A stretch of DNA of 64,000 nt, from NCBI GenBank assembly GCA_007026445.1, contig VDMD01000096.1, positions 1-64,000 on the forward strand. Direction: 5' to 3'. Below, in pieces: positions 1 through 64,000 of this stretch. The notes below the pieces were generated by a model, which saw only the letters and a list, made by a program, of their open reading frames with translations, had not been told where the DNA came from and did no database searches. Made by a program: the position numbers and the translations under genes. Source of the stretch: Schizophyllum amplum (taxonomy: Eukaryota; Basidiomycota; Agaricomycetes; Agaricales; Schizophyllaceae). Position 1 is the first letter of the stretch; every line of letters starts with the position of its first letter.

Positions 1-1509
<1,509 letters not shown>

Positions 1510-1798
1510 AGCGGGCAGGTCAGTAGATCAAGCAGCCAGTTCGAGAGACCGAAGTCTGCGCTCCAAGATGGTGACAATGAAAGTACAAGGCAAGGAGGCT
1601 CGACGCGTCGACGCGTTAAAGCGTGCTCATTTCTCACGAACTTCAACTCTTAGTATGAGCGCAGTGCATACATGCCGACATCACGCGTCTATAAGAGCTG
1701 GGACAGCAGTAAATTGTCCCTATAAGTACGATGGATATTGGCTGGTCTACAGATGGGAATATGGCAGGGTCGCTAGATGAGGGGAGGTAAAGCATAGC

Positions 1799-2242
1799 TC
1801 ATGCAGCGTCCTTCTCCCACTTGGCGAACAGCTTCTCCAAGTCGAACCGCGGGTCTTCTGGGTCTGTTACGACTGGAGCGGTATGTCAGCTCTACTAAGT
1901 CGGTAACGAACGTCGAGGGGACTCACTGCTATCCTTGCCCGCGGATTGGCGCCGCGTCCACTCCGCCTTCGCCTGCTCGACCAAGTGCTCCCGCTTGTGT
2001 ACAGCATGTTGAAGCTCCTGCTCCTTGAACTCGCGCTGCACGGTGCGGTTGTGATACCAGCCGTAGAGGACGCCGGAGAATAGTGCGGAGTAGCGCACGA
2101 CCTATTCATTTGGATGATCGGGGATGAAAGTGGCGTGCAATGTTGCGTGGGGGAGATGATGAGAGGATAGACACAGCATAGTCAGCATATATGCTAGCTT
2201 TGAAGACACTGCCGGACTCACGTTGACCGTGTTGGATGCCAT
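1799..2242 (-). CDS. TIM11: Mitochondrial ATP synthase subunit e
   Basis: Three exons (2222-2242, 1927-2101, 1799-1872) join in frame to an 89-residue protein, the usual size for subunit e. It opens MASNTVNVVRYSALFSGVLY and continues with a basic, charged helix (FKEQELQHAVHKREHLVEQA), ending EKLFAKWEKDAA. Subunit e is a small inner-membrane protein of the Fo sector with one N-terminal transmembrane helix carrying a GxxxG-type motif; it promotes ATP synthase dimers and crista shape. Here a short hydrophobic stretch with small residues (SALFSGVLYGWY) precedes the charged tail, as expected. Donors are GTGAGT and acceptors CAG or TAG. Identification rests on size and layout, since the family is short and variable. 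Confidence 0.8.
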
Positions 2243-5200
2243 GTTGTTATGATATGCGTACGTGCCGCCGCCGAGTTGTCCTTGGGTCAAGGGACAAAAA
2301 GAATGATCACTGGGCGTCTAGGCCTGCAAGAACGCTGATAGTTGCGAGTATTTCGTTAGACGTGAGAGCAGCTGGCGAGGAGAAACACAGCGTGCGCACC
2401 AGACTGATTATTTTGCGTGAACCGTGAAGGTGAAGCCGGACGTCGTTGCCGGAGGATTTCGGTTGCTTAGTCAGTTCGGGCCGAATCCCGATCATTGTTT
2501 GCACGGCCAGGCCCCCCTCGCCTCTTGCCATCATCTGCACGGAGGTCTGTACTTACGACTCCGAGCCTCATAGAGATCGCTCTGCCTGCCGCCACGTTGT
2601 GGAATTCTGGAATATGTTCACATTTTGGCCAGCTTTTGTCGCAAGCTGGTCCTGTCGCTCTTCGTCTCTGGTCGACTATCGTCGCTGCTATGCCTCGTCA
2701 AGAGGATCCTTACCTTGACCTATTGCCTCGCGCCTGCCGATCTCATACACAAATTCTGGACACCTTACCCGTCTCTCTGTAACCAACTCGCGCTGCCGTT
2801 CGATGTGTATAACTTCCAGACCTCTTGGCTACGTGTTTTGCGAGCTTACCATCGTTTGGGGACCGGTGTTCAGTTTAGGCCGTGAGTCTGACCTAATCTG
2901 CTATCAGATGCTTGCCTATTGTCTTGGATTTACAGACCTCCCCGACGACAAAGGCAGGATACTCTCAACGCCACCAGCCCGAATACGCCCTTCTTCCCTC
3001 GCATCCAGTCCTTCTGTATCCACTCCATCAGTTATTTTGAATGAAAACCTTTCGCATGATACATGATCGGAACAACGCGCCTTGGGCATCTCCGAGAGAG
3101 CCCGCATAGCAACACCTACATACGGCCAAATAAACCTCCCGGTGGGCGCGGAACACGAGAGACAACAGCCCAAGTGAGTCTTTAGCAGCGCTCGACGTCC
3201 AACACGGCTGTCACACTATTTACTCAGCCCTGACTCCCTGAACCCAGTTCGCTAAGGAGTACGCGTCGTCTCGCCCGCATAATCCTGTACATCACGAAAT
3301 ACTCATCCGCGTCCGCTCGGCGGCGAGATCGGACTCACGCGAAGGAGAAAGGCCAGTCCTGCGTGTTCTGTGTACTTTGGATGCAATGACGAGCGCACAG
3401 CATTTCTTCTTGCATTCGACAGACTCATGTAGCACCGCCCGAGTCCGAGCTGAGCGTTGAGCGCTGGTCGTTTGCGACTTGCGCACGCGTACGAATATGC
3501 AATCATACTTTTTTGCTTTCTGCGAAGACGCAGTTACTCGCGCTGTACGTCGAACACAACAACCAACTTTGGATGCGATTCACTCATTATGTACTGACTC
3601 CTCTTCAGTGTCGAAGACGTGATTACGGTTGCTGAGTATGGTGCAGGAAATTTCATCTGACTTCAGCGTATCTCGCTTGGCTTTCAATGACTATGAAGAC
3701 CCTGGACGAGCACAACCGAGCGTACACGACTGTAGTGATTTGGCGCTCCCAACATTTTGCTCCCTTTTGGGTTTGCACCCGTCCCGGAGATGGCCGGGCG
3801 TCTTTACTTCCGTCACCAACCCGTCCTCAGAGTCAGAGGTCCTCAATTTTTCTGTGACCACATCATCAGCGCTTCGACTCGGCGTTGCTTTAGCTGGTGT
3901 CTAGCGCTTAGATGACTGTTTGTGAACCGTTACAACTTCCAGGGCGAGGTCGTACTTAGCGGTGTCGGTAACACGGGCAAAATGTATCGTCCTGCGTCTC
4001 CGGAATGAGCAAAGCTAGCCGCGAGGGTGCTCCCTGAGCGTTTGCCCTGTACCCGCACCCGTCATGCATCATGACTGAGTATGTCGTGTTCATAAAACGG
4101 ACATATAAAACGGACACTGGCACGTGTCGAAGGCATGTACATTGTACATACCCCGTCGACGGAGAACGGTTACGGAGCCGGGAGCAGTGGCATTTTATTG
4201 AACGAACATATTTAGGCTTGTGAGCCAGATCGATGACCAGCCCAAGTCTCCGCCTCGGTGACCGACGGACGTCGGAGGGGATCCCTGCAGGAAAATGAAA
4301 CGTGCACGAGGGTAAGTAACAGACATTGAAGTGTGCGGTTGGCAACATAATGCACGGAGAACAATAAACACGCGTACCAACGAAGATTCAGACTCTCGTG
4401 CCAGTGGTGCTTTGGCGGCCGTGGTTCCATCGATACGCAGGATAGCGATGGTGTGCAGATTGCGAGGGTACGTATGTAGAGGGAGTCACGATGAGAGCAA
4501 AGGGATAGCAATAATCAGAGAGAGAGTGCGACGGCTTGCCGTCGCGCGCTGGCTCAGCTTGTCGAAACATGAATGGATGACGCACAGGGTCTACTGTACA
4601 GCCATACTTACATTTTGCATGCTTGAACGGAGGACGCGAGGATGTACCGTAACCACAGGACGCTTGTCGTCGCGCGCACGATGATCGACGCCGATGTCGG
4701 CGTCCGGGAGGGAATGAACGCGTAATGAATGCCGCAGTCAGGGTGCCGGGGCTCTTGGCCATGGACGAGTGCACAGCCCGCCACGCCAAGGTTCAATGAA
4801 CTCGTCGGGGCCGCGCGGGGGTCGACAGAATTGAGTCAGGGTGTTCAGAGCTGCGCTGCGCCGGCTGAGAGTTACGTGAAGGTAGATCGAGCGATGAACA
4901 GGTCCGCCCTGTCATGTTCATACTATAGACAAGCAATGTCGATGAGCAGCCACTGGGCATGCAACACTGTATGTTGATAGAGGGCTAAGGGCGTGCTGAT
5001 TACGAACTGATGCATGATGGCGCGAGGGCGTCGCATGTCGTATGAGTACTGACACTGTTCGTTGTATTGGGCGTGTCAAGGACCAAGATTGTACGGCTGC
5101 AGAGCGCTTCGTATAGTGGTGGAGGGGAACAAAGAGGACTGCTATACGCGCCAGCATCGATCTGGAGTCTGACTGCGCGCAGCGCGCGATGGGCAGCGAT

Positions 5201-6386
5201 CGAGGGCGTTACAGCCATGTTGCGTGTCGCCGTATGCGACGGACGACGTGCAGAAGACCAGCAGGCCAGCTTCTAGCACAGCGAGTAGGGTCGATAGGAT
5301 GAAGAGCCCGGCTCTTTGCTATCGTTCGAAGTTGGAAAGAGCCGAGATGCGCTATGCTGAACTTTGCACGCCAGAGGCGCGCGAGAGCTTCTAGCTATAG
5401 CGTTTGGCGCGCATTTGCGGTGCTCGCCTGCCGTCCGAGCTTGCAGGTATTTTCTATAGGCGCGCTGCACCCTAGATTATCCACAAAGGTCATTGACAAG
5501 CTCAGGCTGCGAGGGTATCGGCCACTTTGTCAGGCGGAGGTGTCGAGAGAGGGCGCTAGTGAGCGGGAGGCGGGGGGTGCGAACAGGTGTAGCCGACGGG
5601 AACGCACGCGGTGACGACTGAGCGCGGGCACAGTACGGAGGGAGGCGCAGCACGGAAGGAGAGTCATCGAGTTGAGTCCGAAGGCGGAGGGCGAAGGGGG
5701 TGCTTTCGAAGAGGGTTCAGCGCCTCGCGAGAGGGACAAGAAGGACCAAGCACTAGCGAGGAATATACAACACGAGGAGATTCGCGACTCATTGCTAGCA
5801 ATGAGTCTGAATCTGATGACCGAAGGATGACTGTATCCAGCTTCCACAGGCCTCGCGCCAGCAGCGCAGCCGCGCAGTAAGCAGGTGGCGTCAGCATGTA
5901 AATTCAGGAGACTGGCGGGTCGTAGACAGTGCCGAAAAGGATTACTTCTTCGCCAAGGTAGACTGGATTGTCAGCCCTCTTCCGCGAAAAAGAGGACTTG
6001 CCTGTCAGCCATGACTAAATCACAGTTGGTGCAGTGAGTCAAAGGGGGCGGCGAGTCATGCCATCAGGCGCGGATATTGCGCGTAGATGGCTAAATGAGG
6101 GGGAGGCGGACGAGGTAAGGAGACAATGGGCGCGCACGAGGACCTGCTACTTATGCATGCAGTGCAGCGCGAGTGAGCCTCGAGGCAGGCGGTGAGTCCG
6201 GATCCGGAGACGACGGAGCCAAAGCGGACGCCGCGTGGCTGAGCCGAACCAGCGGGCAGGCGGCTCGTCAGGAGTATTGCTTTTGTTCCCGGCGTCCATC
6301 TCCATTATTGCCATGAACATAAATACGGGAGCGCATTGGGAACGGCTCCTTGCCGCCCTCCTCCCCGCCACGACCTCCCCGCTACA
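2243..6386. other. Gene-poor stretch, about 4.1 kb
   Basis: No reading frame here shows a recognisable domain or a convincing exon chain. Frames of 60-133 codons occur on both strands (for example 2446-2718 plus, 3629-3904 plus, 4388-4789 minus, 5530-5847 minus), but their composition is that of chance frames. The part from about 5500 to 5850 is purine-rich on the plus strand. It may hold promoters for both flanking genes, an unspliced non-coding transcript or decayed repeats; nothing in the bases selects one of these. Confidence 0.5.
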
Positions 6387-7754
6387 ATGGGTCTCTTCTC
6401 CTCTGTGTACTCCTCGGTGCGTGTGCCGACATCTCTGCACGACCAACCACTAACCGCCTTGCAGGCTGCGACCGAGCACGTCAGGCATGACATAGACATC
6501 GCCCTCGTCCCGGCTACGCGCACATCATCGACGACACCCGCCACGACGCCCACACGCCGAGTAGACATCCCGCTCGAGCTCGTGTACGACATTCTCGAGC
6601 ACGCCGCGCTCACGCCCGCCACCGAGCCTGACCGTGCTACGCTTCGTGCCAGTGCGCTCGTCTGCAGCAGCTGGCGCGTATCCGCTCAGCGTCTTCTGTT
6701 CCGCCATGTCGCCCTCCGTGATGCCTCTGCGGCCGACACATTCCGTGTCACCATGGACCGCCAGCCAGCGCTGGCTGCAGCGGTCCGTTCGCTGCGCGCC
6801 ACCGTTGACCGCAATCAACCGGATGGTCTCTCCGAGCTTACATTCGCTCATGTCGTCAAGTGCTGCCCGCGCCTTGAGACCGTTCACCTGGCTCTCTTTG
6901 GTCCTGCGGCTAACGTCGCCACCAACGCGGATCGCAGCACCACAGACAGTGTAGGACTGGATGTCGACACGCTCGCCCTTCTCGCTGCTGGCCCGAGGAT
7001 TTCCGCCCTTCACTTGGCAAACTGGTCCGCAGACGCGACCGTGCTGTTCGATCTCCTTGCGGCGTGGTCCAATTGCGTGCGCGCATTGTCGTTGGCTGGC
7101 GTTCCGCCCGTCCTGCCATCGACCACAACGCAGCCGTGCGCCATGCCCCTCGAGGCTCTCCGTGTCAACTGCACCGGCCCTCTCAACCCCGAATGCGCCG
7201 ACTGGCTCTTGCGGGATGCTCGTCTGCGAGTGCTTGACGTCGCGCGAGTGTGGGACGATGAGGCGTTGCGTATGCTTGAGGCCCAGGGCAGCGCCCTTGA
7301 GGCCCTCGCACTACCTGCGCTCCAGGAGCCCGCACTCGTCGACGCTGTCCGCGACGGCTGCCCCCGCCTGCGCACGCTCACGGTGGCCGGTGCATGGATT
7401 GCTCCAGCTGTATGGCGCGCCGAAGCGTGCTCGCTGGAGCATCTCGCCATGGGTCTGGCACACAGCACCAACCTCCACGGTGTCGTGAGGGCCGTGCACA
7501 ACGGCGCGCTGCGCTCGGTCACTTTGCGCTCAAGCCCCGACGGTGTCCGCCACCCGCAGCTCGTGCCCCTGAAGATGGCGTGCGCGATGAGCGGCGTTGA
7601 CTTTCTTATCACGAGCGACGTGCGCGAGTTCAAGATGGTTACTGCGCACGAGTTTAGCGCAAGTGCGGTGAGTACACTTCACCGCGTTCACTGGCAACAA
7701 GTACTGACCGGCTTGCAGGGTACCGATATGTTCACGCAGATCGCGGCCTGCTAA
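6387..7754 (+). CDS. F-box/leucine-rich-like protein
   Basis: The model has three exons: 6387-6416, 6465-7667 and 7719-7754. The introns of 48 and 51 bases are themselves in frame, so an unspliced frame also reads through; GTGCGT and GTGAGT donors with TTGCAG acceptors favour splicing, giving 422 residues that start MGLFSSVYSS. The F-box-like segment is VDIPLELVYDILEHAALTP followed by LVCSSWRVSAQRLLFRHVAL, the usual pattern of fungal F-box proteins. The rest is a series of leucine-spaced repeats (LRVLDVARVWDDEALRML, LRTLTVAGAWIAP). Proteins of this kind are Skp1-Cullin-F-box substrate adaptors; the target is unknown. It is unlike the four F-box genes further along this window. ATG 6387 is preferred because no earlier ATG keeps the frame. 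Confidence 0.75.
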   Translation: MGLFSSVYSSVRVPTSLHDQPLTALQAATEHVRHDIDIALVPATRTSSTTPATTPTRRVDIPLELVYDILEHAALTPATEPDRATLRASALVCSSWRVSAQRLLFRHVALRDASAADTFRVTMDRQPALAAAVRSLRATVDRNQPDGLSELTFAHVVKCCPRLETVHLALFGPAANVATNADRSTTDSVGLDVDTLALLAAGPRISALHLANWSADATVLFDLLAAWSNCVRALSLAGVPPVLPSTTTQPCAMPLEALRVNCTGPLNPECADWLLRDARLRVLDVARVWDDEALRMLEAQGSALEALALPALQEPALVDAVRDGCPRLRTLTVAGAWIAPAVWRAEACSLEHLAMGLAHSTNLHGVVRAVHNGALRSVTLRSSPDGVRHPQLVPLKMACAMSGVDFLITSDVREFKMVTAHEFSASAVSTLHRVHWQQVLTGLQGTDMFTQIAAC

Positions 7755-9165
7755 GCGCTCAATCAATAACGCGCGACGAAGACGATCACGATCAAGATAC
7801 ACACTGCCCATCTGAGGACGCCAACTCAGCGAGGCGCGGCCCCTTACGACTATCATGACACGATTTTGACGACCTATCTAAGCGTCTTCCCGTGTACAGC
7901 CAATCCACGTTTACAGTATTCTTCATTATAACCCCCCATCCTGCTTACATCACATCTACGTGCTGTCATCTCCCCTCTCTCTTCGGACTTTTCTTGCTGT
8001 ACTATCTCATTTCGCAAATGCTCTCTCAACTTATGCACTATGTACATATAGCCATCTAGCATACACCACACCATTTACTGCTGTAGACCAGTCTATTTAT
8101 CTAGCAAGGACTTCGTTTCATGGCTTTGCCATCATACTTCCGTAATACCAGGCGTTATTCGACCTTCGGTATGAGTCCTGTTGAATCTCGACAGTGTCGA
8201 GCGACGATTCGTTGTTTGGCTTGTTTCCTAAAAGGCAAGTTCAACAGAGCAGATCCCACGATCAGGTGCCCCAGTCCAGGCCGAATCTGCAGTGCGCGCC
8301 TTCGTTCTCTGCACAGCCAGGCGTTTGTCTAGTTGCTTTCATGCTTGGAGCGCCCGCATCGCGAGTGTCGTTGCACCCCGCCAGTCATCGTGGGCTCTGT
8401 ATGAGATCGCGCTCCGCGTTTAATTGGGCGGCGTATCGGTACCTCCCACGCTCCGACAACAGCTCCGCTCGTCGAACGACTAGGTATACCGTCGGCGGCG
8501 TGAGCGTAGTGGTATCACAGCCGTGCAGCTGACAGACCCGAACAGGAATGTGGGTGTCAAAGGGACGGCGGTTGGGGGTAAGAAGGAGGAAGATGACGGC
8601 ATAGGGGCAGGAGCAATGGCAGAGGTCCGGCTCTGAGTCTGAAGGGCATGAGCTGGTATACTGTCTCGACCTGAAGATGAATAGCCTGACTCGGGCGCTG
8701 ATTATCAGTAACAGGAGATCTGATATGCCAAAGGTCAGCTTAGCGTTACTGCAGTCGCCTACAAACGCCGACGTAGCTGTACTTAGTCTTGCCTGCGACC
8801 TCCCCCGCGAGAAACCCCGCAACGACGGCGCACTTCCTCTTTGTACCAACGCTGGCACCTCAAGCGTGCATGACGTCCGATACGGCTTTATCGTGCCATA
8901 ACTTGTCTTCACGAGGACCGTACTCCAGATAAACCGTGAAAGACCGTCCTTCTTGCCAACTCTCCATTCAGTCATCGCAAGCGTGCGGTACAACCACTTC
9001 CGAGAGAGATTCAACTGCTGCACCGTGCAAACGAAGTCCAAAACGCGCTTGGGGCACGTTCAACCGAGGGCATCGACGTGTGAGGAACAGGGGAAAGCGT
9101 GAACAGCATGCAATGCGTGACATACAACATGACCGACAAGTCGGGTAGTACAATGCAACATGAAT
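7755..9165. other. Intergenic stretch between the F-box gene and uS10
   Basis: No supported gene. The longest frame (minus, 8385-9041, 218 codons) has no recognisable motif, no homologous-looking blocks and no clear splice partners, so it is not called. The left 350 bases are T/C-rich on the plus strand and probably hold the 3' untranslated region of the F-box gene. Confidence 0.45.
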
Positions 9166-9645
9166 TTAACCAGAGATGGTGACCTCGACCTCGACGCCAG
9201 GCTCCAGGCTGATGCTGGTCTGAGGCAATAAATCAGCATCTGAAGATGATGTAGCACGAGAGAATTACGCACAATCTGCTTGACGACCTCCGAAGAGGAC
9301 TCGAGGTCGATGAGGCGCTTGTGCACCTTGAGCTCGTAACGGTCCCAGGTCTTCGAACCCTCACCGCAAGGTGTCTTGCGGGTGGTGATCGTAAGGACCT
9401 TGGTGGGGAGACGAACGGGGCCCTTGACGCGGAGCTGCTTGTCCTTCGCGCGGTTGATCAGGTCTCCCGAGACTGTAACATCCTTTGATAAGTTCGATAT
9501 TCCGAAGCACATTTGCAGTTAACGTACACTTCTCGAGGTTACGGACGTTGCTGGACGTGAGCGTGATGCGGATTTTGTGCAGCTTGGCGCCCGGGACCGC
9601 GCCCGCGGCGTCGTATTCCTTTTCACCCTTGGCGACGTAACTCAT
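9166..9645 (-). CDS. RPS20: 40S ribosomal protein S20 (uS10)
   Basis: Exons 9528-9645, 9273-9472 and 9166-9219 give 123 residues: [15 protein letters not shown], then the conserved [55 protein letters not shown], and the end [14 protein letters not shown]. These are hallmark blocks of eukaryotic uS10, a head protein of the small cytosolic subunit. Length agrees with the family (about 120). Another acceptor lies 19 bases upstream of the ATG, and the sequence from there into the ATG is open in frame. A leader exon ending about 9759 would also be in frame (reading STEEPL before the junction), but no upstream ATG was found for it, so the start at 9645 is kept and the upstream intron is taken as a 5' UTR intron, common in ribosomal protein genes. 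Confidence 0.93.
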
Positions 9646-10040
9646 TGTAGGATCGGAGACAGCGGTGACTGCAACATCGCGAGTCAGTAAACATGATTCG
9701 CAGTCAACAACGCGTCCAGGACGCCCGCTGATGCGCGCCCCGTCGCCACCACTCACCCAAAGGCTCTTCTGTGGAGGTGAGTGAGGAACCGAAAATTAGA
9801 GTTCGATCGGATCTGTGGACGATCGTCTAAGCGCGGAAACGGCCGATATCTGCCAGCACACGCCACAAAGTCTTGTCGCTGTGGCACACGTGCCACGCGG
9901 CTCCGAAGTCATGGTTCGGTTCAGTCATGCCCTGGTCATGCCAAAGGAGCGGCTCTCGCAAGGCTTTCGGATAATGTTGACCAGCTTGTCGTTGTCTGAT
10001 GCTGCCACTGTATACCTACGATGTTGGTGAAGAGATGTCG
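9646..10040 (-). promoter_or_regulatory. Leader intron and promoter region of the uS10 gene
   Basis: On the minus strand an intron with GTGAGT donor (near 9759) and TTGCAG acceptor (near 9665) lies just ahead of the uS10 start. Beyond it no coding exon is seen up to the stop of the riboflavin kinase gene at 10041. The stretch therefore serves as 5' leader and promoter for uS10 and as the 3' flank of riboflavin kinase, which is transcribed in the same direction. Confidence 0.5.
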
Positions 10041-10622
10041 TCATAGATTCTTCTCTACCGCTACACGTACCAACCAACTCCCATCCAGCGTGCCCTTGCC
10101 TGCCTCTCGCAATGCCCAAGACTCCCGATCTAAGCTATTGCGCGCTACATCGCAGTCTATGTTGATGGAGTCCTCGATCAGCGCTTCCAGCGCGGGGTAG
10201 TTCTTCTCCTCCCTGATGAACCCCGTGAGCAGCAGCCGCATCTCGACGCCGTAGAAGTCAGCCCCGAACTCGTGGAGGACGTGCACCTCCGCCGACCGCT
10301 CCGTGTTCTTGTAGACCGGGTTATACCCAATTGACATCACCATGGGATATACGTCGAGCCCAGAGCGCGCCTCTGAGGATGCCGATGGGCGGTTCGGATG
10401 CGACGGCGGCAGGTGCAGGGATGCCCAACCAAAGTACACCCCGGACTTGATATCAGCGATCCACGGTGTCAGACTGGTGTCGACGGGGAGGTTGGCGGTG
10501 GGTATGCCTAGTTCTTTGGAGCCGCGCCCAAAGCCCCTAACTACTTTGCCTTCCATCCGCAGAGGATAGGGTGCTTCTGGCCCCGTAGAGGGTCCGATGA
10601 GGAGCGGGCGAGTGGTGGCCAT
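10041..10622 (-). CDS. FMN1: Riboflavin kinase
   Basis: Intron-less frame of 193 residues. The flavokinase fold is evident: EGKVVRGFGRGSKELGIPTA (nucleotide and riboflavin-binding loop with the PTAN motif), DIKSGVYFGWASL, VMSIGYNPVYKNTERSAEVH (including the catalytic Asn-Pro and Glu region) and FYGVEMRLLLTGFIREEKNY. The enzyme phosphorylates riboflavin to FMN using ATP. The length is that of a monofunctional fungal enzyme, not the bacterial bifunctional RibF. ATG 10622 is the first in frame and sits just before the N-terminal PYPLRMEGKVVRG block. Confidence 0.92.
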   Translation of the reverse strand: MATTRPLLIGPSTGPEAPYPLRMEGKVVRGFGRGSKELGIPTANLPVDTSLTPWIADIKSGVYFGWASLHLPPSHPNRPSASSEARSGLDVYPMVMSIGYNPVYKNTERSAEVHVLHEFGADFYGVEMRLLLTGFIREEKNYPALEALIEDSINIDCDVARNSLDRESWALREAGKGTLDGSWLVRVAVEKNL

Positions 10623-10702
10623 TGGATTCGACGGGTGATAAGCACCGTACCGGGTCGGAATAATGGATTCTTGGTAGCGGTTGGGAGCGTTGCTGGGAGG
10701 CG

Positions 10703-11380
10703 ATGAGGGTGCTACAGCTTCTGTTATTGAGAGTATACCCTGATGGGCTTCTATGTCAGGGAGAGGATGTGCAGCCTCATCGAGTCGTGACTCTTACCAG
10801 TGACAGCGAGAAAATGCGGAATTGCCTAATTGAGCGACAATGCATTTACTTACGCCTACAACTCAAGTTCTGCAAATGCCATTACAGGCCGGAACCAAGC
10901 CCGAATAGCAGTGACTCTAAACCCTTGAATCTTGATGAGAAACGGCCTGTGCCACGCCTGCGCGCAATGCGGCCCTACATGGGCGTGATTATCGCAGCGC
11001 ATCGGAAAGCACTCACACGCTTGCTGGTGTCGGATCATATTCTGGCTGTAGAACAGCTGAGAAGGGCGGACCGGTACCGACTGAGGGTGCCACGGGAGCA
11101 TCGTCTGTGTAGGCTGTGCGGAGTTGCGGTGGAGGATGAGGCTCACGCGTTGCTAGCCTGCGAGGGCTCACAGGAGCTCCTGGCATTACGCACGGGGTGG
11201 TACGCATCCCTGCCTCTCCGCGGGCGGGGAATGCCACATGGCGTACAGCTCATCATGCACATGTCGCAACAACGAGAAGACGATCGTTTGGCTCAATGGG
11301 CTAGATATGTTTTTCGTGTATTCGCGGTCTACGAGACGGTGCCTCTGTATGTCCCAGATACGTATCGTAAACGGCAGTAG
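10703..11380 (+). pseudogene. 3' end of a LINE reverse transcriptase ORF (5'-truncated)
   Basis: The second half of this 225-codon frame reads like the C-terminus of agaricomycete non-LTR retrotransposon polyproteins: RLRVPREHRLCRLCGVAVED and EDEAHALLACEGSQELLALR carry the Cys/His cluster found after the reverse-transcriptase domain, followed by an aromatic tail ending DTYRKRQ. There is no reverse-transcriptase core upstream, because only about 80 bases separate the frame from the riboflavin kinase start. This is the classic shape of a 5'-truncated LINE insertion. The frame is open to its stop, which suggests a fairly recent insertion. The first 70 or so codons are not recognisable. Confidence 0.65.
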
Positions 11381-11568
11381 GCCAATGGTACAAAGGGTGG
11401 TGTTCGTCAACTGTCGTGCCGAGATCCGACCTCGTGAGACGACGCGCGCGGGGTAGTCCAGTACTACGCCGAGCTCGTTGGGCACAGCGATAAGGTTCAA
11501 CGTGCTCCGTCGCGCAGTTTATCCTTGGATTGCGTAGGGCGGATAGGGCCGTTCCTGTTTAGGGACCT

Positions 11569-11610
11569 CCCCCGAATAAACCCAACTTCCTTCCTTCCTT
11601 CCTTCCTGCC
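11569..11610 (+). repeat. TTCC tail with conserved flank, probable LINE 3' terminus
   Basis: A run of five TTCC units preceded by CCCCGAATAAACCCAAC lies about 190 bases downstream of the LINE reading frame and in the same orientation. Many LINEs end in a short tandem repeat. The same flank plus TTCC run occurs on the minus strand at 17060-17105, which supports a mobile 3' terminus over a chance microsatellite. The rest of 11381-11808 shows no gene; it is probably LINE 3' UTR and then promoter of the next gene. Confidence 0.55.
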
Positions 11611-11808
11611 TACTTCACCTTGAGCAAAGTGAACCACTTTTGTCACTGGTGTTCTACGCCAGTGCTGCCCGGGATGGAAATTCCTTATCTGTACCCGCTC
11701 CGGAGACCATGCTTTCACTTCCTCGGCCTCGCCGTCGCCGAACGTGCCGTTGATGGCGTATAAAAAGTACGGAGAATATTGTGCCCAGACACGCTGACGC
11801 CCACAATC

Positions 11809-13210
11809 ATGTTCACGACAATCACGAAGCTCACTGCACTTGCGCTGGCTGCGTCGCGGTATGCACAAGCGGTACCGCTGCCGGAGGACGTGCTAGGCGT
11901 TCCCGTGAGTATAGCGGAGATCTCAGCACTACGTGACATTGTCAAGTGTACCGTCTGACCTCCCCATACAGTACGCAGGCATCAGCACGGCGTCGCACGA
12001 GCACCCGACGACTGCGCTGCTCATCGTCGACGTGCAGTACGACTTCATCAACGGCACTCTCGGCAGCGACCGGGCATACAATATTCTGCCCACTATCTAT
12101 CAGCTGCTCGACGAGCACTCTTGGGGAAGTACGTATCCGCGTTGAGCGCAGTTGTCTTGCTGCCGCGGCAGCCAGGACAATAATCCTGATTTTATTGAGC
12201 TGACATGTCGTTTCCGCCGCCGCAGTGATTGCCACCTCTCAGGACTGGCACCCGCAGACTCACGTCTCCTTCGCGTCGAACCACCCCGGGCATGCGAGCG
12301 GGGATAGCGTACAAATCCCGATGCTCGCGAGTCGATACAACGAGACTCAGCTGCAGTCGCTGTATGCTGACCACTGCGTGGTGAGTGCGCCTCACCATAG
12401 CAATTGCTCTTCCTTTACCCACCTATTTTTTGCTCTCCCACTGACATGTCACCTGCTAACCCTTCCATTAGCCCGGCACCATCGGCGCCGACATTGAGGC
12501 CGGCGTGCAGACCCGCCTCGACACGCTCCTGGGAAAGACGCCCATCACGCAGATCCACAAAGCGCAGAACCAGCACGTCGACTCTTACTCTGCCTTCGCC
12601 GATGTACGTCGTTTCCCACACACTCCAAGCGTGGCCAACTTGAATACTGACTCTCCTCGCCCTCGCCCACAGAACCAATATTACGAGTGTACGTTCCCGA
12701 CGGTTCAAATCGTTCTACAAGAGATGCTCACCCCAACCTCGCAGTCACAACCCTCGCCCCCGAGATGCGCGCGCGGAACATCGACAAGGTCGTCGTCACT
12801 GGCCTGTATGCTTTCCAGAGTCCTTCTCAAGGCTGACAATTAACTGACGGGTTCCCTTCCGCCCCCAGCATCACCAACGCCTGCGTCTACGGATCCAGCG
12901 TGGACGCTACAAAGTTCGGCTTTGAGTACGTTCGCTATCTTCCTCCATTCTCTTCCCTCCATCTGCTCTTGCTATCCTTCGGCTTGGGCGGCTCCGCTCT
13001 TGCGCCTGAAATCAGCTCCCGTTGCTTTATTTTAATTATACGCCTTGGAGGAGGGTTCGGGCTGACACCGTATATCTTCGCAGCGTGACCGTCATCAGCG
13101 ACGGCGTGGAGACCACGAGCGCCGAGGATCAGGCTACCGCGCTCGAGGAGCTCCAGGAGTGGTGGGGCGTCAATGTCGAGACGTTGGCCAAGTACGAGGC
13201 AAGCGAGTAA
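11809..13210 (+). CDS. Secreted isochorismatase-family hydrolase
   Basis: Eight exons (11809-11904, 11972-12128, 12226-12380, 12472-12603, 12673-12688, 12745-12805, 12869-12925, 13084-13210) join to 266 residues. The N-terminus MFTTITKLTALALAASRYAQ looks like a signal peptide. The fold is marked by ALLIVDVQYDFINGTL (catalytic Asp), IATSQDWHPQTHVSFASNHP (metal-site region) and GLITNACVYGSSVDATKFGF (nucleophilic Cys after the cis-peptide region); a Lys in the IHKAQNQHVDSYSAF segment completes the expected triad. This pattern is closest to nicotinamidase-type members, which hydrolyse nicotinamide to nicotinate, but a secreted fungal member may act on another amide. Exon 5 is only 16 bases long. 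Confidence 0.85.
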
Positions 13211-13565
13211 ATTTTGTGGCCAACGGAGTTTATACCCTAGAGAGACAGGTGTCGAGCGTATAGCGAGAGAACAGACCTGAGGCTTGCGTGCAATTTCTGA
13301 TAACTAGCAAGGTGTGCGAGTCAAATGTGAGTGGACTTTGAGGCAAACACACGACCAATTTTCAAGAGAGACGGAACACATTGCATAGCGTTCGAATTAC
13401 AGTACATTGCAACAGCTATCCGCCCAATATGTTACGACCAGAGACACCATTATGCCACAAAGAGCCCTATAAGTACAGTGCAAGATTGCCCAAGTCGATA
13501 AAAGTTCAAAAGAAAGAAAGTGTTGCCGGGCCACAAGCGCTTCGGTGTGGCGGTCCTCAGAACTT
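13211..13565. other. Convergent 3' flanks
   Basis: No gene seen. This is the shared 3' region of the isochorismatase gene (plus) and the membrane protein gene (minus). Confidence 0.5.
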
Positions 13566-14648
13566 TCAGTCCGCCCTTCTCGGCACGCCCTGCCGTATGC
13601 GTGGGCTGGTCTTCTGCGCCTCCATCTCCTCATCTGCGTCGAAGACCGTCTCTTCATTCGCGTAGCCATCCTCCTCGCGCTCGCGCGCCTTGTCGACCTC
13701 CTCCTCCGCGCCCCAACGCAGGCCCGGCCGGCCTAGGAGAATCCACTCCACGACGACTACCGCGCCCAGCAGGACGGCGATGCAGCGAAACGTGCTGCGC
13801 CAGGCCTCCCCGGGGCCCGCAGCAAGCGCGAGGACGTCGAGGATGAGCGCTGCGGGCACCAGGGGGTCAGGGCCGGTGGCAAGGGCGATGGTGAGAAAGA
13901 TCATGGCGCTGATGCCCTGGGTCGATGTGGTGGGTGCGCCGGTGCCCTGGACGAGTGTTAGTAAAGGCTGTGCTGGAGGCGACGGGAACGAATGCAACGT
14001 ACCCCGAGCGCGCCCCATGTCTTCCACATGTAGAGGATGGCGAGTCCGGTCGAGCTCTTGGCGACGAGGTGAGTGAGGATGTGCTTGCGGGAGCGGAGGA
14101 CCGGGGTGTGCAGGAAGGGCGTGAAGAGAGAGTAGAGGTGGATGAAGACGGCGAGCGTGAGGATGGCCTCGCACACTATGTAGTTCTGCTCGAGGAAGAA
14201 TGGCGTCCACAGCGCTGCGCAAGCGTCAGCAAGTCTCACCAGGATGCGGAAGCGAAGGATATGACGCACCTGTTAGCAGGCTGCAGACCGCGTACGTGGG
14301 CAGGTACGCGAGCTGTGCAGCGTCTGGCTCGATGGGTGGTGGCGCGCCGAGTTCGTGCAGATTATCGACCAGAGTGATCTCGTCCGCCGGGAGCCCCACG
14401 GCTTTCTCCTCGTCCTCATCGTCCTGCTGATCGGCTCCGGGCCTTACGAACAGCGGCAGCAGCCATGCGATCTGCAGCGCGGTGCTTCCAAGGAAGAGAG
14501 CGGTGTCGGCGAAGGGATGTGGCGCGTACTCCTCGTAGAACAGCGGGGTGTCCTGCTCGATGACAAGTCGGCGCGCCTGAGCGAGGGTCTGGATGATGAA
14601 CCCGCCTCCTCCGAGAGCGCGCGCGTAGAGTAGGCGGTCGACGATCAT
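13566..14648 (-). CDS. Multi-pass membrane protein of unknown function
   Basis: Exons 14270-14648, 14003-14214 and 13566-13946 join in frame to 323 residues starting MIVDRLLYARALGGGGF. Hydrophobic segments include FADTALFLGSTALQIAWLLP, YIVCEAILTLAVFIHLYSLF, a stretch around ISAMIFLTIALATGPDPLVP, and CIAVLLGAVVVVEWILLG, so five or six membrane spans are likely. An acidic loop (QQDDEDEEKAV) follows the first spans, and the C-terminus is charged and cytosolic-looking (EEEVDKAREREEDGYANEET). Splice sites are GTGCGT/GCGCAG and GTACGT/TCCAG. I do not recognise the family. The start is the first ATG; an unusual open stretch in another frame lies just upstream but has no ATG. Confidence 0.65.
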
Positions 14649-15482
14649 TAATCCCGGGATGCGTAAGGCACGGTGTTGAGGTTGGAGTTGAGGTCGAGGA
14701 CAAAGTAGGGCGCGGTGCGGAGATCAAGGAGGGACTAGTCCTAGTGCGAGCGGGCGGCAAATAAAGGAAAACGAGAGACAACGGGAGCAACGACGGCCGA
14801 GACGACAAGTCTGAGGGTAAACGACGGATCGGTTCCTGTCGCACACCCTATTCGGGTGTAAGGCCCTTTGCCACCCAAAAATGGGCACAGGGCAGGTCAT
14901 GTGCTCATGCCCAGTCCGCAAGGTCCGTGAGGACATCCAAGGGATCCCAAAACTCAAGTTCATTACAGCGCAGTCACAAACATGAAAGAACATGGTCGGA
15001 GGATGCAACAAACTTCAACAAAATAAATTCCACCCCTATCTGATCACACGGGTGGCGGGCCGACGTTGCCCGACATTGTTCAATTGTCCTGGACTTCCAT
15101 CCTCGTCTCGTCCTTCGACAGCGCCCTCGCGCAATACTGAAAAGGATGCCATAGCCCATATACATGCTCGAAGCCGATACCGGTTGATATCATCTCCCAA
15201 TTGTTCTCTTTGTTATTGTCTTTCGGTCGAAGCTTGCCAGCGGGAACTTGTCCGGCGCAAATAAGAACGTACAGTCAAGGAGAGCATAGCAAACGCGCGC
15301 TGTTCCCTTCTTTGCTCTCTCCGCCTGACAATCAACCGACTGAGAAATTTCCATTGTCTTTTTACTGCGCGACGCTCTGCACTCTGCAAGGTATGCGTGT
15401 TCTTGGTCCAGGTGTTCGTGCTTTCCCTGACACCTCATCTTCAGTAAGGGCACGACGCCACAATCCCCTCTCATTTCTCGAC
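14649..15482 (+). promoter_or_regulatory. Intergenic region with conserved upstream block of the first F-box gene
   Basis: No gene seen in 14649-15190. From about 15198 to the start of the F-box gene at 15483 the sequence is clearly related to the region upstream of the second F-box gene (minus strand, about 29620 down to 29365); for example TTGTTATTGTCTTTCGGTCG occurs in both. The duplicated block thus included the promoter, not only the coding part. Confidence 0.6.
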
Positions 15483-17103
15483 ATGACCACGCCCCGCCAT
15501 GCGGGCCGTACCTCGGAGAACGACGGCGCTGGTAAGTACAATCGTTACACTGATTACGCGAATGTTCACAATTTTATGAACTCAGAGCGCTGCCCTTCTG
15601 CCCTTCCTATCGACATCGTCAACTTCGCTACTCTCAGTATCATCGACAGCCCGGAGGCGGAGCCGCAGCCAGCTGGAGCCTTAGCTGCGCGGCCACTCAG
15701 CACTTTCGTTAATTCGAGCAAATTTTTGCTCCTCAGCCCAGCGACTGCGTTAGGTAGTACCCGAACCCTCACCCACCGTCTTCGTATTCTTCTCATGCGG
15801 TTGAATAGGCACCGATTCCTCCAGTACAGTTGAACGACCGCGCGAATGCTTCTTTCACGGCTTGCCCACCGAACTGCTGTGCGCCATCTTCATGATGTGC
15901 GGTGAAATCGACGATTTCTCCGTTTATCCTCGAGACCCTAGTCTGGATCCGTACTTGCTTTACCCGAAGCCTATCCGGTACTCTCAGACCACGATCCTCC
16001 TTGGATACGTCTGCTCTCGCTGGTTGACGGTGACGCGCGGTTGCCCGCAGCTGTGGACCATGGTGGACGTCCCATTTCCCCAGAGGCGCGATGTCACCGT
16101 TCTGGCGCTCTGCTTGCATTATTCTGCTGGGCTTCCCATGACACTGCATATCATCGACAATGAAAAATTTCCCGTCAAGAACCGCAATATCGATATATGG
16201 CGACGGTTCGTGCGCATCGTGGCCTCCGCCGCTCACCGATGGATCGGTATACACATATCCATCTGGGACAAAAGCTTACGGGTGTCTCATCTCTTCGAAC
16301 CATTATACTGCCTGCCCACGATGTCCTTTCCGGCTCTCAAGCAAGTCACGCTGCAGCCAACACGAGGCCGCTGGTACTTCGATGATGATGAGAAGCAGGC
16401 CGCTCTGCGGCTATGGGACGTATTTTACGCATCATCTGCTCTTCGGGCTGTGCGGTGGTACAACATCGTCGTTGACGTTCACGCTCATGCACATACTCTC
16501 CGCCAACTCACGTATGTCAGCGTGAATCACATCCTTTCATTGCATGTGATGGAACTGTTTCGCGCCTGCCCACGTCTCCAAGTCTTTGAGGGTACAATCG
16601 TCCCACCGAGGAGCTTTATATTCGGCAGAGAAGCAGATACAAGAGTACCGGCTTTGGCGACGCCCATCACTCTCCCTCACCTACGGATCCTCATGCTGAG
16701 CGGTGGGGATATGCCCGACTTAGCCAGTCTCTTCGACGGGCTTATGGTACCCCTACTCGATCGATTGGATCTAGGTACAACCAATATGCAGGCCCATGCT
16801 ATCGAATGCATGCTGAAGCGGTCGTCAGCAAGGCTTTTCATGCTCACCCTACGTCACATATCGTCCGGAAAAGGAAACATAGAGCGAATCAAGGCCCTGC
16901 TGCGATGTCCTGCACTGCAGCAGCTGAAGATATTCCTCTACCAACCTTACCATGATTCTGACTACGATTACTTCGACCTGCGCCCTTGCGTACCTCCAAA
17001 TGTCGTGTTGTACACGTCCGTATACCAGCATGCGGACGATACCTATCATCTGGCGACGACAGGAAGGAAGGAAGGAAATCGGTTTTATTCGGGGATATTA
17101 TAA
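15483..17103 (+). CDS. F-box protein 1 of the duplicated pair
   Basis: Exons 15483-15531, 15586-15753 and 15809-17103 join to 503 residues. It begins MTTPRHAGRTSENDGAGE. The F-box starts only after the second intron: FFHGLPTELLCAIFMMCGE, followed by ILLGYVCSRWLTVTRGCPQL and WTMVDVPFPQRRDV. Leucine-rich segments follow (LPHLRILMLSGGDMPDLASL, RLFMLTLRHISS, ALQQLKIFLYQPYHDS). Such proteins are substrate adaptors of SCF ubiquitin ligases. The paralogue at 27765-29365 shares the intron positions and most of the protein. The last residues (GRKEGNRFYSGIL) are encoded by an inserted AAGG repeat with its flank and replace the ancestral C-terminus. Convergent downstream lies a remnant of the partner gene. 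Confidence 0.8.
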
Positions 17104-17105
17104 GA
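17060..17105 (-). repeat. TTCC tail plus flank inserted at the end of F-box gene 1
   Basis: On the minus strand the flank CCCCGAATAAAACCGAT is followed by four TTCC units and TGTC, closely matching the end of the LINE relic at 11569-11610. It is probably a severely 5'-truncated LINE copy. It supplies the last codons and the stop of the F-box gene on the other strand. Confidence 0.5.
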
Positions 17106-17124
17106 ACAATACCTCTACTAGTAC

Positions 17125-17390
17125 TTATGCTAAGTACATATTCACGTCACGCGTGCGAGGCGACCATTGGCGGCTGGCGAACATTTCTGCTGCCTGAGCA
17201 GAACAAGACAGTGTCACGGTCAAACGAACGTCCACAGCCGACGCGAAGCTCTTCAATATATAGCAGACTTTCCCTAGCACGCATGACGTGTAGGAGATCT
17301 TCGTAGGTTGATACCAGACTGTCCCAGAGCGACCGGAAAGCACCTAGATACTTGAAGTTTGAGTCGTGAATGCTGCACACGATAGTCAGA
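17125..17390 (-). pseudogene. Remnant of the partner gene (C-terminal fragment)
   Basis: The minus strand reads VDVRLTVTLSCSAQAAEMFA then SRQWSPRTRDV, matching the C-terminus of the protein encoded at 25114-27772 (ADVRLTVTQICPPVVAELFA then TRQWSLCVRN). At the DNA level the block GACGTTCGTTTGACCGTGAC is identical. Further upstream the matching frame shifts (RESLLYIEELRV in another frame), so the remnant carries at least one frameshift and lacks the whole N-terminal two thirds. Its position and orientation relative to F-box gene 1 are those of the intact pair at 25-29 kb. Confidence 0.7.
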
Positions 17391-17534
17391 CCGCTTCCTC
17401 GTAATGAGTGATAACTGAAGGCAATACAATGCTAGTCACTGGCTTGCGGATCGATTGAAGTCCGCGGCATACAGCGATCTACATTTGTATTTGTGAACGT
17501 GCGATTTAGGATACATTGATTGGTTTATACAGGC

Positions 17535-18975
17535 TCAGGCGTGGCCGCGGACGGCAACGGGTTGGTATCTGCAACCAACATTAGAATGGGGATGCAGAAA
17601 AGATCGTATAGTGCTCACGGTTCCTCCAGATGTTTGGCCTCCTCCTCGGTCAATTCCCCATCGACGATACTTTCCTCAATGCGCTTGGTCGAGTTGATAC
17701 CAACAATGGGGCTGGTGACACTCCGCTGCACCCACGCCAGAGCGACCTGTAATGCTGTGAGCGAGTCACAAATTGCCCGGGCGGCGCAGACATACCTGGG
17801 ACATTGTCCACCCACGCTTCTTCGCGATCTCCTCAACGCGTGCGCGAATCTCGTTGCTCGCGTCGCCGGCCTGCCAGCCCATGTCGGAAAACAACTTCGT
17901 GCGCGCGGTATCCGTTTCGCCCAAAGAGCGCGCCAACAAGCCGCCACAGAGAGGCGATCACGGAATCACACCGATGGCGTGGTACTTGCAGTACGCCAAC
18001 ATCTCGCGCTCCTGAAGCCAATCTGGTCAGCACGACAATTGGGGTCTCGCGGTAGTTCAAAGACTGACCTCCTCGCGGTAGAGCAGCGAATACTCGTCTT
18101 GCATGCTCACAAACTTCGTCCATCCGTGCTTCTCGGCGACCTCATTGAGGAGCGCAAACTCCCAGGCGCGCATCGAGCTCGCGCCGATGTAGCGCACCTT
18201 GCCAGACTCGACGAGGTCGTGGAGCGCCTTCATCGTCTCCTCGGGCGGCGTGCTAGGGTCAAAGCGATGGATCTGGTAGAGGTCGATGTACGACGTGTTC
18301 AGGCGCGCGAGAGATCCTTCGACGTTGTTGAAGATGGACGCGCGAGAGAGGCCGGATTGGTTGATGTACTCCTTGCGGTCGTAGATACCAGGCGTGATGA
18401 AGGTCATGATATTGTGGTCGGCACCCTTGCCGACGAGGCCGTAGCACTTGGTCGCAATGACGATTTCTTCGCGAGGAATGTTGAACTGATAGAAAGAGTT
18501 TCAGTCAAGGCGAAAATATCGTGGCGATACCATCCCAGCACACCTTCTCTATGAATTTGGCCACGAGGCGCTCGGAGTCGCCGTTGGAATAGTTGTTGGC
18601 AGTGTCGAAAGTGCTGTCATCGACCCAGGTCAGTCACAATGGATCTGATGAAGGCCTAAATAATACTCACTTGATACCGCGATCCCAGGCCGCCTTCATG
18701 ACCGGGAGCGCATCGTCCTCGCCCTTGACCCATGCAAGCGACGGATCCGGAGCCTGCACATAGACAGACGAAGGTGAGTAGCAGTATGGGAGCTGCGGAT
18801 TAGCGCACGTACCGCCCACTTGGGGTTCCCGTAAGTCATCATACCCATCTATGTGACGATGCGTTAGTAAAAGCGATTCAGTACGCGGGCAGCGGGAAGT
18901 CAAGCCACTCACTATGGGCACGGAAACGCGCAATCCGCTCTTGCCGAGCTGAACATACTTGACTGGAGTAGACAT
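17535..18975 (-). pseudogene. Aldo-keto reductase interrupted by an in-frame stop
   Basis: Eight exons (18913-18975, 18813-18848, 18671-18753, 18544-18613, 18069-18485, 17796-18011, 17619-17746, 17535-17568) fit together in frame for 348 residues. Family blocks: MSTPVKYVQLGKSGLRVSVP, MGMMTYGNPKWA, FDTANNYSNGDSERLVAKFI (catalytic Asp and Tyr), DLYQIHRFDPSTPPEETMKA (catalytic His region) and VALAWVQRSVTSPIVGINST (cofactor loop). The enzymes reduce aldehydes or ketones with NADPH; this one resembles the fungal aryl-alcohol dehydrogenase group. In exon 6 the expected IPWSPL motif reads ATT CCG TGA TCG CCT: the Trp codon is TGA (17958-17960, codon 241). No alternative splice removes it cleanly. 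Everything downstream is intact, so this is a very young pseudogene, a null allele or a base error. Confidence 0.8.
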
Positions 18976-19041
18976 GGCGAAGCAAGTAATGAAGTCTCGA
19001 AGAAGGCGTTTGGTGTCTCTCTTGCGTCACCACGTCCCCTG

Positions 19042-19049
19042 CTTTTATA
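19042..19049 (-). promoter_or_regulatory. TATA box of the aldo-keto reductase gene
   Basis: TATAAAAG on the minus strand, 67 bases ahead of the reductase start at 18975. The inserted retroelement begins 40 bases further upstream (19089), so this core promoter is kept but everything beyond it is displaced. Confidence 0.5.
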
Positions 19050-19088
19050 GCAGAATTTATGGTTACCTGACGTCGCTATATTTTGTCG

Positions 19089-19278
19089 TGCGAGCTAAGG
19101 CACCGCTTGCGGTGCCTTTGCGGGAGTCAAGCGAAGCACGAGAACGGAGGCCGGCCCATAGCGCCGTGATGGGCGCTTCGGAAGGAAGCGCCGCCACGGT
19201 CACGCGCGCGGCGAACGCGTCGGCGCCACAATCGCTTCTCTGCCTTTGCCCTCAAAGCTCATAGGCTGTTTTCATTTG
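19089..19278 (+). repeat. Split direct repeat A1 (left end)
   Basis: 190 bases, identical to 21888-22077 except one A/G difference at 19274. It contains a perfect hairpin at 19097-19118 with arms AAGGCACCGC and GCGGTGCCTT and a two-base loop. Confidence 0.9.
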
Positions 19279-19389
19279 TTCTCCACGTATTCGACATCGA
19301 CAACCGCTCACCGCTGCCTCTCGACGACCCCGCTTTTCCGAATCACCAAACTCCGTTTTCACGCGCATATACCCAGCTTCTCTGGCGAC

Positions 19390-20670
19390 ATGTCTGGTGC
19401 CGCGATACTCCCCAACTCCGGCTTCCCCGTATCTACAGGCGTACCGATGGACTTCGACTTCGCTGCCTGGAAGGCAGACGTCGCCGAGGTCGAGAATTAT
19501 GCCCTCACGTTCGACGAGCGCAACGAACGCAACAAGGTCATTCAGATCAAAAACGACGCGAGCCGTGCGAAGACCACTCTGTGCATGGAAGACCCGGAGA
19601 AATACCCAGACACCGGCCCCTGCATGATCCCCCTCTACGCGAACACGGGAGCTGAGATCGGCCTCGCCACGCACATGACCCACCTCTGGTCGACGTTTGC
19701 GAGGTCCCTGCAGATGAAGATCAGCGAGACAGCGACGAAGCTAGCCGACGCCAAGATGAAGAAGAACGAACCGGCGCCAGCCGCCCTACTCGGTCCCCGT
19801 ACGCACCGTCCCATGGGTGCTATCATTGACGCCGCCATCCCAGAGTGCTACCTCATCGCTATTGGCTACGGGATCGTCCCCCCGCTCACCTTCTTCGACG
19901 ACAAAGTCATGGCCACCATCGCTAACATGGCTTCCCTGCCCATGACAGCTCTGTCTGGCATTCGATTCGCTGCAGGCACCAAGGCACCACGAATCGTCGA
20001 CTTCGCCGCCCTCGTCAAGCGCGGCTTCGCCCCTAACGACTTCTCTATCGAAGACATCACCTTCTCCGACTACAACAAGTGGATGGACCGACTCATCAAA
20101 GGTGTCCGCGCGCGCACCGACTTCACCAAGATCGTACAACCGGGCGAATGCTTCCTCGACACCGAGTTGACAAATCACCTCAAGTATTTCATCGGAGCGC
20201 GGGACGCCGAGAAGCTCTACCCCGCGTGGTACCCGCTCGCACGCCATTTCCTCTACAACGTGATAAACGGGATGGCTTTCGACACGGAGGAGTACAACAG
20301 GGAATGGACGGTGGAACGGGCGACAGCGCGCGACGACGTCGCGAGCTACCGGAGTCCGTGGGTCCCCGGCGGTAGGCAGTTCGACCCGGCGCTCGGCCAC
20401 GACGGGCCTGCCGCAGCTGCGGCTGCCGCACAAAGCGCATATACTCAGGTGGAAGTCACGCGCGCGTACAGTGACACTGACTACGCCCCGCGCAAGGCCC
20501 CGAGGACGTCCTACGGCGGATGGGCAGGTGCCGCACGCGGCGACGAGTGGGACGACCACCCTGGATACGCCCACGGCGCCCCCGTCGCTCTCGCTCCCCT
20601 ACCAGCCGGGACTGCCGCCGCTGATGCCGACCTCCGCGCCACAAGCCACTCGCCCCCAATTTGTCTGTAA
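19390..20670 (+). CDS. Gag-like ORF1 of the split-repeat retroelement
   Basis: 426 residues from ATG 19390 (MSGAAILPNSGFPVSTG). The frame is open further left to repeat A1 but without an ATG. The middle is helical and hydrophobic-patterned, for example GPCMIPLYANTGAEIGLATH, PMGAIIDAAIPECYLIAIGY and EKLYPAWYPLARHFLYNVIN. The C-terminus is Ala/Gly/Tyr-rich and disordered (SYGGWAGAARGDEWDDHPGY). No zinc knuckle or protease motif is seen. Its place directly after A1 is that of the gag gene in Ngaro elements, and the function is inferred from that position. A capsid role or another nucleic-acid-binding role is possible. The frame has no stop or shift, so the product may still be made. Confidence 0.6.
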   Translation: MSGAAILPNSGFPVSTGVPMDFDFAAWKADVAEVENYALTFDERNERNKVIQIKNDASRAKTTLCMEDPEKYPDTGPCMIPLYANTGAEIGLATHMTHLWSTFARSLQMKISETATKLADAKMKKNEPAPAALLGPRTHRPMGAIIDAAIPECYLIAIGYGIVPPLTFFDDKVMATIANMASLPMTALSGIRFAAGTKAPRIVDFAALVKRGFAPNDFSIEDITFSDYNKWMDRLIKGVRARTDFTKIVQPGECFLDTELTNHLKYFIGARDAEKLYPAWYPLARHFLYNVINGMAFDTEEYNREWTVERATARDDVASYRSPWVPGGRQFDPALGHDGPAAAAAAAQSAYTQVEVTRAYSDTDYAPRKAPRTSYGGWAGAARGDEWDDHPGYAHGAPVALAPLPAGTAAADADLRATSHSPPICL

Positions 20671-20940
20671 TTGACTTGTGAGTATTCCTCTACTCTGTCG
20701 CTTCCCCCTTTGCACCAATGCCCCTGCTCCTTGCACCTCCTGCTCCCCCTTTGTGTTTCGGACTTACTTATCGAACTCGAACCGTCACGTGCCGCGCGTG
20801 TCGGTTAGTTCCGAGCGGCACCGGAGCGGGTCATGCCCGCTCTCATGTGACCTATGTTCGACATCGAACAAACCCCCTTTCCCACAGTTCCTTCTCATTT
20901 CAACTCCCGAGGCTGCCTGGAACCAGCCTCTCCTTTCACT

Positions 20941-21228
20941 TGCGTTAGCCCTATGGGCGCGCTCATCACTGCGTTAGCCCCATGGGCGCGCTCATCACTG
21001 CGTTAGCCCAGTCGGCGCGCTCATCACTGTGTTAGCCTACGGGCGCACTCATCACTGCGTTAGCCCTATGGGCGCGCTCATCACTGCGTTAGCCCTATGG
21101 GCGCGCTCATCACTGCGTTAGCCCCATGGGCGCGCTCATCACTGCGTTAGCCCCATGGGCGCGCTCTTCACTGCGTTAGCCCAGTCGGCGCGCTCATCAC
21201 TGTGTTAGCCTACGGGCGCGCTCATCAC
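20941..21228. repeat. Minisatellite, ten 28-29 base units with higher-order pattern
   Basis: Ten units of the type TGCGTTAGCC...GCTCATCAC. Variants differ at the centre: CTATGG, CCATGG, CAGTCG and a one-base-shorter TACGG form. Their order is 1-2-3-4 then 1-1-2-2-3-4, so a four-unit block was copied as a whole and then expanded within. It lies in the internal non-coding part of the retroelement. Confidence 0.9.
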
Positions 21229-21606
21229 ATGCTGCGGGCTCTATGTAAGAGCACGCCCTCATCATTTGAACAGGTGACAAGCGGTTCGGGCATGCACCGG
21301 GTACACGTCGTACTTCGCTCCTCACCCCCGGCATACTGCGGACTCCATCACGAAGCAGCGCACGTACGCGCAGCCTCGCCACTACCTTTACTTCAGTTTA
21401 AGTATCCTGCTACGAATTCTAATCCCCCGAGTCTCCCCCTTATCGACATATGGATGTGTACCAAGAGACCGGAGTCTGCGCATGGCACGCGTCGTGAGTT
21501 TCATCCTCTCTCAGGCTCGGTTTGGGCCTCGCGGGCCCGCAGGGCCTTCGCACCCGCGCGCAGCGTTCGCATACTTATGGCTCCGCTGGGAGCCTTCGCT
21601 CGTTTT

Positions 21607-21887
21607 GGGCAGCACGGGTTTGCTTCAGGCCCTTCCGCTTGGCCTGGGGCTGTGCCCGGCTTCTGCTACAGCGTTCAGTCGGCCGGGCCGCGGTTTCGGT
21701 AGGTGGTTGTAGGCGCGCGTCACGTGACCCACGAGCACGCGCTGCCGCCGTCCGTCCCCCGCGGCCGGCCGACCCCGACAAACCCCAGCCCTCGATGAGA
21801 GCTGGTATTTCTCTCCTCTCCCCTGTTCCCGCACGCCTACCGTCTCCCTAGACGCGTCCTAGGCCTCTCGCCCACGGCTTCGCTTGA
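21607..21887 (+). repeat. Split direct repeat B1
   Basis: 281 bases, matching 22118-22398 over its whole length. It ends GCTTCGCTTGA, directly joined to A2. Confidence 0.9.
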
Positions 21888-22077
21888 TGCGAGCTAAGGC
21901 ACCGCTTGCGGTGCCTTTGCGGGAGTCAAGCGAAGCACGAGAACGGAGGCCGGCCCATAGCGCCGTGATGGGCGCTTCGGAAGGAAGCGCCGCCACGGTC
22001 ACGCGCGCGGCGAACGCGTCGGCGCCACAATCGCTTCTCTGCCTTTGCCCTCAAAGCTCATAGGCTGTTTTCGTTTG
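21888..22077 (+). repeat. Split direct repeat A2
   Basis: 190 bases, second copy of A1. With the end of B1 it forms nested inverted repeats: outer arms GCTTCGCTTGA (21877-21887) and TCAAGCGAAGC (21926-21936), inner arms as in A1 (21896-21917). In this class of element the B1-A2 joint equals the joint of the circular form, so it is the likely recombination site. Confidence 0.9.
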
Positions 22078-22117
22078 CCCACCCTCCTCTTCCCTCTGTA
22101 TGACTCGCTAACGCTCG

Positions 22118-22398
22118 GGGCAGCACGGGTTTGCTTCAGGCCCTTCCGCTTGGCCTGGGGCTGTGCCCGGCTTCTGCTACAGCGTTCAGTCGGCCGGGCC
22201 GCGGTTTCGGTAGGTGGTTGTAGGCGCGCGTCACGTGACCCACGAGCACGCGCTGCCGCCGTCCGTCCCCCGCGGCCGGCCGACCCCGACAAACCCCAGC
22301 CCTCGATGAGAGCTGGTATTTCTCTCCTCTCCCCTGTTCCCGCACGCCTACCGTCTCCCTAGACGCGTCCTAGGCCTCTCGCCCACGGCTTCGCTTGA
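22118..22398 (+). repeat. Split direct repeat B2 (right end)
   Basis: 281 bases, second copy of B1. Homology stops after GCTTCGCTTGA at 22398, the right boundary of the element. Confidence 0.9.
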
Positions 22399-22806
22399 AT
22401 GCACGCTGACAGATGTCTGCCGGAGAAGACGCGCGTCGTGAGCCGAGTTCATGAGAGGCAGGAAGGAAGCCCCTTTCGTGGCGCGCCGTCCGATTCGGAT
22501 GTCATTAATAGTTACTGACACCAGTGACAGAGCCAACCGTGACGGTTTCACCGCCCCAGATAGGATTACATACATGTGTTTGCAGCTAAACAGCGAAGCC
22601 TGAGAAGAACGAAGAAGACAAGAGCAGGTTTTGGTGTAGCTGGTCGCGAGAGGTCGGGTACCTAAAAGGAGGAATTCGATGCTGGAAAGCCACGTGGCGA
22701 CGGGTGGCGGGCCGATGTTGGGACGCGTTCGAACTTTGCGCCTATTTCTCGCGGCCATTTAGCATTGCGTACAGGCAGAGCGCTCCACCAAATGCAGCCA
22801 TTCATC
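22399..22806 (+). promoter_or_regulatory. Upstream region of COG8
   Basis: Unique sequence between the retroelement and COG8; no gene or strong core promoter motif seen. The element ends about 400 bases ahead of the COG8 start. Confidence 0.4.
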
Positions 22807-24616
22807 ATGGACGTAGGCGCGTACGCATATCTTCATATCGTTTGTCAGTAATGACCGATCTGCAGACACCACGAACCTTCCCGATCTCCTCTCCACCGAG
22901 CCGCTCTCGAATGCACAGCAGGCGTACCTCACGCATCTGACTTCGCTTCCCCTCGACAATCTCGTCACCGAGCCCAGTTCGCTGCAAACACAGGCCCATC
23001 ATCTCACCTCCAGCCTTACTTCTCTCACGCATACCTCATACCCCATATTCGTCGCCCTCCATCAAACAACCAAGTCGCTCTCGTCCTCTCTCGATATCTT
23101 TGCTGATTCGTTGGACGGGCTGCTCGACAGCAGCCTCCCCGCACTCGAAGAAGCAGCTGCCGGCTGGCACACCCGAACCGATACCGTCGTGCGGGAACGC
23201 AACAAGGCTCGTGCCGTTCTCGAGCAGCACGACAAGCTGCGCGATCTCCTCGACATTCCGCTACTCATCGATACCTGTGTACGCAATGGCTTCTTTGCCG
23301 AGGCTCTCCAACTCGCCGCGCACGCAGAGGCCGCTGCCGCCGCGCTCCCGCACCCACCCCCGATCCTACGCTCGGTGCTTGCGGAGGTGCATGCATCCAT
23401 AGTGCAGATGTTACGCGCGCTACTAGGGACGCTACACGAGCCCGCACGGAAGCTCCCTGCCCTATACAAGGCAGTTGCGTTTCTCAGGCGCATGCCCGCG
23501 TTCGCGCCCGAAGCGCTTGACGTCGACCCGGAGGAGCAGCTCGCATTGGCGTTCTTGGGCGGTCGACACACATGTGTGCGCGCCGCGCTGGAGCCTGTAG
23601 CACGCGACGTGCGCAGGCTGGCGTCCTCGCAGGCACCCCTTGGCGAGCGCGAGCGGGAGGACCTAACGCGCGGCGTGCGCAAATACATCGACCTATGGCG
23701 AGAAGGCGTGCATGACGTCGTCACACAATATACCAGCATCTTCCTCCCCACATCCGCCGCCTCCACCCCCGCCTCCGACCCGCCCCCCGTGTTGCACGCG
23801 CTGCTATCCGCGTATGCGTCCAATGCACTTACAGCACACCTCCTGCCGGTGCTGCGCGCGGCACTGCCGCAAGTGCCGCTCTCCGCGCTCCCTCCCGTCC
23901 TGACGCAGCTTACGTACTGCGCAACCGCCTTCGCGCGCTCCGGCCTCGATTTCCGCACCGCGGTTGCGGGGCTCGCCGCCGAGGCTGTTCGTGGGGCGGT
24001 CGCAGGCGACTTCGCCAGGGCCGCGAGGACGTTTGCGGGCGAGTGTACGCGGGCGAGAGCGTCGCTTGCGCCGCCCTCGAGGAGCAGCTTGGATGGTAGG
24101 CGGAGCTTGGATGCGAGGGGGAGCCTTGATGTGCGCGGGAGTCTCGATCTGCAACGACAACAACCTTCCACTTGGCTCGCGCCACCGAATGCGCCCAATC
24201 CGCGCCCCGAGGATGTTCTGGCGGGCCCGTCACACGTGCCTCCGGCAGCGCTCGCAGCGTACCCTCCACTAGCAACCCTGGCAAATGGTCTCTTGACTGC
24301 GCTCAACGGACTGCGGCTGTTGGCGCCGGTCGAGGTGCTACCGGCACTGCGTGTCGCGCTGGACGCTGCGCTCGCGGAGGCGGGTGGTGCGCTGCTGGGC
24401 TATGTGTCGGCGGCGGCTGGGAAGGAGAAGGACGCGGGCATGCGGGGAGGGGAGATGTTCTTTGATGTGCTGGTGCCGTATATACGACGGGCGCTGGTGG
24501 AGGGGGTGTATGGGGAAAAGGTTGGGGAGGAGTGGAAGGAGGAAGAGTTGGCGGGAGTCGTACGAGATTGGGAGGCGTGGCGGGCGGCGTCGGTGGTTAG
24601 TTCGCCGGTGGAATGA
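22807..24616 (+). CDS. COG8: Conserved oligomeric Golgi complex subunit 8
   Basis: The main exon reads from about 22871 to 24616 without interruption: TTNLPDLLSTEPLSNAQQAY, LTHLTSLPLDNLVTEPSSL, then a heptad-patterned region (LHQTTKSLSSSLDIFADSLD, ERNKARAVLEQHDKLRDLLD) and DIPLLIDTCVRNGFFAEALQ, which is the typical Dor1/Cog8 N-terminal block. COG8 belongs to the Golgi tethering complex that recycles glycosylation enzymes. The last third has an insertion with SLDxRxSLD repeats (GSLDVRGSLDL) and a family-like end. The start is uncertain: ATG 22807 with a ten-base first exon and a GC-AG intron (22817-22865) would give MDVDTTNLPDLL; no GT donor gives the right phase with a normal intron length. 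Confidence 0.8.
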
Positions 24617-25113
24617 ATGAATCTGGAGTTTTCCTTGCTATTGCATGTTTGCAAGTGTAGTTGTCATGAGTCTGCCTTCAGAAGTATGCGGGTGGCCACA
24701 ATTGTTCCTCTGCCGGAAAGGGAAGGTATTGTTCTTAACATGACGTCACCTTCATACCTCGTCCGAATTCGGATGCCTTGTTCTTGCCTGTCCCTTGTTC
24801 TCAACGACCGTGTCCCCTTGTCGTATACCGCTACATGCTGCACAATGGCTGTCATTCGCGGCGCAACACTGCTCCCATATACGGTCATTTCTGAAACGAC
24901 TGGCCGGATGAGGAACAACTGACATGGGCTGTCACCTTGTTCCTTCTACGGAATCAAAGGCCAGTGCACGCGCTATAATCCACTGGGAACAATGCCTACC
25001 GCTTTCGTTCATGATTACCTCGTATATGCGACAATGGACGGCAGCTATGGCTGGGGCCCTTATAAGGCTTCGACATACGGACGCTGTGCAGCATCCCTCG
25101 ACGACTTTCCATC
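24617..25113. other. Intergenic, COG8 3' flank and promoter of the partner gene
   Basis: No gene seen. The right part must hold the promoter of the gene starting at 25114; CCCTTATAAGG near 25059-25069 includes a TATAAG core about 50 bases ahead of that start. Confidence 0.4.
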
Positions 25114-27772
25114 ATGACTGAACGATCGGATGAGAGCACTTCCTCTCTGACGCGGACGGCTGACAACAATGTTCCACGACTCACTCCAAACGTCTCTACG
25201 ACTCTGCGCACGAATGACACGACTCCAAGTGTGCCCCTGGTCGGAGGTCCTGGTGAGTGCTCTCTCGCTGACGTGCTCGACGTCGTTGACAACTTGCCTT
25301 TTAGTGAACAATCATGGCCCGAATCATCAACATCATCACTACCATGGCACTCCGCCGGCGGCCCCGGCACCTGGCGTCCTCCACTCCCCCGCGCCGGTCG
25401 CGGTGGTCAGAACCTCTCGCCGTCGTCGTTTGGTACACAGCATCGGCGCCTTCATGCATCGTATCTCCCGCCACGCCTCAAATGATCCCCCCTCTACCAC
25501 GATACGCGGACCGGCTACGACCACGGCTCATAACGCCGCTACCCAAGACCATGCTCAACACGCCCAGGATATGTCTACACATTTACTGCCACCACCCACT
25601 CTTGGCATCGATCAGCAGCGCGAAGGCGAGGTCGCCGGACGTCTCTCAAGCGACGGCGACGATCGCGACAAGCCTCTTCCCGCGCTGCCACAAACGTGCA
25701 GCATTGACTTGCCGCAAAACGTCGTCCCTCCGGCTTCCTTCCATAGGAATGATACGCCTGACAGAGTGTCACCTGCTGTTCCAACCGGCCAGGGCGGCAG
25801 CGGCACGCACGCCGCAGCCGCTGCTGATTCTGACGATGCGCACGTCGCGAACACTGATTACAATTTCGCTGGACAACCGGTTGTTCGCTACAATGACTTC
25901 GCTTTCAAGAGGTCGAACGGCTTTTCAGCTCCAGAGATAGAAGGCCAGGCTTCTCTGGCAGGCGCACCCGCGCGGCACGCCGAAACCAACGGACATTTCG
26001 AGGAAGACAACCTCGCGTGTCCAAACAGTGCAGATTTTGGGACGAATGCACCTCTACTACGTTGTGTGTCCCTGCCACCCTCGGAACCGGACGATGGGTT
26101 GGGTGATCAACCAGTCCTTCATCAACCTCTCGCGCGTCCAAACACTGCTGATTTTGGGACGAATGCGCCTCTACTGCGTTGTGTGCCCCTGCCCCCCGCG
26201 GAACCGGACGATGGGCTGCATAACGGACCGACCCTTCAGCGACCTCTCTCGCGTCCAAATACTGCGGGTCTTGGGATGAATGCGCCTCTATTGCGTTCTG
26301 TGCCCCTGCCCCCCTCGGAACCGGACAATGGGCTGCATAACGGACCGACCCTTCAGCGACCTCCTTCTACAAACAGCCGTGGCTCTCATCAGGTTGGTCT
26401 GCCTCACTCTCCCCCGCTGCACTCGCCGCGCCCTCGGTGGAATTTGGAGAGCCCCGGCCTCATAAACTGGCCATCGGCAGGTACACCGACGTCGCGACCG
26501 ATGCCTGCACCTTGGCTATCTGGCGGTGACGTTGACGCGGTACTCGCGGCGCGTTTACGAGACGCGCAGCGCGGTCACGGAGAGCAGCGTGTGGCAGGCC
26601 TCAACAATATGCACGGCACTGGATTGGAACAACTGGCTGTACTACATGGGGAATTGTCCCAGCTGCTGACTTTCAGTACACAGCCAACGATTTCCAACAG
26701 CGTCGGCGGTCCCAATTATCGTGTTCCCGACAGTACTCGACGCGCTTCTGTTCCCGATACTGGTGTCGGAGCACAACCTCTCGCCTCCAACCCTGCAGTC
26801 GAGGCCAGCAGCGCATCTAACAATCAGCGCTCGACTTCTGCTCCTGCGCCAATCCCTCATATGCCCCAGGCTACGCTTTCGGCTGAAGCTCCTGAAGCCC
26901 CGGCTGACGCATCGTCGACCAGGCCTGCCTTGGCGGAAGGGTCGAACACGTCTCTTGACCCCGAACGGGCTACCGAGGACGCCTTGCGGGCCTATATCGG
27001 CGAGAAGGAAGTCTCGGGCATGCACGCAGGGCTTCAGCTCGTCGTTGTCGTTGGCAGCGAGGACGAAATCAGACGTTCGGGCCTACGAAACAGTGCAGAA
27101 CTGATCTATGAAGACCTCTATGAAGACGTTATGCCTCGACTTGCAGGTTTCTGCGAGGCGAACACGCGCCACCACTCCTTGACTCAATTTCACCTGTGTA
27201 CCTACCGTACGCGGGAGAAGGGTGGTCAGGACGTGATGGCGAGAGTCTTGCAGAGCCTTGAGAACTACTTGCGATGTCTGCACGCAGTCGAGATCGTCAT
27301 GAATGGGAGGAAAGATGACCGGCCCCTGCATCAAGACGCCATCTATAACAAACTTACGCAACTGCACCATCTGCGAATCGAGGGTGAGGGTGCTGGTGTC
27401 AATCGTTTCCGACTTTTCCCTCTCCAGCGGGTCACCCAACTAGACATCAAAACGGATATGTCTTCCGCCGACATCCTTGCTTTGGTAGACCTTGCAGCCA
27501 AGTTGGAGCTGCTCGTACTTGATTTTCACTCCAGCGTAGAACATGACGATCATGGAAACGCTACGACGCCGCTGGAAGCAGCGACAGCAGTCCGTCTCCC
27601 ACATGCCATGCACGTTACCGCGGACAACCCGGAAGGTCTACTGTATATCTTGGAGGGCTTCGCATGGGCTGCGGACGTTCGTTTGACCGTGACACAGATA
27701 TGTCCCCCCGTGGTAGCAGAGCTTTTCGCTACGCGTCAATGGTCGCTGTGCGTGCGTAACGCATCTACGTAG
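25114..27772 (+). CDS. F-box partner protein A: disordered, repeat-bearing, leucine-rich C-terminus
   Basis: Two exons (25114-25252, 25305-27772) give 868 residues beginning MTERSDESTSSLTRTADNN. After a basic amphipathic segment (RRRRLVHSIGAFMHRISRHA) come about 500 low-complexity residues with three 39-residue tandem repeats. The last 260 residues look folded and leucine-patterned: LTQLHHLRIEGEGAGVNRFR, VTQLDIKTDMSSADILALVD, KLELLVLDFHSSVEHDD and ADVRLTVTQICPPVVAELFA. The same layout, including the basic segment and the small first exon, occurs in the gene at 61519-63434, and a remnant is at 17125-17390. All three lie tail-to-tail with an F-box gene. Function unknown; the C-terminus may be an LRR-like solenoid related to those of F-box proteins. 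The stop overlaps the end of the convergent F-box gene by eight bases. Confidence 0.75.
26018..26368 (+). repeat. Three tandem 117-base (39-residue) repeats within partner gene A
   Basis: Units 26018-26134, 26135-26251 and 26252-26368 encode RPNTADFGTNAPLLRCVPLP followed by PAEPDDGLHNGPTLQRPLS and variants. Units 2 and 3 are most alike, so the last duplication was between them. Confidence 0.9.
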
Positions 27773-29365
27773 GATACAAGATTGCCGACCTGTAAAAAGT
27801 GTCGGCATGCTCGTACATCTTGGTACATAATACGACATTTGCAGGTACAAAACATTTCGGATTGAAGTACCAACGGTCTTCGGACTCGGAAGACCCCTCG
27901 CTAGGTTGGTAAACGAATATCTTCAGCCATTGCAGTGCAGGACATCGCAGGAGGGCCTTAATCTGCTCTACGTTTTCGCAGGATATGTGCCGTAGGGTGA
28001 GCATGGCAAGCTTTGCTTCCGACCGCTTCAGCATGCGTTCGATCGCATGGACCTGAATATCGGTTGTACTAAGCTCCAGTCGATTGAGCAGGGGTGCTGC
28101 AAGCCCGTCAAAGAGGTTTGACCAGTCGCGCATGCCCCTCAACATGAGGATCCGTAGGTGAGGGAGAGCGATGGGTGTCGCCAATGTCGGTATTAGGTAA
28201 CCGTCTGCCTTGCCTGGAAACGAGCCAGACGGTGTGACGACGGTACCCTGAAAGACTTCGAGTCGGGGGCAGGCGCGAAAGAGTTCCATCACATCCAGTG
28301 AACGGATGGAATTCACACCGACGTGCGTCAGTTGGCGGAGAGTATGTGCATGAGCGAGAACGTCAATGAAGACGTTGTGCCATCGCACAGTCCGAAGAGC
28401 AGACGAGGTGTAGAATACGTTCCATAAACGCAGAGTGGCCTGCCTCCCATCATTATCGAGAAACTGATGTGTTGGTCGCAGCGTGACGTGCTTGAGAGAC
28501 GAGTAGGACATAGTGGGAAGGGAGTATAGTGGTTCGAAGAGAAGGGACACCTTTGGTTCCTTCCGCCCGATGTAGACGTGTATTCCAACCCACCGATGAG
28601 CGGCGGAGGCGACGATGCGCATGAACCGTCGACATATATCGACATTGCGTCTCTCGAGAGGATATTCCTTGTTGTCGTTGAGATGCAGCGTCATGGGAAG
28701 CCCGGCAGAATAGCGCAAGCAGAGCTCCAAAATGGTGACGTCGCGCCTTTGGGGGAATGGGAGGTCCACGGTGGTCCACAGCTGGGGACAACCGCGTGTC
28801 ACCGTCAACCAGCGGGAGCAGACGTAGCCTAGGAGGATCGCAGTCCAACAGTACCGTACAGGCTCCGAGCAAAGCAGGACTGGATCCATATAAGGATCTC
28901 GAGGATGGACGGAGAGGTCGTCGATTTCGCCGCACATCATGAAGATGACGCATAGCAATTCGGTGGGCAGGCGGTGAAAGGGGCATTCCCGACGTCGTTT
29001 AACTATAATGGAGGAGTCTGCGCCTGCAAATCTGCATTAGACAAACGTGAAGACGGTTGGACAGGGTTCGGGTACCTTTGTTGGGGATGAAGAAATCGCC
29101 CGAATTGGTGGGAAGGCTGGGTAGCGGCGCAGGTGCTCCAGCTGGCCGCGTTGCCAACTCCGTGCTGTCATTGATACTGAGAGCATCAAAGTTCACGATA
29201 TCGATCGGAAGGGCGGAAGGGCAGCGCGCTGTTCACAAAGCTGTGAAGATCCCTCCTAGCGCCGGCTTGACTGCACGTACCAGCGCTGTCGTTCTCCCAG
29301 GTTCGGCACGCCTGCCGGGGCGTGCTCTCGTCGGATAATGAGTGAGGGTGATGGCGTTCAGCCAT
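27765..29365 (-). CDS. F-box protein 2 of the duplicated pair
   Basis: Exons 29281-29365, 29076-29228 and 27765-29023 join to 498 residues. The F-box is PFHRLPTELLCVIFMMCGE, followed by ILLGYVCSRWLTVTRGCPQL, identical in that block to F-box protein 1. Leucine-rich segments match throughout (LPHLRILMLRGMRDWSNLF, LAMLTLRHISCENVEQIKAL). Its start differs: the ATG used by gene 1 is changed to GAG here, and an in-frame ATG 57 bases further upstream gives MAERHHPHSLSDESTPRQ. The ending FYRSAILYPT is probably ancestral, as gene 1 has a repeat-derived end. A substrate adaptor role in SCF ligase is inferred from the family. The gene is convergent with partner gene A. Confidence 0.82.
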
Positions 29366-30017
29366 TGCTTAGATTGGGGTGTCAGGTAGAACAAGGACGC
29401 AACTAACAACGCACATACCCCGTAGAGAGCAGTGCACCGCGTAGTGAAGGACAGTGAGGACGTCTCAGGTCTTTGCTTGTCGAGCGGGGAAGGCAAAAAG
29501 GGGAGCAGTGCGCGTATGCTCTGCTCCCCTTCACCATACGCTTTTATGTGCGGACAATTCCCCGCTTCCGGGACAAGCAAGCTTCGACCGAAAGACAATA
29601 ACAAGGGAAACAATTGGACACTGAGATCAGCCGGTATCGGTCTCGGAGGGCAAACGTATGAGCTCTGTCATCCTTTCGAATCTGATACAAGGGCCGGTCA
29701 ATCATCGAAGTACGAGACGACCGATGACAAGGACTCGGAGCGAGGATGGAAGTCCGAAAAGGGTTTACAATGGACGGCGTGTCCGGCCCGAAGACAAGCG
29801 ACGCGCAACCGTCCGCAACGACGCCACATCAATGCCATGATGATATTGCCTACTACGCGTCTTATTCACTCCCTTCATTTCTGCTTTCATGTGCTCCGAA
29901 TCCTTGCAAGGTCTTGAAGCTCTCTTGTAGAGTACCAGAACAAATCTGCAGTCGAGAGGAAGCGTAGACTTGGCCACCGCCTGACGAACTGTCCTCAAAC
30001 TTCAGGACACCGCAACG
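29366..30017. promoter_or_regulatory. Divergent promoter region between F-box gene 2 and the SDR-like gene
   Basis: The first 250 bases (to about 29620) are related to the upstream region of F-box gene 1. The rest, toward 30017, is unique and serves the SDR-like gene. No further gene seen. Confidence 0.5.
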
Positions 30018-31836
30018 ATGGTCCTTACCGTTCTCAGCGCCGCGTACGATGCACTCGTACCAAAGCAATATGTCTACCACATATGCGGCGGCCTTCTTGC
30101 TCTATATGTTATTCGCATACTCGCCCAGGGAAGAATGACATCCCGCGACCGCGACTTGCATGCGAGAGTTATTCTGATGACGGTGCGCATGACGGTGGTT
30201 GCTGCCAAACGAGTCTGACCTCTGTATAGGGTGCTTTCACACCATTAGGCCTCACGCTGATGGAGTCATTAGCTGCAAGAGGCGCACACATCATTGCGCT
30301 GACTCCCGAGCCGATCGCCACCTCTTCACCCAATACAGCCCCTGCCAACCCTCCAGCGTCCGATTCTCCTTCCAACACTCCCGCCACTTCCTCGGAGAAC
30401 GATCCCGCTATCCCCCCTCCTCATCTGTCTCGTACCGCCTTGCTCATTGACGCCATCCGCTCCGCCTCGAACAACCCAAATATCTACGCCGAACACTGCG
30501 ACATCGAGTCCCCCGCACACATACGGACTTTCTGCACTCGTTTCCTGACGGGAAACGACACGCGACTCGACTCTATAATTTTCGCGCACGAAGGTCCACA
30601 TATAGGCAAAGTCATCGGCGCACGGAAAAGCAGCGAGGTCGCGGACGAGAAGCATCGGTCCGCCCGTTCCCTCGCCACCTTCCTTCTCACCACGCTCCTT
30701 CTTCCCGCTCTCCTCGTTGCACCTCCAGAGCGCGATATACGTATATTACACGTTGTCAATCCGTTCTACGCCGCAGGAGCTGGAGTGGCAAAGAAGAGGG
30801 ACAAGGGAAGGGGCTTGAAATTGGCCTGCAATTTTCCGGGCGTGCTCAACGTGGAGTCCGATGGCAAATCCGCTGTAGCTGGGCTCCTTCCCCGCGAGGG
30901 CGCACGAGCACTCCGCACCATCGTCTACACGCGGCACCTGCAACGTATCTTGGACGCCTTGCCATCCGCTCAGGTGCCAAAGACCGATGCCGAAGCAGCA
31001 GGTGGTGCCGCCGCGGCCAGCGTGCCTGTGGTCTCGCAAAAGGACCAACGCTCGAACATAACCGCCGTCACCGTTTCTCCCGGAATTTCGCGCCTGACGA
31101 CAGTGGCGCCGATGTTGGGGGTGGGAGACAGTGACCGGTGGTCCTTGAGGGCATTTATCATGTACGTTCACTTCTTCAAAATACTTGACACGTTGCCCTG
31201 CGTCGTTTTGCGTATCATACCCCAACTCTCTGAACGTATAAGACTCAAGCTAACGCACATCCCAGTTATATTCTCCTGAATCCTTTCCTTCGGCTACTTG
31301 TCAAGGGTCCTACGGCAGCGGCACAAAGCGCATTGCATGCGCTCTTCGTACCGACGGCGTTCAAGGTCGTCGGTGGCGGCGTAGAGAAAGACAAGGAGGA
31401 GCCGGGAGGTGCAGGGAAGGTCAGTAAAGTGTTTCCGTCTAACATCCATCCAAATCATCACTTCATATACTCAATCTTCCACTAGCCGATCCGGACGCGT
31501 CAAGAAGTCCTCAAACCTGGCGCGCTCTACGCCGAATGCGCCGTCGTACCACTGGCTGTCGATCTGCCAGAGGAGTGGTTAGAGGACGACAAAAAAGACG
31601 AAGAGAAGAGCAAGCCTGCCGACAAAGGCAGAGGCAAAGGCGCCGATAAGGGCAAGTCTACTGCTACCGAAGAGACTCTTACTCTGTCTGATGACGGGGA
31701 GTACGGCGGCGAGCGCGCGGGTCGGGCGGTTTGGGAGGCGTTTGAGGCCGCACTGAAGGTATGGGAAGCGTCGGAGAAGAAGAAGCCAGAAGGGGAGAAG
31801 AAGTCGACTGGCGGAGCAGCGGCATCCAGTGCATAG
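30018..31836 (+). CDS. Membrane-anchored SDR-like protein (resembles fungal DUF1776)
   Basis: Exons 30018-30182, 30230-31161, 31266-31419 and 31486-31836 give 533 residues. The N-terminus is a membrane anchor (VYHICGGLLALYVIRILAQ). The first intron falls before GAFTPLGLTLMESLAARGAH, a diverged Rossmann glycine loop; later LDSIIFAHEGPHIGK and ITAVTVSPGISRLTTVAPML resemble strands of short-chain dehydrogenases, but the usual YxxxK active site is not evident. The C-terminus is charged (DKGRGKGADKGKS). Fungal proteins with this make-up are grouped as DUF1776. A catalytic role is doubtful; a location in the ER or the outer mitochondrial membrane is possible. Confidence 0.65.
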
Positions 31837-32031
31837 ATTAGCACGTAGATGCAACGATTTTCCCCTGCGAGTAGCCTGGTGACGAATAAAGCAGATTTCC
31901 TATCCATTCTACCCAGGCGATGATACAAGCACATACAGCCTACAGATGTTCCAGTAAGTAGTTTACAAAGCGACATAAGACTACACCACTTCGTTGAGAA
32001 GGCGGGTAGTGATTAGTGACCAGTGAGCCCT

Positions 32032-34265
32032 TCACAAATAGTACAACACACGGACAAACTCGGGCGAGTCATCCACTCGAGCATGAAGTTTGTTTGCAAG
32101 AGGCCAAACAATCATGAACATCGCCAGGAAGCAGAGGAAAAACCAGAAACAGAAGAGATGAAGCAGAGTCGGACGCGTCTGCACAGGAAGATTGTTGACG
32201 GCATTTGTGGCAACAGACGATTTAGACGTCGACGATGAGTTCGTCGTTGTGCCTGTGTTGGTCGTCGTGCCTTGCGAGGCGTAACTCGAAGGCAGCTCCG
32301 AGCTGGAACTCAAAATGTGGAGGAGAGGACCATCGGTGGTTTCAACGCGTATCACGCGTGCAGTTGGGACGGCAGGAGGCGAGCCAGCCTGATGCGGCAA
32401 GCCGACATCCTGAATCGCACTCTGCAGCTGGATCAACAGAGTCGGCGAGCTCTGCGACATAACATGCTCTGCGCGAGTTGCCTCGGTGTGTCCTTCCTGT
32501 GGTGGCGCTGACCCGGCCAGCGGCGCAGACGGTACAGTGTCCACTGCAGGAGTCGCAATATCGGCAGCAGAGGGAGTCCTCATGCATGGTGCGGCGCTGC
32601 TTGCACGTCTAGGACTGCCCGTCGCTTGTGCTGGATCGTTCGCAGTGCGCCTAGCACTAGAACCTGCGCGATCATGTTGTTCACCGTCCCGTCGAATCTA
32701 CGCGCCGTCATGAGCAAAGACATCATAGATCATACGCAAGCAACGCACGGAAGAGACGTTTTGCACCAAGCCCGGGCTATCGTTCATATTCTGAGGCATT
32801 CTATTGAGGGATTGTTCTCGACCAGAAGAACGCCTCAGACGCGAAGGCGCAGGAACGGCACCAGCAGATGGGGTGCCCGCAGAGACGCTACCGCGCGGAT
32901 TGTGGCCGCCGCGAACACGGTGGCCAATATGAGAAGGGTCACGCGAAGCCACATACATAGCGAACGACCGGCTATGAGAGTCGCTTGACTCACGCGAGAA
33001 CGAAGAGGTTCTCGAAGAGCCATGACCGTCGACTTCGTCGACGATGATCATAGGAGATCTACCATGTTCCAGACTTCTGCGCGTGGACGCCGAATGGAAG
33101 ACGACATCGTCGTTATACGCCACAGTTGGCCGCGGTGGGCGCGGTGTAACGTAGACCGGCTGCCGCTGAATCTGTCTCGGTGTGCCGTGTTGAGGTGCAT
33201 CACGACCTGCAGGGCCTCGACGGTGAAAAATGCGAGTCAAAGATAAAAAGCGACCACGAGGCTGTCCACGATCCCCTTGAGAGTCTTGCCTTCGATTATC
33301 AGCACCGTGCATACGGTCTCGCGGCGGGGCGGAGGTCACTCGCTGCCTCGACGGTCTTGTGCCAGCCTCTCTGCTGGAGATCGAGCGCGATCGCCCACGG
33401 AACGCGTGCCCAATCCGGCCGAGGAAATTGGAAGAAGTCGTTCGTGTACGTCCGCGAGATGAACGAGGACGGTAACCCCTCATGCTAGGAGTCCTTGATC
33501 GTGACCTTGACCTTGACCTTGACCTTGATGAGACAGAGACCGAGTAGCGGCGGGAGTCTGAATATCTGGGTCGCGGTGGCACGGCAGGAAAGGGTGGGCC
33601 GTCGTCTTGGGCAGCGCAAGCGCTGTGATTGTCTGCTCTCCCCAACAAGAATCTGTGTCAGTGTGCATCAACTAACTGATTGGTAGACGTACAGACGGAG
33701 GGGTCGTGTGTAGTTCCCGGGGCGGAGGGGTAAAACATCTCAGTCGGCCCGGCGGTCGATACGCGGGAAGGACCGCCCGAATCCGCGTGCGCGTCGTCCC
33801 CCTCAGCCATGTAACGGCTCGCAAGAGGGTCTTCCGCATCACTAACGCCTTCTGGTACGCGGTCGGAAAGCTCGCAGCCAGTGGTAGAGGGAAACATGAT
33901 CTCGGTGACCCCCGCGGCCGATGGATCCTCGACCGGGACGCGGTCAACCTCTGGTGCAGCACGTTCTTCGTTTGCAGATACATGATCGTGGTCAGACGTT
34001 GTCCCATTCCCAGCAATCGGATTGTCTTCCGGCACCAACGACTCTTCTTCATGTGTGGCGCGTACGCTGTCAGACAGCGCGCTGCGAGCTGGAACAGACC
34101 CTTCAGCAGCGCGGTGACTGTCTTCACCCACGTAGCGAGCGTCCCGATTGATACGCCGTCTGTCTAAGCCACGGCCACAATCGTCAATGAGTACACCAGC
34201 TTCCGTGGCGCCTACACACCTCGCCGAAGTGATGGCCCTCCAGGGAGTTCATCAGAGGAGGTCAT
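32032..34265 (-). CDS. Tail-anchored disordered Ser/Arg-rich protein, unknown
   Basis: Four exons (34220-34265, 33693-34163, 32736-33632, 32663 down to 32032) fit in frame for 681 residues starting MTSSDELPGGPSLRRD. The middle is rich in Ser and Arg, including an RS run (SSRSRSRSRSRSRTPS) encoded by a hexanucleotide repeat. A single hydrophobic segment near the C-terminus (LLHLFCFWFFLCFLAMFMIV) is followed by only 20-odd residues, so the protein is likely tail-anchored. The third junction could use another donor nearby. I recognise no domain. It resembles lineage-specific fungal proteins; expression evidence is needed to fix the exon ends. Confidence 0.5.
33503..33526. repeat. Hexanucleotide GACCTT repeat encoding Arg-Ser
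   Basis: Four exact GACCTT units within the coding exon; on the minus strand they encode alternating Arg and Ser. A repeat of this kind can change length without shifting the frame. Confidence 0.85.
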
Positions 34266-34601
34266 GTTATAGTACGTCCCGTTGTAAATGTTTATGATGC
34301 TCATGAGTGTAGGAAGGAGGTCGTGAGGGGTCGTGAACGCGAATCGTGAAATGCGGCGCAAGTCAAGGTGACAGGTGTAAACGGGGTCAAAGCGCGACTA
34401 GCGCCGTGAAAGACTGCCTTTTTGAGGTGTCACATGGTCGCTATTGAGCCGAATCACGTGCACTATGTTGATTTTACGGAAGCAAAACAATACTTACCTG
34501 AAGCTTCAAGCTTAGGGAGGTTGGAGGGCTGGTCATCCACGTATATATAGTCATTAAATTCGTTATCGTGCTCGAGTCGTTACATTCTGCGTAAATCGTA
34601 T
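34266..34601. other. Intergenic stretch between two minus-strand genes
   Basis: No gene seen; AT-richer than its surroundings and expected to hold the promoter for the gene starting at 34265. Confidence 0.4.
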
Positions 34602-35435
34602 CTACATCATCGGCGGTACAAATTTGGCATCAACAGAGGGGCAGTCTGGACAAGCTTTCCGGGCCAAAGCAATGCACTCCTCCGCCACATTAGGGGAGTT
34701 GAGATGCTGGATTTGGAGCCTTTCATCGATCTCGAAAGAAATGCATTGAATAGACAGAGGCGGCCCCGTAGCTGCGCAATACCTGCACCAATCAAAGAGG
34801 TAGTCGCACGCTTCCTGCCATGACTTGTCCTGTCGTTTGCCATCCGCGTTGAGAACGCTCAGGGTGGCGCCAACATGCATGGAGATGTCGACGGGGCCAG
34901 GCCAGCCGTGAGGGCGACGGACGTGAGTGATCGCGCGTTTCTCGAGAGGGACATACTCAGGCGCCAAAGGAGTCTTTTGAGGCGCATGAGCGGGATTCAG
35001 CATGATGGGACGGTATTGCATGTCAAAAGTTGGAGAGGTCCGATGGATATGAGGGGCGGTAGATGCAGGAACATCTTGAAATGGAATGGGTGGTAGCTCG
35101 TCATTCTCGGCGAAGTCAGAGTCGTCCTCAGGCGACAGCGGCTCATCGTCAATTATAGTGTCACGACCGGTGAATGAGACGTGACAGTTCCCACGACGAC
35201 GAGGCGCGCCGTGAGCGCGTAGCGCACTGCGTCGAAGAGGAGGGGTGACACGAATGACACCGGCCACAAATATGTCTGGGTCGGTCCAGTCGCGAACTTG
35301 ACTGCCAGCGACCCTGAGATCGTCGAGAAAGTCCTGCGCCTTGAAGCCAGTTTGTTCAATGGCGGCGTCCGCAAGATGTGACGTGCGCCTAGTTTCAGAC
35401 GCATTATTCAGGGTGTCGTTGGCTGATCGTGGCAT
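34602..35435 (-). CDS. Hypothetical protein, lineage-specific
   Basis: Uninterrupted frame of 277 residues from ATG 35435 (MPRSANDTLNNASETRRTS). The first half is polar with an acidic patch (LSPEDDSDFAENDELPPIPF). The last 110 residues look folded, with GWPGPVDISMHVGATLSVLN, EACDYLFDWCRYCAATG and four Cys in total near the end. I do not recognise the family. The frame stays open upstream to about 35600 without an ATG. A TATA box is present about 145 bases ahead. An exon upstream cannot be excluded. Confidence 0.5.
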   Translation of the reverse strand: MPRSANDTLNNASETRRTSHLADAAIEQTGFKAQDFLDDLRVAGSQVRDWTDPDIFVAGVIRVTPPLRRSALRAHGAPRRRGNCHVSFTGRDTIIDDEPLSPEDDSDFAENDELPPIPFQDVPASTAPHIHRTSPTFDMQYRPIMLNPAHAPQKTPLAPEYVPLEKRAITHVRRPHGWPGPVDISMHVGATLSVLNADGKRQDKSWQEACDYLFDWCRYCAATGPPLSIQCISFEIDERLQIQHLNSPNVAEECIALARKACPDCPSVDAKFVPPMM

Positions 35436-35880
35436 TGCCGGAGGTAGCGCAAATGGCAGGGCGATGGGCGCCACGACGGCTTGAAGAACGTGGACAGTCT
35501 CCGGGGCCCGTGTCAGCGGGGAGTTTCGAGCGCAGGTGGTTGGACAGGGCCACGAGCAGTCAGTGCAGCGTGCACTGGGTTTATAAGGGCTCAGGTCCAA
35601 TTGAACCCTTTTGGAAACAATAGAGCCGCCCGAGCATCGGAGAAGGTCCAGCAGAGGGTAGTAGACCTATGGATTTAGCCTTCAGGTGAGAACAATTGAG
35701 CACCGTAGCTTCGGGAATTGGAAGGAAAGAGGTGGTCCCTTGTCGTTGTTGAACATGGTGGATCGGGAAAGGCACGAAGTTGGCACGAAGAGTCACACAT
35801 AACGGTCCGCCGGACTCGGCCCGGTGCGAGTCGTCGCCGGACCTCTCGTGCATGTTGGAGTCCATCTGGAGTCCACCATC
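35436..35880. promoter_or_regulatory. Divergent promoter region
   Basis: Lies between the hypothetical gene (minus) and the SR-like gene (plus). No gene seen. Confidence 0.4.
35579..35585 (-). promoter_or_regulatory. Possible TATA box
   Basis: TATAAAC on the minus strand, about 145 bases upstream of ATG 35435. Spacing suits a leader of about 110 bases. Confidence 0.35.
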
Positions 35881-37360
35881 ATGTCAGCGCCGCCAACGTC
35901 CTCGTCGTTGTCTTCGGTGGTCTCGAACCTCGTTCGAGCATCTATGGGCTCCTCTGTCTCACCAACTGTCACCGACGCCGACCTCGACCGCCACGTCGCC
36001 GAACTCATCCTGAAAGAGGCCAAGAAGAAGGCCGAGAAATATCAGGAGACTGGCATTCGAGCGTACCTTGCCCCCAGTCTGTGCGTCATTACTCTAGACG
36101 GCGGTGCTCTCTACTGCCGTCAAATGTGTATTGGTATGCTCATCTCGCCACAGACACGACGCCAACGCGCCAAGACCCAACAAGCGCTTCCTGTCCTCCA
36201 TCATCAAGAGCACAGATGACCACAACCGCACACTGCTGCGCGCACAAGCGGAGGCCGCTGAAGAGATTCAGCGCGCTCGGCGGGAGGAGGAAAAGCGCGA
36301 GCGCATGAAGCGCGCGGAGGAGGCGGCCGCGAGTCGACGCAGTCGTGGGGAAGGCAGCAGCCGTGGCGAGCGCAGCAGTCGCCACAGAGACGATAGGCGC
36401 TCCGGTAGACGGGACGAGGGTCGCTCAAGCAGGCGCGAGGAAGAGCGTTCCAGTAGAAGGGAGGTGGAACACACCAGCCGCCGCCCCCGCGAAAGCTCGC
36501 GCCGACATCGCGTCGCGGACGACGAGACGTGGGACCGTTGGGACGGGCGCACAGAAGAGAGGGACAAGAAACGCAAGCGACGCGTGTGGGAGAACGAGGA
36601 CGACGAGCCGGATGAAGCGAACAAAGAGGGCCATTCGCACCGTCGTCGCCGCTCGCGCTCTTGTGACAAGTCAGACAAGGAGGACCGCAAGCGCCAATCA
36701 CGCAGGAAGCGCTCACGCTCCAAGGACGAGGATGAACGCCCTCACCATCGTCGCCGTAGCCCTGCCCCAGAGTCCGACGCAGAGCCCTCACGCAAGCACA
36801 GCCGCCGCCACCGCAGCCGCGAGCGTCACCATCGTTCCCGCCGACGCTCCCGCTCCCCCTCCTCATCAGCGGCGCGCGACGACGCACCTCCCACCAAGAT
36901 CAAGCGCACTCGGTCCCCTTCCCCCGCCTCCCGCGGCGAAGGCTCCTCCCGTCGCTCGCCCTCCAACACCTTCCCCTCGCGCTCAAGCTCGCTTACGCCA
37001 GGTCCCACGCCACCGCTGCCGTCCAAGATGGACAAGTACTTCGAGGAAGACTACGACCCTCGCCTCGACGTCGACCAGCTCCCCGCCGCGCCGCACGTGC
37101 CTGCAACTGGCCTTATCGACAGCGCGCAGTTCGAGGGCTGGGACGCCATGCTCGATCTTCTCCGCCGGCGCAAGGAGGACAAGGAGAGCAAGAAGCGCCT
37201 GGAGCGCCTCGGCTTCGACCCGGACGCGTATAAAGCGCCAACCGGTAGCTTCGGCGACGCATGGGGAGGCAGCAGCGGGGGCACGGACGTCATGAACATC
37301 CAGTACAATAAACGCGGCACGGTGCGGGAGTGGGATATGGGGAAGGACAACAGCTTTTAG
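35881..37360 (+). CDS. Arg/Ser-rich nuclear protein, probable splicing-associated
   Basis: Two exons (35881-36080, 36154-37360) give 468 residues. The N-terminus has a helical block (DADLDRHVAELILKEAKKKA), followed across the intron by NAPRPNKRFLSSIIKSTDDH, a motif seen in fungal splicing-associated proteins. The centre is a long RS/RE/RH-rich domain. The C-terminus is again conserved-looking: KMDKYFEEDYDPRLDVDQLP, FEGWDAMLDLLRRRKEDKES and the end NIQYNKRGTVREWDMGKDNS. RS domains mediate contacts among splicing factors and are phosphorylated. No RNA-recognition motif is present, so the protein is a cofactor type and not a classical SR protein. Confidence 0.7.
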
Positions 37361-37476
37361 GTGATCGCGGGATATGAAGCAAGCAGTAGGGAACACATGT
37401 AAGTACATATAGTTAGGGAACTTCCAGTATTTTGTATAGTCGTCGTCTCCAACCCGTCTTCGCGCCACCAATCTGT

Positions 37477-40400
37477 CTACTGCGAGACAGCTCTTTGCAC
37501 GACACCCTGTTCTTCGGGAGACAACTGTGACACGAGTTGGGAAAAGTTCGAAGTGTTGTGTGCTGCGCAATCCCGGAGGAAAGAAACGAGGTGGGACTGT
37601 AAAATATTCAGAGTCAAACACAAGTAACTGTGACTGGCAATACCAGTGCGCACCTGCATGTCCATCTGCGATATCGGGTCGTTCTTCAGATCCTCGTCAT
37701 CATCATCGTCTAGGACATCGTCGTTGTCGAACTTGACGCCCCGTGGGCCAATCATCTCCGACAGGAAGGCGAACTCGTCCTTCGTGAAGCCCTGCGAGTT
37801 GACCTTTCCACCGACGTCGGTACCGTCCTCTTCCCAGTCGTCGTCCTTACAGTAACATGAGCGCATGCTATTAAACATAGCGAGATCTACGCACCCCGTC
37901 TTCCGAGTTCACATCCGCCTCGTCGATGGCACCCATTGCCGCGGACTCCCCACCCGTAAGTAGATCGCGTACAATAATCTTGAGCGCCTTCACCGGGAAC
38001 GGCACCGCCGTAAACTCATGCGGAACTACAGCACTCTAGTCAGCAAACGTCGCATATCATACACTGAATACAACGCGCACTCTTCTTCGTCCGCGAGCGC
38101 GTCATGATGACTGAGAAAAAGGATTCGGTTCGGCGGTAGGCGTGCGCGGGGTACGGACGGGACTCACCATTCTTCGTCTCTGGACGCAGGATGATGTCCC
38201 CCTTGACCGTCACCTGCTGCAGACTGGGCCGCGCTGCGCGCAGCAGCTCGCACAGACCGAGAGTGCTCACACGCCCAGGCCAGAAGCCCTGGAATGTCTC
38301 CGCGTTCTCGCACCACGTCTGCAGAAGCACGTCCAGCCCGGAGCGCCCGCCGACGTTGATGCCCTCGAGCAGTTGCAGCACCGTGTCGCGCTGGCTGGTG
38401 ATGAGGAAAGCGAAGGGAATCACGAGGCTCTGAGCAGACATGACAGTCAGATACACGGTTAGAAGGCCAAGGGGGTTTCAGAGGCGCACCTGCAAGAACG
38501 TCGCCGTCTTTGCGGTAAGCATGCGGTTGACCATGGCCTGCAGAAGCTCGGGCAAAACAGGGAGGACAGTATCGCCGGCGTTGCGCAAGAGGTGAATGAT
38601 GAGGTCGCCAATGAAGAGCCCGCCAGATTCGTCCTCGCTTTGCAGCACCCTCGCTATCAAAGCGAGGACGTGCTCGAGACCGCCGCGGCTGCCGTCCGAC
38701 CAGGCGGCGAGCTGCTTGCAGTCTTTGCGGACGATCGTGGTGAGGCATGACACTCCATTCTGTGAGCGTGGTCAGGAAGACTACACGACACGCAGCTGTA
38801 CCGCTGACCTGCAAGACGTCGCGGTCCTCCGACTGCCCGAGGCAGTGGAACAGGCTTGGAGCCATAGCGGCAACGAACCCGTCGCCGAGTCCACCCTGCG
38901 GCGCACCCTTGACCATACTGGTGATAAGCTCGATGCCCGTCGACGTGACCCACGATTCCTCAGGCTTCGCCTCCGCCAGGTTCGAGCACAGCTCCGGTAG
39001 CGCCTTCTGCACCACCGCCTGGTAGACACCGCTGGCCTTCGACGATGCCAATGCCTCGAAAATGTCACTCAGAATTGACTCGAAGATCGGGTCTGCGCAT
39101 CTGTGAGCCACGGTCATGGTCGTTTTCAAAGACCCCCTGACCTTTGTTGTTCTTTTTCCAGACCTCCAGTAGCGCGGCGACGAGCGACTGCGCCAGATCA
39201 GGCGTCAACCACTTGCCGTCGTCCACCTGCACTACCACGGACATCGTCTCCAGAACCAAAGACAGCGCATCGTCAGACGTGTCCAGCAGGAATGGGCCGA
39301 GATCTTTCGCAATGCGCGAGACGAATGGGACCATAGCCGAGTCCTCCGCGCCTTGGCAGAAGCTAATGCGCGTCAGCAGGCGGTCACTCACACTATCTGA
39401 CCGGACACTGACTTATGCACAGCACGGACAGCGGACACTTTGACTGGCACGCCGGCGTCGCTGGCCTCGATCACCTGAATGGCGGCGTCGAGGTATTGAC
39501 CCGCGAGTTGCAAAGGCAGGAGCTTCGCGTACTGACTAGCAAAGACAAAGCCTCGGCCCTGCAAAAAGGGTTGCGCTATGTTTCGTGAGCGGGCATGTCG
39601 CCAGACAGCCGAGATGGACTCACCGGACAGTCCCAAGACTGACGGAACGATATCACGCAGGATGTACTCGACGTCAATAGGCTTAGGTCGTCCGGAATCT
39701 ACTTCATCCTCGACGCAGTCTAGTATCGCCTCCGACTGCGAGCCGATGGAGGCGAGCGAGGCTTCAAGAGGGCGCCACCTAAATGAGACTGAATATATGT
39801 GCATCATGAATAGAGAGATGTCGCACCAATCATCCTGACCGCCATCGCGCGCCTGCTGCGAGGACTGAACCATATGCTGCAGCAGCGACTGGCACGTCGA
39901 TGCCGTTTTTGCCCCCTCGCGCTCCATAAGGACCTGGGCATATTGAGCATGGTGGGGACTGCGGGCTATGATACCTTCATACCGCAAGCACGTCAAAGCC
40001 GGCCACACGAACGCTGTACTCCTGCGTCTCGTCGTCTTCTTGTGCCACAAATGCATTCGCGTTGCTCGCCCAGGTCTCTTCCTAAGGAAAATCAGACTAG
40101 TACAGGGGGAAAATGGCACTTGATTTACATCCTCGTCAGTCATCTGCGCGTAGTTGAACACTGCAGAAATGACAGCAGTGAGATTGTCACCCTCAAACCA
40201 GGCCTTCGCCTTGCCGCCGCGAATGACTGATGATAGGAAGTCCAGGATGGGGCAAATGAGCTGTGGCAAATGGATCGTCTCGTCCTCGGAGGACGGAGGC
40301 GGCGACTCTGTTGCCGACAGGTAGTACTGCTGGAAGGCCGGGAAGACCGTTTGCAGATGGTTGAGGGCTGAGTTCAAGATGTCGGGAAGGAAGGTGACCA

Positions 40401-41516
40401 TGGCGCGCGGGAAGGAGGTGTGGATGATGTCTAGAGTCTTCGTCCATGGTCAGCCTCGGCGCATACAACGCGACAACACGGCCCACCTTGAATATCTGGA
40501 TGCGGATCAATAAACCATCCCACTCTGGCTTATTGAGATCCTGGCTGGGGTCGATGCTGAGGAGGACCCTGAAAGCCTCCAGCCAAGTAGGAAGAATGGA
40601 CGTCGTGGCCTCCTTAACGGCTTGGGGATGTTGATCCTTCACCATAAACAATGCCTCCACGCATTGTTGGAACACGGATACTGTTCGAGCACGAGTGATT
40701 GCACCGTATTGCTGTAGAGCATATAAGAAGAGGATATTTTTCGGGGTGCGGCCCACTCACCTCGGCGCCACCGAGGACATTGAGAAGGACGGGGAGGAGT
40801 TCACGCAGGATAGGGAGGATCTGGTCCTCTGATAGGTCTGCCTTGATGAATTCGGCGAACACCTGCATAGCACCGTGGACGGAGTTTGGTGATCCGGAGG
40901 ACAAGAGGCTGATGAGTGAAGCCAGCAGTTCGGGGTTCTCGTCGGGCCAGTCGGCGTTGGCTAATGTAGACATGGTGCGAGCCTGGAATATAATCAGTGC
41001 TTCAGCACATACGAAAGACGCGTTCACGCACGCAGAGGGAACGGATCTTGCGATCGGGATCGGACAAGCCCTGGAAGACCATTTGACGGACTGCAGCTTT
41101 TGTCTGCGCGTACATTAGTCTATGTGAGAGGTGAGTCATCGTAGGGATGCACCTCCTGAGGTGGCGCAGGCCCCCGGAACTGGGGAAAGATGGGGGACCA
41201 TCGCTCGACGACGTATTTCCTGAGCACGATGCTGGCCGAGTGCGCACAAATCAGGACGCGTATTACGCACGATCACGCGTAGTACTCATCTGTCTCAACG
41301 GAAGCTCTGCTTCGGAGGACAGCGCAAGTTGCGCGAGGGACACGCCGGTCTCTGATCGATCCAGCAGGTTCAGTCAAGCGGCGCGTAGTATGCAGGTGAG
41401 CACGGACCCGGGAGAGCAGAGAGCTCGGCAAGCTTGAGTTCGGCGGATATTCTGACATTTGGGTTGGAGTTGAGCGTCGCGGTTAGACACTCGGCGAGCT
41501 GGGCGACGGAGGACAT
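37477..41516 (-). CDS. KAP114: Importin-9/Kap114-type karyopherin beta
   Basis: A long, many-exon gene. The N-terminus reads MSSVAQLAECLTATLNSNPN, then TGVSLAQLALSSEAELPLRQ and ASIVLRKYVVERWSPIFPQF, the importin-beta N-terminal domain that binds Ran. Next come KAAVRQMVFQGLSDPDRKIR and HEAT-like repeats through the middle (FAEFIKADLSEDQILPILRE, WLTPDLAQSLVAALLEVWKK). Near the C-terminus is an acidic stretch with DDDDEDLKNDPISQMDMQ, then FLRDCAAHNTSNFSQLVSQL, as in importin-9. The protein carries histones H2A-H2B and TBP-type cargo into the nucleus. About ten introns are seen; the acidic loop and the length of about 1000 residues fit the family. Confidence 0.88.
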
Positions 41517-41969
41517 GGTGGGGGAGAGCAAGTTGGGGATTCAGACGCGAAAACGCGAAGCGTCACACGGTGACAATCTGTCACGGCTCTCCTCCTCATG
41601 CACTTTCGCACTTTCGCTTCACTTTGAACGCCTCAAATGGCTAAAAGCTGTTTGGGTAGCGCAGAACAAGATCTGGGGATTTGGAGTTGTTTCCACGCTC
41701 TTCATCGTAGTAGTGCATATCTCTATGACATCTTTTTTAAAATAAGGGACGGAACAGAACGTGAATGCACGAAGTACATACTGTAAAGCGCATACGTTAC
41801 ATTGAAGACGACTGGGTGTAAGCGATGTATCTCGAGGACTACACCTTCGCTATGCGTTTTATCGGCACGACTGATATCCGTTCCAATATATATCACTCGT
41901 TCAGCATAACTCAAGTACAACAAGCGCCGGATACTCACCTTGAGCTCTCAACTGTTGGACGTCACTAGC
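41517..41969. other. Intergenic, Kap114 promoter and 3' flank of truncated F-box gene
   Basis: No gene supported. A 71-codon minus frame (41723-41938) has no match to the missing C-terminal half of the F-box gene next to it. Confidence 0.4.
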
Positions 41970-42674
41970 TCAGTGCATCTGCGCGAGATGTATGAGCTGC
42001 AAGCCGGTAGCCAAGTTTGTGGAGAACAACAACAGAAGATCTGTCTTACAGGACCCCGGGCCGGTCCCCCAAGGGAGCACGGTGCGCGTGATGACCTGCT
42101 TCAGCTGGCACATCGACCCAGGCGGGCACGCAAGCAGGGGCCTCAGCACCATATCCCCATCCCGTATCTCCAGCACGAACTCCTTCCACCGTCCCGGGTG
42201 CGCAGCGACGGCCACGAAGAGCGCCCTGCACGCGTCCTGCGCGTGGCTGTCCGTCTGGCGCAGGTTGAGCGTCAGTGGCAGCGTGCCCGCGCGTTGCACG
42301 CAGAGCTCAACGATGCGCGCGGGGTCCGCGGGCAGACGATGCCCGAAGTCGAGCGCGGCCCAGAGCTCGGGCAGCCCGAGCGCGACTTGTTGCCAGCGGC
42401 GGCAGACGTGCTGGAGGGTGATCGCGCATGTGAGCTGCGTGTGCTGCCCGAAGTCGAGGGTGGGCGAGGGGAAGGCGATCGGGCCCTGGGAGGGGATGTC
42501 GACAAGGGAGGTGGGGTCGCCGCACATGAGGAATATCATACGAAGCAGCTCGACGGGGAGCTGATGGACTGCGGGTTCTGCAGATTCTTCCTCGGGAGGG
42601 GACCTGATGGGAGAAGGAGGCCTATATATTTCTTCTGGATAGTCAACTAATGCGCGCGAAGGATGGCACCCCAT
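41970..42674 (-). CDS. Truncated F-box protein (F-box protein 4)
   Basis: 234 residues from ATG 42674 (MGCHPSRALVDYPEEIYRPP). The F-box is HQLPVELLRMIFLMCGDPTS, followed by ITLQHVCRRWQQVALGLPEL and LWAALDFGHRLPADPARIVE, the same order as in the other F-box genes of this window. The reading stops after about 180 residues of homology (ATGLQLIHLAQMH), whereas the relatives have 400-500 residues with leucine-rich repeats. All three frames close within 60 bases, so the C-terminal half is missing. It could still act as a short Skp1-binding protein, or be a decayed copy. Splicing into a distant exon was not found. Confidence 0.65.
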   Translation of the reverse strand: MGCHPSRALVDYPEEIYRPPSPIRSPPEEESAEPAVHQLPVELLRMIFLMCGDPTSLVDIPSQGPIAFPSPTLDFGQHTQLTCAITLQHVCRRWQQVALGLPELWAALDFGHRLPADPARIVELCVQRAGTLPLTLNLRQTDSHAQDACRALFVAVAAHPGRWKEFVLEIRDGDMVLRPLLACPPGSMCQLKQVITRTVLPWGTGPGSCKTDLLLLFSTNLATGLQLIHLAQMH

Positions 42675-43353
42675 GATAGGATGAGAGCGCTGATGGAGGG
42701 ATGAGGTGAAGGAGAGTGAATGATAAAGGGTTCGATGATGAAGTGGCAGTGGTGGGGATGAAGCGGCGGTAGGAGTAGGGTGTATCTGGGCTGGGACCGC
42801 TTTTGAGGGCGGGAGGAATGCTATTGTTCCCATTCCTGCGCTGCACTGACCTGCGCAGTCTTCTTCAGCCACGCAGAACGATGGACACAGCACGCACTCC
42901 CTTCTCCCGCCTTCGGCATCCCAGAAGAAGCGAGCCAATCGCAATGAACGTTCTGGTGCCAATCAAGACTGTATTGAACATGTATAGAAGGACATCGATG
43001 GGGGGGACGATAGACAATGGAACGAAGGGGACCGAAGAATTGTCGCAGTAAAATATCGACATGCCGTTCCCTCTCACGTAGAAACGACACTTCCTAGACT
43101 GCTTCGGTCTCTGAGACCCAGAGCTCGCTTGCGCAAGCTTCTGGCACTGCACCGACGGTCGAGCGTCTGCACCGGGCAGCGTGGCATGTCCCATGGTTTG
43201 ATCGAAGAAACAAGAAAATTTGGGACGGTCTTTTATACCGCGTCCGGACAGGGGCTTCCCACGATCAGGTGCCCCGGCCCGTGCGCGCTCGGAATTTCGC
43301 CCCGAGGGCTTGCTTGCAGAGGACCAGAGACCGGACGAGCACCGACCGCGACA
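42675..43353. promoter_or_regulatory. Divergent promoter region
   Basis: Lies between the truncated F-box gene (minus) and mitochondrial uS15 (plus). No gene seen. A CTTTTATACC sequence about 120 bases ahead of the uS15m start could serve as a TATA element. Confidence 0.4.
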
Positions 43354-44323
43354 ATGCTGCGCGCGCTGAGTGCACTACGACCGCCGGCGCCGGCTGCGCG
43401 GGCATTCTCGACGAGTACCGCGGTGGCGGCCGCGCGCCAAGTGCGCAAGACGCATAACGTGAAGAAGGAAGAGCGCTGGCGGCGGGAGGAGGCGCGCCGT
43501 CCGAACCCCGTCCTCGGGACGCGTCCGGGCGACGAGGCGAAGTGGGAGAAGTCGGACCTTGCCAAGATTCTTGTGCTGGAGGAGCACTTCCGCGCGACGC
43601 CCGTTGAGGCGGGCAGGCAGGAGGAGCGCCTCCCGGTCGGAACGGTCGAGATGCCCAAGCGCCTTGCGTACGGTGTGCACGAAGAGGAGAAGAAGCTGCT
43701 CTTCCGCTACCTGCCCTACTTGAGCTCGACGACGGAGGTTCTGGTGCGTGGTGGTGTCGTTCGTTCTCGTTACGTGCAACTGACCGTTCCCCGCAGACCA
43801 TGCACGACAACGACCCAAGGAAGGTCGAGGCGATTGCGGCCGGTGAGGCCGCAGAACGGCAGAAGGCCAGCAATTTTGCCAAGCTCGTCGACCTGCGGAA
43901 CACCAACGCCGCTGGTCTCGCGTACGAGAACCGCAAGCGCATCATCGCCACCTTCTCCGATCCCGCAAAACCTCATGACCCCGGCCGCACCGAGGTGCAG
44001 GTCGCCCTCCTCACTTATCAGATTCGCAAACTATACACGCACCTGAGGAACTTCAAGCGCGACGTAGGCAACCGTCTCCCGCTCCGCAAGCTAGTTCACC
44101 AACGAGCGAAACTGTTGAGGTGCGCTCTCCCTTCTGTGTCGTCTGGCGCCGCCCACCATGCTCCCACGTCTGCTGCGTCTTTCTTTGATTCGCTGGATCT
44201 ATTCCGAACGTGTCCTGACTTCATTGCAGGTATCTCAAGCGCACTGACCGCGCGCGCTGGAATATCCTTCTGGACAGGTGTGGGTTGGAAGCCGACGCAG
44301 TAGAGGGGGAGCTGATAGTATGA
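43354..44323 (+). CDS. MRPS28: Mitochondrial ribosomal protein uS15m
   Basis: Three exons (43354-43743, 43797-44119, 44230-44323) give 268 residues. The N-terminus MLRALSALRPPAPAARAFST is rich in Ala and Arg, as expected for a mitochondrial targeting sequence. The uS15 core is in exons 2 and 3: DPGRTEVQVALLTYQIRKLY, THLRNFKRDVGNRLPLRKLV and RYLKRTDRARWNILLDRCGL. uS15 binds the central domain of small-subunit rRNA. The long N-terminal extension is usual in fungal mitochondrial forms. Yeast calls this gene MRPS28. Confidence 0.88.
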
Positions 44324-44789
44324 CCTGTCTCGGATGCTCTCTCCCGTGTCGCGCTTTTGCTTCTACCTATTCTCACAGCAATCATAATGTTGTGTGCTCC
44401 TTCCCCTCTCAAAACCGTCCCTCTGTCCACTTCGTAGTGCAGCACCCTGCTTCGGACGACCTTGAGAGGGCTTGGGAGACATGCTACAGGACTTCTCTCC
44501 CTGAGGATGACCGCGGCATGTTGCAATATATCAGCTATATCGTAACCTCAGGATGTCCTAGTCGGCCTTGGATATTTTTATCTCAGCAGAATGTCTTCCT
44601 CAACTCACACATAAGGTGTTCAAGTCGAGCTTCGCTGAGGTTGAGGTTCTCCCAATCCAAGTCCCAATCTGGATGTGGCGCGCCGCACCCTGGAGGGGGG
44701 ACAAATATTTGTTCGGAATCCGCACCGGTACACCGACGCCTCTCGCGCCCAAAGAACCTTTGCGGTCCTTTCCATTCAGCGGCGGCGCG
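44324..44789. other. Intergenic, uS15m 3' flank and promoter of the phosphodiesterase
   Basis: No gene seen. Confidence 0.4.
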
Positions 44790-46932
44790 ATGGGTCGAAA
44801 GCCTTCCAAGAACGCCGAGGACCGCGAGCACGACTATGAGGAGAGCAAAGGCCTCCTTTCAGGCAGCGTCCGCGACGACTCCAGCGACTTCGGCGACGAC
44901 ACCGAGCGTACCGAGTGGTCGCGCAGCCGCCTGCTCTGCGTCGCCACCTCCTTCATTGTCCTCCTCGTCACCGGCGCCTTTGCACGGGTGTGGTACGTGC
45001 GGCCACCACCACACTATGAGGACGGCATAGCGCTGCACGGCGCGGAGCTGCAGTCGAACGGCACGCACGAGTTCAAGCGGACCGTGCTCATTGTGTCGAT
45101 AGACGGACTACGGTGCGTGCTTTGCGGTGTTGAACGAAGATATTTACTGAAAGTGCACAGGGCGGACTACCTAGACCGCGGGCTGACGCCCCACCTCCTT
45201 GAGATCAGCAAGCAGGGCTTGCGCGCAAAGTCCATGATACCTATATTCCCCGTGCGCCACCCCCGCCTTGTTTCTGCTACGTATGGCTGACCGGGCTCCC
45301 GCAGACCCTAACATTCCCGTAAGCCGTCTACACTTAACTGCGTACTCACCAGCTGAGCGACTGCAGGAACCACTGGGCGTTGATGTAAGCGTACATAAGG
45401 CTGCGCGAGCGACTCTGCTGAACTCCCCCTTTCAGGACAGGCTTGCATGCAGAGAGTCACGGAATTGTTGCCAATGTATGTGGGGGCGCAGTATTCTGTG
45501 CGACTCGCCAACTGAGATCGTCCGCAGAACTTCTGGGATCCCTTGTTGAAGACTGAGTTCCACTATAATTCCGCCGCAGCTTCCTGGGACCCTGCTTGGT
45601 GGTATGGAGAACCTGTGCGTTACGCGCTCGGTATTACAGGATACTTTACTGACTCTTGTTAGATGTGGGAGACCGCTAACAAGGCGGGTCTTATCACTGC
45701 GAACTTGATGTGGTGCGTCGGCGAGCTTCCTCGCAGCATAATCTATTAGCTCAGCCTCCTAGGCCAGGACCTCCGAAAATGTCTTCCGGTGCCTCTCCCA
45801 CGTACTTCGAGCCTTGGAGGGTACGCGAACAGACGATTGCATGTCTTCCGCGATTGACAGCGTCGGCAGGACAAGGTACCTTTGCAGGAGAAGCTCGACC
45901 AGATCATGCAGTGGATAGATCTCCCAATTGAGGATCGACCTCAACTCATAATGGGTTTGTATTCTTGTTTGCACTGTATTCGCTACGCTGACGAAATTGA
46001 CAGCCTACGAACCATCGCTCGACCAAGCAGGGCACTTGACTGGACCGATGTCCGCTCTCGTGAACGTATGTTGTCTTTTTTCGCCGTGCAGCGCCCGTCC
46101 TCATGCCCGCAGAAAACGCTTGGATACGTCGACACCTTCGCCAAAGACCTCTCCACAGAGCTCGCCGTGCGTAACCTCACCTCCATCGTCGACGTCGTCT
46201 TCGTCTCCGACCACGGCATGACCGACACCTCGAACCCCGAGTTCATCTACGTGGACGACATCCTAGGCTCAGACGGCATGGACGCGATCCAGCACACGGA
46301 CGGGTGGCCCAGTATGGGCATCCGGTTCAAGGAGGGCGCGAATGTGACGGAGATGCTCAGTCGGCTGGAGAAGGCCGTGGACGCGCGCGAGGACGGCGCG
46401 TTCGATGTCTTCACGCACGAGACGATGCCGGAGCGATGGCATTTCTCAGGCATCGACCGCATTGCGCCGGTCTACGTCGTGCCGAAGATCGGCTACGCGC
46501 TCACGACGCATCAGGAGGGCGAGGATGGGATGAGCAAGGGGGTGCGTCTTGGAGTGTCGTTTTTGCTCTGTCTACTGACTGACGCCCTTCGCCCAGAATC
46601 ACGGCTACGATGATCGGAATCAGCAAATGCACGCCATGTTCGTCGCGCACGGGCCGTTCACCTCGGTCGTCAAGGCCGTGCACCAGAGCCGGGAAGAAGG
46701 CGGCGTCGTGTCTCGTCTGGCGCGCCGCGTGCTCTCACGACCCAACAAGGGCTGGCACTCGACGGCCGACGACACGTATGTCATGGATAGCTTTGCGAAT
46801 GTGGAGATCTACGGGCTTGTCATGAAGCTCCTCGGCGTGGGCGCGTTCGCGGCACCGGACGAACGGCACGGAGGGGTTCTGGGACCGCTATTTCTGATAT
46901 ACGAGGACACGGCCGACATGTCAGATGAGTAG
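44790..46932 (+). CDS. Type II membrane nucleotide pyrophosphatase/phosphodiesterase (ENPP family)
   Basis: About eleven or twelve exons; those from 45161 to 45820 are 91, 14, 18, 40, 87, 50 and 58 bases. The protein has a cytosolic acidic N-terminus, one transmembrane helix (LLCVATSFIVLLVTGAFARV, about residues 48-67) and then the lumenal catalytic domain. Zinc ligands and nucleophile are in place: VLIVSIDGLRADYLDRG (Asp), TLTFPNHWALMTG (Thr nucleophile, on the 14-base exon), MAYEPSLDQAGHLTGP (Asp and His) and DVVFVSDHGMTDTS (Asp and His), with a further His in KGWHSTADDTYVMDS. These enzymes cleave phosphodiester or pyrophosphate bonds in nucleotides or related compounds outside the cytosol. 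Exon ends were followed by frame and each junction keeps the family alignment. Confidence 0.87.
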
Positions 46933-47804
46933 ACTGGTAATAGGATCCGGATTATCAACTGTTTGTGCAGTGTTCTGGCGCCAAGGACCAAGCTAAAATG
47001 AGTCGTCGGGCGCGTACTCGAGTAATGTCTTCACCCGAAGATGTCATCGCACAGGCCGGAAGGCGAGAACCTCCGAGCTCGCTCGATGGCTGGCTGACTT
47101 TCGTACGTCTCCTATCCTCATGGGGGGCAAATCACTGACTGTGCGCTCAAGCAGTCTGGTCTTGAACTCCAACTTCGAGCGTGCTCGTGGGAAAGTCACG
47201 CGTATCTGCAGCGCGTATTCTGAGTCATATTCTCAGAGTGCACATTTCTGTCTACTGACTACGACTTGTGGGCGGCCTGTCATTGCATGCATGAGCTCGG
47301 GACATCCACCACGCTAGTCACAACCCATACCGGTCGACGCATAGCCCGCTGTCCGTCCCCATGCTACTGGCTCCGCCAGTCGAAGCTGCTCGGCGTCTAC
47401 TTCCTCCTGTCAGTCGCGTGTTTGTCTCGTTCTTTCTCAGCGCTTGCTGAAGCTGTTGAACGCAGGCATAGCAGGAAGAGCGTGGTCGCCTTATACGGAC
47501 ATGACTCCAGGTAGGGCTGCCTTGCGGACTTAATCTGCGTTGTGTGGCCCAGCTTCTGCCTGTGGTTCGAGGTATGTATCCCTCGTTTTTTCTCAGCGCT
47601 TGACGAAGCTGTTGAATTGACGAGCTCGGCTGCAACACACATGCGTACCCTGACGTGGGCGTCTCCGTCCGCCTTGCCCTGAAGCGCTGAGAAACTCTGG
47701 ACGCGCTGACGCGTCCAACTCGAAATGGGTATGAGCAATAAGCGCCCTGGTATGGCAGTCTGTTATAAAAGCTAGGAGGACAGTCCCGCTCTAACCAGCA
47801 CAAG
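46933..47804. other. Intergenic stretch with a duplicated 40-50 base motif
   Basis: No gene supported. CTCAGCGCTTGCTGAAGCTG near 47437 and CTCAGCGCTTGACGAAGCTG near 47592 head an imperfect direct repeat about 155 bases apart. The right end holds the promoter of the next gene. Confidence 0.45.
47764..47771 (+). promoter_or_regulatory. TATA box
   Basis: TATAAAAG 34 bases before ATG 47805; close to the start, so the leader would be very short. Confidence 0.45.
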
Positions 47805-50320
47805 ATGTCCGCCCACCCGAAGCGTTCTTCTCGCTCTTCCCAACCGCTTCCTCAGGAGGGCTACTCGTCCTCTGCATCTTATCCGCCTCATCCCACGGTA
47901 GATGCCGCCTACCCTTACCATCCAGCACGACCACGGCAGCCTTCCCAGCCAACGCATGCCGTGTACCCAGGTCCACCACCGGCTAGGACCTCTGGCCGCC
48001 CTGCCGCGCCATACGAATATCCGGATTTTGCCACCCTGTCACTGCAGACGCACCCCGAAAATGGGTGGGACCACCAGCATCAATATCCACAAGCCCCACC
48101 GCCGGTTTACGCTGGCCAGCCTGTTCGTCCTTTGCCTTTGCCGCCGTCGCAACCTAGCGAGGTAGGAGTCTCTATATATGCTCTTTCAATGGCATTGGTA
48201 TCTTAAGATTACTTAAGGATGCGCAGGGACGCCTTGTACAGGACGGCTATGATGCCCACGTGGATCCATCGCGAATGTATGAGCAATACCAAGAATATCC
48301 TCCATCTTCTCGTCTTTCCGTAAGCCCTGTGTCATTATAACCCCTTCCTGCTCTGACCACGTATAGCACGTGAAGCCGGACGTGCAGCGCATGCCAGCCA
48401 TACCGCCTCAAGTTGCCGCGTACGCTGGACGTACCAAATCATATTCAGCAGCCATTCCAGCCCATCAGAGCAGCCGGGCAGTACAGGACATCCGTGTCAA
48501 AGATCCTTCCCTTCAGCCACTTGAGGTGCGTTGACTGTCGTGATCTAAATGTCACATGTTGCTCATAGCGTTCTATCAGCCGGTACGACACCAGCCGTCA
48601 CGCTCCTCCCAGTTGACGGGAGATTTCCGGCTCGCGCAAGACGATTTTCGACTATCCGAGCCAAGCGGCAGGTCGTACTCCTCGTTCTCAAGCGGGCCTC
48701 CCCCTCAGCGGCGTTTTTTCGATGCGGGATGTTTCAAAACACCGCAAGAGTATAACGAATTCGAGCGCGGAGTTGAGTTATACGCTCGGGATCGACCCTC
48801 CATTGCTCCACGAGTTGGTGTAAACCGCAAGTTCGTCTCGAACGAGTTGGAAGCTTTCCTCAGCATGCGGTCGTCCGACCTTTATAGGCATGTCTCTCGC
48901 GTGCAGAAGATGCTCTACAACAAGATGCAAGGCGACCATCCCAGGCCAAATTACAACATCAATGGCAGAATCGTCGAAGGGGCGACCAAGATGGGCGCTG
49001 CTCTCAACCGCTACAATCCGCACGCCTCAACTAGATTGTGAGTATCACATAGGCTTCAAGTGAAGCAGAACTGACGTAACTGCTTAGCATGATTGACATC
49101 ATGAAGCGGTACCTGTGGGCCATGGATTTGACGGGTTCTACGCAAGAGGAAATAGAGAGCGGTCTTTCAAAGCTTCCCGCTAAGCTAGAGATACGTTCTA
49201 CGCAGGGTCAGTTGCATCTTTACCTATCCCACACGTTTTTGGTCCTGACCACATACGCTGCAGGAGCAGCAGAAGGAACAGATGTTGACCTTGATATCCT
49301 CACCTCCGTCACTCTCCAGCTTGGCAACGAGATCGAGAATTTCGTGGTGCCACTGATGGCCCTGCCCCGGGTGCGTGTCTGTTGCCTGCATCTCGACCTG
49401 ATCAATTGTGCTTACCGTACGAATCTTGCCGTAGGACCTCAATGATGTAAGCAAGGCGGCAAGATGTCTGGCGCAGCTTCGCAGGCGCGCGAAATTGACC
49501 GAAACAGTCCTCGGCACCAGCGGTATCGCCATTGGTACTTTGTCTATGACGACAGGCGGTGTGGGCCAAATTGCCATGATTGCCGCTGGAAGTATTCTCG
49601 GAGCGATTTCTGTCTCCAAATTACTCATTCAGAACTTTATGCAAGGTAAGAAATCGAAACTCAGCTTCAGGCTTCATTCACAGTGCTGGCTGACTGTTTT
49701 TCGAAGATCCTAATGGGCCCGGTGTCGCCTATGACAAGGCACAGGAGTCTATCAGCACCATGCAAGACAGCGGTAGGAAGCTTTTCATCTCTTGGATCGA
49801 GCTGCATGCCGTTCTGGCGAGTATGACAAGTATTCGCACGCATCGACCGCTTTCGGAGGAAGAGAAGATGCAGTACAACGAGTTCTTTGCAGCATTCGTC
49901 CATCATGTAGGTTTCTTGTTCTTTGGGCCAAACTTATGATGTTCTCTGATTTAGCCTCTAGTTTGGCCTTAACGATCCCGACAAGAACATATCCGTTGCA
50001 ACTGACTCCGCCATTCAAGAAGCCGCTAGGACGCACGGGCCGTCAGTCATACCAGCTTCCGGTGTGCGTTACAAAGCCCCTTCGATGGTGAGCATGCCAA
50101 ATCCTTGGTCGGTGTATACTGAGAAATCTTTCAACCAGGTCGCGAGGAGCGATGCTCATTCAGCGCGTAGAGGCGAGGTACGTGTTGAATACGTGCCCCG
50201 AGTCCGAGCGACCTGACCTTTTCCTGATGTCAATATATGTAGGCCTCAACTTCGTCGTCCAAGGATCGGAAGAAGAAGTCGCCGAATGACGGGCCGCTCT
50301 TCACGAAGTGCAGGAAGTGA
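47805..50320 (+). CDS. Hypothetical protein with Pro/Tyr-rich N-terminus and glycine-rich hydrophobic segment
   Basis: A chain of about ten or more exons can be followed from MSAHPKRSSRSSQPLPQEGY to the end NDGPLFTKCRK. The first 230 residues are disordered and rich in Pro, Tyr, Gln and His. A folded region follows (FVSNELEAFLSMRSSDLYRH, NINGRIVEGATKMGAALNRY, MIDIMKRYLWAMDLTGSTQE). Next comes TLQLGNEIENFVVPLMALPR, then a hydrophobic glycine-rich segment (TGGVGQIAMIAAGSILGAIS) that could insert into a membrane. After it is a helical block (AQESISTMQDSGRKLFISWI) and a Lys-rich tail. I do not recognise the family. The hydrophobic segment within a helical protein recalls pore-forming or membrane-remodelling folds, but that is only a resemblance. 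Exon ends in the first 800 bases are approximate. Confidence 0.55.
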
Positions 50321-50896
50321 TTGACCTCAGTAAGCGAATTCCACGAGTCAGTAATGTAAACATGTATGCACCTCTACTTGATATTCATATGAGTTCCACC
50401 CTTCTATATTGTGTGTCGCTTGCAGCACTAGTTAAGCACTAGTCAAGAATGCTCCATGGAAACAAGTCCGCATCAGGTACGCTCATGCGGCGAGAACTAA
50501 GTTCGACGAGCGGGTAAGTTACCTTGCTTGCAAGGTCTCTCCACACCCTTTTCATCGGGTCATTTTCCGTACATAACCATAACAATGACTCTTTCGGCCC
50601 TTAAGTCCGAAAGACAGACATCCAGCCCCATCGCAAGCAAGGTCAAGGCCGTGCGCAGCCGGCGCTTCCTCTAGTACTGTTGTACGGCAATTCAATTGGT
50701 TGGGCATGGCATGGTCCGCCGGAGACCGGGAGTCTCGGTCCGAAGCGCTGACTCAGACTCGTCGATCGCGAACCTTGCTTCAGCCCACTATCTTTTAGTA
50801 TCTACCATCTTCAATCTCCTTCATAGCTGTGGCAGCGCATCTTCTTTCCTATCGCCATAAGTTTCCCAAGCCGACGTCAAACGGTGATTGAACATC
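50321..50896. other. Intergenic, upstream of the tandem family
   Basis: No gene seen. Confidence 0.4.
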
Positions 50897-51726
50897 ATGG
50901 AACGGCAAGAAATGGAGGTACGAAGCAAGGCGCCTATCGCTGTCAAACGACTCATTGTCCACAGCTCTTGCTCCCGCTCCTGGATCCCTTGGCTCACATA
51001 GAGTCACAAACCTTCTCTATCGTCGATGCCCTTGCCAATATTCGGAGGCTCCTGAAGCGAAGCGAAGCAAACGCAACTCTTCTCGATGATCTCCAGGAGA
51101 CTATGCGTCTGATGTATATCCATGTTTCCATCGCCTATCGAGCGTTCGTGGCCCTCTCCCTCTTCTTTGCCTCCATTTCAGTCGCTATAGACGTCGACGA
51201 CGATCTTTCTGGACGCATCACCACAATACAATCCCACTACAGCACATTTCTGGTGGAAATGGAAACGTTGGATGACGTCGCTGACTTGAGCGCTTCTCTA
51301 ATCGCTCTGGAGCAATCAATTCGCCAGCACCTCGCTTATCCAGCTGTGATCAACTTTGCCGTATGCAAATTGATTGACCCTTTGCTGGAAAAGCGTGGCT
51401 CGAAGCCATGGTCTGCTCGCTCCGCCGCCCTTCACCAAGCGCCTCCCCTTGCAGCTACCGCGCACGGTCAGGTGCATGAAAACGCTCGGTCGACGAAACT
51501 TCTCAAAACTGTTGCTCCTGGGTTTGGTCAGCGCTTCAAGCCAGAGGTGCTCTCTCGCATTCGCCACTCGCCAGACCGACGAGCAGTACATACTCTCGTA
51601 ACCGAATTGTCGTATGATGTCTGGGCGTATAGGGATGCGATTGTGAAGACGGAACAGCGCGCTCATGCAATAAGCACCTTGCGCCTGTACGTTTTTCCAA
51701 ATCGCTGCGTAAAGCGTAATCACTGA
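50897..51726 (+). CDS. Tandem unknown family, copy 1 (intact)
   Basis: Exon 1 (50897-50917) encodes MERQEME; exon 2 from 50965 reads LLLPLLDPLAHIESQTFSIV. Two-exon layout, start sequence and intron site match copies 3 and 4. The protein (260 residues) is helical: LDDLQETMRLMYIHVSIAYR, AFVALSLFFASISVAIDVDD, LIALEQSIRQHLAYPAVINF and VCKLIDPLLEKRGSKPW. I do not recognise the family; the hydrophobic heptads suggest a helical bundle. An alternative last intron (GTACGT at 51690, acceptor ending 51742) would end the protein in LDLFF at 51757. It is the most diverged of the four copies. Confidence 0.6.
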
Positions 51727-52129
51727 GTATCTTGTACAGTGATCTCTTCTTCTGATCAGTCGCATCGACGGCTCGATAGCCCGTCATTGTAGCTCGTCTG
51801 GGGCGTTTACATTCCATGCTTACAACTTGAACCGACGGCCTCCGATTTTCTCGTCACACGGAGGATGACAAGGGAGCGGGGATATGGGGAGGACCTTCCA
51901 AATGTGCATGTTCTTAAATGTTGACAAAAACGAAATAGTTTTCCCTCTGCGTAAATGTTTCCTTACACGGTCGATGAGGAGGAAAGAATTCTGCTTTCTA
52001 ATTCTGATGCATGAAGAGGACACACAAGAAGTTCGATAAATTCAACTTCGTGATTGTGGGAATGTCACGTGCTGAGGCGACGCGTCGCTCGCGCCGCCGC
52101 GCGGATCGTGGACGCCAGACTCTGTCTGA

Positions 52130-52500
52130 GTCTCACTCAGCCCCTCAGCCAGAACGTTTATCTCGATAGGGTCCTCCAGTTTGTCGACGTCAATAAACGA
52201 ATTCTAAGGCAACAGAGTAGTATCGCACGTCATGGAGAGTAAAGGAGACATTGCATGCTTACCCATGCTCTAGCTCAAGCTCACCGGCGAGCGTCACGTA
52301 GAGTTGCTACCACTTTTGAACCCGATTGCACACATGCGACACAGCACCAAATCTCTCATCGACCATCTTTCAACAATCTGGCGACTTACATACCTCCCTG
52401 CGCACGCGGCGGCTCCGACCAACTCAGCTCGGACCTCCATCTTGCCTACATCGCAACCTCAACGTCGACTTCGGTCAGCTGTCAGACCGAAGAGTCCTCG
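52130..52500 (+). pseudogene. Tandem unknown family, copy 2 (fragment)
   Basis: Matches the start region of copy 4: ATG at 52232 with the same GAGAGTAAAGGAGA, but the exon 1 donor is destroyed by a short deletion. Exon 2 is recognisable for about 40 codons (LLPLLNPIAHMRHSTKSLID, HLSTIWRLTY), then jumps to other sequence and is cut off by copy 3. About 100 bases upstream of the ATG are also shared with copy 4. Confidence 0.7.
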
Positions 52501-52522
52501 ATAAAACAACGACACATATATC

Positions 52523-53290
52523 ATGGAGCATGAAGGGGATGTTGAGGTGCGCAAGTAAGCCCGCGATAAGTATGATCTCAAATCATTTACGGTCCACAGT
52601 TATTGCTCCCACTTCTGAACCCAATCGCCGAAATGGAAGCCTGCTCGACATCTCTCGTTGAAGATCTCTCAGTGATTTGGCGACTGTGTATGCGTATCGC
52701 ACCCAAACCAACCCTCGTTGATGATATGGAAGGCGCCGCGCGGTTGGTGCAACTACACATCTCTCGCATCCACCGCGCCACAACGGATCTCGCCTCATTT
52801 TTCGTTGCCATCTCTAGGCTCATTGACTCAAACGACGATCCCGACGCACATATACCTCATATTCTGGCTCACTATGACGATTTCCTCCAGGAATAGACGC
52901 CCTTGACACGGATCCCCTTTTAACTTCCCTGCTCGTTCTCGAAAAATCATTGCGCAAGCACCTTGCGTACCCTCCTGGCATGGGGTTCATCGTATGCAGG
53001 ATGGTGGACCCCTTCCTGGAAAAGAAAGGCTTGCCCATGTTTTCCTGGCGCTCGGAAGCTTTGACCAAAGCATTGCCACGAGTCTCCAGTTCTCGCACGA
53101 AGGTGCAGGCAAACACCGAGACAGCCGAGCAAGCGATGATTGGTGCTCATGCATTCCGCCAGAGGTTGCAGATGTATGTGTTCTCCCGCGTACGTCAACT
53201 TCCTTCTGTTGAGAGGCAGGCAGTGCGGATGCACGTGAATAAAGTCATGTTCACTGTGTGGGACTACGAGGGCCCTGCAGAGAGCGATCT
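52523..53290 (+). pseudogene. Tandem unknown family, copy 3 (single frameshift)
   Basis: Exon 1 (52523-52546) encodes MEHEGDVE, exon 2 starts at 52600 with LLLPLLNPIAEMEACSTSLV. The protein matches copy 4 up to HILAHYDDFLQE, where a stop (TAG, 52894-52896) appears. One base is missing at about 52893; beyond it the family reading resumes in another frame (SLRKHLAYPPGMGFIVCRMV, FSRVRQLPSVERQAVRMHVN) to about 53290. With only one lesion visible, the copy was inactivated recently, or the base was misread. Confidence 0.75.
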
Positions 53291-53524
53291 ACCGCGCACC
53301 GATAGTTTGTGGCGTGGCTGCTCCAGCGCTTCCACCTCAACGCAGTGCGTTTCCTTTGGTTTCCGCCACTCGGGACACGACTAAGTGCAACTGCAGTACA
53401 CGGAGTTACGTGTGGGATCTGACGATAAATTCGCTGCAGGCCAGCGTGCGTTGTCCAAGAACGAGTGATGTGGTATATTGCAAGTAAGCAGGACCACTGT
53501 ATACATACTGTAAAGAGCGAGTTG

Positions 53525-53690
53525 CAGAGCAATATTCGACTCACCTGATGATTGCTGATGCCCGCGGGCTTGTGACTCACCTCAACACAGTCGTTGAGCT
53601 CGCGACCCGCCAAGAGTGCGTCCAGGAGTCGCCGGCCCCGTTCGTGTCTAGGATCTCGGTGTCCGCGGAGGCGCACACAATGTCTCACGC
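53525..53690 (-). pseudogene. Detached copy of the adenosine kinase 3' exon
   Basis: The minus strand reads LLAGRELNDCVEVSHKPAGI, clearly related to LVAGRELNDCVEAGHKLAGI in the adenosine kinase gene (about 54950-55060). The glycine-rich DTNGAGDAFAGG active-site motif just before is broken by changes and a deletion. It has no other exons. It shows that the tandem duplication at this locus included the end of the neighbouring gene. Confidence 0.8.
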
Positions 53691-53785
53691 AGCCCCTTAG
53701 CCAGAACGTTCATCTCGATCGGGTCCTCCAGTTTGTCGACGTCAATAAGCGAATCCTGCAGCAGAGCTGAGTAGTATCGCATGTC

Positions 53786-54711
53786 ATGGAGAGTAAAGGA
53801 GATGTTGAGGTACGCATGCTTATCCATGCGCTGGCTCAGGCTCACCGGCGAGTCTCACGCAGCTTCAGTTGTTCCCACTTCTGAACGCGATTGCCCACAT
53901 GCGACACAGCACCGAATCTCTCGTCGACGATCTTTCAACAATCTGGCGACTTACCAGGCATACCAAACCCAAACCAGCCCTTGTCCATGATCTGAAGGAG
54001 GCCACCCGTCTGGTACAACTCCACATCGCTCACGCCTATCGTGCTGCCATGAACCTCACTTCATTCTTCGTCGCCATCACCAGACTCATCATCTCGAACG
54101 ACGATCCCAACAAATACATCCCCCACATCCTTGCCCATTACGACGATTTCCTGGAAGAACTTGACGCCATCGAATCTGCTGCCATAATACCCTCACTGCT
54201 CGTCCTCGAGCAATCACTGCGCAAACATCTTGCATATCCTCCGGGGGTCGGTTTCATAGTATGCAAAGTTCTCGATCCCTTTTTGGAGAAGCGAGGAGAC
54301 AGCCCGTGGTCCAGCCGTTCCGAAGCCTTCGCCAAAGCACTGCCGCGGGTGCCCAGTGCTCGCACGAATGTGCTGGCTACCGCGGCTTCGGCACAGCAAG
54401 CATTACGCGTTGCTCGCATGTTTCGCCAGGGCTTACAGTTGAACGTGCTCTCGCGCATCCGTTTCCTTCCCGTTGAAGGCCGAGAGAAGGTGCTAACGCC
54501 CGTCAAAAGAGTCACGTACGCTTCGTCCAATGAATCGGATGCTCTAAAATGGGAAGCAGGCAGAATGTACGCGAGTTCAGGCATGCCACGTCCAGTCCTT
54601 CCGCCCCTACATAGTATGTCATCCTCTCTTCTCAGAAGTCACGGCATCACTGAGCACCTTTCTAGTACATGGTATTTCATGCGAAATTTGATGATACTAA
54701 GCCAGGGCTAG
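53786..54711 (+). CDS. Tandem unknown family, copy 4 (intact)
   Basis: Exon 1 (53786-53809) encodes MESKGDVE; exon 2 (53869-54711) continues LFPLLNAIAHMRHSTESLVD for a total of 288 residues. Helical segments: DLKEATRLVQLHIAHAYRAA, MNLTSFFVAITRLIISNDDP, LLVLEQSLRKHLAYPPGVGF, IVCKVLDPFLEKRGDSPWSS. Conserved across copies are HLAYP, DP(L/F)LEK, W(S)xRSxA and LSRIR. Unknown function; the family is found here only next to adenosine kinase, tail-to-tail with it. The last 70 residues are unlike copy 1 and may contain an unrecognised intron. Confidence 0.65.
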
Positions 54712-54843
54712 CACATTGATAGTAGGACTACTGGATACAGGCTGTAGAGAGCAAGTTGCAGATCAGAATACAGATGCAAACGCTGTTGAAAGCACGTTGA
54801 TATCATGTCACATCATCGAGTTCATTTCGTCCGACGGCGACGT

Positions 54844-56205
54844 TTAGAGGATGTCGACCTTCGGCCACTTGAACTGCGGGCCAATCTGCAACGACAGTGA
54901 TTAGCGCGTGTCGCATAGCATGCATGGGATAACCAATTCACCTGCTGGATGCTGATGCCTGCAAGCTTGTGGCCCGCCTCAACACAGTCGTTGAGCTCGC
55001 GGCCCGCCACGAGCCCGCCCAGAAAGCCACCCGCGAACGCGTCACCGGCACCGTTCGTGTCCACAATCTCGGCGTCCGCGAGCTTCTGGACCTTGAAGGT
55101 GTGCACGCGCTCGGGTTCCGCGCTGTTCACGAGCACTGTCTCCTCGGCGCCGTGCGTGAAGATGACCTGTGAGATTGTTCAATACCGCATGCACCCATCC
55201 ACGGCAGGATCAGATATACGCACGACACGGGGACGGGCCGGGTTCGTCTTGGGCTGCATCGCGAGCGACTTCGCGACGGCGGGCAAGTCGGTCGGTGCGG
55301 GGTGCCCGCTTGCGGAGGCCCACGCCTCCGCCTCCGCCTCGTTCGCGATCACAATGTCAACGTACGGCAGGATCTGCTGGATCGCTATTGCGCACGTCAG
55401 CACCTCCCGGTACGTACGACAGCTGCTATGCGCTCACCTGCGCCGAAGAACTGCGGGATGAACGGCGCGGAGAAGTTGAGGACGAAGCACTTGGACTTGG
55501 CCGCCGACTTGCCCGCGAGCTCGAGCGCGGAGGCGAGGCCGTGGGTCACGAAGTAGCCCTCCATGTAGTAGAACTGCGCGGCATCCACGAGCGGCGCGAC
55601 CGCGTCCGAGGACAGATGCGCCTGCTCGAACTTCTCTGCCGCGCGCAGGGTGGTAACGAGCGAGCTAGGATGGTTGTAAGGTACTGCTTCCCAGTGCGAA
55701 CAAGAGCAAGACGCACCGGTCATGTCCTGTGATGATAACCGCGCACGCGCCCGTCTTCTCGCCCTTCTTGACGAGGTAGGCCTCGTCGAGGCCCTCGCGC
55801 TTGTTCGCCGACTTCAGCTGCTCCGCGAGATCGTCGTCGCCAACGCAGCCGGTGTACACCACGGACTTCGGGGGCAAGCAGTACTGTCGCTCTCGTGTCA
55901 GACGATGGGACTTCCGGAAAAGAACGTAAGACGCACAGCAGCCCCGCGGGCAGCGTTCTGCGCCGCACCGCCGGCGACGTAGGTGATCTCGTGATCCTTC
56001 ACAATCTCATCGTACCTGTGGAATATAGCATGAGCACCTAGGTAAGATACGGATAGCTAAGTCAAATGTACAGAGGCATGTGCTTGTCCTCCGCAAGGAT
56101 GGCGTCGTTCGACTTGAGGTCGTACTTCTCGAGCAGCTTCTCGCCGCCGCGGACCTGCATGTCGAGCAGGGGGTTACCCATGCAGAAGAGCTTGTACGAC
56201 GACAT
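54844..56205 (-). CDS. ADO1: Adenosine kinase
   Basis: At least six exons on the minus strand give a complete PfkB-family kinase. It starts MSSYKLFCMGNPLLDMQVRG, with YVAGGAAQNAARGAA (ribose-binding) and SVVYTGCVGDDDLAEQL. The active-site block is EIVDTNGAGDAFAGGFLGGL, carrying the anion hole and catalytic Asp, and the end is IGPQFKWPKVDIL. The enzyme turns adenosine and ATP into AMP and ADP, and so keeps the methyl cycle running by removing adenosine. Length and exon order fit fungal enzymes. A broken copy of its 3' exon lies at 53525-53690. Confidence 0.93.
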
Positions 56206-56487
56206 CCTAGTTCGTGATGAGAGGAGTGGAGAAGAAAGGAATGGAGTATTGGAAGGGTAGGGAACAACGTTCAGAGACAGGCGCCTTGTTTTCTGAATCT
56301 GATCGATTGATCACGCCACAAATACCGCTGAAGCCCGTGTTCGCCTTCACTGTCAGACTCAGTGCGTCCATGTTTTCGCACCCACACGTCCTCCTTATGT
56401 GCTCCTTGTATTCCCCCTGAGAAAGTGATAGTATAATACAATGTTGAATAGTTCCATGTCCCGAAACCCGTCCGTCAGCGCCCGCGC

Positions 56488-58663
56488 CTACAAAGTCGCC
56501 ATGACCGCCTTTATCGCGGCTTCGCCGTCCTGCAGCCCGGTATAAAACCCGTCACGGTAGCGCTCCTCCATCCCTGGCGCCACGATGCCGCCCGCGGCAC
56601 CGTCTGGAGGTGTCACGCCCGTACCGAGTTGCGTGCCTCCAGCTACCAGGTTCGCCATGCTATCCATAACGTACTGCCCCTTGAATCCCAGACGCGAACC
56701 GCCCTCCAATGCGAACGCCTTCGCCGTAAGATACCCATCCCCGTAGCCTCTTGCGAACGATGCCTGCTCGTCGGAAGGCTGACCTGTAGCCGCCTGCAGA
56801 AGATCGCGATTGGCGTGCGTCCCGGACTGGCCCAATCTCTCGCTCCGACGCAGATGGATTGCCTCGAAACGATGTCTTGAGTTTCCGCCGAAAGACTGCG
56901 TCATTCGAGCGAGGTCGACGTAGGTCTTGAGGGACGGATCGAACCGTCGAGCAACATGGGCCGTGTGCACTTCGCGCGCCGCCAGTGGCAGCTTTCCCAA
57001 GATATCGCTCATCGGCGGCGCGACCATCGAGCCCACGGTCGTCGCAAAGTGGGATCCACGCTGCGCGTCGGCGTAGGGGTTCGCTTGGTCCAGGCCCACG
57101 ACTCCCGGTTGCCCATAGGAGAAGAATGAAGACGGCAGACTGCGGCCAACTGCGTCCCTAAAGCACCAGCCCGGGTTCGAGTCACAATCTTCCGTACGGT
57201 AGGCTGAGGCGATAGATGTCAGCAGGATACTTTACAAAGCTCATTGGACATACCCCAGAAGGCCCAGCCTGCAGTGCTGTTCGTGTAGACGTCCATTTGA
57301 TGAGTGCAGAAGTCACGTCTGGCTGCGTCCGCGTCTTGCTCGCCCGACAGGCTGTCTGGGGTCAACGCGCAAGACCACTCGCCGATGACTGTGAATTAGT
57401 TTAATAAGGATGCACGAAGTTTTGAGAATGATACTCACTGAGATTTCTCCGCTCCTGCGTGGAGGCCTGTACGAAGCGCTCGGCCACGCCGGTCTGGACG
57501 TCATTCGTATGGTCGGAGGCAGACTCCGTCGCATCTTCGGAGGTGAAGACGAAGTACGAATGGTTGTCCTGCACGACGAAGTCGACCCTCTTAGAGACAT
57601 AGTCGCTAAATTGTTCGAGGTTGAAACCGTCGTGAATATAGAGCGGGATTGTAGGCGAAATCTGACGGAGAGTCTGGATGGCGCGGTCGTCTGGGAGAAT
57701 GTGAGTTAGTCATCAATAAATCGCCAACGTAATTCAACTCACAGAATGCTGGCAGCTCGGGCACGTTCTGAGGCTCATTGAGTAGTTGGACGCCGACAAC
57801 GTTCGTGACGCTGGAAAGCTGTTGCACAAGGAAGGACAGCGCCTCGATCGTGCGCGCCTTGTTACCCTCGTCGCCGAACAGTTGCGTCTGCCCGTCGCTA
57901 ACGCCGGAATGGGCTTGACCATTTTGGCTACCGACAGCGCCGTGCATGTCGACCAGGACGCCCAATCCAGCCTCGCCCGCCAAGTTGATAGCGCGCACCA
58001 CTCGTTGCCAGGAATTTGCGTACACATCTGACACTGACTGGAAAGGCGTTCCAGACGTGAACGCGGGACCCAGCGACCAGTATCCTATTGGCAGGCGGAC
58101 CGTGTTGATACCGATGCTCGCAAGATACTGGAAGTCGGTCGCAGTGATAAACGTGTCCCAGTGCCGCTCGAGCAGTGCGCGGGCATTGTCCGTGGAATTC
58201 CATCCCTGGGCGATGTCAAGTTCGGACAGCTGCGTACCGTTCGCGCAGGTGAAAAGAGAGGGCGTCATCCATTGCTCGTGAACGAACCTGGAATGGTGGG
58301 GTCAGCATATCTGAGCGGAATGATAGGGTATATTGCGCACCAGGATCCTAGGTTCACCGATTGCTGTTGGCGGTACCGAAAGATGTTCGCCTTGACGGGG
58401 TCAAAAGGAGGGAATGCGTCTAGGGCGGGGGCTTCAACGGGATACGGCTCGACGTAGCATGCATCGTGCTGGGTATCAAGGGCGTGCGGCGTCGCAATTG
58501 AGCCGACGCCAATGTCCGCGGGGTCCTTTTGGAAAGGCTGGTCCGGCACGGCAACGTAATTCAGCGCAGGCTGTTGGGCGTTGGTCGTAGGGACCGGCGA
58601 GGGCTTGTAGAGTCCCTGCTGCAGGCTGAGGGCGTGCAGCACGAGGGTTAATTTGTCGAGCAT
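56488..58663 (-). CDS. Glycoside hydrolase family 5 (exo-beta-1,3-glucanase-like) with C-terminal extension
   Basis: Exons read from MLDKLTLVLHALSLQQGL at 58663 to the stop at 56488. The first intron follows NLGSW, the next exon starts FVHEQWMTPSLFTCANGTQL. The TIM-barrel motifs are GINTVRLPIGYWSLGPAF, LGVLVDMHGAVGSQNG, VGVQLLNEPQNVPELPAF (acid/base Glu, about residue 277) and VIGEWSCALTPDSLSG (nucleophile Glu). They resemble glucan 1,3-beta-glucosidases. After the barrel come about 200 residues not found in the yeast enzymes, with FARGYGDGYLTAKAFALEGG and MEERYRDGFYTGLQDGEAAI. The N-terminus is only mildly hydrophobic, so secretion is uncertain and a cytosolic or intracellular role is possible. 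Confidence 0.85.
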
Positions 58664-59826
58664 GGCTCGGGAAATAGTAATGAGGGAATAAGGAGTTGGG
58701 CACTGGTATAGAACACAGATGCTAGCTCTGTGCGGCGAACTGGGATCCCGCCCAGATGGCGAAGGAGGTTAGATGATGGGAGGAGGAAAAGAAGGAAATC
58801 CCAGCCTCCGCCTCTTCAACGCGTCCCGCCACTCTAATTGACGCGACGACGCGTCGGTGACAGCGGAAGGACATGTTGGATGACAGCGACATGCCTCGCC
58901 GTTTCCCACGCTGAAGAGCAAGTTTGAGGGCCCAACAGGCTCAACTGAAAAGGATGTTGCTCTATAAAATTTGATCAGCGCGCCATTCACTACACAAACG
59001 CCGGTGCTTACTTTATAAGCACGGGTGTCCCTTGACAGGGCGGCCGAGCGAGCGCGAGGTCCAACCCAGAGGTATGATCATACATATGCCAAGTTGAACG
59101 CGCGCGTACATGAATTTCAGTCGCTCGAGAGAAGACTATGGCGGCGGCGAGTGGGATGGACGGTAAGTGGAGATTGAACGATGTCGAAGACAAGTAGAAG
59201 ACGGCGCAGAAGTTGTCCTTCACTGCAGTCGTCTGGAGATCATCATAGCACCTGCTTGAGGTGTACTCTCCCAAGAGAGACGCATATGGACGACGTCGTC
59301 GACTGCACCTTCTCGACAGTCCTAGTCAGGCAGCAGGACTGAACATTAGCTGGGTCGTGCGTGCAGCAGCAGCGACACTGGCACCGTGACGGTGAGCTTC
59401 AAAAACGAGATGGAGCTCAATTTGACTCTAGATAGTGGCTCATGCAGCCGGATCATTCGATGAACCAAAGAAACAGAAGCAACAAGCTTGACGATGATAG
59501 TAGGGGACAAGCCGCGGCGGAAAACACGGTTGACATCATGTGATCCCAGGTCCGGTTGGCGGCGCCGGATATCCCCGGCGGCCCTCCCTTTGTTCTCCTT
59601 TCGTATCCGCGTATGAGCTTCACTTCCTCTCTCGGCCAAAATTTCCCCGTATGGATGAATGCGCATCTCACCCAACGTGTTATATACTGGCACGGTAAGC
59701 CGGCAAGTTGTCAAGACTCGCTCCTCTCGCCCATCATCCTCTGGCATAACAGCTCTCCCTCGGTGCGTCCCTCCCCGACGTCGCCCGTAAACGTCAAGTC
59801 TGAGAAGTGACCAGTTCTTTACAGCG
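58664..59826. promoter_or_regulatory. Divergent intergenic region
   Basis: 1.16 kb between the GH5 gene (minus) and F-box gene 3 (plus). A 163-codon minus frame (59346-59837) has no recognisable motif and is not called. Confidence 0.4.
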
Positions 59827-61414
59827 ATGTCTAGCATACTTCATTCCGCGTTACCAATCCAGGCCGTGGTGAGGAGCGGAGGGCAGATCATGGACGCCGC
59901 CGGTATGCTCTTCGAAAGTCGTTTCCCGAACGTCACACTCACCAGGCTGTACAGATCGCCGAGCATACCACAAACACATATTCAAAGCCCTATCTGAGCG
60001 CCAGACCCTCAAGTCAACCGTTCGCTCGACTACTTCAGGTCAGTGAGATCTCATCGTCGTTCCTTACCTGCAAAGCTAACAAATCTCAGAGCGCATGGAT
60101 GACGGCCATCCTTCACCCTACGCTCGCGACCTTGATTTTACGACGCGTGAGTAGCTTCGTATGTTCATCTTCTTGCTACTCACCATTGGACCTCCAGCGT
60201 CGCACCGGCACAAGAGCTTCATTCAACGCCTGCCCAACGAGCTGCTTTGCTGCATCTTCCTCATGTGCGGCGATCCGAACCCCGTGGCTGGATATCCTCG
60301 GGACGAACATATGCACAAAGTGGACGTGAACTGGAGCCACTTCAATCTATACAGTCGGTCAGCAGTCCTCCTCGGTCGCGTCTGCTCGCGCTGGTTTACT
60401 GTCACGCGAGGATTTCCTAGGCTTTGGACCGTCTTCGATGTTGGCGCCCCGTCTCCACTCGACTTCGTCGCTCTGAAACTCTGCCTCCGCCATTCGGAAA
60501 GCTTGCCTCTTTCCTTGCGCATCCATGACTACATTTTCCTCCCAAGCAACTACGACCTCATAGCCAAACGCGTCAAGCACCTGTTGTGCATCGTCGCAGA
60601 CCACGCGAAGAGGTGGGAGGAGATATCCTTGCATGTCATGGAAGTGAGGGACATCCTCGACCCTCTGCTCGCCCTCCCGCGTGGCGCCTTCTCGTGTTTA
60701 GCGCGAGCGTCCCTAGTCACAGAGGAAGCCCGTCGACCCGCCCCCGACGGTCCCATCGCTCTCTTGTGGAAATACTTCCACTCCGAACCCTCGCTCCGTG
60801 TGGTCGAATGGCCCGATAGACCATTAATCCATGTCGACCTCAGCAATCCTCTTCTCGGCAATCTCACCCATATCGGTATGGGAGATGTCGCGCAGCATGA
60901 TCTTTTATTACTTCTTCGGCACTGCCCACTTGTCCTGGTCGTACAAGCTGGCATTCTTCACCGGCGTTACTACGAGATTCCACTGCAGTCTTCACCGACG
61001 CTTCATCTACCGTGCCTACAGCAGCTGGTGCTGGCCGGAGCTGACGATTTGACTCCCATATATTCATCTCTCGTTGTTCCTGCTCTTGTCCGGCTGGACC
61101 TCTCCGCAACGAAGGTGCAGAAGGATGCCATTGTTAGTATGCTGACACGGTCCATCGCACACCTGATCATGTTGACCATTCATTGTCCTGTGGATGGGCA
61201 GAAGGACAACATCGCTGCTCTACTCCAAAACCAGAGTCTGCAGCAATTGAAGATACTTCGTTACGACTATCGTACTGTTCTACCTTGGTGGCGGACGGAG
61301 GAGGAACCTCAAGAGCTATTGCCTTTCCTATCGCCTGTCATTGGACTCTTCACTGAGTGGCAGGATGCGGAGGATGCATACGAGAGGGAGACCTGCAGGG
61401 TGTGGCGTATATAG
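59827..61414 (+). CDS. F-box protein 3
   Basis: Exons 59827-59902, 59955-60038, 60090-60146 and 60198-61414 join in frame to 477 residues starting MSSILHSALPIQAVVRSGG. The F-box is FIQRLPNELLCCIFLMCGDP, then VLLGRVCSRWFTVTRGFPRL and WTVFDVGAPSPLDFVALKLC, in the same order as F-box proteins 1 and 2. Leucine-rich segments follow (LHLPCLQQLVLAGADDLTPI, VPALVRLDLSATKVQKDAIV, QSLQQLKILRYDYRTVLPWW). It is a more distant paralogue of the pair, with more introns at the 5' end. It is convergent with partner gene B. A later in-frame ATG at 59890 would also be possible. Confidence 0.78.
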
Positions 61415-61518
61415 GCAAGTATCAAGAATCACAACGGTGCGGGTGTTCACGCGCGTTCACGTTCAAATGTACTAGTTGTCATGCTTCTGCTCGCTTCATC
61501 TATATACGCAAAATCCAT

Positions 61519-63434
61519 CTACTGAGAAAACGTGTAGAACGACCAGGCGTCCCTATCCTTGAACAAGGCCTCGACCTCGGTGTATGCCTTGACCTTGACG
61601 CCGAAACGAACCTTGACGGTCCTAGGAATACAGGCCAGGAACCTGAAAGGGACGTCGACGTCCGTCGCGGTGATATGCATGATGGACGGATAACGGGGAA
61701 CGTTCTCCATCCGCGAAGCGCCGATGGCCTTGTGTGAATCCGTCAGGATGTCGCGCACCACTAGAACTTCTAAGCTACCACACTGAGACAGGATCCTTTC
61801 CACATCTGCTTCATGGACGGGGAAAAGCATGTCCAGTTGACGTATGCAGCCTAGAGGAAAGACGAACAGACGCCAAAGCTGGAAGCGTCCTTTCAGACTA
61901 AGGTGCTGCAGGTTGGAAAAGTAGATCGGGAAAGTTGACGTCGCGGGATCGTTGATATGAAGCATGCACATTTCCTCCAAGCCACGCAAGCTGACCGAAA
62001 GAAAATGGTGCAGGTGTTGCTTGACATGCTCCAAGACACACAGGAGCGCGTCTCTCCGACCGCGGTAGCCGCCTTTCACTATGCACGCGCGTAAATCGAG
62101 GCGCAACCGCGTCCACCCGGGGGCGTGCTGTACGCATATTTGGGCAAGTTCGGCCAACCCCTCGTCAAAAGGCAGGTAACCCCGGTGACGGCCAATCTGT
62201 GACTTGGCTCGAACATCGACTGTCAGCGTCCGACCTGGATAAGGACCATTATCGTCGAGGAAATGGCGGACGCGCATGAAAGTATGCTCAGCCTCGTCTG
62301 TAGAAGGCGACGTCACCGTCGCGGGCCCTTCCACGAACCTGCCGGCTTCACCAGGTGCACGACCACGTTGCGTTTCCCCGATTATGGTTGAATGGTCGGG
62401 GGAGGACTGACTTGCAGGGTGCGACACTGAAGAAGGCAGGTTATGGTCCACAGGAACAAGAGGCATATCGTTCCTTAGCGAGGGTGACCTGACATCATGC
62501 GCCGGTTGATCGTTCCGCGGATGTTCGACCTGGCGCGATGCTTGTCCCTGCCCGATGTTGAGGAGGTTGTGCAGCTGTTGAAGGGATGCATCACCTGGCA
62601 TGGGGGAGCGGCTGCGAAGGATGGGCAATTGGGACATCGGTGTCCCCTCCGACGGGGTCTGGGCGCGAGCAGGCATAGGTACGGTCGAACGAGAGGCAGA
62701 ATCCGGGCCGGCTGCAGCTGTATGGGAAGTGGTCGCTTCAGATGAGGGAGGAAGAGGTTGACGGGTGGCCCGGGAGTTGTCGATAGGGGCACTGGCGGAG
62801 GGGATACCGGTGGTGGTAAGGGCCTCCGTCATATGCCCAGTGTTGAGATTGCTGTGACTCTGACTGTCATTTGCGGATTGTGAAGTGCGGCCGACGGACG
62901 TGCCCTCATGAGGAGAATTGTCGCCCGGAGAAGGCTGACGTACGTGCGTAACCTCAGACGAGACCTGAACGTTGTCGGCGTGCGCGTCTGCGCTCGACCT
63001 CCGGGACAAAAGGTCAGCTATCTGCTCCAACATCGTGCTGTGATGCTGCAGTTCGTGCTCCAACACCGCACTGTGATGCTGCAGTTCGGCGAGTACGGGG
63101 TCGTTGAAGTGAGAGTCCTCGAGGACGGGGTGAGGGCCCGCTGAGTATGCTGGAGGCGGGGTCGAGAATTCGACGCTACTTTCGCTGTTCAACAGCCGCG
63201 CAATGCCGTGAACGAGGCCAGAGAAGAAGCGCCTGACGGGGCTACGTCGACCGCGCCTTCGACCGTCATGTTGCCTACCCTCACGAACGGATGCAGAGGG
63301 AGGCGTAATGATTCCCACAGCCGGTCCAGCCGGCGGGGCAGTCACGTCAGACGAAAGAACTGCAGAGCGTGGAAAAACCGTCAATATTTTGAGGCCGCGG
63401 TGGATGCAATCAACGCACCTTGTTGGTCGGACAT
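61519..63434 (-). CDS. F-box partner protein B: disordered with leucine-rich C-terminus
   Basis: A tiny first exon (63419-63434, MSDQQ) joins exon 2 (61519-63359) for 618 residues. After LSSDVTAPPAGPAVGIITPP comes a basic amphipathic segment (SPVRRFFSGLVHGIARLLN), like that in partner A. A short heptad repeat follows (AELQHHSAVLEHELQHHSTM), then about 200 polar residues. The C-terminal 250 residues align with partner A: FSNLQHLSLKGRFQLWRLFV, IRQLDMLFPVHEADVERILS, GSLEVLVVRDI and VKVRFGVKVKAYTEVEALFK. No known domain. The gene is convergent with F-box gene 3, the stops about 105 bases apart. Confidence 0.72.
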
Positions 63435-64000
63435 CTTCCTTGTCGTGGATCGTCAAGATCGTGAGTGTAGATGAGATCAGCGAGGCGTAAAGAGGCGTCC
63501 TTAACGTCGTGGACAGAAATCGTGAGTAGCGTCGAGCTTGAGATGTCGTGGGGGCGTAGGGAACGTCGTTTCTGCCGTATGCTGCATGCCACTTGCCCGC
63601 TTAAAAGGACGTCAAGATTGAGAGACAATAGGCGACGCCTATTGTTGTCTGTCGCCTTCTGACAATACCGCAAATTGTTTGAGGCAACTGGAATTGATTA
63701 TATGGCGTTGGAAGATAGTGGCCGTCATCGTTTGTCTTCTAGCCGACGGAGGCGGAAGGGAACAATCGTCGCGGTACGTTCGTATTGTGCAGTCGGTAAG
63801 ATCGGACCGCGCACAAGGACAATACCTTGCATTTGTGGCGATGCCGACTTTCTTTTGTTCCTCGCCACATACTACAGCGCACGAGCATCTGTGATATGAA
63901 GTTCTAGTGAGCGTTGGCATATTCCAAGGCATCCCATGCATAATAATGATACATAAGACATCGCGATACTTGGACGACAAAGGAGTGACTGGCCGGCATT
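63435..64000. promoter_or_regulatory. Upstream region of partner gene B to the window end
   Basis: No gene seen in these 566 bases; chance frames only. It must hold the promoter of partner gene B. Confidence 0.4.

What the first reader, a model, noticed from the sequence alone, without database searches (positions are those of the whole stretch)
19089..22398. Non-autonomous Ngaro/PAT-type element with complete split direct repeats and only a gag-like ORF
Repeats A (190 bases) and B (281 bases) occur twice in the order A1 - ORF - B1 - A2 - B2, with B1 abutting A2 and equal copy lengths (one mismatch seen in A). That layout is established for tyrosine-recombinase retrotransposons. Here the internal region lacks space for reverse transcriptase, RNase H and recombinase, yet the gag-like ORF is open. 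A gag-only, repeat-complete derivative would be a parasite of the parasite, a form little described for this group.
Basis: partly seen in the sequence, partly recalled or inferred. Interest (0 to 1): 0.85.

Follow-up and report, generated by a model that had tools for sequence, protein, structure and literature searches.

The report
Gag-only fungal Ngaro retrotransposon derivative
A stripped-down fungal jumping gene has kept its end repeats and a shell-protein gene but lost the copying and inserting enzymes, yet it seems to have moved recently, and the join between its end repeats has the sequence needed to fold into a long hairpin that may help insert it.

Summary
It is a non-autonomous derivative of a Ngaro retrotransposon, not of PAT. 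Against a 6.0-kb relative in the same genome it lacks two internal stretches: gag zinc knuckles plus first RT exon, and the rest of RT, RNase H and recombinase. Two other loci (C237, C212) share the gag-only body. A near-identical second copy of the site, on contig C1 (taken to be the other allele), is an exact empty site: nothing duplicated, nothing lost. The C237 copy has an empty site too. Between window and C212 the gag ORF shows 14 synonymous and 11 nonsynonymous changes (per-site ratio 0.24), so Gag seems to have been kept by selection after RT was lost. No intact helper with the same ends was found. Beyond the finding: in 5 of 6 families tested here the end of B is complementary to a stretch 38-47 bases inside A, so the B|A join can fold into stem / unpaired core / stem, resembling integron attC. 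That is a hypothesis, but a testable one about how such elements integrate.

The parts
19089..19278 (+). A1, left split direct repeat; insertion boundary is exactly at 19088|19089
   Evidence: empty site
19390..20670 (+). gag-like ORF, 426 aa, ends at the first Cys of the zinc-knuckle region of its relatives
20678..21273 (+). putative retained RT intron (GTGAGT ... ACAG), inferred by position against relatives; splicing not tested
20936..21228 (+). 29-bp minisatellite, 10.1 copies, inside the putative intron
21510..21606 (+). tail before B1, collinear with the region after the recombinase of the C269 relative (with L012 the match begins at 21479); 21234-21509 has no match to C269
21607..21887 (+). 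B1
21877..21936 (+). B1|A2 foldback, as modelled: outer stem 21877-21887 with 21926-21936, 5x5 internal loop, inner stem 21893-21904 with 21909-21920, 4-nt loop; B|A boundary at 21887|21888
21888..22077 (+). A2
22078..22117 (+). 40-bp spacer between A2 and B2; identical in C237 and the C112 solo, 85-90% in six other loci where it was detected
22118..22398 (+). B2, right end; insertion boundary is exactly at 22398|22399

Best explanation
A 3,310-bp non-autonomous derivative of a Ngaro-type retrotransposon. It arose by two internal deletions that removed the gag zinc knuckles, RT, RNase H and tyrosine recombinase, and it kept A1, B1-A2-B2 and presumably the other cis signals. Shown: architecture, the missing stretches against a relative, three loci with different flanks, exact insertion without target duplication at two of them, absence of the insertion from a second copy of each of those sites, and fewer nonsynonymous than synonymous changes per site in gag since the deletions. 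Inferred: the second copies are the other alleles; its RNA is reverse-transcribed and its circular DNA inserted by enzymes supplied in trans by a Ngaro; B1-A2 serves as template for the B-A junction of the circle; the retained capsid part of Gag helps its own RNA or joins helper particles. Proposed: the recombinase recognises the B|A junction in a folded form (stem, unpaired core, stem, loop).
For: SDR architecture. Collinear with C269 except for two missing stretches; the joints are the same in C237 and, apart from point changes, in C212. Gag 48% identical to the C269 gag, which continues into zinc knuckles where this ORF stops. Three loci with different flanks. Exact empty sites for 2 of the 3 copies (window; C237). 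Gag sd 14 of 303 sites, nd 11 of 975, ratio 0.24, Fisher p 4.5e-4; codons 1-375 sd 11, nd 3; codons 376-427 sd 3, nd 8. RT/RNase H of the autonomous relatives confirmed by fold of a 91%-identical public protein. Foldback: complementarity in 5 of 6 families, at most 4 of 2000 shuffles each; folding z -3.4 to -7.9 in the same 5 of 6.
Against: No intact helper with matching ends in the assembly: relatives with related ends have RT deleted or carry stops, and the families with long open frames have other ends. Only three gag-only copies were found (searches score only the best candidates, so this is a lower bound). The selection result rests on one effective pair, since C237 differs from the window by one change in gag. 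The foldback is not significant in 1 of 6 families (L034: 523 of 2000 shuffles; z 0.38, 184 of 300), and two of five covariation measures do not favour it. The Gag fold could not be modelled (pLDDT 32). No transcript data.
Confidence: 0.85

Rival explanations
1. A decayed autonomous Ngaro in which the deletions happened in place; the other loci are duplications or remnants, not transposition of the short form.
For: No intact helper was found; other deletion products of different shape exist (L014 with an RT piece and no gag match at protein level, L010 without A2-B2).
Against: The same two joints at three loci with different flanks and two exact empty sites require movement after the deletions.
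Confidence: 0.06
2. The gag ORF is a host or domesticated gene that happens to lie between repeats.
For: Ratio of nonsynonymous to synonymous change 0.24. A separate gag-like ORF without RT match at C246 might be such a gene.
Against: The ORF is absent from the second copy of the site, lies within the inserted unit, and occurs with A and B at three places.
Confidence: 0.02
3. The truncated Gag without zinc knuckles mainly interferes with helper particles (as truncated Ty1 Gag does in yeast copy-number control, recalled), so this is a restriction element rather than a simple passenger.
For: The ORF stops exactly before the zinc knuckles, and its first 375 codons are the conserved part (sd 11, nd 3); no intact matching helper was found.
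Against: No functional data; Gag acting for its own RNA explains the same pattern.
Confidence: 0.2
4. The B|A foldback acts in RNA (packaging, dimerisation, strand transfer in reverse transcription or termination), not as a DNA recombination site.
For: B1-A2 would lie inside the transcript; hairpins are common in such roles; both strands fold about equally well.
Against: The B|A boundary, where insertion occurs, lies at or within two bases of the end of the outer stem in the five families that fold. Pairs that differ between subfamilies do so by GC to AT double changes, with 1 G-U cell and 5 unpaired cells among 161.
Confidence: 0.3
5. The B-end/A-inner complementarity is an ordinary inverted pair of recombinase binding sites on double-stranded circle DNA.
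For: Tyrosine recombinases usually bind inverted arms (recalled).
Against: The arms are 38-47 bp apart instead of the usual 6-8 (recalled), the boundary is not central, and the inner stem is then left unexplained.
Confidence: 0.25

Closest known systems
Ngaro retrotransposons (fungal, vertebrate, Cafeteria)
   Same: A1-gag-...-B1-A2-B2 split direct repeats; gag related to that of Ngaro copies in the same genome; solo AB copies known (PMC8547959, section 11 read)
   Different: No RT, RNase H or recombinase; gag cut before the zinc knuckles. Cafeteria type 2b Ngaro is the opposite case: it lost ORF1, the putative gag
SIRE, short non-autonomous form of VIPER in Trypanosoma cruzi
   Same: Non-autonomous derivative of a split-direct-repeat element; equals the A2-B2 segment (PMC6681497, section 6 read). 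Like L011 and L015 here
   Different: SIRE has no gag and no A1/B1 pair
TR-GAG elements of plants
   Same: Terminal repeats plus a gag domain and no pol; works alike in principle
   Different: LTR retrotransposons using DDE integrase; here split direct repeats and, by inference, a tyrosine recombinase (TR-GAG seen only in a search listing; definition recalled)
Integron attC sites
   Same: Structure (stem / unpaired central spacer / stem / terminal loop) kept while sequence varies; strand exchange in the outer (R) box (PMC2727003, passages seen, part of the abstract among them)
   Different: Bacterial; no extrahelical bases identified here; folded-strand recombination not shown for Ngaro

Membership tests
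Ngaro | Split direct repeats in order A1-ORFs-B1-A2-B2 | tested here: met
   same in L013, L033, L034, and in L031 as far as its fetched end
Ngaro | Encodes RT and RNase H | tested here: not met
   none in the window element; present in relatives by homology and by fold of the 91%-identical P0001
Ngaro | Encodes a tyrosine recombinase | tested here: not met
   none in the window element. In relatives only weak matches, for 1 of 3 proteins (L034: PF00589 E 0.12; phrog_1 integrase E 0.006; nothing in NCBIfam, or PDB sequences); R, HxxR and Y motif read by eye
Ngaro | No methyltransferase domain (separates it from DIRS/PAT) | tested here: inconclusive
   no Pfam match of that kind in the proteins scanned, but Pfam also missed RT, so absence is weak
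Ngaro | Insertion without target-site duplication | tested here: met
   exact empty sites for 2 of 3 copies; third unresolved
[quoted passage not shown]
   no inverted repeat pair of 20 bases or more in 18500-23000; the long repeats are direct
TR-GAG (plant LTR derivative) | Long terminal repeats flanking gag | tested here: not met
   split direct repeats instead
attC-like folded recombination site | Conserved foldback at the recombination junction with family-specific sequence | tested here: met
   5 of 6 families, from three independent lineages; L034 not
attC-like folded recombination site | Recombinase acts on the folded single strand | not testable with these tools
   needs biochemistry

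The most novel reading that the evidence does not exclude
Ngaro-type retrotransposons insert through a folded single-strand site: the B|A junction, assembled only in B1-A2 and in the circle, folds into stem, unpaired core and stem, as integron attC does, and the recombinase joins that folded strand to an arbitrary target with no shared core. Gag-only derivatives spread because, besides Gag, this junction is nearly all they need in cis.
Probability: 0.3. Interest if true: 0.85.

Novelty: new variant of a known kind. Interest (0 to 1): 0.55.

Why it matters
A gag-carrying, repeat-complete, enzyme-free Ngaro derivative adds a form of parasitism known from LTR elements to the tyrosine-recombinase order. 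The fungal survey of YR elements (PMC3783388, passages seen) used only elements with at least one of RT, RNase H, YR or MT, so such forms were outside its scope by design. How DIRS-order elements integrate is, to my knowledge, poorly known; the exact empty sites and the foldback at the B|A junction give a concrete substrate to test.

Tried and rejected
PAT membership: the features that separate PAT from Ngaro (methyltransferase; PMC4157794, passages seen) are not seen, though that test is weak; in L013, L033 and L034 the internal repeats follow the recombinase region, as in Ngaro.

Host gene and in-place decay: rejected by the empty sites.

Wider sampling of Ngaro DNA: an RT/RNase H alignment found no relative by tblastn in viral contigs (0 of 34 pattern matches) or in prokaryote genome contigs (0 of 33), so the foldback is tested in one fungal genome only. 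The gag protein search found only the window's own protein; a five-sequence alignment added one 344-aa relative; both searches scored only the candidates sharing most words.

Gag fold: a two-sequence alignment gave mean pLDDT 32 and was discarded. RT was confirmed by fold after the RT profile hit only ribosomal proteins, at E 0.6 or worse, among PDB sequences; among Pfam matches of its 25 members the RT model RVT_1 appeared once, at E 0.064, beside three unrelated or viral-polymerase models. The recombinase profile found nothing relevant in PDB sequences, and NCBIfam gave nothing.

Empty site for the C212 copy: the A1-side flank is intact on C294, but the B-side flank does not continue there; L010 holds other repeats on that side; unresolved. 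L033: no second copy of its A1-side flank was found.

Covariation measures that do not favour the foldback: pairs with a change on both sides, 3 observed against a shuffled mean of 2.7 (351 of 500 shuffles as high); further pair types, 4 against 6.6 (500 of 500). The double changes all come from one subfamily split (L012, L013, L015 against the rest).

Papers: in the listings of four searches (20 of 44 papers listed; 12 of 274; 15 of 6,015; 2 of 2) I saw no title or abstract start on a hairpin or attC-like site in Ngaro or DIRS elements; the full texts were not checked beyond the papers named here. Searches for gag-only or non-autonomous Ngaro (2 of 2 listed; 20 of 35; 15 of 57; 10 of 19) gave SIRE and the papers cited. 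Opened for passages: PMC3783388, PMC6681497 (also section 6), PMC8547959 (also section 11), PMC4157794, PMC9210276, PMC12477816, PMC3266345, PMC8498967, PMC2727003; none of the passages describes this form. Goodwin and Poulter 2004 and Poulter and Butler 2015 were not looked up and are not read.

Full report
What is there. The split direct repeats are exactly as described: A 190 bp twice with one mismatch, B 281 bp twice with none, in the order A1 - ORF - B1 - A2 - 40-bp spacer - B2, 3,310 bp in all. The ATG-started ORF encodes 426 aa. Pfam has no match for it. Between ORF and B1 lie 936 bases, 293 of them a 29-bp tandem repeat; the RT and recombinase queries gave no match there.

Relatives in the same genome. 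The genome is a 49.65-Mb assembly in 309 contigs. Both flanks of the insertion have a second copy, contiguous on C1, so I take the assembly to hold both alleles of such sites; that is an inference. Three loci carry the gag-only body (a lower bound, since searches score only the best candidates): the window, C237 (3,339 bp without a 939-bp insertion in A1; 99.9% over the gag part) and C212 (2,730 bp, 98% over the gag part, A1-gag-tail-B with no A2 and B2). C112 holds a 502-bp A-spacer-B solo, C1 a 545-bp diverged one. C269 (L013) is a 5,998-bp relative with the full repeat layout, a gag 48% identical and continuing into zinc knuckles, and remnants of RT, RNase H and recombinase. Its RT is largely gone and its recombinase is split over frames.

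How it arose. Against L013 the window element is collinear except for two stretches it lacks: L013 positions 3662 to 4230 (end of gag and first RT exon) and 4788 to 7196 (rest of RT, RNase H, recombinase); the match resumes at window 21510, and 21234-21509 has no match to L013. The gag ORF stops where its relatives have the first zinc-knuckle cysteine. The first joint lies just before a GTGAGT that matches the end of the RT exon in L013; the stretch kept between the joints corresponds to the putative RT intron with its minisatellite. C237 and C212 share both joints, so the common ancestor was already gag-only.

Recent movement. Contig C1 carries both flanks fused base to base: left 600 of 600 aligned at 99.5%, right from the next base on at 96.2%, no duplicated or lost base. 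C117 is likewise an exact empty site for the C237 copy, its flanks aligning at 90% and 96%. The C212 site is complex and unresolved. With A and B almost identical within the element, insertion is probably recent. I see no core shared by circle junction and target at these two sites.

Selection on gag. Window against C212: 14 synonymous changes in 303 sites, 11 nonsynonymous in 975, ratio 0.24, Fisher p 4.5e-4. In codons 1-375 it is 11 and 3; in the tail 376-427, 3 and 8. Because the deletions are shared, these changes arose after RT and recombinase were lost. This is one effective comparison: C237 differs from the window by a single change in gag. It suggests that the capsid-like part does something for the short element, in cis or against helpers.

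Helper. The autonomous-type relatives with long open frames in this assembly (C299 twice, C286, and C109, C1, C157 of the first C299 family) have other ends: the window element has no match to L031 at E 0.1, and neither the C299 nor the C286 places appear among the matches of the whole element; their own ends are. Their RT/RNase H is real: P0001, 91% identical to that of C299, gives a model (mean pLDDT 75) whose best PDB matches are reverse transcriptases (best E 1.1e-11). Their recombinase assignment is weaker: for 1 of 3 proteins a Pfam phage-integrase match at E 0.12 and a PHROG integrase match at E 0.006, nothing in NCBIfam or among PDB sequences, and an R, HxxR, Y pattern that I read by eye (motif recalled). 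Relatives with ends like the window's that keep pol remnants (L013, L021, L022) are broken. So the helper is unknown: lost, unassembled, or a family with other ends.

The B|A junction. While checking the ends I saw that the last 11 bases of B are the reverse complement of a stretch 38 bases inside A, with a further hairpin between. In the integrated element this pairing can form locally only at B1|A2; in a circle it would also form at B2|A1. I tested six families: the best complementarity between the last 14 bases of B and the first 120 of A is at offset 38 (window, L013, L014), 46 (L031) and 47 (L033), each reached by at most 4 of 2000 shuffles; L034 fails (523 of 2000), though its best match is at offset 36. 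In the 64-kb window outside the element, adjacent segments reach the score of 11 (window, L013, L014, L031) in 5 of 20,000 draws, and 9 (L033) in 118 of 20,000. Folding the 72-base junctions gives z of -6.6, -7.2, -7.9, -5.9 and -3.4 (0 of 300 shuffles each) and +0.4 for L034 (184 of 300); the other strand behaves alike. Window, L013 and L014 are related to each other, so independent support is three lineages against one.

Covariation. On seven junctions of the window's own clade the modelled structure keeps 96.9% of 161 cells paired; three base pairs change on both sides, one of them between B and A. The covariation score is 0.161 against a shuffled mean of 0.086 (0 of 500) and at most 0.07 when slid. 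Two other measures are not in favour (351 and 500 of 500 shuffles as high), and the double changes trace to one subfamily split. For four of the seven rows (L010, L011, L014, L015) B end and A start come from the same element but are not adjacent there.

Reading. The model for the window clade is an 11-bp outer stem, a 5x5 core starting at the B|A boundary, a 12-bp inner stem and a 4-nt loop; the minimum-energy folds add a few pairs inside the core, so that the boundary lies at or within two bases of the end of the outer stem in the five families. Integron attC sites have the same plan of boxes around an unpaired spacer and conserve structure rather than sequence (PMC2727003, passages). I propose, without proof, that Ngaro recombinases use the folded junction. 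An RNA role, or a plain pair of duplex binding sites, remains possible. DIRS1-like elements are said to recombine through a 3-bp circular junction matching the target, without duplication (PMC3266345, passages); the two empty sites here show no such shared bases that I can see, while L034 has a 4-bp ATAG at both ends, which would fit a short core there.

What is known. SIRE corresponds to A2-B2 of VIPER (PMC6681497, section 6). Solo AB repeats and Ngaro copies without ORF1 are reported in Cafeteria (PMC8547959, section 11). The fungal survey required at least one of RT, RNase H, YR or MT (PMC3783388, passages), so a gag-only form could not enter it. Plant TR-GAG elements are the nearest analogue in kind (search listing; definition recalled). 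In the listings and the passages opened I saw no described gag-only, repeat-complete Ngaro; most subscription papers are not covered.

Verdict. Observation confirmed; interpretation supported in its main point; new variant of a known kind. The gag-only element is solid. The folded junction is the more consequential lead and needs other genomes and biochemistry.

Noticed in passing
L009 5597-6535 (C237): 939-bp insertion in A1 of the C237 copy with 15-bp terminal inverted repeats AGGACCCCTGATAAT and an 8-bp target duplication; two ~407-bp tandem halves 78% alike. Looks like a MITE.
   Followed up: partly
window 20936-21228; L031 3371-3582; L013 4542-4954; L014 5011-5375: Minisatellites with units of about 28-31 bp (TRF also reports longer periods, 41 bp and up, in L013 and L014) at the same relative place, in a putative intron just before the catalytic RT motif, in several Ngaro families of this genome.
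   Followed up: partly
L032 1603-2637 (C246) and C60:39003-39866: Gag-like ORF (344 aa in L032) with no RT match and no direct repeats reported within the 4.5 kb fetched around it; possibly a domesticated gag (C60 seen only as a match).
   Followed up: no
L010, L014, L040 with L039 (C1, if one element); L037 (C157, B end only): Insertions ending A1-...-B without A2-B2. Together with A-spacer-B solos they are the two products expected from recombination between B1|A2 and B2|A1, or from homologous recombination.
   Followed up: partly
L012 5721-7518 (C112): Rearranged copy: B1-A2-B2, a 743-bp segment, then an inverted A; the 743-bp segment recurs inverted at L012 1-743.
   Followed up: no
C179:304787-304855 and C179:109851-109919 (L027, L028): Two A-start fragments (A positions 4-72, 99%) with identical left flanks as far as shown, no spacer or B detected in the 7 kb fetched.
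   Followed up: no
window 18667-18975: The element sits 113 bp upstream of an ORF start on the minus strand whose flank has several diverged matches in the genome; it looks like an aldo/keto reductase by eye (recalled, no Pfam match for this piece).
   Followed up: no
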